A model generated the notes under the pieces. That model worked only from the letters and a program-made list of their open reading frames with translations, ran no database searches and was not told where the DNA came from. From Planctomycetota bacterium (GTDB lineage: Bacteria; Planctomycetota; Phycisphaerae; Phycisphaerales; SM1A02): a stretch of DNA of 38,659 nt. Location: NCBI GenBank assembly GCA_016873255.1, contig VGXR01000024.1, forward strand, positions 1-38,659. The letters are read 5' to 3'. Below are positions 1 to 38,659 of the stretch, in pieces. Numbering within the stretch: the first letter of the stretch is position 1; each line of letters begins with the position of its first letter. The position numbers and the translations under genes are program-made.

Positions 1-428
1 GTTCCGTCGTCATAGGTGTAGGTCCCGCCACCCGACGCAGATCCCGAACCGGTGATGCTGAAGCCCTGCGAGAAGTCAAGCACGGAACCGAACCGGTACT
101 GCGAAATCAGCTGCGTGTCGCTAAAGCTCGCCGGAGGGCCAGAAGTGACAACCGCGCGCCACTGGCCATTGCCCGACATGGTGGAAGCGACCGTGCCGCC
201 GTCGCGTGCATTGTCATAGAGGAGTCGCGAACCGACGATGCCGCTACCGGTCTGACCAGTGTTCGAAAATGTCCCAAGGCCGTTATAGCCGGAACCGTAG
301 GGCCCCAGCGAAGAAGCAGAGGGGGACGCCGCATTTGTGAAGTTGTCGATCACGGTGGACGCGCTCGCCGTCCCCGCCACGGCCACGGCGGCCACGGCAC
401 CCGTCATCAGAGTCTTCGAGATACGCAT
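1..428 (-). CDS. Secreted Gly/Ser-rich protein, N-terminal part (cut by window edge)
   Basis: The frame opens at an ATG at 428 and runs leftward off the window without a stop, giving 142 codons. The N-terminus MRISKTLMTGAVAAVAVAGT is a textbook signal peptide with probable cleavage after TASA. The mature part is rich in Gly, Ser and Thr, with almost no Lys or Cys, and reads like a beta-structured extracellular protein, for example a PEP-CTERM-type or other surface-exported protein. The C-terminus that would decide this lies outside the window. A GGGAGC ribosome-binding-like sequence sits about 8 nt before the ATG. It uses many A/T-ending codons (ACA, AAT, TTT, ACT, TAT), unlike its neighbours, which hints at a different expression class or a different origin. 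It is divergent from the regulator at 701. Function unknown. Confidence 0.7.
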   Translation of the reverse strand, partial: MRISKTLMTGAVAAVAVAGTASASTVIDNFTNAASPSASSLGPYGSGYNGLGTFSNTGQTGSGIVGSRLLYDNARDGGTVASTMSGNGQWRAVVTSGPPASFSDTQLISQYRFGSVLDFSQGFSITGSGSASGGGTYTYDDG

Positions 429-636
429 TGCAGAAGCTCCCGGAGCAAAGCTCCATGGCGCGCCGACACTCCATGTGCCGGCCGCAAGCAGCCGAGTCCG
501 TCGGCGAACGGCCCATGCCCCGTGACCGGCCGCCCTGGCCGATCAATGACGCCTCCATCCTCCGACACGCAGCGCACGCCTCGTCTCCATCAGCGCGTGG
601 CGCGTCGGACGGAAGATTGAGGACATCGTTCCGCGG

Positions 637-691
637 TGTCACCCGATCGTCCCGCGAAGCGCCGCCAACTGACCCGTGCGGGTGACATAAT
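637..691 (+). promoter_or_regulatory. Candidate promoter with 9-bp inverted-repeat operator
   Basis: TGTCACCCG at 637-645 is repeated inverted as CGGGTGACA at 679-687, about 42 bp centre to centre, close to four helical turns. The right arm runs into CATAAT (686-691), a good -10 box that ends 9 nt before the ATG of the regulator gene at 701. No Shine-Dalgarno sequence is visible. The arrangement suggests an autoregulatory operator, but binding is inference. The rest of the 429-700 gap shows nothing else I can support. Confidence 0.4.
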
Positions 692-700
692 GGGCCTCCG

Positions 701-1648
701 ATGAAATCCGACGACCAGGCCCCGGCCACAAGCATGAACGACGCTCCCGGCATGCCGGCCATTCCGCCCGGCACCTGCGCCATCGACGTCCGTGATGCCA
801 GATCCCTCGCCGCCATCGGCACCCCCGAGCGGTGCGGCGTGTTCGAGGTCCTGCGGTGCTTTCGTCGGCCGGCGACGCTCGTCGAGCTCGCCGCCGCGAC
901 CCGCGTGCCGGCCTCGAAGCTCGCGGGGATCCTCGACGAACTCGCGGGGGCAGGGCTTGTCCGCGCGCTTCCCGCGCGTGCCGACCGCCGGAAGCCGACG
1001 TACGAGGTGGCGTGCCAGCAGTTCATGGTCGTGTTCGACACCGCCGACCGTGCCGAGGCGCGGGCAATCGGCCGACACCTCGACGCCGTGACGGCGGACC
1101 TCGCGAAGGCCGTGGCGGAGGCGCGCGGCGCAAGCGTTGCCGATGCGAAGGGGGCCGTTGCCTACGAGTCACGCGGCAAGTTCCGGCTCCGCGCCGACCA
1201 GTTTCAGGAACTACGCAGGCGCCTGCACGCGGTGGACGAGTTCATCAACCAGATCGCAACGGACTGCGTCGTCGGCGATCCGATCGAGCCGCTGCTCTGC
1301 GACCACGTCATCGAGATGAAGGTGACGCCGCTGCGGACGCCGCTCCTGCCGATGCCGTGGATCATCGCCGCCGACCGACGCTCGGCCGGCGCACTCGCCC
1401 GCGCCGCAAGCGAGAGCGCCGCATCGAGCCTCTCGCCGCGCGAGCAGGAGATCGCGATCGCGCTCGCGCACGGCGCCAGCCGCCCGGACCTTGCGCGCCG
1501 CCTCGGCCTGTCGCCGAACACGGTCGCCACGACGAGCAAGCGCATCTACGCGAAGCTCGGCGTGAGGAACCGCGCCGAGCTCGCGAATCGCCTCGGCGCG
1601 CTGACGCGCCTTCCGCAGGACGGAGCGGTATCCTCCCCGCCATGCTGA
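701..1648 (+). CDS. Double helix-turn-helix transcriptional regulator (winged-helix plus LuxR-type HTH)
   Basis: This 315-residue protein appears to carry two DNA-binding modules. Residues about 35-100 look like an ArsR/IclR-type winged helix (TLVELAAATRVPASKLAGIL followed by a basic wing). The C-terminus from residue 244 is a clear LuxR/GerE HTH, beginning LSPREQEIAIALAHG and continuing with LGLSPNTVATTSKRIYAKLG. The middle, around residues 100-200, is helical and may be a dimerisation or sensor region; I recognise no ligand domain. There is no receiver domain, so it is not a classical response regulator. The ATG at 701 follows a -10-like CATAAT; an alternative ATG lies at 734. The stop overlaps the start of the peptidase gene by 7 nt, which suggests cotranscription. 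Confidence 0.8.
   Translation: MKSDDQAPATSMNDAPGMPAIPPGTCAIDVRDARSLAAIGTPERCGVFEVLRCFRRPATLVELAAATRVPASKLAGILDELAGAGLVRALPARADRRKPTYEVACQQFMVVFDTADRAEARAIGRHLDAVTADLAKAVAEARGASVADAKGAVAYESRGKFRLRADQFQELRRRLHAVDEFINQIATDCVVGDPIEPLLCDHVIEMKVTPLRTPLLPMPWIIAADRRSAGALARAASESAASSLSPREQEIAIALAHGASRPDLARRLGLSPNTVATTSKRIYAKLGVRNRAELANRLGALTRLPQDGAVSSPPC
1629..1634 (+). promoter_or_regulatory. Possible -10 box of the prolyl oligopeptidase gene
   Basis: TATCCT ends 7 nt before the ATG at 1642, inside the end of the upstream gene. No Shine-Dalgarno sequence lies between them. No convincing -35 was found, so an internal leaderless promoter is only a possibility. Confidence 0.3.
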
Positions 1649-3726
1649 TCACCGCAACGCTCGCCGCAACGTTCGCCATCCCGCCGCAAACCAAGGCCGC
1701 GCCCGTCACCGACGACTACGCCGGCACCAAGGTCACCGACGACTACCGCTGGCTGGAGCCGCTCGAGAAGGACTCGCCCGAGGTGAAGGCGTGGACCGAC
1801 GCGCAGCTGGCGCACCTGCGCGGCACCCTCGACCCGCTGCGCTGCCGCGAGGAGCTGCGCGCCAAGCTGACGCCGCTGATGCAGATCACCAGCTGGGGCG
1901 TGCCCACCATCCGCGGGCCGTACTACTTCTATTCGATGCGCGAGGGCAAGATGAACCAGCCCGCGGTGTACGCGCGCAACGGCGGCGCCAACGTCGGTGC
2001 CGAGATGGTGATCGACCCCAACATCCTGGACACCACCGGCCTCACGTCGATGGACTGGTGGTCGCCCTCGTGGCAGGGGTCGAAGTTCGCCTACGGCACC
2101 AGCAAGGCCGGCAGCGAGATGAGCGTGCTCAAGGTGATGCACACCGACACCAAGGAGCACTTCAAGGACGAGATTTCCGGCAAGGTCACCTTCGGCGGCT
2201 GGAACCAGTGGGGCGATGCGTTCATCTACTCGAAGCTCACCGACCCCAAGGATCCCTACAGCCGCGTCGTGTGCTTCCACAAGCTCGGCGAGCCGGTCGA
2301 GAAGGACCCGGTGCTCCTGAAGCAGGAGAAGCCGTCCGAGGTTCCCTTCGGCGCGCTGACGAGCGAGGACCGGTGGGTGATGCTGGGCATGACCCGCGGA
2401 TGGACGGAGAACGACCTGTGGGCCGTGAAGCTCGAGGACGCCCGCAACGGCCGCGACGCCCGCGTGGCCGTGGCCGTCGGGCGCGGCGCGCAGTTCACGC
2501 CCGTTGAGGTGGTGGGCGACACGCTCTACATGACCACCACCCTCGGCGCGCCGAACACGCGCCTGGTGTCGGTCGACCTCGGGAACCCCGCCGAGGCCAA
2601 CTGGAAGGACGTGATCGCCGAGCGCAAGGACGCCGTGATGGCGCAGGTCGAGTTCGGCAAGGACGAGATCGTGGTGGTCTGGCAGAAGGACGCGCACGAC
2701 CTGGTGAGCACCTACAAGTACGACGGCAAGCCCGCGGGCGACGTGCCGCTTCCGGGCCTCGGCAGCGCGAGCGTGCAGTGCGACCGCAAGCACACCGAGA
2801 TGTTCCTGAGCTTCGCGAGCTACAACAGCCCACGCACCGTGTACCGCTGCGACCTGTTCTGGAAGCCCTACAAGCCCGAGGTCTGGACGAAGCCCGAGGT
2901 GCCGGCGAAGCTCGACGACATCGAGGTGACCCAGGTGCGCGCCACCAGCAAGGACGGCACGCAGGTACCCGCGTTCGTGGTGATGAAGCGCGGCACCAAG
3001 ATGGACGGCAGCAACCCGTGCGTGCTCTACGGCTACGGCGGGTTCGACGTGAGCCTCAAGCCCGAGTTCCTCCCGACCATCGTGCCGTTCCTCGAGCGGG
3101 GCGGCATCTACGTGGTGGTCAACCTGCGCGGCGGCGGCGAGTACGGCGATGCCTGGCACAAGGCCGGCATGCTGCAGAACAAGCAGAACGTGTTCGACGA
3201 CCTGTACGCGATGGCCGAGAAGCTGTGCGCCGAAAAGTACACGTCTGCCGCGCACCTGGCGGTGATGGGCGGCTCCAACGGCGGCCTGCTGACGGCCGTG
3301 GCGGTCACGCAGCGGCCGGAGCTCTGGAGCGCGGCGATCAGCGCGGTGCCGCTCTGCGACATGCTTCGCTACCAGGACTTCCTGCTCGCGCGCTACTGGG
3401 TGCCGGAATACGGCTCGAGCGAGGACGCCGCGGCCTTCAAGTGGCTCAGCGCGTATTCCCCCTACCACAACGCCAAGAAGGGCACCAAGTACCCCGCGGT
3501 GCTCTTCACGGCCGGGGAGAACGATTCGCGCGTCCACCCGCTGCACGCCCGCAAGATGGCCGCCGTGCTGCAGGCGACCTCCGCGAGCGACCCGTCGGCG
3601 GAGCCCATCCTGCTGTGGGTCGACCGCGAAGCGGGCCACGGTGCCGGCAAGCCGCTCGAGAAGCGGGTGGCGGACGCCGTCGACCAGTGGTCGTTTCTCA
3701 TGTGGCAGACGGGTGCGTGCAACTGA
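1642..3726 (+). CDS. Prolyl oligopeptidase family serine peptidase (S9A)
   Basis: This 694-residue protein matches the S9A family in length and order, with an N-terminal strand, a seven-bladed propeller and a C-terminal alpha/beta hydrolase. The expected catalytic triad is present: Ser545 in GGSNGG, Asp628 in GENDSRVHP and His666 in AGHGAGK. The spacing is close to that of pig prolyl oligopeptidase (554/641/680). The N-terminal signature DDYRWLEPLE is also typical. It should cleave after proline in short peptides. A short hydrophobic stretch at residues 2-13 could be a weak signal peptide, but it lacks N-terminal basic residues, so export is uncertain. The ATG at 1642 is preferred because the homologous part begins there; the reading frame is open further upstream only as a shadow of the regulator gene. 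Confidence 0.93.
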   Translation: MLITATLAATFAIPPQTKAAPVTDDYAGTKVTDDYRWLEPLEKDSPEVKAWTDAQLAHLRGTLDPLRCREELRAKLTPLMQITSWGVPTIRGPYYFYSMREGKMNQPAVYARNGGANVGAEMVIDPNILDTTGLTSMDWWSPSWQGSKFAYGTSKAGSEMSVLKVMHTDTKEHFKDEISGKVTFGGWNQWGDAFIYSKLTDPKDPYSRVVCFHKLGEPVEKDPVLLKQEKPSEVPFGALTSEDRWVMLGMTRGWTENDLWAVKLEDARNGRDARVAVAVGRGAQFTPVEVVGDTLYMTTTLGAPNTRLVSVDLGNPAEANWKDVIAERKDAVMAQVEFGKDEIVVVWQKDAHDLVSTYKYDGKPAGDVPLPGLGSASVQCDRKHTEMFLSFASYNSPRTVYRCDLFWKPYKPEVWTKPEVPAKLDDIEVTQVRATSKDGTQVPAFVVMKRGTKMDGSNPCVLYGYGGFDVSLKPEFLPTIVPFLERGGIYVVVNLRGGGEYGDAWHKAGMLQNKQNVFDDLYAMAEKLCAEKYTSAAHLAVMGGSNGGLLTAVAVTQRPELWSAAISAVPLCDMLRYQDFLLARYWVPEYGSSEDAAAFKWLSAYSPYHNAKKGTKYPAVLFTAGENDSRVHPLHARKMAAVLQATSASDPSAEPILLWVDREAGHGAGKPLEKRVADAVDQWSFLMWQTGACN

Positions 3727-4346
3727 CGCGCCTCGTGCGCATCGGCGCGCTCGCCTCGCGCGGCGGGCGGACGGTCGAGAACGTCGCCCGCGCCTGCGAG
3801 CGCGGCGAGGTGCCGGCGACGGTCGCGGTCTGCGTGGTGATGCGCGCCGATGCGCCGGCAGCGGAGCGCTGCCGAGCGGCGGGCGTGCACGTCGAGGTGG
3901 TGGCACCGGAGCCGGCGGCGACGTTCGATGACCGTGTCGATGCGGCACTGCGGGCGCACGGCACGGAGCTCGTCTGCCTCTGCGGCTACCTGCGCCGCTT
4001 CCGCGTCGATGCGTGGCGGGGGCGCGCCCTCAACATCCACCCCGCCCTGCTCCCGGAGTTCGGGGGAGCGGGGATGTTCGGGGACCGGGTGCACGAGGCG
4101 GTGCTGGCGGCCGGGCGCCGCGAGAGCGGCTGCACGGTCCACTGGGTGGACGACCAGTACGACCACGGCGAGACGGTCCTGCGACGGACCTGCCCGGTCC
4201 ATCCCGACGACACGGCCAACACCTTGGCAGACCGGGTCTTCCGCGAGGAGTGCCTGGCCTACCCCGAGGCGCTGCGCACGGTCCTGGCGACCTGGGCGCC
4301 CGGGCACGGCGCTGGGACGGCGGAAAAATCGGCAACACCGCGCTGA
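3717..4346 (+). CDS. Formyltransferase-fold protein, PurN-like
   Basis: The 209-residue product has the C-terminal half of a glycinamide ribonucleotide formyltransferase: NIHPALLPEF holds the catalytic Asn and His, and the Asp appears in YDHGETV after SGCTVHWVDD. The tail (DTANTLADRVFREECLAYPE) is also typical. The N-terminal phosphate-binding loop, normally like GSGSN, is degenerate here (ASRGGRT), so GAR may not be the substrate; a divergent PurN or another formyl-transferring enzyme is possible. The start is uncertain: GTG at 3717 overlaps the peptidase stop by 10 nt, and a second in-frame GTG lies at 3735. Both avoid running further into the upstream gene. Confidence 0.75.
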   Translation: MQLTRLVRIGALASRGGRTVENVARACERGEVPATVAVCVVMRADAPAAERCRAAGVHVEVVAPEPAATFDDRVDAALRAHGTELVCLCGYLRRFRVDAWRGRALNIHPALLPEFGGAGMFGDRVHEAVLAAGRRESGCTVHWVDDQYDHGETVLRRTCPVHPDDTANTLADRVFREECLAYPEALRTVLATWAPGHGAGTAEKSATPR

Positions 4347-4394
4347 TTTCCGCAAACGTTCGCCCGGGTCAGTCGTAGCCTCGGCAAGCGACCG

Positions 4395-5771
4395 ATGCGT
4401 CCCTGGATTGCCGCCATCGCGGTCCTGACGCTCGCCGGAGCATCCTCCGGTCGGTCGTCCCCCAGTTGGTCGTCGGTCTCCGACGACACTGCCCCGGGAA
4501 TCCGCGATCGCCCCGCGTCCGCGCCGCCATCGGGCCCGGGCCGCAAGGGGTCCGCGCCGGCGGTGCCAGCGTCGCCCGCCGCGGCACCGGGCGGCGGCAG
4601 CCTCCTCCCCGGCGAGACCGCGCCGCGCCACCGCGCCGACCGTCGCGCGCGCGAGCAGCAGGACGCCTGGCGCACGGCGCACCCCGGCAGCGCGTACCGC
4701 TACGGCGTCGACGAGGTCCACCGGATCGCCTACGCCACGTGCCTCGACGAGCAGAGCCACGCCGACATGCTCCGCATGCTTGCTGCGCAGGCGGACCAGC
4801 AGGCGGCCACCCTCTTCGACGCGCTGCCCGACGTGGATCTCTTCGTGGCCGTGGCCACGCCCGCCGACGTGCGCCGGATCTTCGCCGACAACCCCGCCAA
4901 CGCGGGCATGTACGAGCACCCGCTGCGGCGGATCGTCACCGCCGACATCGGCACCGTGCTGCGCCACGAGTGGACGCACGCGATGCACTTCGGGCACATG
5001 GAGCGCCTCGGGCAGCCGCACGCCATGTGGGTGCAGGAAGGACTGGCCGCGCTGTACGAGTCGTACGAGCTGACGCCCGAGGGCGGCATCCGCTTCCTGC
5101 CCACGGACCGCCACAACCAGGCGCGCAGGCTGGCCGGCAACCGGCGTGCGCTTCCCGTCTCGCAGCTGGTCTCCATGAGCCCCGACGAGTTCATGGGGCG
5201 CAGCCAGGCGTGCTACCCGGTGGCACGGAGCGTGTTCGAGTTCATGGCCGACCAAGGCAAGCTGCGCGCCTGGTACCGCCGCTACGTGGAGACCTTCGCG
5301 CAGGACCGCACGGGCCGGCGCGCCATCGAGGACGCGTTCGCGATGACCGTGGACGACTTCGACCGCGCGTGGCGCGCGTGGGCGCTGGCGAGGGCCGCCG
5401 TCGACGTGGCGGCGGGGCGCGGCGACCGGCAGGTCGGCGTCGAAGTGCGGGCAGCCACCGACGGCGTGGAGGTCACGCAGGTCGAGCGCGGCAGCGCCGC
5501 CGACCGCGCGGGCATCCGCAGGGGCGACGTCATCCTCGAGATCGACGGCGTGCCGGTGCGCTCGCCGCGCGAGTGGGCACAGGCCACGGGCGCGATCCGC
5601 GTCCCCGAGGCGCCGGTCACGTTCCGCCGCGGCGCGGACCGCCGCGCAGCCACGCTCGAATTCGACCGCCAGGCGAAGGCCGGCGGAATGCAGGCAACCC
5701 CCGCGGGCCTCCCGGGCCCGGGAATCCGCGGGTCATTTCCTCGCAGGGGCCCCTTCGCATCGGAGGCTTGA
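4395..5771 (+). CDS. Secreted gluzincin-like (peptidase MA) protein with C-terminal PDZ domain
   Basis: This 458-residue protein starts with a signal peptide (MRPWIAAIAVLTLAGASS), followed by a Pro/Ser/Ala-rich linker to about residue 75. The central domain has a zinc motif, H191-E-W-T-H195, and a downstream Glu215 in WVQEGLAALYES, the pattern of gluzincin peptidases of the MA superfamily (DUF1570-like). Residues about 345-430 form a PDZ domain (VEVTQVERGSAADRAGIRRG, then GDVILEIDGVPV). An exported protease that recruits substrate tails through PDZ is the natural reading. The substrate is unknown. The ATG at 4395 follows the previous stop by 48 nt without an obvious Shine-Dalgarno sequence. 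Confidence 0.82.
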   Translation: MRPWIAAIAVLTLAGASSGRSSPSWSSVSDDTAPGIRDRPASAPPSGPGRKGSAPAVPASPAAAPGGGSLLPGETAPRHRADRRAREQQDAWRTAHPGSAYRYGVDEVHRIAYATCLDEQSHADMLRMLAAQADQQAATLFDALPDVDLFVAVATPADVRRIFADNPANAGMYEHPLRRIVTADIGTVLRHEWTHAMHFGHMERLGQPHAMWVQEGLAALYESYELTPEGGIRFLPTDRHNQARRLAGNRRALPVSQLVSMSPDEFMGRSQACYPVARSVFEFMADQGKLRAWYRRYVETFAQDRTGRRAIEDAFAMTVDDFDRAWRAWALARAAVDVAAGRGDRQVGVEVRAATDGVEVTQVERGSAADRAGIRRGDVILEIDGVPVRSPREWAQATGAIRVPEAPVTFRRGADRRAATLEFDRQAKAGGMQATPAGLPGPGIRGSFPRRGPFASEA

Positions 5772-5777
5772 CGCGTC

Positions 5778-6101
5778 ATGCACGTCACCATCAGCGCAAA
5801 GCACATGGACCTCACGCAGCCAATACGCGACTACGTGGAGCGGAAGATGGCGAAGCTCCCGCACTTCTTCAACCGGCTGCAGGAGATCCGGGTCATCATC
5901 GAGCGGATCCCCAACGGCTACCACGTGGAGGTGGTCAGCGACGTCGAGCACCACCGCGACTTCGTGGCCAACAGCAACGACCGCGACCTCTACGCGTGCA
6001 TCGACCTGGTGACCGACCGCGCCGTGCGGCAGCTGCACGAGTGGAAGGAGCGCGTCCGCGGCGCCAGAAAGCACCTCCGGCAGGGGCGCAGGCGCGGCTG
6101 A
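5778..6101 (+). CDS. hpf: Ribosome hibernation promoting factor, short form
   Basis: The 107-residue protein is an HPF/RaiA (sigma-54 modulation) family member: MHVTISAKHMDLTQPIRDYV at the start, then the RVIIER strand and a basic C-terminus (RGARKHLRQGRRRG). It binds the decoding region of the 30S subunit in slow growth and silences ribosomes. It lacks the C-terminal dimerisation domain of long HPF, so it is the short type. GGAGG lies 12 nt before the ATG. Its position just ahead of PTS EIIA and HPr genes mirrors the proteobacterial rpoN-hpf-ptsN neighbourhood, although rpoN is absent here. Confidence 0.93.
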   Translation: MHVTISAKHMDLTQPIRDYVERKMAKLPHFFNRLQEIRVIIERIPNGYHVEVVSDVEHHRDFVANSNDRDLYACIDLVTDRAVRQLHEWKERVRGARKHLRQGRRRG

Positions 6102-6146
6102 CGCCGCCCGCCGGCGCACCCGCCATCCTGTAACCTCACGCGTCGT

Positions 6147-6158
6147 CGGCTGCAGCCG
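6147..6158. repeat. 12-bp perfect palindrome ahead of ptsN
   Basis: CGGCTGCAGCCG in the 97-nt gap between hpf and ptsN is its own reverse complement. A TAACCT (6130-6135) just upstream could be a -10 box. The palindrome could be an operator or a small hairpin; there is no T-run that would make it a terminator. Confidence 0.3.
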
Positions 6159-6198
6159 GCGGCCGTCAGCGCTATCGCCCCAATCGGATCCAGAGAAC

Positions 6199-6675
6199 AT
6201 GAAGCTCCGCGACATCGTCGTCGAGAAGGCCATCATCGCCCCGCTGAAGTCGACCAAGCGCGACGAGGCCATCCGCGAGCTCGTGGAGGGCCTGGCCGCC
6301 CACGGCGCGGTCAAGCCGGCGCTGGCGGACGAGCTGGCGAAGGCGGTGGTGAAGCGCGAGAAGCGCGGGTCGACGGGTTTCGGCCACGGCGTGGCGGCCC
6401 CGCACGTGAAGACCCCCGACGTGCAGCGGGTGTTCGCCGCCGTGGGAATCGCGCCGGGCGGCATCGAGTTCCATGCGCTCGACAAGCAGCCCGTGCACGT
6501 GGTGTTCCTGCTGCTCTCGCCGGAGGACCGGCCGGAGGAGCACATCGACGCCATGGAGTGCGTGTTCGGCGTGCTCACCCAGGACAAGTTCCGGCGCTTC
6601 CTGCGCCAGGCGAAGACCCCGGCCGAGGTGTGGGGCCTCCTCGAGGAGGCGGACTCCGCCTCGCAGCCCCGCTGA
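6199..6675 (+). CDS. ptsN: PTS EIIA domain protein (PtsN/fructose type)
   Basis: This single-domain protein of 158 residues belongs to the fructose/nitrogen EIIA family. The phosphorylatable histidine is His69 in GHGVAAPH, preceded by the family hallmark REKRGSTGFG. VVFLLLSPED and the C-terminal helix with FRRFLRQAKT complete the fold. No EIIB or EIIC membrane component is nearby, so a regulatory role as in PTS-Ntr is more likely than sugar uptake. The gene is 3 nt upstream of the HPr gene and clearly cotranscribed with it. A purine-rich CAGAGAA sequence about 3 nt before the ATG may serve as ribosome binding site. Confidence 0.9.
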   Translation: MKLRDIVVEKAIIAPLKSTKRDEAIRELVEGLAAHGAVKPALADELAKAVVKREKRGSTGFGHGVAAPHVKTPDVQRVFAAVGIAPGGIEFHALDKQPVHVVFLLLSPEDRPEEHIDAMECVFGVLTQDKFRRFLRQAKTPAEVWGLLEEADSASQPR

Positions 6676-6678
6676 CCG

Positions 6679-6951
6679 GTGCCGAGCGCGAGAACCACCA
6701 TCCTGAACTCGCTCGGGCTGCACGCGCGGCCGGCGATGGCGTTCGTGGACGCGGCCGGCGCGTTCGCAGCCGACGTGCGGGTGCGGCGCGCCGACGGCGA
6801 CGAGGTGGTGGACGGCAAGAGCATCATGCAGATGCTGCTGCTGGCGGCCACGCAGGGAACGGAGCTGGAGATCACCTGCGAAGGCGAGGGCGCGGACGTC
6901 GCGCTGGCCACGCTGGTGGGCCTGGTGCAGCGCAAGTTCGACGAGGAGTGA
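6679..6951 (+). CDS. HPr family phosphocarrier protein
   Basis: The 90-residue protein has the HPr active-site motif GLHARPA with His15 in the exact canonical position. It also has a regulatory-site motif DGKSIMQM, with Ser48 equivalent to Ser46 of Gram-positive HPr. It could therefore be phosphorylated both by PTS enzyme I at His and by an HPr kinase at Ser; neither enzyme is encoded in the window. The start is GTG at 6679, only 3 nt after the ptsN stop, which indicates translational coupling. It would hand phosphate to the adjacent EIIA. Whether it acts in sugar transport or as the nitrogen-type NPr cannot be told from sequence alone. Confidence 0.93.
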   Translation: MPSARTTILNSLGLHARPAMAFVDAAGAFAADVRVRRADGDEVVDGKSIMQMLLLAATQGTELEITCEGEGADVALATLVGLVQRKFDEE

Positions 6952-6958
6952 CCTTCCC

Positions 6959-7981
6959 ATGGCGGAGCAGGCGCAGGAACGCGTGACCATCGTCGGCGAC
7001 GGCCAGATGGGCGTCGTGATGGCGGCCATGCTCGCCGAGCGCGGCGTGCCCGCCACCGTGTGGGGCCCGTTTCCCGAGGCCATCCGTGCGCTGGCGGCAT
7101 CGCGCCGCTCGCCGAGGCTGCCGGGGCTTGCGCTGCCGGCCGCGATCCGGTTCGAGCCGGACGCGCGCACCGCGCTCGCGGACGCGACGCTCGCGGTCAA
7201 CGCGGTGCCCACGCAGTTCGTGCGCGCCGCATGGAAGGACGCCGCCGCGCACCTCGCGGCCGGCGTGCCGGTGGTGAGCGTGACAAAGGGCATCGAGGAC
7301 GGCACGCTGCTCAGGCCGAGCGAGGTGATCGCGCAGGCCGTGCCGCAGGCTGGCGGCGCGCGGCGGGTGGCGGTGCTGAGCGGGCCGACCATCGCGGCCG
7401 AGCTTGCCGCGCGGCTCCCGGCCACGATGGTGAGCGCGAGCGCCGACGCCGAACTCGCCGAGCGCGTCCAGCGCACCTTCTCGCTGCCGTGGCTTCGCAT
7501 CTACACCAACCACGACGTGGTGGGCGTGGAGATCGCCGGCGCCGCCAAGAACGTGGTGGCGCTGGCGGCGGGCATGGTGGACGGGCTCGGCCTGGGCTCG
7601 AACGCCAAGAGCGCGCTGCTTGCGCGCGGGCTGGCCGAGATCGTGCGCCTCGGCACCGCGCTCGGGGCGCGGCCGGAGACCTTCTTCGGGATCGCCGGCG
7701 TCGGCGACCTCGCCACCACCTGCTTCAGCCCCGAGGGGCGCAACCGCTCGTGCGGCGAGGCCATCGGCCGCGGCGAGTCGCTCGCGTCCTACCTTGCACG
7801 CACCGACAGCGTGGTGGAGGGCGTGGCCACGTCGCATGCCCTGCTTGCGCTGGCGTCGCGCCACGGCGTGGACATGCCGATCGTGCGCGCGGTGGAGTCC
7901 ATCCTCTTCCACGGCAAGACCCCGGCCGAGGCCATCCGCGACCTCATGGGCCGCGAGGCGCGCGCGGAGCGCGTGGGGTAG
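6959..7981 (+). CDS. gpsA: NAD(P)-dependent glycerol-3-phosphate dehydrogenase
   Basis: The 340-residue product has the GpsA layout. An N-terminal Rossmann fold carries VTIVGDGQMG. The signatures VSVTKGIEDGTL and VAVLSGPTIAAELA follow. The C-terminal catalytic domain has AAKNVVALAAGMVDGLGLG, with the conserved Lys, and GVGDLATTCFS with GRNRSCGEAIGRG. It reduces dihydroxyacetone phosphate to sn-glycerol-3-phosphate for phospholipid synthesis in the cytoplasm. The Gly-rich loop reads GDGQMG rather than the commoner GAGxWG, a tolerated variation. GAGGAG about 10 nt before the ATG at 6959 serves as ribosome binding site, partly inside the HPr stop region, so it belongs to the hpf-ptsN-HPr run. 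Confidence 0.95.
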   Translation: MAEQAQERVTIVGDGQMGVVMAAMLAERGVPATVWGPFPEAIRALAASRRSPRLPGLALPAAIRFEPDARTALADATLAVNAVPTQFVRAAWKDAAAHLAAGVPVVSVTKGIEDGTLLRPSEVIAQAVPQAGGARRVAVLSGPTIAAELAARLPATMVSASADAELAERVQRTFSLPWLRIYTNHDVVGVEIAGAAKNVVALAAGMVDGLGLGSNAKSALLARGLAEIVRLGTALGARPETFFGIAGVGDLATTCFSPEGRNRSCGEAIGRGESLASYLARTDSVVEGVATSHALLALASRHGVDMPIVRAVESILFHGKTPAEAIRDLMGREARAERVG

Positions 7982-8017
7982 CGGCGCCCGCGCGCTGCCC
8001 GGCCGCCACCCGCGGCG

Positions 8018-8023
8018 TACCAT
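8018..8023 (+). promoter_or_regulatory. Possible -10 box of the P-type ATPase gene
   Basis: TACCAT ends 8 nt before the ATG at 8032, and no Shine-Dalgarno sequence is present. This matches the spacing seen at several other genes in the window. A -35 is not recognisable. Confidence 0.3.
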
Positions 8024-8031
8024 TCCCGGCC

Positions 8032-10074
8032 ATGAGCACCGCCCCCGTCGCCGGGATGGATCCCGCCGAACCGTCGTCACGACCCGCGTCCGCCGCCGAG
8101 GCACTTGCCTCGGGCGGGAGCCAGCTCGAGCGCCGCCTCGTGGTGGCCCTGTCGGGGGGCATGCTGCTCCTGGTGTCGTGGCTCGCATCGGCACTGTTCG
8201 GGTTCGCGGAGAACGTCACCCAGGTCCCCGCGGCGATCGGCGCGATCGTGGTGGCCACGCCCCTCTTCGCGGGCGCGGTGCGCGAGCTGCGCGAGGGCCG
8301 GCCCGGCGGCAACGCGCTGGCGAGCCTCGCGGTGCTCGCCGCGATGGCCAACAACTTCTTCCTGCAGGCCGGGTTCCTCGCGTTCTTCCTCTGGCTTGCC
8401 GAGCTGGTGCTCAGCCGCACGGCGTGGGGTGCGCAGCGCGCCATCCGCGAGCTGGTGGAGCTGACCCCCGACGAGGCCCGCCTGGTCGGCGAGGACGGCG
8501 CGGAGCGGCAGGTGCCGCTCGCGCAGGTCCGCACGGGCATGACCGTGCGCGTCCGTCCCGGCGAGAACCTGCCGGTCGACGGCACGGTGACCGCGGGCGC
8601 AAGCTCCATCAACCAGGCGTCGCTCACGGGCGAGAGCGTTCCCGTGGAGGCGCAGGCGGGCACGCAGGTCTACGCGGGCACGGCGAACATCACCGGCCAG
8701 CTCGACATCCTCGTGACCGCGGTCGCGGGGCAGACCACCATCGGCAAGGTCGAGAACCTGATCCGCGAGGCGGAGAGGTCGAAGACCGCGCGGCAGGAAC
8801 TCATCGAGAAGCTGTCCAACTACTACGTGCCGGTGGTGCTGATGGTGGCTGGCCTCGTGTGGTTCTTCACGTCGAAGAGCTCGGACCCCGCCGTGCGCGA
8901 CGCCGCCGCGGTGCGCGCCATCACGGTGCTCGTGGTCACCACGCCCGGCGCGCTCCTGATCGCCTACCCCACCGCGATGGTGGCCGCGTTCGCCGCGGCC
9001 GCGCGCCTCGGCATCATGGTCAAGCAGACAAGCACGCTCGAGGCGGCCGGGGCGGTCGACACCGTGGTGATGGACAAGACCGGGACCCTCACGACCGGCA
9101 AGTTCGCCGTCAGCCGCCTGGTGCCCGCGGAGGGCGTCGACGGCGCGGCGCTGCTGCAGGCCGCCGCGGATGCCGAGCAGAGCTCGAACCACCCGCTCGC
9201 CACCAGCATCATGGAGACGGCGGCCCGCGCGCGGCTCGCGCCCGCGACCGTCAGCGCGTACCGCGAGGTGCCGGGCCGCGGCGTGCAGGCGACCGTCGCG
9301 TCGGGCACCGTGTTCGCCGGGCGCGGCATGTGGATCGCGGAGCTCAACCCCGCGGCCGCCGCGCAGGTGAAGGCCGTCGAGGAGAAGCTCGAGGGCATGA
9401 GCGGCGTGCACGTCATGATCGGCGACCGCTACCTCGGCGCCGTGGGCCTCGAGGACAAGCTGCGCCGCAACGCGGCCGAGACCGTGGCTGAGCTGCGCCA
9501 GCTCGGCGTGCGGCGCGTGGTGATCTTCACGGGCGACCGCCTCGGCGTGGCCAAGCGCGTCGGCGAGGCGGTGGGCGTCGACGCCATCGAGGCCGAGTGC
9601 CTGCCCGAGGAGAAGCACGAGGAGCTGAAGTACCTGATCCGCAAGGGAAGCCGCACGCTGGTGGTCGGCGACGGCATCAACGACGGCCCCATCCTCGCGA
9701 GCGCCGACGTCGGCGTGGCCATGGGACTCTCCGGCAGCGACATCGCCACCAACAGCGCGGGCGTCGCGCTGATGAACGACGACCTGCGCAGCATCCCGTT
9801 CCTCCTGGAGCTCGCGCGCAAGGCGAAGGGCATCGTGGCCGTGAACATCGGCGCCAGCCTGCTGCTTGCGCTCGTGGGCCTGGCGCTTGCGGCCACGGGC
9901 AAGATCGACATCTGGATCACGCCCTTCTACCAGGCCGCGGCGTACGTCTTCGTCATCGCCAACAGCCTGCGCCTCGTGCGCTTCGGCGAGGACTTCGCCG
10001 CCGCCGAGGAGCTGCGCCGCGCGCAGGAGGCGCTCGCCGTCTCCAAGCCAGTGCGCGCCGCCCAGCGCGCGTGA
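8032..10074 (+). CDS. P1B-like heavy-metal P-type ATPase with TPG in place of the CPC motif
   Basis: This 680-residue ATPase has all the machinery parts: the actuator TGES motif (in NQASLTGESVPVEA), the phosphorylated Asp348 in DKTGTLT, the P1B-type nucleotide-domain motif NHPLA (His387-Pro388) and the hinge GDGIND at 546-551. It has no N-terminal metal-binding domain. The membrane metal site is odd. Where P1B pumps have CPC, SPC or TPC followed by AL, this one reads T304-P-G306 then ALLIAYP. The late helix that usually carries His and Ser residues reads FYQAAAYVFVIANSLRL. It therefore lacks the thiol and His ligands used by known Cu, Zn and Co pumps. Substrate unknown. Homology to P1B pumps is strong because of NHPLA and the NSLRL end. 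It begins 50 nt after gpsA. Confidence 0.88.
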   Translation: MSTAPVAGMDPAEPSSRPASAAEALASGGSQLERRLVVALSGGMLLLVSWLASALFGFAENVTQVPAAIGAIVVATPLFAGAVRELREGRPGGNALASLAVLAAMANNFFLQAGFLAFFLWLAELVLSRTAWGAQRAIRELVELTPDEARLVGEDGAERQVPLAQVRTGMTVRVRPGENLPVDGTVTAGASSINQASLTGESVPVEAQAGTQVYAGTANITGQLDILVTAVAGQTTIGKVENLIREAERSKTARQELIEKLSNYYVPVVLMVAGLVWFFTSKSSDPAVRDAAAVRAITVLVVTTPGALLIAYPTAMVAAFAAAARLGIMVKQTSTLEAAGAVDTVVMDKTGTLTTGKFAVSRLVPAEGVDGAALLQAAADAEQSSNHPLATSIMETAARARLAPATVSAYREVPGRGVQATVASGTVFAGRGMWIAELNPAAAAQVKAVEEKLEGMSGVHVMIGDRYLGAVGLEDKLRRNAAETVAELRQLGVRRVVIFTGDRLGVAKRVGEAVGVDAIEAECLPEEKHEELKYLIRKGSRTLVVGDGINDGPILASADVGVAMGLSGSDIATNSAGVALMNDDLRSIPFLLELARKAKGIVAVNIGASLLLALVGLALAATGKIDIWITPFYQAAAYVFVIANSLRLVRFGEDFAAAEELRRAQEALAVSKPVRAAQRA

Positions 10075-10173
10075 AATGGTGTCCGGGGTAACCCCGCACT
10101 CCTTTATCGGGACTCGAGCCCCGCGGCATCAACGTCCGGAGAAAGAAGTGCGGGGTTACCCCGGACCCATTTT
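10074..10173. repeat. Nested inverted repeat (REP/BIME-like or transcription-end element)
   Basis: The left arm 10074-10108 and the right arm 10141-10173 are inverted copies with a few mismatches; both contain the core TCCGGGGTAACCCCGCACT. Inside each arm CGGGGTAACCCCG is itself a near-perfect palindrome, so each half can fold alone or the whole can form one long hairpin with a 32-nt loop. The element starts on the last base of the ATPase stop codon. The outer AAATGGTGTC resembles ends of dispersed palindromes known from many bacteria, which is recalled, not tested. No transposase gene adjoins it. It may also act as a terminator. Confidence 0.75.
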
Positions 10174-10246
10174 CCCGAGGAGCGGCGTGGCCACGCGGGA
10201 GGCGATCGGTGCGGCTGGCATGCGCGGAACATCGCGCGCGCGGCGC

Positions 10247-10252
10247 TATTCT
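10247..10252 (+). promoter_or_regulatory. Possible -10 box of the first zinc-ribbon membrane protein gene
   Basis: TATTCT ends 7 nt before the ATG at 10260 and no Shine-Dalgarno sequence intervenes. The gene follows an apparent transcription-end element, so a fresh promoter is expected here. Confidence 0.35.
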
Positions 10253-10259
10253 CGAAACC

Positions 10260-11702
10260 ATGCACCGCTGCCCGCAGTGCGACTACGCCCTCGGCCCGAT
10301 CGCCGGCGTGCCGGCGGACCGCTTCGGCGCGTTCACCGCCGCGGTGCACTGCCCCGAGTGCGGGTTCGAGATCCCGGAGGGCGCGCGCATCCTCGTGGGC
10401 AGCGTGACCGCCGCCGGCGTGCAGCCGCTCACGCGCGGGCGCCGGCTGCGGCAGGTGGCATTGGCCGTGCTGCCCATGTTCTGGTTCCTGCAGTTCGGCG
10501 TGCGTGGCCTCTCCGAGGTCATCACGCAGGGACCGCGCAACCTCAGCGCGTGGAGCGTCCTGAAGGCCGCATCCCTCGTCGCGCCGTGCCTGGCGCTCTG
10601 GACGGCGTGGCTGTACTGGTCGCCGAAGCGGGGCGACGACGACGCCGGCGCGCTGGCATCGCGTGACATGCGGTGGCTCTGCACCCCGGGCGCGCTGTTC
10701 GTCTACCACGGCTCATCGGCGGAAACAGCGGACTCCCCCGGCGTGGACCTCGGGATGGCCGTCGGTGCACGAGGCCAGGTGCAGGTGGTCCGCAACAAGA
10801 GCCGCAGGAAGCGGATCGATGCCGACGACGTCGCCAGCATCCGGGTCTATGCCACCGAGGACACGGGCAAGAGGCGGAGGGCCGGCGACCGGATCGCCGC
10901 GCGCCTGGTGGCCAACACGTGGGAGCGCGGCCGCGACGGGCGCCGCAAGGACATGCATTCCTGGGAGATCAACATCGACACGGCGGCCGAGCCCGGCCCG
11001 CCGGGCACCGACCACGCCGCGGCTGCCATCGAGGCGGGCGATCGCATCGCAAACCTCGTGCGCCAGTCGCTGGGGCTCGCGCGACGCGCGGAGGCCCCGA
11101 CGGCCGTCGATGCGTTCGGCGCGGACGCGGCCGGCCCGCCGATCGTCATCGAGGGCTCGCGGTACGCACTACCGCCGCTGCACGCGCAGCGGCAAAGCAT
11201 CCTGATGGCGATGGTGCTGCCGTTCGTGTTCACCGCGGTGTGGCCAGTGCTGCTGGCGGTGAACTTCGTCCACCAAGTGGTCACGGCGAACGGTGCTGGC
11301 GGTCCGGTGTCGCCGATCATCGGCGGCGGCCTGCAGGCCGTCGCCTGGGTGGGGACGATGCTCTGCGTGGCCGTGATCGTCGGCTGTTGGATGCTGATGC
11401 GCCGGGCCCGGCGCCGGGATTCCACGCGCTGCCGCTGGGACGTGGCCGCCGGCGGCATCCGCGTCACCGAGACCGAGCGCGACCGCCGCGGCGATCCCCG
11501 GCGCGGGACGGTCTTGGACGTGCCCGCGTGGCAGGTCGCCGCCGTGGGCGCGGTCACCTCGAAGCGCCGCATCCGCCTCGTGGCCTCCGACAGCGTCCGC
11601 AAGGAACTGGCCTCTGTCACGCTCGACGAGATTCCCGAGGGCGGTGCCGAGGCGCTTGCAGCGCGGGTGCTTGCGCGGCTTCGGGCAGGCCAGCCCGGCT
11701 GA
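10260..11702 (+). CDS. Zinc-ribbon membrane protein, unknown family (paralogue A)
   Basis: The 480-residue protein begins with a zinc ribbon: Cys4-Pro-Gln-Cys7 and Cys31-Pro-Glu-Cys34, followed by FEIPEGARILVG. Four membrane segments are visible, around residues 62-82, 100-118, 315-340 and 358-380, in two hairpins. The long loop between them and the C-terminal 90 residues are soluble and look beta-rich; a PH-like fold is possible but not shown. I do not recognise the family. The head strongly resembles that of the protein encoded convergently at 11709-13325 (shared YAL, PADxxGAF, CPEC, EIPxGA, LVG). The ATG at 10260 is chosen because the ribbon begins immediately after it and a -10-like box precedes it. 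A role in envelope sensing or assembly is only a guess. Confidence 0.75.
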   Translation: MHRCPQCDYALGPIAGVPADRFGAFTAAVHCPECGFEIPEGARILVGSVTAAGVQPLTRGRRLRQVALAVLPMFWFLQFGVRGLSEVITQGPRNLSAWSVLKAASLVAPCLALWTAWLYWSPKRGDDDAGALASRDMRWLCTPGALFVYHGSSAETADSPGVDLGMAVGARGQVQVVRNKSRRKRIDADDVASIRVYATEDTGKRRRAGDRIAARLVANTWERGRDGRRKDMHSWEINIDTAAEPGPPGTDHAAAAIEAGDRIANLVRQSLGLARRAEAPTAVDAFGADAAGPPIVIEGSRYALPPLHAQRQSILMAMVLPFVFTAVWPVLLAVNFVHQVVTANGAGGPVSPIIGGGLQAVAWVGTMLCVAVIVGCWMLMRRARRRDSTRCRWDVAAGGIRVTETERDRRGDPRRGTVLDVPAWQVAAVGAVTSKRRIRLVASDSVRKELASVTLDEIPEGGAEALAARVLARLRAGQPG

Positions 11703-11708
11703 CCTGCC

Positions 11709-13317
11709 TCACTTCCCGAGCGCGGCGTTCAGCGCGGCGATCACCGCGTCCTCCTCCACCTCGGCGGGCAGCGGCACGTGAAGGAAGCGCTCGCCCACGA
11801 GCCCCAGTCCCCTGGCAGTGCCGCGCACGGAGAGCACCTCGGTCACAACGGGGATGGAGCTGTCGGGCGCGAACTGCTGGCCGAACGTGACGCGCGAGAT
11901 GCCGCGGACCGGCACGACGGTCTCGGGCGCGTCTCGCTTCCCGCGCCCGATGATCCGCAGGCGGCCTGGCTCCGCCACCCAGGTCTCGGTGCTGCGCTGG
12001 AACCGCGCGCGCGGGCGCGCGACGGGTCGCATCATCAGGCGCGTGCCGAAGACGATGGTCAGCGGCAGCCCCGCTATCGCGATCACCTGCACGACCACCG
12101 CGAGCACGGTCGACACGCGCGTCGCGAGAAGGCCGATCGAGGCCACGAGAAGCGCTGCGCTGACGATGATCCCGGCGATCAGCACCACGGTCCCCTTGCC
12201 GCCACGGTATTGCGCGCCCGATGCGTTGCGGAACCCGCTCACCACCACGGCTCCGGCAGGCACGGCCAAGCCGCACTGTGGACAGCGCACGTCGCGCGGG
12301 AGCGGCTCCCACCACGAGCCCTCGGGCACCATGCCGAGCGGGTGGCTGCAGCGCGGGCACGTCGCGGGTTCCGCGGGCGTGCCGCGGGTGATCGGCGCCG
12401 GCACTGCCAGTCGGTTGGGGTTGCCGTCGACGAGGGGCGTCAGCACCGCAGCGCCCATCTTCGACTCCACCTCGACCGGCACGGCAACGGGCGCGCGCCG
12501 GATCGTCTTCTCGAGCGCCCGGGCAAGCGCCTCGGGCCGCTGACCGCCCGGCATCAGCAGCCACATGGTGCCCGCGTGCCGCCCGTCGTTCGCCATGTTG
12601 CCCGTGTTGTTCGTGTAGTTGGCCGCCCAGAGCGTAAACGGCGTCACGAAGTCGATCGCGCCCGCCTCGCCGGCGCCCTTGCGGCGAAAGAGCGGGATGT
12701 GCCGGCGCCCGCGCACGTCGCGGATGTCGCCGCCGGCGATGCTGCGTGGCTTGGCATCGGACGCCGGCTCGCCGGACCAGAGGTGCACCGCGCCCGGCAC
12801 CACCATCGCACGGCGCATGCGGGCGCCGGCGCGTTCGCCGGAGGACCCGTCGGCGCGCCGCCAGCGCCGCCACGCGAAGTACCCGACGACCCCAAGTCCG
12901 ATGAGCGCGGGAAGCGCGCCGATTGCCCATCCCTGCGTCACGCTCATCGGGATGCCGCGGCGCAGCGTCGAGCCCTGGACCGTGCTGAGGACGAACATCG
13001 CGCCGAGGATCGCGAGCCACGGCCCGCCGATGAGCGTGGCCGCCCCGAGCACGATGGCGAGCACGCTGCGCGAACCGCTCGGGTCGACGACCTCGGCATT
13101 GGTCCCGCCCACGAGGCAGTGGGCGCCCGCGGGGATCTCGAGCGCGCACTCGGGGCAGCATGCCGTCTCCGAGAAAGCGCCAGAGGCGTCGGCGGGCGCG
13201 CCCGGCAATCCCGTCAGCGCATATGCGCAGCGCGGGCAGCGGCAGCGCGCCACCGGCCCGACCGCGCCCGGGGCGGGCGCCGCATCCGGGCCGGCCGCCG
13301 CGGCCGCGCGCACGGCG

Positions 13318-13325
<8 letters not shown>
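11709..13325 (-). CDS. Zinc-ribbon membrane protein, unknown family (paralogue B, two ribbons)
   Basis: The product, up to 538 residues, is a paralogue of the convergent gene ending 6 nt away. A first zinc ribbon (Cys30/Cys33 and Cys57/Cys60) carries the same PADxxGAF, CPEC and EIPAGA features. Hydrophobic segments follow, then a loop. In the middle is a second ribbon (TCPRCSHPL, later [12 protein letters not shown]), absent from paralogue A, then further membrane segments and a beta-rich C-terminus. The start is uncertain: TTG at 13325 overlaps the aldolase stop by 8 nt, and an in-frame GTG at 13313 is the next choice. The position right behind the aldolase gene suggests cotranscription with aldolase and mnmA. 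Function unknown. Confidence 0.72.
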
Positions 13326-14391
<1,066 letters not shown>

Positions 14392-14440
14392 GCGCGCCGG
14401 ATCGTACAAAATGGTCCCGTTCCTCCTGGACGACTTTCGC

Positions 14441-15574
14441 TCAGCGGATCCAGCCGCCGCAGAGCACGCGGTCGGCGTCGAAGCACACCACGGCCTGGCC
14501 CGGGGCGACCGCCGGCTGCGGCTCGGCGAAGCGCACCTCGAGGTCGGGCTGCGGGCCCGCGCCGGGGACCGCGCGCACCTGCGCCGGCACGGGGTCCGCG
14601 TTGTAGCGGATCTTGGCATGGCACTCGCGCCAGGCCTCGGCCGCGTCCACCAGCCAGTTGCAGTCGCCTGCCGTGCAGCCCGCGGCAAGCAGCGCCCCGC
14701 GCGGGCCCACGGTCACGGTGTTGGTGGCCGCGTCCTTGCCCACCACGTACACCGGCTCGCCCATCGCCACGCGCACGCCGCGCCGCTGGCCGACCGTGAA
14801 GTGCTGGTGCCCCGGGTGCTCGCCGAGGATGCGGCCGGAGAGATCGACGATCGCGCCCGGCCGCACGGCATCCGGGGTGCGGCGCGCCACCAGGCCCGCG
14901 TAGTCGTTGTCGGGGACGAAGCAGATCTCCTGCGAGTCGGGCTTGTCGAACACCGGGAGCGCAAGCTCACGGGCGAGCGCGCGCACGTCGGCCTTGCGCA
15001 TGCCGCCCACGGGCAGCATCATCCGCGCGAGCCGCTCGCGCGGCGCACCGAAGAGCACGTAGCTCTGGTCCTTGTCCTGGTCCGCGCCCCGGCGCAGCGC
15101 GAAGCCGCCAGGGCCGTCCGGCTCGACGCGCGCGTAGTGGCCGCTCGCCACGAACTCCGCGTCGATCTGCCGGGCGTAGTCGTGCAGCTTGCCGAACTTC
15201 AGCCAGTCGTTGCAGCGCACGCAGGGGTTCGGCGTGCGGCCGGCGTTGTACTCGCCGACGAAGTAGTCGATGATGCGTCCGAAGTCCCTCTTGAAGTTCA
15301 CCACGTAGAACGGGATGCCGAGCCTCGCCGCCACCAGGCGCGCGTCGGCCGCGTCGTTGATCGAGCAGCAGCCCTGGTGGCCGATCCTCAGCTCGACCGC
15401 GGCACCAGGGCGCGCGGCCGGGCAGGCGTCGGCGCGCTCGAGCTCGTCGAAGGACTCCCCCGGGCTCCCGAGGCGCATGAACACGCCCACCACGTCGTGC
15501 CCGGCGCGCTGCAGCAGCGCCGCCGCGACGGAGCTGTCGACGCCGCCCGACATGGCGAGGAGGACGCGAGCCAT
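14441..15574 (-). CDS. mnmA: tRNA-specific 2-thiouridylase MnmA
   Basis: The 377-residue protein has the PP-loop [14 protein letters not shown] near the N-terminus and the two catalytic cysteines of MnmA, Cys118 in NPCVRCND and Cys218 in [10 protein letters not shown]. It also has [10 protein letters not shown], the [11 protein letters not shown] motif of the central domain and the C-terminal beta-barrel. It thiolates U34 of tRNA-Lys, -Glu and -Gln using sulfur from a relay. The insertion with [15 protein letters not shown] between the PP-loop and the first catalytic Cys is the longer form seen in several non-proteobacterial phyla. The ATG at 15574 is the first after the divergent gene, and a TATGGT box ends 9 nt before it. 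Confidence 0.95.
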
Positions 15575-15583
15575 GGCCGCAAC

Positions 15584-15606
15584 ACCATACGCGCGTGCGC
15601 TACCCT
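15584..15606. promoter_or_regulatory. Compact divergent promoter region between mnmA and the RNase HII-like gene
   Basis: Only 39 nt separate the two start codons. On the plus strand TACCCT (15601-15606) ends 7 nt before the ATG at 15614. On the minus strand TATGGT (complement of 15584-15589) ends 9 nt before the ATG at 15574. No Shine-Dalgarno sequence is present for either. Back-to-back promoters giving leaderless or nearly leaderless mRNAs are the simplest reading. Confidence 0.4.
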
Positions 15607-15613
15607 TGCGCCC

Positions 15614-16636
15614 ATGCCGCTGCTGTACGCAGGCATCGACGAAGCCGGATACGGCCCGCTCCTCGGCCCGCTCTGCGTGGGCTGTGCGGCGTTCGTGCTG
15701 CCGGACGCCCCGGGCGAGGCGGGCAAACCGCCGTGCCTCTGGCGCCTGCTCTCCGCCGCGGTGTGCCGCGGCACCAACGACAGGCGCCGGCGCATCGCGG
15801 TGGAGGACAGCAAGAAGCTCAAGGGCGCGAAGGACGCCGCCGGGCACCCGCTCCGCCACCTCGAGCGGGGCGTCGCCGCGTTCTCGTCGGCCGTCCCCGG
15901 CGCGCCGGCCGAGTGGGCCGAGGACGATGCGCTGCTTGCCGCGCTGGGCGCGCGGCCCGAAGGCCCGGGCGCGGCCGCCCCGCCCTGGCACGCCGAGCGG
16001 CACCCCCTTCCCGTGGGGAACGACGCCGCGACGCTCCGAATCGCCGGCGCCATGCTGCGCGCCGCGCTTGCCAAGGCGAAGCTCGAGTGCGCGGCCCTCC
16101 GCGTGCGCGCGATCGACGCCGCCGAGTTCAACGCGCAGGCCGGGGCCGTCGGCAACAAGGCCACCATCAACTTCATGGCGGCGATGCTGCACGTCGATGC
16201 CGTGCGCCGCATGGCCGCCGCCCGCGGTCTCGACGCCTGGATCGCGCTCGACCGCCAGGGCGGCCGCACCGAGTACCGCGCGCCGCTGCAGTCGAGCTTC
16301 CCCGACGCGCGCATCCGCATCCTCGAGGAGTCCGAGGGCCAGCAGCGGTACCGGCTCGATTTTGCGCCGGCCGCGGGCACCCCGGCCCATGCCGTCACCG
16401 TCGGCTTCGAGCTCGGCGGCGAGGAACGGCACCTGCCGATCGCGCTCGCCTCGATGGCGGCGAAGTTCGCCCGCGAGCTCCACATGCGCCGGCTGAACGC
16501 GTTCTTCGCACGCCACGTCCCGGACCTGCGCCCCACCGCCGGCTACGTGCAGGACGGGCGCCGATGGCTCGGGGACATCGGTTCCTCCGCACGGGACCTC
16601 GGAATCGCGGAGTCGGCGCTGGTTCGCTCGGTCTGA
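15614..16636 (+). CDS. Divergent RNase HII-like protein
   Basis: This 340-residue protein carries the RNase HII framework: YAGIDEAGYGPLLGPLCVG with Asp9 and Glu10, VEDSKKLKG, an internal Asp213 in IALDRQGGR (equivalent to Asp108 of E. coli) and ASMAAKFAREL, like the ASIxAKVxRD helix. The position of the fourth E. coli acid, Asp126, appears to be Glu270 or Glu271. It is far longer than a typical RNase HII of about 200 residues, with an insertion around residues 70-150, and has an unusual GNKATINFMAAM segment. It may remove ribonucleotides from DNA, or it may be a repurposed relative with another nucleic-acid substrate. No standard RNase HII gene is in the window for comparison. The ATG at 15614 is supported by the immediate start of the catalytic motif. 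Confidence 0.75.
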   Translation: MPLLYAGIDEAGYGPLLGPLCVGCAAFVLPDAPGEAGKPPCLWRLLSAAVCRGTNDRRRRIAVEDSKKLKGAKDAAGHPLRHLERGVAAFSSAVPGAPAEWAEDDALLAALGARPEGPGAAAPPWHAERHPLPVGNDAATLRIAGAMLRAALAKAKLECAALRVRAIDAAEFNAQAGAVGNKATINFMAAMLHVDAVRRMAAARGLDAWIALDRQGGRTEYRAPLQSSFPDARIRILEESEGQQRYRLDFAPAAGTPAHAVTVGFELGGEERHLPIALASMAAKFARELHMRRLNAFFARHVPDLRPTAGYVQDGRRWLGDIGSSARDLGIAESALVRSV

Positions 16637-16663
16637 GCCAATAACCAATCGCTGACTTTGCGC

Positions 16664-16692
16664 TTGTGGCACCCCCCGGGCCGCGATATCCT
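16664..16692 (+). promoter_or_regulatory. Promoter of fusA
   Basis: TTGTGG (16664-16669), a 17-nt spacer and TATCCT (16687-16692) form the best sigma-70-like promoter in the window. It predicts a leader of about 38 nt before the ATG at 16737. No strong Shine-Dalgarno sequence is visible in that leader. Confidence 0.5.
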
Positions 16693-16736
16693 TTCCGATC
16701 TACCCATTTTTCGCCCCGCTTCACGGACCCAACACC

Positions 16737-18851
16737 ATGGCCATTGACCTCAGCAAGGTTCGCAACATCGGCATCTGCGCCCACATCGACGCCGGCAAGA
16801 CCACCGTCACCGAGCGCATCCTCTTCTACACCGGCAAGATCCACAAGGTCGGCGAGGTGCACGAGGGCACGGCCACCATGGACAGCCTGCAGGAAGAGCA
16901 GGAGCGCGGCATCACCATCCAGTCGGCCGCGACCACCTGCCCGTGGGAGTTCGCGGGCACCGAGTACAAGGTGAACCTGATCGACACCCCGGGCCACGTG
17001 GACTTCACCATCGAGGTGGAGCGCTCGCTGCGCGTCCTCGACGGCGCCGTGGCCGTGTTCGACGGCAAGGAAGGCGTGGAGGCGCAGTCCGAGACGGTGT
17101 GGCGCCAGGCCGACCGCTACGGCGTGCCCCGCCTCTGCCTCATCAACAAGATGGACAAGCTCGGCGCCGACTTCGACTACAGCTTCAAGTCGATCCGCGC
17201 GCGCCTCGGCGCCAACGCCGTGGCCATCCAGATCCCGATCGGCTTCGGCAACGACTTCAAGGGCATCATCGACCTGATGGACATGAAGGCCCTCTACTGG
17301 ACCGCCGAGGACCAGGGCCAGAACATCCGCGAGGAGGAGATCCCCGCCGACCTCAAGGACACCGCCGAGATCTGGCGCGCCGAGATGGTCGAGAAGATCG
17401 CCGAGCTCGATGACTCGCTGATGGAGAAGTTCCTCACCGACCCGGCCACCATCACGGTGCCGGAGCTCAAGGCGTCGCTGCGCAAGAGCGTCTGCGCGCT
17501 GAAGGTGTTCCCGGTGCTCTGCGGCTCCGCGCTCAAGTACGTCGGCATCCAGCGCGTCCTCGACAGCGTCGTCCAGTACCTGCCCAACCCGACCGAGTGC
17601 CCGGACGTGGAGGGCGTCGACCCGCGCGACACCTCCATCAAGATGTCCCGGCCGCACACCGAGACGGCGCCGTTCAGCGCGCTGGTCTTCAAGGTGGTGG
17701 CCGACGTCGCCGGCACGCTCACCTACATCCGCGTCTACTCGGGCAAGCTCGAGAAGGGCATGCGCGTCCTCAACCCCGGCAACGGCAAGCGCGAGAACGT
17801 GTCCCGCCTCTACGAGATGCACGCGCAGAACCGCTCGGCGCTCGACTCGACCGGCCCCGGCCAGATCGTGACCGTCGTCGGCCTCAAGGACTCGTTCACC
17901 GGCGACACGCTGTGCGACCCGGAGAACCCGATCATCCTCGAGCGCATGACCTTCCCCGAGCCCGTGATCAGCATGTCGATCGAGCCGCAGACGGCCGACG
18001 ACAAGAAGAAGCTCGGCGAGGCGCTCACCACCATCCGCCGCGAGGACCCGTCGTTCCGCTCCAACTACAACGACGAGACCGGCGAGACGATCATCAGCGG
18101 CATGGGCGAGCTGCACCTGGAGATCATCAAGAACAAGCTCGTGCGCGACATGAAGATCGGCGTCAACGTCGGCAAGCCGCGCGTCAGCTACCGCGAGACG
18201 ATCACCGGCAGCGCCAAGGACGTCCGCGGCCTGTTCAAGAAGCAGTCCGGTGGCCGCGGCCAGTACGGCGATGCCGTCGTCACCATCATGCCCATCACCC
18301 CCGAGGAGGCCGCCGCCGAGGAGCTGGAGATGGAGAACGGCATCGTCTTCGAGGACAAGGTCCAGGGCGGCTCCATCCCGCGCGAGTTCATCCCGAGCGT
18401 CGAGTACGGCATCCGCCAGGCGGCCGCGAGCGGCGTCATCGGCGGCTACCCGGTCATCAACTGCCGCGTGCAGCTGGTGTTCGGCTCGTACCACGACGTC
18501 GACTCCAACCAGATCGCCTTCGAGCAGGCCGGCGCGCTGGCCTTCCGCGAGGCGTTCACCAAGGCGGGCCCGGCGCTGCTGGAGCCCATCATGAAGGTGG
18601 TCATCACCACGCCGGACGAGTTCTTCGGCAACGTGTCGGGCGACGTGGCCAGCCGCCGCGGGCAGATCATCGACAGCGAGATGCGCGGCAACACCCGCCA
18701 GATCACCGCCGAGGTGCCCCTGAGCGAGCTGTTCGGCTACACGACCTCGCTGCGCTCGATGACGCAGGGCCGCGCGGCCGCCAGCATGGAGCCGCTCACC
18801 TACCGCCAGATGCCGGAGCGCCTGAAGCAGGAAGTGCTGGCCAAGCAGTGA
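16737..18851 (+). CDS. fusA: Translation elongation factor G
   Basis: The 704-residue protein has every EF-G hallmark: P-loop AHIDAGKTT, switch [11 protein letters not shown], the guanine-specificity motif [19 protein letters not shown] in switch I, the domain II barrel, and domains III-V with GMGELHLEI and GRGQYGDAV. It drives tRNA-mRNA translocation on the ribosome with GTP hydrolysis and acts with ribosome recycling factor. The gene stands alone rather than in a ribosomal protein operon: its own promoter lies upstream and a terminator lies about 50 nt downstream. Genomes of this group may hold more than one EF-G; this one looks fully functional. Confidence 0.97.
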
Positions 18852-18898
18852 CCGCGGGCCCGCGACGGGCCCCGCGTCCAGCCCATCCGTGAACCTCC

Positions 18899-18934
18899 CG
18901 AAGGTCCCGCCGAAGCGCGGGACCTTCGTGCTTT
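18899..18934 (+). terminator. Rho-independent-type terminator after fusA
   Basis: CGAAGGTCCCGC (18899-18910) and GCGGGACCTTCG (18917-18928) form a perfect 12-bp stem with a 6-nt loop, followed by TGCTTT, a weak T-tract. It starts 48 nt after the fusA stop. The rest of the 18852-19051 gap shows nothing further. Confidence 0.8.
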
Positions 18935-19039
18935 CGCGCGCGTCACCCGCCGCGATGCCCGCATGCGCACCGCACGTGCCGCCCCGCACCGGCAGCCGGG
19001 CGCGCGCCGCGCCGCCATCGGCGCACGCGTCCCGTCAAG

Positions 19040-19045
19040 TACCCT
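19040..19045 (+). promoter_or_regulatory. Possible -10 box of the phosphatase gene
   Basis: TACCCT ends 6 nt before the ATG at 19052, with no Shine-Dalgarno sequence. It repeats the pattern seen at the RNase HII-like gene. Confidence 0.3.
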
Positions 19046-19051
19046 GCGTGC

Positions 19052-20626
19052 ATGGTCGAGGCCACGGACGGGACCCTCTTCAAGGCCGAGTACGAGCGGG
19101 AGCTGGAGACCTGGCTCCGGCGGCGCTTCGGGTGGCTGCTCGGCGCGATCCTCGGGTGGGAAGTGCTGTCGCTCCTCCTCGCCGTGGCGATGGCGCTCCT
19201 CTACCGGGTGTCGGCGAGGGCCGATCTCTCCGAGGTCGCCGAGGAGGACCCGGAGGCCGCGGCACAGCTCGACACGCTCCGCGAGGCGGGCCCCGAGTAC
19301 CTCACGCTGACGATGCTCGGCACGATCCTGGCGCTGGCGATCGCCGCGCGCGCGTTCGTGTCGGTGCGGCGCCGCCTGGAGACGCGCGAGCAGACGCTGC
19401 AGGCCACCAACTGGCTGATCCTCCAGATCGGCGCCGTCACCTTCGGCACCGACCTCGCCATGCGCCTCCTCTGGCCCGTGCGCGCGAACGAGCTCGGCAC
19501 CGCCGGCCTGCCCACGATCCTCTTCCTGCACCTCGTGCCGAGCCTGATCCTGCCGTGGACGCCGCGCGAGAGCATGCGTCCGATGTACCCGCTCGCCTCG
19601 ATGCTGATGCTCGAGCTCGTGGTCCTCAAGATCACGGGGATGGTGGGGTCGGCGGACATCGTGCGCACCCTGCTCCTGGCGCCGATCGCGCTGGCGCCGG
19701 GCCTTGCCGTCAGCTGGTACCGCATGCGCGTGCACCGCCGCCGCTTCGACCGGCAGATGGTGACCAAGGGCTTCTTCGCCATGCGCCGCGAGCTGTCGCA
19801 GGCCAAGGCGGTGCAGATGGCGCTCTTCCCCAGGCCGGTGCGCGAGGGCGGCCACGACTTCGACTTCGCGTACTCGCCGGCCAACGAGGTGGGCGGCGAC
19901 TTCATCCACGCAAGCCTCGACGAGAAGGGCCGGCTCGACGTGGTGCTGATGGACGTCACCGGCCACGGCCTGGCGAGCGCGCTCACCGTGGCGCGGCTCT
20001 CCGGCGAGGTGGAGCGGCTGCTCGCCGAGGACCCGGACATGACCCCGGGCACCGTGCTGCGCTCCCTGAACCGCTACGTGGCGCTCACCCTCTCCAAGCA
20101 CAGCGTGTACCTGACCGCCATCTCCGTGCAGGTGGACCCGGTGCACGGCACCGTGCGCTACGTCAATGCGGGCCACCCGCCCGCATGGGTGCGCCGCGGC
20201 GACGGGCGCGTGGAGCGCTTCGACTCGACCACGTTCCTGCTCGGCGCGGTGCCCGACGCGGACTTCGACGCCGACGAGACGGAGATCGTCCTCGGCCCCG
20301 ACGACGTGCTGGTGCTCGTGACCGACGGCGTCCACGAGGCACCCGACCGCACGGGACGGCAGTTCGGCATCGAGCGCATCGCGGAGTTCCTGGCGCGCCC
20401 GCTCCCGCGGGACGGCGTCTCGCGCGCGCTCACCCATGCCGTCGAGCAGTGGCGCGGCAAGGTGGGCGACGACGACGTCCTGGTGGCGACCATCCGCACG
20501 CCCGCGGCCACGCCGCCGCTGCCGCGCACCGCAAGCCACGCCGAGGACATCGAGCGCGGCATCTCGATGGGCCTGGCCGCGACCCCGCCGGAGGAGCCGG
20601 CACCCGCCGCCGGCGCGCCCGCGTGA
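19052..20626 (+). CDS. Membrane-anchored PP2C/SpoIIE-type serine phosphatase
   Basis: The 524-residue protein has several N-terminal membrane segments between about residues 28 and 230 (for example LLGAILGWEVLSLLLAVAMA). A short coiled stretch follows, then a cytoplasmic SpoIIE/RsbU-type PP2C domain from about residue 250. Its metal-binding acids are visible in NEVGGDF, DVTGHG, NAGHPP and VTDGVHEA, ending with a GDDDVLVATI strand. Such enzymes dephosphorylate anti-anti-sigma factors in partner-switching cascades; no partner (STAS protein or anti-sigma kinase) is encoded nearby, so the target is unknown. The membrane part has no recognisable ligand domain. Its stop overlaps the GTG start of ribD by 3 nt. 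Confidence 0.88.
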   Translation: MVEATDGTLFKAEYERELETWLRRRFGWLLGAILGWEVLSLLLAVAMALLYRVSARADLSEVAEEDPEAAAQLDTLREAGPEYLTLTMLGTILALAIAARAFVSVRRRLETREQTLQATNWLILQIGAVTFGTDLAMRLLWPVRANELGTAGLPTILFLHLVPSLILPWTPRESMRPMYPLASMLMLELVVLKITGMVGSADIVRTLLLAPIALAPGLAVSWYRMRVHRRRFDRQMVTKGFFAMRRELSQAKAVQMALFPRPVREGGHDFDFAYSPANEVGGDFIHASLDEKGRLDVVLMDVTGHGLASALTVARLSGEVERLLAEDPDMTPGTVLRSLNRYVALTLSKHSVYLTAISVQVDPVHGTVRYVNAGHPPAWVRRGDGRVERFDSTTFLLGAVPDADFDADETEIVLGPDDVLVLVTDGVHEAPDRTGRQFGIERIAEFLARPLPRDGVSRALTHAVEQWRGKVGDDDVLVATIRTPAATPPLPRTASHAEDIERGISMGLAATPPEEPAPAAGAPA

Positions 20627-21711
20627 CCGACCAGAGCGCCGAGGCCCTGCTCCCGTGGATGCGCCGCGCCGCGCGCATCGCCTGGCGCGGGCACGGCGGT
20701 GCCGAACCCAACCCGATGGTGGGATGCGTCGTGCTCGATGCGCAGGGTTCGTTCGTCTCCGAGGGCTACCACCGCCGGTGCGGCGGGCCGCACGCCGAGG
20801 TCGAGGCGCTCGCACGCGCGGGCGCGCGGGCGCGCGGCGGGACCGCGCTCGTCACGCTCGAGCCCTGCAACCACCACGGGCGCACCGGTCCATGCAGCCA
20901 GGCGCTGCTTCGGGCGGGCGTTGCGCGCGTGGCCTATGCCTGCGGCGATCCCAACCCGGCGGCCGCGGGCGGCGCGGCGGCGCTGCGCGCGGCGGGCGTC
21001 GACGTGATCCAACTGCCCTGTCCCGAGGCCCACGACGTCACCGAGCCGTTCCTGCGCCGCGTGCGGACGGGCCGCCCGTGGACCATCGTGAAGTATGCGC
21101 AGTCGTCGGACCTGCGGATCGCGGGGCGACCCGGCGACCCGCGCTGGATCAGCTCCCCCGCAAGCCGCGCCATGGTCCACCGCGAACGCGGGCGCGTCGA
21201 CGCGGTGCTCACCGGCATGGGCACGGTGCTCGCGGACGATCCGCTGCTCACGGTCCGCGGCGTGGGTGCGAGGCGGCAGCCGATGCGCGCTGTGTGGGAC
21301 CCGGACCTCTCGATCGACGACGACCGGGCGCTGGTGCGCACCGCGAGCGAGCACCGCACGGTGGTCGGCTGCACGCCGGCCGCGTGCGCCGCGAACCCCG
21401 GACGCGCGGACGCGCTGCGCGCCCGCGGCGTGCGCGTGGCGCCGTGCGACGGCGTGGCTGCGTTCCTGCGCGCCCTCGCCGGGCTCGGGTGCTCGACCGT
21501 GCTCGTGGAAGCGGGCCCCCGCCTCATGCGGCGGCTTGACGACGAGCGCCTGATCGACGACCTCTGGGTCTTCACCGCACCCCACGCGATCGGCGATGCC
21601 GGCCCCCGGACCCTGGCGCCGTTCGATGCAGCGCGGCTCGCGGGGCTCCGGCGCCTGTGGACCGGCCACCGGGGCGGCGACCGAGCGGACATCTACCGCA
21701 TGCCGGTGTAG
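20623..21711 (+). CDS. ribD: Bifunctional riboflavin biosynthesis protein RibD
   Basis: The 362-residue protein joins a zinc-dependent pyrimidine deaminase to a reductase. In the deaminase the zinc ligands are His57 in PHAEVEAL (with catalytic Glu59) and Cys82 and Cys91 in PCNHHGRTGPC; the start motif NPMVGCVV is typical. The reductase half carries GRPWTIVKYAQS, WISSPASRAMVH and the TGMGTVLADDPLLTVR signature. It carries out two consecutive steps from the GTP-derived pyrimidine toward riboflavin. The GTG start at 20623 overlaps the upstream stop (GTGA), which indicates coupling to the phosphatase gene, with no obvious functional link. No other rib genes are in the window. The 3' end overlaps the convergent gene by 19 nt. 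Confidence 0.94.
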   Translation: MTDQSAEALLPWMRRAARIAWRGHGGAEPNPMVGCVVLDAQGSFVSEGYHRRCGGPHAEVEALARAGARARGGTALVTLEPCNHHGRTGPCSQALLRAGVARVAYACGDPNPAAAGGAAALRAAGVDVIQLPCPEAHDVTEPFLRRVRTGRPWTIVKYAQSSDLRIAGRPGDPRWISSPASRAMVHRERGRVDAVLTGMGTVLADDPLLTVRGVGARRQPMRAVWDPDLSIDDDRALVRTASEHRTVVGCTPAACAANPGRADALRARGVRVAPCDGVAAFLRALAGLGCSTVLVEAGPRLMRRLDDERLIDDLWVFTAPHAIGDAGPRTLAPFDAARLAGLRRLWTGHRGGDRADIYRMPV

Positions 21712-23066
21712 GCCGCCGCGTCGGTCGCCACGTCGAACCCCGCGGGGAACACCCGCAGCACGCCCTCGCCGCCGTCGAGGGCCCACTGCCCGCCGGGCTC
21801 GTGCGCCACGCGGACGCGCGCGAGCGTGCTGCCGTCGGCAGCGAGCAGCGCGTACTCCCCCAGCACAAGCGCCTCCGGCATGCGCTGGAACGCCACCGCC
21901 GGGGCGCGGGCCTCGCAGAGCTGCGCGAGGAGGCGACGCACGCGCTCGCCGTCGGCCGCCACGCGCGCGCCGCCCGCGTCGGCGGTCCATGCATCGAGCG
22001 AGCGCTCCAGCGCGAACGCCCCGGCGCTGCCCGGGCCCTCGGCCGGTGTCCAGCGGATCCCGCGCACGTCGGCCGGAACCGCGTCGCTGCCGCGCGGATC
22101 GACGAAGAACGCAGGCGGCGGGAACATCGCGGCGAGCGCCTTGGGCCCAAGCTGCACCACCACCGGGCGGCCGCCCACGCGCGCGAAGCGCTCCGGCGCA
22201 CCCTCGGCGACCGGGATGCCGACGTCCACGAGGCCGGCCGGTGCATCGCCCGGGGCCGCGCCAGCGCGCCCGAGCACGACGCCGCGCTCCGGCTGCGAAA
22301 GCCCGAACGCCGCCAGGTCGTCGGGGCGATCGGCCGCGAAGGCGTCGGCCTCGGCGCGCGCGAGCGCCTCGAGGTACCCGCGCACCGCGTCCGCGTCGGC
22401 CCGGGACGCGACCGGCTCCAGGAGCGACCACTTCCCCGCCGCGCGCTGCAGCACGAGCCGCTGCCCGGGTGCCGCGCCGTAGCGCACCTCGATTCGCGCG
22501 ATGTCGGCGCCGCCCGGCTCGTGCAGGCGCCGCAGCCGCCACTGGCGCGGGTCGCCCTCCGCCGCCAGCGCATGGAGCGACGCATCGACGCTCGCGGCCT
22601 CGGCGCGCCCGGAAACGCGTGCCCATGCGCGCCCGGCCACGGTCCGGCGCCCGAGCTCGATGGACCGCTCGCCGCCGGGCCACGCAAGCCGCAGCACGCA
22701 CGCCGGAGGGTCGAGCCCGAGCGCGGTGCGTGCGGCCGGGTCGATCGACGCAGGGTCCACCGCACGCGAAGACGTGAGCGCGGCGGCGACGTCGATCACC
22801 TCGCGCACGGAGGCAGGATCCGCCGGATGCGCGAAGGGCTCGACCTGCTCCCAGCCCGAGGCGGTGCGCACGAAGACTGTCTCGGTCGCGTCGCGCGGGC
22901 GGACCTCCACGCGATCCACGCGCTCGAGGGGGATCTCGTCGACGGCGAAGAGCGGCGCCGTGGTGCGCGCTCCGCCTCGCGAGGAGGAGGGCGAACGCAG
23001 GGCAAGCCACGCACCGACCGTGACGGCGCACAGCAGCCCGAGGATGATGAGCGTGCGGTTGGTCAC
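21693..23066 (-). CDS. DUF4340-type protein of a Gld-like ABC cluster
   Basis: The 457-residue product has one N-terminal membrane anchor (TLIILGLLCAVTVGAWLAL). It then has repeated modules of the DUF4340 type, which read VDRVEVRPRD, then GWEQVEPF, SIELGRRTVAG and WSLLEPV. The bulk would lie outside the cytoplasmic membrane. Proteins of this type commonly follow GldA/F/G-like ABC genes, as here. The start is GTG at 23066, which overlaps the stop of the upstream permease gene by 4 nt (GTGA), so it is the last gene of a three-gene operon. The biochemical function is unknown. Confidence 0.8.
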   Translation of the reverse strand: MTNRTLIILGLLCAVTVGAWLALRSPSSSRGGARTTAPLFAVDEIPLERVDRVEVRPRDATETVFVRTASGWEQVEPFAHPADPASVREVIDVAAALTSSRAVDPASIDPAARTALGLDPPACVLRLAWPGGERSIELGRRTVAGRAWARVSGRAEAASVDASLHALAAEGDPRQWRLRRLHEPGGADIARIEVRYGAAPGQRLVLQRAAGKWSLLEPVASRADADAVRGYLEALARAEADAFAADRPDDLAAFGLSQPERGVVLGRAGAAPGDAPAGLVDVGIPVAEGAPERFARVGGRPVVVQLGPKALAAMFPPPAFFVDPRGSDAVPADVRGIRWTPAEGPGSAGAFALERSLDAWTADAGGARVAADGERVRRLLAQLCEARAPAVAFQRMPEALVLGEYALLAADGSTLARVRVAHEPGGQWALDGGEGVLRVFPAGFDVATDAAAYTGMR

Positions 23067-25810
23067 GTCCGCAGCCTCCTCCGCCCCACGACCACCGCGC
23101 CGGCCGCCGCCACGAGCGCAGGAACCAGCACGGCCTCGGCGATGCCGACGGAAAGCACCGCGCCGCGCGCAAGCCGCGGAAGCCGCGCCACCTCGCGCCC
23201 AGCGCCGCCGCCGGCAAGGTCCTCGCGGCCCGCGAGCCACGCCGCGGCGGCCACCAGCAGCTCGCGATTGCCCGGGTTGCGCAGCGCGACGCGCCCGCCG
23301 CCGAGCGGATCGGCGGCGTCCGCCACGGAGGTCGACATCCAGCCGGATGACCCCACCATCACCGTGCGCGCCGGGCGCCCGCCGTCCGAGGCCGACGTCT
23401 CCGACGAAAGCACCACCGGCACCGGCACGGCCACGCGCTTCGACGCGGGCGCCGAGAGCCGCGCACGAACATCTCGCCGCCAGTCGTCCTCCACCCACCG
23501 GTCGGCCGACGGCTCCACCACGGCCACCGCCTCGGTGCCGCCGGCGGTCGATGCAAGCGGCACCGGTCGGTCGAGCAGCACGCGCTGGCCATCGATGGCG
23601 CGACCGATCGCCGTCGACGCCTCTCCGCCGAGGAGCACCTGCGCGGTGCGGGTCTCCGCGCGCTCGGGGCCGACGGGAACCACCTCGAGGATGGTCCGCC
23701 CCGTCTCGGCACGCAGCCCGCGCGAGGAGAGCACTTCCGCCCACGGGTCCTGCTGCCCGAGGAGCGGGAGGAGGCTTGGCCCCACGGAGAGGAGCACCGG
23801 CTGCCCCTGCGCCACCAGCCGGCGCGCCGCCGACAGGAGCTCGCGCTCGCGGGGCGATTCGTCGGTCACGTCGCGGTCGGCAGGCGGGACCACGATCCAC
23901 ACCGTCGCGCGCCCGCCGGCAGCCGCCGGCTGCGCACCGTCGCCCGGCACCCACTCGCGCACCTCGAAGCGCGCGCTGCGCAGCGCGTCGGCCGCGGCCG
24001 CCAGGTCGCGGCGATCGGGAGAGGGGCGGAGCAACCCCGGCGGGCCGGAGTGCACGAACACGGCAAGCGGCGGAACGCCCGACACGAGCGCGCGCATCGC
24101 CGAGGCGATGGCCTGCTCGCCGCGGAACCGGCGGTCGAAGGCAATGGCGCCGCCGGCGCTTCCGGACACGAGCTGCCACCCCGGCACCGTGGCCACGCCA
24201 GGTGGCCCGATGACGACGGCGCAGTCCCCTGCCGCGAGCGCCGCACCCACCTCGGCGCCGTGCAGCCTCGGGAGGCGGTCGAGCGCATCCTGCGCGCGGC
24301 GGAGGTCCTGGGCCAGCGCAGCCATCTCGGCAGGCGCGGATGAAAGCCACGCCCTGAGCGCGCCGCCGGCATCGCCCCGCGCGGCGCGCTCGGAGAGCGT
24401 TCGCGATGCCGCCAGCAGTTCCTCGCCCCAGTGCTTGAGGTTGGCGGAGACCGCCGCGGCGGCCCGGGCCTCGGCGGGGAAGGGGCGCGCATCGCTGGCG
24501 GCGCGCAGCTCGGCAATGGAACGGTCGAAGGCCGGCTTCTGCGCGGCAAGCTGCAGGAATGCCGCGCGCAGCGCATCGAGGTCCTGCCTGCTCGGGTCGT
24601 CGGCCGGGAGCGCGGCCACCAGGTCCGCGAGGCTCGGCGCCTGCACGGAACCGAAGCGGGCCACGCGCGCGAAGGCCTCCAGCCCGCCGCGCAGCGCCGC
24701 GCCGTGCGCCGCGAGCGCGGCGGCATCGCGCGACTGCACCGCGTCGAGCACCGCCTCGTAGCGCGCGGCATCGGCGGGATCGGCGGGGTCGACGCGCATC
24801 GCGCCGATGCGCGCGCCGGCCGGCGCCGATTCGGCGAGCCGCGCGAGCACCTCGTCCACCTGCCGCGCGACGCCCGCGTCCGGCGATGCCAGCACCAGCG
24901 CAACGGTCCACTCGCCCGAGAGCCCGCCCACCAGCGCGCGCGTCGGCTCGGCAAGCGTGTAGGCGCGCGTCTTGGTCATGTCGGCGGAACGCCGCAGGCG
25001 CGGCAGGTCGGCGAGCGCCACGAACGCCGCGGCCGCGGCGGCCGCCAGCGCAAGCCCCGCCCCCACGCGCCGTCGCGACGCGATGCGGCCCGGCAGCGAG
25101 GGCCGCGCCGCGGCCACGGTGGCAGAGAGCAGGAACCACCCGCAGGTGGCGGCGAAGAACGCCGCGTTGCCGCTGTCGAGGAGCCCGAGCAGGAAGTCAT
25201 CGAGCCGGCGCAGCGGATCGACCGCGAACGCCACGAACGCCATCGATCCCGGCAGCACGCCGGGCGCGCTGCGCGCGAGCGCGATCCACGTGAGCCAGAC
25301 GAACACGGTCACCAGGTAGGCCGCCACCTGGTTGCCCACGAGCGCCGAGAAGAGGATGCCGGACGCCAGGTACGCGCCGCCCGCAAGCACCAGGCCCAGC
25401 ACCCCGGTGGCCGCCTCGAGGTAGTCGGGGCGCGCGAACCACTCGAGCGCGGCGAGCTGCGCGGCCACCGGGAGGGCGACCGTCACGGCAAGGAGCGCAA
25501 GCAGCGCCGCGAACTTGCCGAGGACGATGGCCGCGGTGCCTGCGGGCGACGCCGCGAGCGATGCCCACGTGCCGCTGCGCAGCTCCTCGACGATCGACCG
25601 CATCGAGAGCGCGGGCGCCACCAGCATCACCGCCCACCCGAGCGCGATGAACGTGCCCCGAAGCGTGGCCGGCGCCCCGCTGCGGAAGACGGCCACCGCG
25701 AACACCGTGCCGGCGAGCGCCGCGAACGCGGCCATCACGCTCCAGCCGAGCGCCGAGCCCAGCTGGATGCGCCACTCGCGGCGCGCGACGGCCAGCGCGC
25801 CCGCCATCAT
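23063..25810 (-). CDS. Fused ABC-2 permease and GldG-like auxiliary protein
   Basis: The 915-residue protein fuses two parts that are often separate. Residues 1 to about 260 are an ABC-2-type permease with six hydrophobic segments and the EELRSGTWASLAASP motif typical of GldF-like permeases. After another membrane helix (about residue 265-285), a long extracytoplasmic GldG-like domain follows, beginning with TKTRAYTLAEPTRALVGGL. It runs to a final membrane helix at the C-terminus (about 885-910). The start is ATG at 25810, overlapping the ATPase stop by 4 nt (ATGA). In Bacteroidetes GldFG takes part in gliding and secretion; in other phyla the role is unknown. The transported substrate cannot be predicted. 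Confidence 0.85.
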   Translation of the reverse strand: MMAGALAVARREWRIQLGSALGWSVMAAFAALAGTVFAVAVFRSGAPATLRGTFIALGWAVMLVAPALSMRSIVEELRSGTWASLAASPAGTAAIVLGKFAALLALLAVTVALPVAAQLAALEWFARPDYLEAATGVLGLVLAGGAYLASGILFSALVGNQVAAYLVTVFVWLTWIALARSAPGVLPGSMAFVAFAVDPLRRLDDFLLGLLDSGNAAFFAATCGWFLLSATVAAARPSLPGRIASRRRVGAGLALAAAAAAAFVALADLPRLRRSADMTKTRAYTLAEPTRALVGGLSGEWTVALVLASPDAGVARQVDEVLARLAESAPAGARIGAMRVDPADPADAARYEAVLDAVQSRDAAALAAHGAALRGGLEAFARVARFGSVQAPSLADLVAALPADDPSRQDLDALRAAFLQLAAQKPAFDRSIAELRAASDARPFPAEARAAAAVSANLKHWGEELLAASRTLSERAARGDAGGALRAWLSSAPAEMAALAQDLRRAQDALDRLPRLHGAEVGAALAAGDCAVVIGPPGVATVPGWQLVSGSAGGAIAFDRRFRGEQAIASAMRALVSGVPPLAVFVHSGPPGLLRPSPDRRDLAAAADALRSARFEVREWVPGDGAQPAAAGGRATVWIVVPPADRDVTDESPRERELLSAARRLVAQGQPVLLSVGPSLLPLLGQQDPWAEVLSSRGLRAETGRTILEVVPVGPERAETRTAQVLLGGEASTAIGRAIDGQRVLLDRPVPLASTAGGTEAVAVVEPSADRWVEDDWRRDVRARLSAPASKRVAVPVPVVLSSETSASDGGRPARTVMVGSSGWMSTSVADAADPLGGGRVALRNPGNRELLVAAAAWLAGREDLAGGGAGREVARLPRLARGAVLSVGIAEAVLVPALVAAAGAVVVGRRRLRT

Positions 25811-26754
25811 GGTGCCACCCCGCGCCGCGCGCGGACGATGCTCAGGAACGCGCCCTCGAGCGACGGTTCCTCGATGCGCACGCTGCGCGCGGGCGTGCCC
25901 GCGGCCACCAGCGCGCGCCCGGCCTCGGCGGCCGCCGCCGAGGCGTCGGCGCCGGGCGACAGCGAGAGCGCGCACTGCGTCCAGATGCCGTCGCGGCCCG
26001 AGTTGGATGCAAGGGCGACGCCGGGGATGCGCGCGAGCACCGCGGCCGGGTCGCCGGGGGCCTCCACCACCACGCGATGCACGCCGGCACCCAGTGCCCG
26101 CAGCTCCGCCATCGTGCCGTCGGCCACCACCCGGCCGCGGTCGATCAGCACGGCCCGGTCGCAGCTTGCCTCCACCTCGGCAAGCACGTGGCTCGAGAGA
26201 AGCACGGTGCACTCGCCGCCGAGGTCTCGGACCAGCGCGCGGAACTCCATCACCTGCTCGGGGTCGAGGCCCGAGGTGGGTTCGTCGAGCACCAGCACGC
26301 GCGGCGCGTGCACGATCGCCGCGGCCATCCCCGCGCGCTGCCGGTAGCCCTTGGAGAGCTGGCCGCACAGCCGGCGGCGCACGTCGAGCACCTGGCAGCG
26401 CGCAAGCGCGCGATCGACGGCCCCGGCGCGGGCGCGGCGCGGCACGCCGTAGAGCTCTGCCCGGAAGCGGACGAACTCCTCCACGGTGAGGTCCGGCTGC
26501 ACGGGGCTCTCCTCGGGGAGGTAGCCCACCGCGCGCCGCGCGTCGGCGGCATCGGCCTCCATCCGCATCCCGGCCACCGCCACGGCCCCCTCGTCGGGCG
26601 CCATCGCACCCACCACGATCCGGATGGTCGTGCTCTTGCCCGCGCCGTTGGGACCGAGGAAGCCGCACACGCTCCCGGCGGGCACGGCGAACGACACGCG
26701 ATCGACGGCGACGACGCGCCCGAACCGCTTGACGATGCCATCGGTCTCGATCAT
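25807..26754 (-). CDS. ABC transporter ATP-binding protein (GldA-like)
   Basis: The 315-residue ATPase has Walker A GPNGAGKST, Q-loop region GYLPEESPV, signature LSKGYRQR, Walker B VLVLDEPTSGLD and the switch histidine in LLSSHVLAEVE. The C-terminal extension of about 90 residues is of the kind seen in ABC-2 exporters. It would energise the fused permease encoded next, with which it shares a 4-nt overlap. The ATG at 26754 opens the operon; a TAGGAT box (complement of 26804-26809) lies about 50 nt upstream in the gap shared with the divergent PAS-GAF gene. The LSKGYRQR signature places it with the ABC-2/GldA/NatA type. Confidence 0.92.
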   Translation of the reverse strand: MIETDGIVKRFGRVVAVDRVSFAVPAGSVCGFLGPNGAGKSTTIRIVVGAMAPDEGAVAVAGMRMEADAADARRAVGYLPEESPVQPDLTVEEFVRFRAELYGVPRRARAGAVDRALARCQVLDVRRRLCGQLSKGYRQRAGMAAAIVHAPRVLVLDEPTSGLDPEQVMEFRALVRDLGGECTVLLSSHVLAEVEASCDRAVLIDRGRVVADGTMAELRALGAGVHRVVVEAPGDPAAVLARIPGVALASNSGRDGIWTQCALSLSPGADASAAAAEAGRALVAAGTPARSVRIEEPSLEGAFLSIVRARRGVAP

Positions 26755-26822
26755 GCGGGAAGGTCCGTGCGGCGCGGGGAAACCGCCGCCTTGCGGATTG
26801 CGAATCCTACCCGTGGCGCGGC

Positions 26823-26828
26823 TACACT
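26823..26828 (+). promoter_or_regulatory. Possible -10 box of the PAS-GAF-receiver gene
   Basis: TACACT lies 23 nt before the ATG at 26852 in the divergent gap with the ABC operon. No good Shine-Dalgarno sequence is seen in the leader. Confidence 0.35.
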
Positions 26829-26851
26829 CTTGCCGACGCACGGAACGCGCG

Positions 26852-28381
26852 ATGTCCCCGCAGACCCGAAACGACCTGCACGGCGGCGACCCGGCCCTCC
26901 TCCTCGAGGAGATCGGCGACGGCATCGGGGTGGTGGACTCGGCGGGCGAGATCCTGTGGATGAACCATCGCCTCGAGGCGCTCAGCCCCGAGACCATGCG
27001 CCGCTTCTGCGACTGCTGCCGCGACCTGCTGGCCGAGCTCGCGCGCGACGGCATCGACCGCCGCACGCACCTGCGCACCTTCCGCGCCGGTGATAGGAGC
27101 TGGGAGGTGGCCATCACCCCGCTCGCCGACGCAGGGTCGCGCGACGCGCCCGCCTCGCGGGCGGTCGGGGTGCTGCACGACGTGACCGGCCGGCAGCGGG
27201 TGCTCGACCGGGTCGATGCCGTCGATGCGGCCGGCGCCGACCTGCTGGCGCTCGATGCGAAGATCGTCAACCCGCTCAACGTCGGCGACCGACTCAAGCT
27301 CGTCGAGGGCAAGATCGTGGGCGCGCTCGAGCGGCTGTTCGGCGCGCAGGAGTTCGAGGTGCGGCTCCTCGACAAGGTCACGCAGCGGCTGGAGCTGGTG
27401 ACGAGCCGCGGCATCGCGCCGCTGCCGCCCGGGCGCTTCCTGCACGCGAGCCACGACGGCAACGGCATCTCCGGGCGCGTGGCGCTCGAGGGGGAGCCGT
27501 ACCTCTGCATCGACGCTGCGGCCGATCCGCTCTACGTCGCCGGCCTCGAGGGCGCGCGCAGCAGCATGACGGCACCGCTCCTACTCAACGACCGCGTGGT
27601 GGGCGTGCTGAACGTCGAGAGCCGCCACGAGGCGCGCTTCGACGAGGAGGACCTCCTCTGCCTCGAGCTCTTCGGCCGCTACGTGGCCATGGCGCTCAAC
27701 ATCCTCGACATGCTGGTGGTGGAGCGCTACACCACCAACCAGCGCGTGAGCGGCGCGCTGCGCGACGAGATCGCCGCGCCCATCAACGCCATCCGCGAGG
27801 CCGTGGAGGCGCTCAGGCGCGACCCGGACGTGGAGGCGCAGGCCGTCGCCGAGCTCGAGCGGGCCATCGCATCGGTGGAGAACCGCGTGCGCGGCGCAAC
27901 CGGCGGCCCGCAGACGGTGCTCGGCGTCGACCGCATCGACCGGTCCAAGGGCCCCGACCCCGACTTCGTCGGGCGCCGCGTCGCGGTGCTCGACGACGAG
28001 GCACCGGTGCGCGACGTGGTGGCCAACGTGCTCGCGGAGGTCGGCGCGTCGGTCGATCGCTTCACCTCCAGTTCGGAGGGCTGCGACCGCATCGAGCGCC
28101 TGGCCGCCGAGGGGCGCCCGTACGACGTGGTGATCAGCGACGTCCGCATGCCCGAGCGCAACGGCTACGAGGTGTTCCGCGTGGCCAAGCAGGCGTGCCC
28201 CCGCACCCAGGTCATCCTGATGACCGGCTTCGGCTACGACCCGAACCACAGCATCGTCCGCAGCACCCAGGAAGGCCTGCACTGCTTCCTGTTCAAGCCC
28301 TTCCAGGCGCAGCAGCTCGTGGACGAGGTGCGCAAGGCCATCGCCGAGTGGAAGGGCGAGCGGCCACTCTCCGAGCGCTGA
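26852..28381 (+). CDS. PAS-GAF-receiver signalling protein without a kinase domain
   Basis: The 509-residue protein has an N-terminal PAS-like domain (about 15-125, IGDGIGVVDSAGEILWMNHR) and a GAF domain (about 140-290, with GISGRVALEGEPYLCIDAAA). It ends in a receiver domain from about 375, with phosphoacceptor Asp430 in VVISDVRMPERNGYEVF and the switch motifs MTGFGYD and FLFKPFQ. Between GAF and receiver, residues about 298-325 read like a histidine-kinase dimerisation helix (LRDEIAAPINAIREAVEALR) in which the phosphorylated His is missing, and no ATPase domain follows. It is probably a response regulator with sensor domains or the remains of a hybrid kinase, so a partner kinase must be encoded elsewhere. 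Output may be by protein interaction. Confidence 0.85.
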   Translation: MSPQTRNDLHGGDPALLLEEIGDGIGVVDSAGEILWMNHRLEALSPETMRRFCDCCRDLLAELARDGIDRRTHLRTFRAGDRSWEVAITPLADAGSRDAPASRAVGVLHDVTGRQRVLDRVDAVDAAGADLLALDAKIVNPLNVGDRLKLVEGKIVGALERLFGAQEFEVRLLDKVTQRLELVTSRGIAPLPPGRFLHASHDGNGISGRVALEGEPYLCIDAAADPLYVAGLEGARSSMTAPLLLNDRVVGVLNVESRHEARFDEEDLLCLELFGRYVAMALNILDMLVVERYTTNQRVSGALRDEIAAPINAIREAVEALRRDPDVEAQAVAELERAIASVENRVRGATGGPQTVLGVDRIDRSKGPDPDFVGRRVAVLDDEAPVRDVVANVLAEVGASVDRFTSSSEGCDRIERLAAEGRPYDVVISDVRMPERNGYEVFRVAKQACPRTQVILMTGFGYDPNHSIVRSTQEGLHCFLFKPFQAQQLVDEVRKAIAEWKGERPLSER

Positions 28382-28390
28382 CCGGCACGG

Positions 28391-29356
28391 TCACGCCCGG
28401 CGCGCCACCAGCAGCCGCCAGAATCCCTCGAAGTCCTTGCGGACCTCGATGGCCCGCAGCTCGCGATTCGCATTCGCCGCCTCGAGCACGTCATCGTGCT
28501 GGCGGTGGCCGATCTCGCAGAGGAGCGTGCCGCCGGGAGCCAGCCACTCGTGCGCGCCGGAAATGAGCGGCGCCAGCACGTCCATGCCGCGCGGGCCGCC
28601 TGCGAGCGCGCTGCGGGGCTCGTGGTCGCGGACGTTCGGGGCCATCTCCTCCCACTCGTCGTCGCGCACGTACGGCGGGTTGGAGGCGAGCACGTGGAAG
28701 CCGCCGCGCTCGTCCGCATGCAGCGGCGCGTAGAGGTCGCCGGCGCGGAACTCCATGAAGCCAGCCACGCCATGCGCCTCGGCGTTGGCACGGGCAAGGT
28801 CAAGCACGGCGGGCACGAGGTCCGTGGCCACGATGCGCACGTCGACGGGCGGCGGGGCCGCGCCGGGCTCGCCGCCTCGACGCTGCCCGCGCAGCGCGGC
28901 CGCGACGCACGACGCGATGCAGCCGGTCCCCGTCCCGACCTCGAGCATCCGGACGGGCGAAGCACCGGTGGCGGCGGTGGCGCGAAGCGCGGCAACGGCC
29001 TCCTCGACGAGGTGCTCGGTGGCCGGGCGCGGGATCAGCGTGGACGGGCCGACCGCGAACCGCTTCGACCAGAACCACGCCTCGCCCACGAGGTACTGCA
29101 CGGGCTCGTGCTTCGCCGCGCGCGCCACCAGCGCGCGCAGGCGTTCCAGCTCGCCGGCCGCGGCGGGACGGTCGGCCTCCATGTAGAGCTGCATCCGGTC
29201 GGCACCGAGCACGTGGCCCACGAGCATCTCCGCGCAGACGCGCGGGCTGTCGACGCCGCGCGCGGACAGGTGGCCATCGATCCAGCGCACCAGGCGGCGC
29301 GTGGTCCACGATTCGGCTCCCTTTCCCGCGGAATCGTGCTCGGCGGCGGCTCGCAT
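28391..29356 (-). CDS. prmC: Peptide chain release factor N5-glutamine methyltransferase
   Basis: The 321-residue enzyme has the PrmC layout: an N-terminal helical domain, then EPVQYLVGEAWFWSKRFAVG, the IPRPATEHLVE motif and the SAM site LEVGTGTGCIA. The catalytic NPPY motif appears in VLASNPPYV, and GGPRGMDVL follows. It methylates the Gln of the GGQ motif in release factors 1 and 2. The RPxTExLV element here reads RPATEHLV, as in the family. No release factor gene is adjacent. It ends 10 nt from the convergent PAS-GAF gene and starts divergently from the small gene at 29400; a GATACT box ends 6 nt before its ATG. Confidence 0.93.
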   Translation of the reverse strand: MRAAAEHDSAGKGAESWTTRRLVRWIDGHLSARGVDSPRVCAEMLVGHVLGADRMQLYMEADRPAAAGELERLRALVARAAKHEPVQYLVGEAWFWSKRFAVGPSTLIPRPATEHLVEEAVAALRATAATGASPVRMLEVGTGTGCIASCVAAALRGQRRGGEPGAAPPPVDVRIVATDLVPAVLDLARANAEAHGVAGFMEFRAGDLYAPLHADERGGFHVLASNPPYVRDDEWEEMAPNVRDHEPRSALAGGPRGMDVLAPLISGAHEWLAPGGTLLCEIGHRQHDDVLEAANANRELRAIEVRKDFEGFWRLLVARRA

Positions 29357-29362
29357 CGAATG

Positions 29363-29371
29363 AGTATCCTA
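29363..29371. promoter_or_regulatory. Overlapping divergent -10 boxes between prmC and the small gene
   Basis: On the plus strand TATCCT (29365-29370) is a -10 candidate for the gene at 29400, whose leader holds AGGCAGGA as a ribosome binding site. On the minus strand the same bases read GATACT (complement of 29363-29368), 6 nt before the prmC ATG, or TAGGAT, 9 nt before it. The two promoters would compete for the same few bases. Confidence 0.4.
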
Positions 29372-29399
29372 TTGCGCCCAAACAGGCAGGATTCCCCCA

Positions 29400-29843
29400 A
29401 TGTCCGATGCACTCCAGATCCTCCGACAGGCCGCCTCCGATTCCGGGCGGTTCGCCGCCGCCGAGCTCGCCGCCGGTGCGCTCCGCTGCCGCGCCAGCGG
29501 GAGCGCCGCCGAGGCGTGGTACGTGGTGTCGCCCGAGGGCGATGGGTGGGCCGTGAGCCTGGAGACGCCCGACCGGTGGCTGAGCGAGTCCATCGAGGGC
29601 GACATGCTCGAGGGGCGTGACAGCGCCGAGGAACTGGTGGACGACGAGCTGGTGGAGGTTGGCTTCCCCAACCGCTGCGAGAAGGTGAAGCACTACCGCG
29701 ACGACGCCAGGGTCTACGTGTTCCGCACGCGCGTGCCGCTCGACGGCGTGCCGGACGCGGCGCGCGGGCTGGCCACGTACCTGCTTGCGTTCGAGGCGGC
29801 GTTCTCGCAGCTCGGCGACATGCAGGGAAGCGACGGCGAATGA
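29400..29843 (+). CDS. Small acidic protein of unknown function
   Basis: The 147-residue protein has no signal peptide, no membrane segment and a single cysteine. It is acidic and seems to be an alpha/beta single domain: an N-terminal helix, then strands around EAWYVVSPEGDGWAVSLETP, then the segment SAEELVDDELVEVGFPNRC and a C-terminal helix. I recognise no family. AGGCAGGA about 9 nt before the ATG is a plausible ribosome binding site. Its stop overlaps the start of the glycosyltransferase gene by 4 nt (ATGA), so the two are translated together and this protein may regulate or accompany the transferase; that is inference from position only. Confidence 0.75.
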   Translation: MSDALQILRQAASDSGRFAAAELAAGALRCRASGSAAEAWYVVSPEGDGWAVSLETPDRWLSESIEGDMLEGRDSAEELVDDELVEVGFPNRCEKVKHYRDDARVYVFRTRVPLDGVPDAARGLATYLLAFEAAFSQLGDMQGSDGE

Positions 29844-31564
29844 CCTCCCGCCCTCCCAGGGTGGTGATGCTCGGGTGGGAGTTCCCGCCCTTCATCACGG
29901 GCGGACTCGGCACCGCCTGCCACGGCCTGACCAAGGCGATGGCGGCCCGGGGCTGCGACGTGACCTTCGTCCTTCCCAAGGGCGTGCGCGGCGAGAGCGC
30001 CTCGCACGTGGACCTGGTGGTGCCGGGTGCGGGTGCGGATGCCCCGAACGTTGCCACGCGCTCCGGATCGTCCCTGCCGGCGGGCGTCGCGGTGGACCGG
30101 CGCAGCGCCGACCGCGGCATCGCGGCTCGCCGCGCCCCGAGCCCGCCCTCGTCACCCGCGGTCGCCGCGGCCGCGGCCGCGATGGCCGTGCAGCGGCCCG
30201 GGGACGGCGTGGCAGCCGGCGCACAGGCCGCGGCCAAGGCCCCGGGGGCGCCCGAGCGAACCGCGTCCCGGGCGGTGCGGATGCTTGCGGCGCCCTTCAT
30301 GGCAAGCGGCGCGTACTCGTCGCCCGCGGCCCGCACCGTGCTCGAGCGCCTCGCCAACGCAAGTGCCGCGCCGCAGCGCTTCCTCCGCCAGGGCGCGCTC
30401 GCCGGCGAGGCGATGGAGCAGCTCGGGTCCGACCTCCTCTCCGGGCTCGACGACCACGAGCGGCACGAGGCCGCGCTCCTCCTCGAGGCCTGGGAGCGGT
30501 ACGGCACCGACGATCCGATGGCCGTCGCCGAGATGGTGGAGATGGCTCGCGCCGTGCGCGCAGCGGTGCCGGAGTCGAACGGCCGCGGCGCAGGCATCGC
30601 GCTCGCGCGCGGAAGCGGCACGCCCGACTACGCGGGCGACCTCCTCGCGCAGAGCGAGGCCTATGCGCGCTTCGTCGTGGAGAGCTGCCGTGACCGCGAC
30701 TTCGACGTCATCCATGCGCACGACTGGCTGACCTACCCCGCCGGCATCGCGCTCGCCCGCGTGACCGGCAAGCCGCTCGTGGTGCACGTGCACAGCACCG
30801 AGTTCGACCGCTCGGGCGAGCACGTCAACCAGCCCGTCTACAACATCGAGCGGCGCGGAATGCATGCCGCGGTGAAGGTGGTGACCGTGAGCATGCTCAC
30901 GCGCAACATCTGCGCCAACCGCTACGCCGTGCCCCTCTCCAAGTGCGAGGTGGTCTACAACGGCGTCGACCTCGACCCGAAGTCCGCGGGCGTGACCACC
31001 ATCGGCGGGCGCGACCGCATCGTGCTCTACTTCGGCCGCATCACCATGCAGAAGGGCCCCGAGTACTTCGTGCACGCGGCCAAGCGCGTGCTGGAGAAGT
31101 TCGAGGACGTGAAGTTCGTGGTGGCGGGAAGCGGCGACCAGGCGCAGGGCATGATCTCGCTGGCGGCGCAGCTGGGGATCGGGCACAAGGTGCTCTTCAC
31201 GGGGTTCCTGCGCGGCAAGGACATCCCGCGGGTCTTCAGCATGGCCGACCTCTACGTGATGCCGAGCGTCAGCGAGCCCTTCGGCATCGCGCCGCTCGAG
31301 GCGCTGGGCCACCGGGTGCCGGTCCTCATCAGCCGCCAGTCGGGCGTGAGCGAGGTGCTGCAGCACGCTCTCAAGGTGGACTTCTGGGATGTCGACGACA
31401 TGGCCAACAAGATCGTGGCCGTGCTCCGCCACCCGCCGCTTCAGCGCACGCTCACCGAGCGCGGGTTCGACGAGGTGCGCGGCCTGACGTGGGAAGGCGC
31501 CGCCGAGCGCTGCATCGACGTCTACGGGCAGGCGCTGCGGGCCGTGGGCGCGCGCACGCACTGA
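29840..31564 (+). CDS. Glycosyltransferase of the glycogen-synthase/GT4 type with a large insertion
   Basis: The 574-residue protein has the GT-B fold. The N-terminus VVMLGWEFPPFITGGLGTA is the starch/glycogen synthase-like acceptor loop, and IHAHDWLTYPAGIALA follows only at about residue 290. The C-terminal donor domain has YFGRITMQKGPEYFVHAAK, FTGFLRGKDIPRVFSMADL and the EPFGIAPLEALG nucleotide-sugar motif. Between the first two elements lies an insertion of about 220 residues. It starts with an Ala/Pro-rich low-complexity stretch and ends with charged helices (LDDHERHEAALLLEAWERYG). Ordinary family members lack this. The substrate could be an alpha-glucan or an envelope glycan. The ATG overlaps the stop of the upstream small gene. 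Confidence 0.88.
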   Translation: MTSRPPRVVMLGWEFPPFITGGLGTACHGLTKAMAARGCDVTFVLPKGVRGESASHVDLVVPGAGADAPNVATRSGSSLPAGVAVDRRSADRGIAARRAPSPPSSPAVAAAAAAMAVQRPGDGVAAGAQAAAKAPGAPERTASRAVRMLAAPFMASGAYSSPAARTVLERLANASAAPQRFLRQGALAGEAMEQLGSDLLSGLDDHERHEAALLLEAWERYGTDDPMAVAEMVEMARAVRAAVPESNGRGAGIALARGSGTPDYAGDLLAQSEAYARFVVESCRDRDFDVIHAHDWLTYPAGIALARVTGKPLVVHVHSTEFDRSGEHVNQPVYNIERRGMHAAVKVVTVSMLTRNICANRYAVPLSKCEVVYNGVDLDPKSAGVTTIGGRDRIVLYFGRITMQKGPEYFVHAAKRVLEKFEDVKFVVAGSGDQAQGMISLAAQLGIGHKVLFTGFLRGKDIPRVFSMADLYVMPSVSEPFGIAPLEALGHRVPVLISRQSGVSEVLQHALKVDFWDVDDMANKIVAVLRHPPLQRTLTERGFDEVRGLTWEGAAERCIDVYGQALRAVGARTH

Positions 31565-31596
31565 ACCGGGCCCGGGGGCCGCGGGCGCCGCGCACC

Positions 31597-31602
31597 TATA
31601 CT
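31597..31602 (+). promoter_or_regulatory. -10 box of putA
   Basis: TATACT, the closest match to consensus among the start-proximal boxes, ends 6 nt before the ATG at 31609. No Shine-Dalgarno sequence is present, which points to a leaderless mRNA. Confidence 0.45.
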
Positions 31603-31608
31603 TCCCCG

Positions 31609-34600
31609 ATGGCGTTTTTCACGCGAAAGAAGCCCGCTCCCGCCCGCACCGCAACGCAGGCGCCGCAGACCTCCGGCCGCGCGGCGCAGCGCGACCCGGC
31701 GCTCGAGCGCCGCGTCGAGGAGATCGGCGCGGAGTTCCTCGCCAAGGCGCGCGCCGCCGACGCCGGCGCGTTCGCGGGAAGCCTCTCGGTCTTCAAGGAC
31801 AAGCTGATGGACTGGGCCATGCGGGACGAGGCGTTCCGCGTGCAGCTCTTCCGGTTCGTCGACTGCTTCCCAATGCTTCGCACCAACGAGGCGATCTTCG
31901 ACCACCTTTCCGACTACCTCTCGCAGCCGGGCGTCAAGGCGCCGCCGGGGTTCGAGCTCGGCATGGCGGCCGGTGGCCTCGCCAAGGGCCTCATGGCGAA
32001 GACCATGGCGGGCCAGATCGAGGGCATGGCCTCGAAGTTCATCGCCGGCACCGACGCGGCCAGCGCCCTGCCCTCCCTCGAGCGCATGTGGAAGCACGGC
32101 ATGTGCTTCAGCGTCGACCTCCTCGGCGAGGCCTGCGTGAGCGACGAGGAGGCCCGGCTCTACCGGGGGAAGTACCTCGACCTGGTGGAGAACCTGCCGA
32201 GGCGCGTGGCCGCCTGGCCCGCGAAGCCGGACCTCGAGAGCGACCACCTCGGCCCGGTGGCGCGCACGAACGTCAGCATCAAGATCAGCTCGCTCAGCGC
32301 CCGCGTGGACCCGATCGACACCGAGGGGTCCATCCGCTCGCTGATGGCCGAGATCCGGCCCATCCTCGAGGCGGCGAGGCGCAACGGCGTGCTCGTCAAC
32401 TTCGACATGGAGCAGTTCGCGCTCAAGGACCTCACCATCGAGCTCTTCAAGCGCTGCTGCGAGGCCGTGGACTTCGAGGCGGGCCTTGCCATGCAGGCAT
32501 ACCTGCGCAGCGCGCCGGACGACGCGCGCAGCGTGGTCGAGTGGGCCAAGCGCACGGGCCGCGTGGTGACGGTGCGCCTGGTGAAGGGCGCGTACTGGGA
32601 CTACGAGACCATCCATGCCGAGCAGCAGGGCTGGCCCGTCCCGGTGTGGAGCCGCAAGTGCGACACCGACGCGTGCTTCGAGCGCGTGGCGCAGTACCTG
32701 ATCGAGAACACCCCGCGCAAGCGCGGCGAGGGCGGCGTGAAGCTCGCGCTCGGGTCGCACAACGCGCGCTCCATCGCCGCCGCGCTGGCGACGCTCGAGA
32801 AGTGCGGCCTGCCGAAGTCCGCGCTCGAGCTGCAGATGCTGCACGGCATGGGCGACCAGCTGAAGGTGGCCGCCATGGGCATGGGCCTGCGCGTGCGCGA
32901 GTACGTGCCCGTCGGCGAGATGATCCCGGGCATGGCGTACCTGGTGCGCCGCCTCCTCGAGAACACCTCCAACGAGAGCTGGCTGAAGGCGGGCTTCCTC
33001 GACAACGCCGACCCCGCGGCGCTGGTGGCAAGCCCCTTCCGCGAGCACGACTCCGACCCCGGCGTCGAGCGCATCCGGATGGCGCCCGAGCGCCATGCGC
33101 TGTCCGTGGCGCCGGCCGGCGTGGGCGACGGGCGCCCGTTCTTCACGGAGCCGATGCGCAACTTCGCGCTCGCCCCCGTGCGCGAGGCGTTCGGTGCCGC
33201 CGTGGCCGCGGCACGCGTGCCGGCGGTGGCGAACGACGGCACGGCCGACGACGCGGGCCGCGCCGTCGGCACGGCGCAGCGCGCCTTCCCCGCGTGGCGC
33301 GACCGCGACCCGGCCGAGCGCGCCGCGATGCTCGTGCGCGCGGCCGAGCTCATGCGCGCGCGGCGCGACGAGCTGTCGGGGATCGTGATCCGCGAGAGCG
33401 GCAAGACCTGGCGCGAGGCCGACGCGGACACGTGCGAGGCGATCGACTTCTGCGAGTACTACGCCCGGGAGAGCATGCGCCTCTTCGCACGCGAGCGCCT
33501 CGGGCGGTTCGTCGGCGAGCTCGACGAGCAGTGGTACCAGCCGCGCGGCGTGGCGGCGGTGATCAGCCCGTGGAACTTCCCGCTCGCCATCTGCTGCGGC
33601 ATGGCGGCGGCCGCGCTCGTCACCGGCAACACGGCGGTCGTCAAGCCTGCCGAGCAGACCCCGGGCATCGCCAAGGTGCTCTGCGACATCCTGTGGCAGG
33701 CAGGCATCCCCCGCGAGGTGCTGCACTTCCTGCCCGGCCCCGGCGAGACGGTCGGAGCGGCGCTGGTGCGCGACCCGCGCGTGGCGGTCATCGCCTTCAC
33801 GGGCAGCAAGGCGGTGGGCCTCGACATCATCAAGGCCGCGGGCAACACGCCCGACGGCCAGGAGTTCGTCAAGAAGGTCGTCTGCGAGATGGGCGGCAAG
33901 AACGCCATCATCATCGACGAGAGCGCCGACCTCGACGAGGCCGTGCTCGGCGTGCGCCAGAGCGCCTTCGGCTTCCAGGGCCAGAAGTGCTCGGCGTGCA
34001 GCCGCGTGATCGTGCTGGAGTCGGCGCACGACCATTTCCTGCACCGCCTGGTGGAAGCGACGCGCGCGCTGGTGGTCGGCGACCCCGCCGCGCCCGGCAC
34101 CGACGTGGGCCCGGTGATCGACGGCGAGGCAGCCGCCAAGATCCGCGGCTACGTCGAGATCGGCCGGGGCGAGGGCAGGCTCGAGCTCTCGCTCCCGGTG
34201 CCGGAGGGACTCGAGTCGAAGGTCGGCAAGCCCTTCGTGGGTCCGACCATCGTGAGCGGCGTGCGCGCGGATTCGCGGGTCGCCACCGAGGAGATCTTCG
34301 GGCCCGTGCTCGCGGTCATCAAGGCGCGCGACTTCGACGAGGCGCTGCGCATCGCCAACGCCCCGCAGTACAAGCTCACCGGCGGCATCTACAGCCGCAA
34401 GCCCGCAAACCTCGAGCGCGCCAAGCGCGAGTTCCGCGTCGGCAACCTGTACGTCAACCGCGGCATCACCGGCGCGCTGGTCGGGCGCCAGCCGTTCGGC
34501 GGCTTCGGCATGTCGGGGGTGGGAAGCAAGGCGGGCGGTCGCGACTACCTGCTGCAGTTCGTGGAGCCCCGCGCCTGCTGCGAGAACACGATGCGCCGCG

Positions 34601-34620
34601 GGTTTGCGCCTGGCCTGTGA
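31609..34620 (+). CDS. putA: Bifunctional proline dehydrogenase / L-glutamate gamma-semialdehyde dehydrogenase
   Basis: The 1003-residue enzyme oxidises proline to glutamate in two steps. Residues up to about 480 form the FAD-dependent proline dehydrogenase barrel, with VTVRLVKGAYWDYE and the YVPVGEMIPGMAYLVRRLLE end. From about 500 an NAD-dependent aldehyde dehydrogenase follows, with SPWNFPLAI, the catalytic Glu760 in CEMGGKNAI and Cys794 in FQGQKCSACSRV. It lacks the N-terminal ribbon-helix-helix domain of trifunctional PutA, so it should not repress its own gene. The first 25 residues are basic and Ala/Pro-rich. It stands as a single gene, with its own -10 box and converging on smpB. Confidence 0.96.
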   Translation: MAFFTRKKPAPARTATQAPQTSGRAAQRDPALERRVEEIGAEFLAKARAADAGAFAGSLSVFKDKLMDWAMRDEAFRVQLFRFVDCFPMLRTNEAIFDHLSDYLSQPGVKAPPGFELGMAAGGLAKGLMAKTMAGQIEGMASKFIAGTDAASALPSLERMWKHGMCFSVDLLGEACVSDEEARLYRGKYLDLVENLPRRVAAWPAKPDLESDHLGPVARTNVSIKISSLSARVDPIDTEGSIRSLMAEIRPILEAARRNGVLVNFDMEQFALKDLTIELFKRCCEAVDFEAGLAMQAYLRSAPDDARSVVEWAKRTGRVVTVRLVKGAYWDYETIHAEQQGWPVPVWSRKCDTDACFERVAQYLIENTPRKRGEGGVKLALGSHNARSIAAALATLEKCGLPKSALELQMLHGMGDQLKVAAMGMGLRVREYVPVGEMIPGMAYLVRRLLENTSNESWLKAGFLDNADPAALVASPFREHDSDPGVERIRMAPERHALSVAPAGVGDGRPFFTEPMRNFALAPVREAFGAAVAAARVPAVANDGTADDAGRAVGTAQRAFPAWRDRDPAERAAMLVRAAELMRARRDELSGIVIRESGKTWREADADTCEAIDFCEYYARESMRLFARERLGRFVGELDEQWYQPRGVAAVISPWNFPLAICCGMAAAALVTGNTAVVKPAEQTPGIAKVLCDILWQAGIPREVLHFLPGPGETVGAALVRDPRVAVIAFTGSKAVGLDIIKAAGNTPDGQEFVKKVVCEMGGKNAIIIDESADLDEAVLGVRQSAFGFQGQKCSACSRVIVLESAHDHFLHRLVEATRALVVGDPAAPGTDVGPVIDGEAAAKIRGYVEIGRGEGRLELSLPVPEGLESKVGKPFVGPTIVSGVRADSRVATEEIFGPVLAVIKARDFDEALRIANAPQYKLTGGIYSRKPANLERAKREFRVGNLYVNRGITGALVGRQPFGGFGMSGVGSKAGGRDYLLQFVEPRACCENTMRRGFAPGL

Positions 34621-34675
34621 GCCGATGCACCGCGCTGCGCGCACGCAAGCCCGGCCGACCGCCCCGGCGCTCGGC

Positions 34676-34750
34676 GGGCTTGGCAATCAGCGGATTGGCA
34701 GTCAGCGGATTGGCAGTCAGCGGATTGGCAGTCAGCGGCTTGGCAGTCAG
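34676..34750. repeat. 15-bp minisatellite, five units
   Basis: Five units of 15 bp lie head to tail between putA and smpB. The first reads GGGCTTGGCAATCAG, the middle three are identical (CGGATTGGCAGTCAG) and the last differs by one base (CGGCTTGGCAGTCAG). The unit length is a multiple of three, and on the minus strand every unit places TGA in the smpB frame, the first of which is the real smpB stop. There are no spacers, so it is not a CRISPR array. No hairpin can be drawn from it. Confidence 0.9.
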
Positions 34751-35232
34751 CGGCGCTTGTGCATGGCACGGTCCATGTCGCGCTTCATCTCGCGCGCGGC
34801 GATGGCCTGGCGCTTGTCGGCGGCCTTGCGGCCGGTGCCAAGGCCCACCAGCAGCTTGGCGCGACCGTTCTTGAAATAGACCTTGAGCGGCACGATGGTG
34901 AAGCCCCCGCGCTTCACCTGCTCGGCGAGCTTCACGATCTCCTTGCGGTGCGCGAGGAGCTTGCGGACGCGGACCGGCTCGTGCTGGACGGCCTTGCCGG
35001 CGGGCGGGTACTCGGCGATGTGCACCGAGTGCAGCATGAGGGCCGGCGGGTCGGCGCGCGCGCTGACGTAACCCTCGGCCAGGCTGATCTTTCCGGCCCG
35101 GACGCTCTTCACCTCCGTGCCCAGGAGTTCCATCCCGCACTCCAGCGTCTCCCCGATGCTGTAGTCGTGGCGCGCCTGGCGATTTTCGATCGTCGGCTCG
35201 TTCGGAAGGTGCTCTCGGGAACTTCCTGCCAC
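34747..35232 (-). CDS. smpB: SsrA-binding protein SmpB
   Basis: The 161-residue protein shows the SmpB core: ENRQARHDYSIGETLECGME, then LLGTEVKSVRAGKISLAEGY, the oligonucleotide-binding barrel and the C-terminal tail, which is basic (KRDMDRAMHKRR) as needed to reach into the decoding centre. It binds tmRNA and rescues stalled ribosomes; the tmRNA gene is not seen in the window. The start is taken as GTG at 35232, because a TATACT box ends 6 nt before it and the length then fits the family. The frame is open upstream, but the extra residues would lie outside known SmpB proteins. The stop is embedded in the 15-bp tandem repeat. Confidence 0.92.
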   Translation of the reverse strand: MAGSSREHLPNEPTIENRQARHDYSIGETLECGMELLGTEVKSVRAGKISLAEGYVSARADPPALMLHSVHIAEYPPAGKAVQHEPVRVRKLLAHRKEIVKLAEQVKRGGFTIVPLKVYFKNGRAKLLVGLGTGRKAADKRQAIAAREMKRDMDRAMHKRR

Positions 35233-35238
35233 GGGGCG

Positions 35239-35244
35239 AGTATA
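35239..35244 (-). promoter_or_regulatory. -10 box of smpB
   Basis: TATACT on the minus strand ends 6 nt before the GTG at 35232, the same arrangement as at putA. It supports the GTG start and a leaderless or nearly leaderless mRNA. Confidence 0.45.
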
Positions 35245-35358
35245 GGAATCAACTGACCCAGCTGATGAGTTATCAGTCGCGCAATCCCCGCAGTCCCCGG
35301 AACCGCGGCATTGCCTTGTCACCGATCGGGGGAATGATGGAAGTGACATCGATGGCTC

Positions 35359-35385
35359 GCCGGGCACCCACGTGCGGTGCCCGGC
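35359..35385. repeat. 9-bp stem hairpin between smpB and the peptidase gene
   Basis: GCCGGGCAC (35359-35367) and GTGCCCGGC (35377-35385) pair perfectly around a 9-nt loop. The neighbouring genes diverge, so no transcript needs terminating here. It could be an operator or a structure upstream of the peptidase promoter. Nothing else in 35245-35429 is recognisable. Confidence 0.4.
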
Positions 35386-35429
35386 TGTGTTTCGTCGGTG
35401 GCTGCGTCACCCCACGGCGCGTCTGCCCG

Positions 35430-35457
35430 TTGCCAGCAACCCAAAGACCCCGATCCT
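35430..35457 (+). promoter_or_regulatory. Promoter of the dockerin-type peptidase gene
   Basis: TTGCCA (35430-35435), a 16-nt spacer and GATCCT (35452-35457) resemble a sigma-70 promoter. The -10 ends 6 nt before the ATG at 35464, so the mRNA would again be leaderless. Confidence 0.4.
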
Positions 35458-35463
35458 GAACGC

Positions 35464-38268
35464 ATGTTCCGCACCACGCTCAATGCCTCGATCGCCTCGC
35501 TGCTCCTCGCCACCGCCCTGCCGTCGCATGCGCAGGTGGCGCCCGGCGCCGGCACCGCCACCCCGACCGTGACCGAAGGCGTGAACACGCTCGTCCTCAA
35601 GGACCAGGTCGCGCGCGCCTACGGCCGCCTCGCCACGGGCGCAACGCCCGCCGACAGCGCCAAGGCGTTCATCGACGCCAACGCCACCAAGCTCTGGGGC
35701 GTCGACCCCGCCGACCTCCTCCCCTACGGTCCCTTCGAGACCGGGGAGCACGTCGTCCCCGTCATGCCCGACCGCGATGCCGGCGGGTTCAAGTTCACCG
35801 GCCTCTACTACTCCCAGCACGTCGACGGCATCCCCGTCTACAAGGCAAACCTCATCGTCCTCGTGCGCAACATGGACGGCTTCCCCGCCGTCCTCGCATC
35901 GAGCACCCTCTGGGACGCAGCGGCCGCCAGGGCGCAGCTCGCCGGGCGCAACCTCAAGCAGCTGCCCCCCGAGCGCACCTGGACCCGAAGCGCGCTCAGC
36001 CAGTTCCGCGCCAAGCCCACCGTCAGCCCCGCGCAGTACGTCGTCTGGGCAGGAATCGACCGCGTCAGGGCCGAGCCGCGCCTGGCCGTCCTCTTCACCG
36101 CCGAGGGCGGCGGCCACTGGGACCCCGACAACCACCAGCGCATCGAGTTCGTGGTCGACGCCGACACCGGCGCCATCCTCCACCAGGAATCCAAGATCTA
36201 CCACGCCGTCGGCGGGCGCGTCACCGGCATCGCGACCCAGGGATACAACGCGGACACCTGTGCCGCCGAGGTCGCGCAGGGACTTCCCTACGTCGAGGTC
36301 CGCACCGGCAACACCGTGGCCTACGCGGATTTCGACGGCAACTACTCCATCCCCGCGGGCGCCGCCGGAGCCACGTACACGACCCGGCTCGCGGGCCGCT
36401 GGTTCACCTCGTACAACAACGGCACCCCGACGCTCTCGCTGAGCACCGTCGCCAACGACGGCGCGGCGTGGAGCCCGGTCTTCAACGAGGGCAACCTCGT
36501 GGAGACCGATCGATCGCAGGTGAACGCGTACCTGCACGCCAACATCATCCGCGACCTGATCGTGGCGGCCTCGCCGCAGTTTCCGACGGTGAACAACCAG
36601 CCCAGCTCGTTCCAGGTCAACAGCAACCTCGCCTCCACCTGCAACGCCTACTACACCGCCAGCACCATCAACTTCTACCTCGCCGGCGGCGGGTGCGCGA
36701 GCACCGCCTTCGGCACGGTGGTGCACCACGAGTACGGCCACAACGTCGTGGAGAAGGGCGGCAGCGGCCAGGGCGAGTACGGCGAGGGCATGGGCGACGT
36801 GTGCGGGCTGCTGGTGTCGGACGAGCCCCGCACCGGAATCGGCTTCACGACCTGCAACAACGGCATCCGCACCGCGGCCAACAACTGCCAGTTCAGCGCC
36901 ACCGGCTGCTCCAGCTGCGGCAGCGCCATCCACTCGTGCGGCCAGCTGATCTCGGGCTGCGTGTGGGACCTGCGCAACCTGCTCCTTGCCGCGTACCCGG
37001 CCAGCTACCGCACCGTCCTGGCGGACCTCGCGGTCAACTCCGTCCTGCTGCACGGCGCGGTGACGACCATCAACGCCGACATCACCATCGACTTCCTGCA
37101 GCTCGACGACGACAACGCGAACCTCGCCGACGGCACGCCAAACTACCAGTACATCAACCAGGCCTTCTCGCAGCACGGCCTGCCCGGCCCCGCCGTGCAG
37201 CTGCTGAACTTCCAGTACCCGGATGGGCTGCCGCAGTCGGTCGCGCCCAACGGCACCACGCGCATCAAGGTGCAGATCTCCGCCAGCGGCACCACGCCCA
37301 ACCCGTGGACGGCGCGCATCTACTCGCGTGACGGCTCGGCGGGCACCTGGGAGATCACGTCGCTGATCCCGGTGACCGGCGACCTCTTCTCGGTCAACAT
37401 CCCGGGCGGTGCGTGCCTGCAGGACAAGCAGTTCTACATGGCCTGCAACACCTACACGGGCGTGGTGGTGACCGATCCGCCGGGCGCCCCGCTCTCGTTC
37501 CACGCTGCGCCGGTCGCCACCAGCCTCGAAGTGGTGAACTCCAACGACTTCGAGGGCGCCACCACCGGCTGGACGGTGGGAGGCACCGGCGACACCGCCA
37601 CCAACGGTTTCTGGGTGGCGGCCGATCCGTTCCGCACCGGCTACAGCAACGGCACCACCTGCCAGCCCGAGGACGACCGCTCGCCCGTGGGCACGCGTGC
37701 CTTCGTGACCGGCAACACCACGATCTCCGGCACCACCAGCACGCTTCGCTCGCAGGCCGACGTCGACGCCGGCACCACCACGCTGACGTCCCCCGCCTTC
37801 GACCTCTCCGCATCGCCCGCCTCGCGCATCTCCTACTGGCGCTGGTACGCGGGCTGGCAGTCGAGCACCGCCCCCTCCACCGGTGACTCGCTGGTGGTGC
37901 AGGTCTCCGGCGACAACGGCGCCAGCTGGACCACGGTGGAGACGGTCAATACCAACGCGGGCGCATGGGTCGAGCGCTCCTTCGCGGTGGCGGACTTCGT
38001 GGCGCCGTCGGCGACGGTCCGGGTGCGGTTCCGGGCCACGGACGCGGGCACGGACTCGACCGTGGAAGCCGGCATCGACGACTTCCGCGTCGAGACATTC
38101 GTCTGCGACAGCTCCAACCCCGCGGACTTCGACGGCGACGGCATCGTCTCCGGCGCAGACCTCGGCATCCTCCTCGCGAACTGGGGCAACCCCGGCCAGG
38201 GCGACCTGGACGGCGATGGCCTCGTCACCGGCTCCGACCTGGGAATCTTGCTGGCACACTGGGGATAA
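35464..38268 (+). CDS. Secreted metallopeptidase with MAM-like and dockerin-type C-terminal domains
   Basis: This 934-residue protein starts with a signal peptide ending at SHAQ. A fungalysin/thermolysin-type propeptide (about 35-250) contains YYSQHVDGIPVYKANLIVLV. The catalytic domain has H422-E-Y-G-H426 and likely third ligands in GEGMGD (Glu441, Asp445), only 14 residues after the last His, a shorter spacing than in thermolysin. A Cys-rich segment (GCSSCGSAIHSC) follows. Residues about 690-875 look like a MAM/jelly-roll adhesion domain. The end is a pair of EF-hand-like repeats, DFDGDGIVSGADLGILLANW and DLDGDGLVTGSDLGILLAHW, as in dockerin-like surface-sorting modules of Planctomycetes. 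It probably works at or outside the cell surface. The next gene is a close paralogue. Confidence 0.88.
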   Translation: MFRTTLNASIASLLLATALPSHAQVAPGAGTATPTVTEGVNTLVLKDQVARAYGRLATGATPADSAKAFIDANATKLWGVDPADLLPYGPFETGEHVVPVMPDRDAGGFKFTGLYYSQHVDGIPVYKANLIVLVRNMDGFPAVLASSTLWDAAAARAQLAGRNLKQLPPERTWTRSALSQFRAKPTVSPAQYVVWAGIDRVRAEPRLAVLFTAEGGGHWDPDNHQRIEFVVDADTGAILHQESKIYHAVGGRVTGIATQGYNADTCAAEVAQGLPYVEVRTGNTVAYADFDGNYSIPAGAAGATYTTRLAGRWFTSYNNGTPTLSLSTVANDGAAWSPVFNEGNLVETDRSQVNAYLHANIIRDLIVAASPQFPTVNNQPSSFQVNSNLASTCNAYYTASTINFYLAGGGCASTAFGTVVHHEYGHNVVEKGGSGQGEYGEGMGDVCGLLVSDEPRTGIGFTTCNNGIRTAANNCQFSATGCSSCGSAIHSCGQLISGCVWDLRNLLLAAYPASYRTVLADLAVNSVLLHGAVTTINADITIDFLQLDDDNANLADGTPNYQYINQAFSQHGLPGPAVQLLNFQYPDGLPQSVAPNGTTRIKVQISASGTTPNPWTARIYSRDGSAGTWEITSLIPVTGDLFSVNIPGGACLQDKQFYMACNTYTGVVVTDPPGAPLSFHAAPVATSLEVVNSNDFEGATTGWTVGGTGDTATNGFWVAADPFRTGYSNGTTCQPEDDRSPVGTRAFVTGNTTISGTTSTLRSQADVDAGTTTLTSPAFDLSASPASRISYWRWYAGWQSSTAPSTGDSLVVQVSGDNGASWTTVETVNTNAGAWVERSFAVADFVAPSATVRVRFRATDAGTDSTVEAGIDDFRVETFVCDSSNPADFDGDGIVSGADLGILLANWGNPGQGDLDGDGLVTGSDLGILLAHWG
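35614..35770 (+). repeat. 157-bp direct repeat, copy 1
   Basis: This block is identical to 38503-38659 except for one base (A at 35643, C at 38532). It covers codons 51 to 103 of the peptidase. The sequence just upstream, coding for the signal peptide and linker, is clearly different between the copies. Confidence 0.95.
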
Positions 38269-38284
38269 ACCACGCCTGAATGCG

Positions 38285-38290
38285 TACTCT
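38285..38290 (+). promoter_or_regulatory. Possible -10 box of the second paralogue
   Basis: TACTCT lies 17 nt after the first peptidase gene ends and 62 nt before the next ATG. Unlike its neighbour, this gene also has a ribosome binding site, AAGGGA (38342-38347), 5 nt before the ATG. Confidence 0.3.
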
Positions 38291-38352
38291 TCAACGACCG
38301 GAACGATCATCGGGCCAAGAGGCCGTTGGCCGAGCCACGACCAAGGGACACC

Positions 38353-38659
38353 ATGAAGATGAAGACGACGATCACCACCGCCCTCCTCCTCTCGCTCGCC
38401 GGCGCCGTGACCACCACGATGCCGGCCTTGGCGCAGGTTGCGCCCAACGGCCCGGGGGCCGGCGCAGACATCCGCACCCTCGTGACGGGTGACCAAGTGG
38501 GCCGCGCCTACGGCCGCCTCGCCACGGGCGCCACGCCCGCCGACAGCGCCAAGGCGTTCATCGACGCCAACGCCACCAAGCTCTGGGGCGTCGACCCCGC
38601 CGACCTCCTCCCCTACGGTCCCTTCGAGACCGGGGAGCACGTCGTCCCCGTCATGCCCG
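38353..38659 (+). CDS. Second secreted peptidase paralogue, N-terminal part (cut by window edge)
   Basis: The visible 102 residues begin with a different signal peptide (MKMKTTITTALLLSLAGAVT, cleavage near PALAQ) and then enter the same propeptide as the preceding gene. From residue 51 (RAYGRLATGATPADSAKAF) it is identical in protein sequence to the preceding protein. The residue numbering is the same in both proteins, so the two N-termini have equal length despite their divergence. The ATG at 38353 is preceded by AAGGGA at 5 nt. It is most likely a tandem duplicate of the dockerin-type metallopeptidase; the catalytic and C-terminal parts lie beyond the window. Confidence 0.88.
   Translation, partial: MKMKTTITTALLLSLAGAVTTTMPALAQVAPNGPGAGADIRTLVTGDQVGRAYGRLATGATPADSAKAFIDANATKLWGVDPADLLPYGPFETGEHVVPVMP
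38503..38659 (+). repeat. 157-bp direct repeat, copy 2 (continues past the window edge)
   Basis: This is the partner of 35614-35770, 156 of 157 bases identical, at an offset of 2889 bp, which is a whole number of codons. The identity reaches the last base of the window, so the true repeat is longer. Confidence 0.95.

Follow-up and report, generated by a model that had tools for sequence, protein, structure and literature searches.

The specificity of P1B-type ATPases is commonly explained by the ligands of the CPx motif in membrane helix M4 and those of helix M6. The functional subgroups differ at these sites. For sCoaT (P1B-4), the accessible part of PMC8880997 names S325 and C327 in the SPC motif, suggests that H657 acts as a built-in counterion, and gives a role in release to E658 and E120; the same part gives an Asp in M6 as a mark of P1B-2 pumps (D714 in SsZntA). 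In AfCopA (P1B-1), mutating C380, C382 and the MxxSS motif of M6 impaired Cu binding, according to the accessible part of PMC9433437. In ZntA, replacing one Cys of the CPC motif by His or Ser abolished Pb binding and left Zn/Cd binding in place, as a passage of PMC9387928 states. An HN pair in the last helix is the mark of the poorly characterised P1B-6 pumps, and CtpC is called P1B-6-like in the accessible part of PMC9374683.

The window analysed here is the whole stretch of 38,659 nucleotides of a contig from a Planctomycetota bacterium. It encodes one pump of this descent whose membrane part differs at all of these sites. Judged by its sequence, this pump is a conserved, unusual, ligand-less offshoot of the P1B family. 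The most likely reading, tentatively held and a little short of an even chance, is that it is an active pump for a non-thiophilic cargo.

Identity and membrane site of the window protein

The following features were located in the window. The window's family was defined by at least 64% identity to the window protein and not by taxonomy.

8032..10074, + strand: 680-aa P1B-type ATPase lacking transition-metal ligands in its membrane helices (open reading frame, profiles and model)
8032..8136, + strand: N-terminal tail, residues 1–35 (~35 aa), no Cys or His
8359..8460, + strand: helix M2, residues 110–143, with L127 at a place where Glu is usual in the other P1B pumps examined
8941..8949, + strand: T304-P305-G306, at the CPC position in M4
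8965..8967, + strand: Y312 (Tyr 55 and His 28 in the window's family, elsewhere mostly Thr or Ser)
9073..9087, + strand: DKTGT phosphorylation motif, residues 348–352
9925..9945, + strand: M6 segment FYQAAAY, residues 632–638, placed by alignment

The catalytic motifs are intact: TGES 199, PTAM 313, DKTGT 348, NHPL 386, TGD 500 and GDGIND 546. The protein scored 503 bits with TIGR01525 (general heavy-metal P-type ATPase; cut-off 346.25) and 417.3 bits with TIGR01512 (cadmium family; cut-off 313.5), and stayed below the cut-off of the copper profile. The AlphaFold model (62 aligned sequences, mean pLDDT 83.9) has the P1B helix pattern, with two extra N-terminal helices of the MA/MB type (residues 21–54 and 60–87) ahead of M1. 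Its best structural match was AfCopA in the E1 state (PDB 7r0g; Z 31.2, rmsd 3.8 over 629 residues). Among the structural hits, the P1B pumps ranked above KdpB and other P-type pumps, whose matches were attributed to the common fold. The TIGR01525 match, the DKTG, TGES, TGD and GDGxND motifs, the HP of the N-domain and the MA/MB helices were thus all found. On these marks the window protein is P1B by descent, while its site matches no functional subgroup that was tested. Labels taken from profiles, e.g. 'heavy metal' or 'cadmium family' pump, may mislead for these proteins.

The only Cys is residue 523 and the three His are residues 387, 460 and 529, all in soluble domains. The membrane helices, as delimited in the model, contain neither Cys nor His. 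Of the transition-metal ligand set (M4 CPx and its M6 partner) nothing was found: M4 has T304-P-G306, and M6 has Q634 at the place of the His and Y638 at a place otherwise taken by Asp, Glu, Ser or Thr. The acidic residue of M2 is replaced by L127, and E124 lies one turn away. In the alignment, FYQAAAY falls on the M6 of the sister group, mostly H-x-x-S-S or a variant of it, and on HEGST and MSVSS of the same genome's own SPC and CPC pumps, respectively.

Translation and alignment confirmed what the sequence-only reading had reported, namely intact P-type motifs with NHPL, TPG at the place of CPC, the late-helix FYQAAAY and no N-terminal metal-binding domain. That reading had also named a case that would overturn it: a shifted triad with a normal ligand set elsewhere in the helices. 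This was checked and ruled out. The stretch from the triad to DKTG is gap-free in 26/26 aligned rows, the M4 helix is broken at 303–305 in the predicted structure, and there is no Cys or His in the membrane.

Conservation of the TPG triad

The genus search covered 14 genomes, including that of the window. TPG was present in all ten with a readable M4 (L001, L004–L011 and L022), each with ACG as the codon for T304. Two of the remaining genomes had fragments that stop short of M4, and two (79% and 86% complete) had no close match. The dN/dS of the window gene against five genus members was 0.05–0.18. For three pairs at greater distance the values were 0.09, 0.14 and 0.31, with dS high or uneven.

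The loss of motif residues is what would be expected of a degenerating gene or an assembly artefact. We consider this explanation extremely improbable: the triad recurs in 10/10 genomes, dN/dS is low and the open frame is intact. Hence, TPG is not a sequencing error, and the gene is not dying.

In the class-wide search (E-value cut-off 1e-105, at most four candidates evaluated in each genome), exactly one derived-type match per genome was found in 33/33 genomes of families f1, f2 and f4, with E-values of 1.6e-196 or better. Family f3 is a single genome with the triad CPG. Six genomes of f5 and f6 were read and had CPC in 7/7 loci; one f6 genome had no match at the 1e-105 cut-off. In a public genome scan, the best 80 of 552 loci were planctomycete or unplaced uncultured bacteria by title. 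Two pattern matches occurred in viral contigs, neither of them confirmed as a relative.

As far as these loci go, TPG is a mark of this genus only, and close relatives mostly have CPG. The M6 His is missing from the whole of the window's family and not from the genus alone.

Site series across the derived clade

The alignment comprised 147 loci and the window protein. The derived clade was taken as the rows from families f1–f4 (n=115), made up of the window's family (83) and other derived families (32). In 115/115 rows, the second Cys of CPC is replaced by Ser, Thr, Ala or Gly, and position 127 is Leu, Val or Phe throughout.

In the other derived families, the first residue of the triad is Cys in 28 and Val in 4, and the third is Ser (13), Ala (9), Gly (5) or Thr (5). 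Position 127 is Val in 17 and Leu in 15, position 634 is His in 27 and Gln in 5, and position 638 is mostly Asp (22), followed by Glu (5), Val (4) and Gly (1).

In the window's family, Gly306 is fixed (83/83). Position 304 is Cys in 71, Thr in 9 and Ala in 3 rows, and position 127 is Leu in 82 and Phe in 1. Position 634 is Gln in 52 and Tyr in 29, and position 638 is Tyr in 81/81 readable rows. Together with the sister group this gives a series of sites: CPC/Glu/His in the sister group, CP(S,T,A,G)/His/Asp, CPG with Gln or Tyr and Tyr, and TPG.

Position 124 is Glu in 49, Asn in 25, Lys in 8 and Asp in 1 row of the window's family. As it is not fixed, no single replacement ligand is conserved. 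A proton pump working through a fixed membrane acid was also considered; with this variation at position 124 it is unsupported. Positions 124, 312 and 634 are Glu or Lys, Tyr and Gln in 49 and Asn, His and Tyr in 22 of the 81 readable rows. These combinations would fit a shared pocket, but they may reflect shared descent.

The N-terminal tail was scored in 110 of the 115 derived rows, with start codons guessed by script. A His-rich tail was found in 24 of the 27 rows that keep H634 and in 0 of the 83 scored rows without it, counts that come from related and hence not independent rows. The missing Cys/His tail thus goes together with the missing M6 His. A CC or CSH motif was present in 23 of the 24 His-rich tails. 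In four loci with CPG and both the His and the Asp of M6 (L023, L024, L025 and L026), the His-rich tail is long and contains CCEMH or CCELH; it is likely a metal-binding tail.

The series bears on a further explanation, in which the site was relaxed and not re-aimed. The pump would then still export divalent metals (e.g. Zn, Mn, Fe or Co) at low affinity through Glu124, Gln634, Tyr638 and backbone oxygens. Weak binding of a divalent metal by E124, Q634 and Y638 would still be conceivable. The nearest families mostly keep Cys304 (28/32), His634 (27/32), Asp or Glu at 638 (27/32) and the His-rich tail, which would suit a divalent-metal pump, and most of the window's family keeps Cys304. Moreover, ZntA mutants with one CPC Cys replaced by His or Ser retain Zn/Cd binding, according to a passage of PMC9387928. 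On the other side, the window's family lacks the His and the tail, the genus lacks the last Cys as well, and the genome has other P1B pumps. We regard low-affinity divalent-metal export as possible, if rather doubtful, and as the main rival of the preferred reading.

Trees and repeated losses

The trees were quick searches of 104 and 99 rows with SH-aLRT support only, and their long outgroup branches call for caution about long-branch effects. The class-level tree, built with the trait columns removed, included 44 of the 83 rows of the window's family, 28 of the 32 other derived rows, 26 sister rows and 6 references. Support in it was 99 for the derived clade, 99 for the window's family and 100 for the TPG genus, all starred. 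The suggestion that the pump may be a distinct subgroup was borne out: the window protein lies inside this well-supported derived clade, and all 115 rows lack both the second Cys of CPC and the Glu of M2.

The first Cys changed at least five times. One change lies in the sister group and four lie inside the derived clade (the TPG genus; L090; L089 with L133; the VPA genus). His634 was replaced at least three times: once in the window's family, once in the VPA genus and once in L146. Both the VPA genus and L146 have Gln there, the residue found in most of the window's family. The VPA genus (L027–L030) and L146 are nested in families that mostly have the His-rich tail and D638, and most likely lost both.

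In the window's family itself, the tail and D638 may have been lost or may never have been gained: only 6/26 class-level sister rows have a tail with four or more His.

Sister group and phylum-level relatives

The class-level sister rows (n=26) have CPC in 25 and APS in 1, with Glu127 and His634 in 26/26. The M2 Glu is likewise present in 6/6 reference pumps.

At the phylum level, 28 genomes had a match, and 20 of these were read. Their M4 triads were CPC (7), CPS (5), CPT (4), CPG (2), CPL (1) and TPC (1). M2 has Gln in place of Glu in 5 of the 20 rows, all five of them CPS. This CPS group (L179, L183, L184, L186 and L190) represents a second loss of the M2 Glu. L181 and L182 have CPG, with the M6 His changed to Tyr and the M2 Glu kept; they do not belong to the class and branch elsewhere in the tree. 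Further odd triads in related planctomycete pumps are APS in L178, TPC in L188 and CPL in L197.

His-Asn in M6 was found in 11/20 phylum-level rows, in 0/26 class-level sister rows and in 0/115 derived rows. In the phylum-level tree, the class-level and phylum-level rows jointly form the sister of the derived clade (support 100). By motif alone, the known kind nearest to the sister group would be P1B-6-like.

Conserved positions lost and kept

Six reference pumps were used: CopA and ZntA of E. coli, two plasmid pumps, and the SPC and CPC pumps of the same genome. Universal positions were those with 90% or more conservation among the sister rows that five or six of these references also share. 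This gave 94 positions, 19 in the membrane and 75 in soluble parts. A position was counted as kept at 90% or more and as lost under 10%.

The window's family keeps 13/19 membrane and 68/75 soluble universal positions. Three membrane positions (E127, R135 and C306) and four soluble ones (L329, A392, A552 and A554) are lost in it. The other derived families have lost only E127, C306 and A552. Of these three losses common to both groups, E127 and C306 belong to the metal path. The sequence changes, the placement in the tree and the conservation of the motor were observed directly.

A concentration of the change in the membrane was considered and dropped. Universal losses in the window's family were 3/19 in the membrane versus 4/75 in soluble parts (Fisher p 0.14), and losses of sister-conserved positions were 16/62 versus 32/149 (Fisher p 0.59); neither difference was significant.

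At residue 552, the derived pumps read GDGINDGP where the sister rows read GDGVNDAP, with the exception of L048 (26-row alignment).

Genomic neighbourhood

Upstream of the pump, the window contains genes for RaiA, PTS EIIA, HPr and GpsA in a row (5778–7981). The last of them is the upstream neighbour in much of the clade:

6959..7981, + strand: gpsA, NAD-dependent glycerol-3-phosphate dehydrogenase

Counting loci with at least 1 kb of flank, gpsA lies at most 700 bases upstream in 74/77 loci of the window's family (further off in 3) and in 22/31 other derived loci (absent in 8, further off in 1). It was upstream in 0/25 sister loci. The orientation of gpsA and the pump is mostly divergent across derived loci. 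Among four other genera of the family for which wide flanks could be read, raiA, ptsN and hpr are also near the pump in three (L034, L035 and L037) and not in the fourth (L036). Near the sister pumps (n=26), an SPFH/Band 7 or ABC-2-type membrane protein was seen in 17 to 19 loci and an ABC transporter ATPase in 14.

The product of gpsA feeds phospholipid synthesis, and the pairing, frequent in the derived clade and absent from the sister group, could point to a lipid or lipid precursor as the cargo. Yet the pairing also occurs in families that keep His634 and so does not track the loss of ligands, and the mostly divergent orientation speaks against it too. For this reason the pairing was not used to name the cargo, and we consider a lipid cargo read from it very improbable.

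KdpB energises KdpA, and the pump could similarly have given up transport, its ATPase cycle driving a partner protein or acting as a sensor. An intact motor in a protein whose membrane-site Cys and His ligands are all gone would suit such a role. However, 36 of the 62 sister-conserved membrane positions are kept in the window's family, and no membrane partner gene was seen beside the pump across families. The sole shared neighbour was gpsA, apart from two antisense ORF families overlapping it. A partner or sensor role is thus unlikely.

The same genome encodes further P1B pumps, one with SPC and one with CPC, and these could cover its ordinary metal export.

Two other observations were made in the window. 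At 10209–13325, a pair of related genes lies on opposite strands; both have a zinc-ribbon-like CxxC start, and neither matched a Pfam family. In the compared loci, similar genes were seen in the genus only. The region 22000–26000 has a GC content of 0.77 and an AT skew of 0.22–0.28, above the rest of the window.

Proposed mechanism and cargo

The reading we prefer, an active pump for a non-thiophilic cargo, would have a P-type ATPase of P1B descent that still works, with its transition-metal site dismantled and then rebuilt. A cytosolic cargo would bind at the M4 kink. Asp348 would be phosphorylated, and the cargo would be released outside on the change from E1P to E2P. The new site may consist of Thr304, Gly306, the backbone carbonyls of the kink, Gln634 and Tyr638 of M6, Glu124 of M2 and Tyr312. 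The cargo would be a hard cation or a small polar or organic compound rather than a thiophilic transition metal. As the site offers no thiolate, imidazole or histidine counterion, a thiophilic transition metal is most likely not what is carried. Counting against a rebuilt site, Cys is still present at position 304 in 71/83 rows of the window's family.

From the sequence data we infer that transport continues, which way it runs, what the site is made of and to which class the cargo belongs. The earlier proposal of another cargo or a new coordination site is reasonable given the ligand losses and would be the best one at present. A more specific version is that a P1B pump, widely kept as a single copy, left the transition metals altogether for a hard cation, small organic or lipid-related cargo within one planctomycete order, with the intermediates still extant. 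We put this forward as conceivable, with the balance tilting against it. If true, it would be a change of cargo class within P1B.

Comparison with known pumps

Searches centred on Planctomycetota yielded no well-characterised subgroup with TPG, and the literature, covered through titles and the openings of abstracts and thinly for subscription papers, yielded no TPG or ligand-less P1B pump.

The P1B-6 and P1B-6-like pumps, the latter with CtpC of mycobacteria, are tied to the sister group by motif alone: the sister group has the M6 His in the same place, partly as HN, the mark that PMC9374683 gives for P1B-6. A further mark of these pumps is a partner gene with DUF6110 or DUF1490. In contrast, the window protein has neither the M6 His nor HN (Q634-A635), and it lacks the M4 Cys and the M2 Glu.

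The best sequence match in the PDB was sCoaT (P1B-4, PDB 7qbz), and neither protein has a classical N-terminal metal-binding domain. At the places of S325, C327, H657 and E658 of sCoaT, the window protein has T304, G306, Q634 and A635, respectively. E120 falls on L127 in the multiple alignment (via the genome's own SPC pump) or on S128 in the pairwise alignment, neither of which is acidic. The P1B-4 marks, SPC and HEGxT in M6, are absent from the window protein, and the same genome has a separate pump with SPC and HEGST.

AfCopA (P1B-1, PDB 7r0g), the best structural match, has C380, C382 and MxxSS, all of which are missing from the window protein; the same goes for CPC with M6 MxxSS as the marks of P1B-1. 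E. coli ZntA (P1B-2) belongs to the same general family and has a comparable core, and its subgroup marks, CPC and an Asp in M6, are likewise not present.

As the window protein has none of the residues of sCoaT or AfCopA at the matching places, a soft-metal cargo appears unlikely. Set beside these pumps, the planctomycete lineage retains the P1B machine without the ligands by which specificity is commonly explained, and its natural variants make the cargo range of a ligand-free P1B scaffold directly testable.
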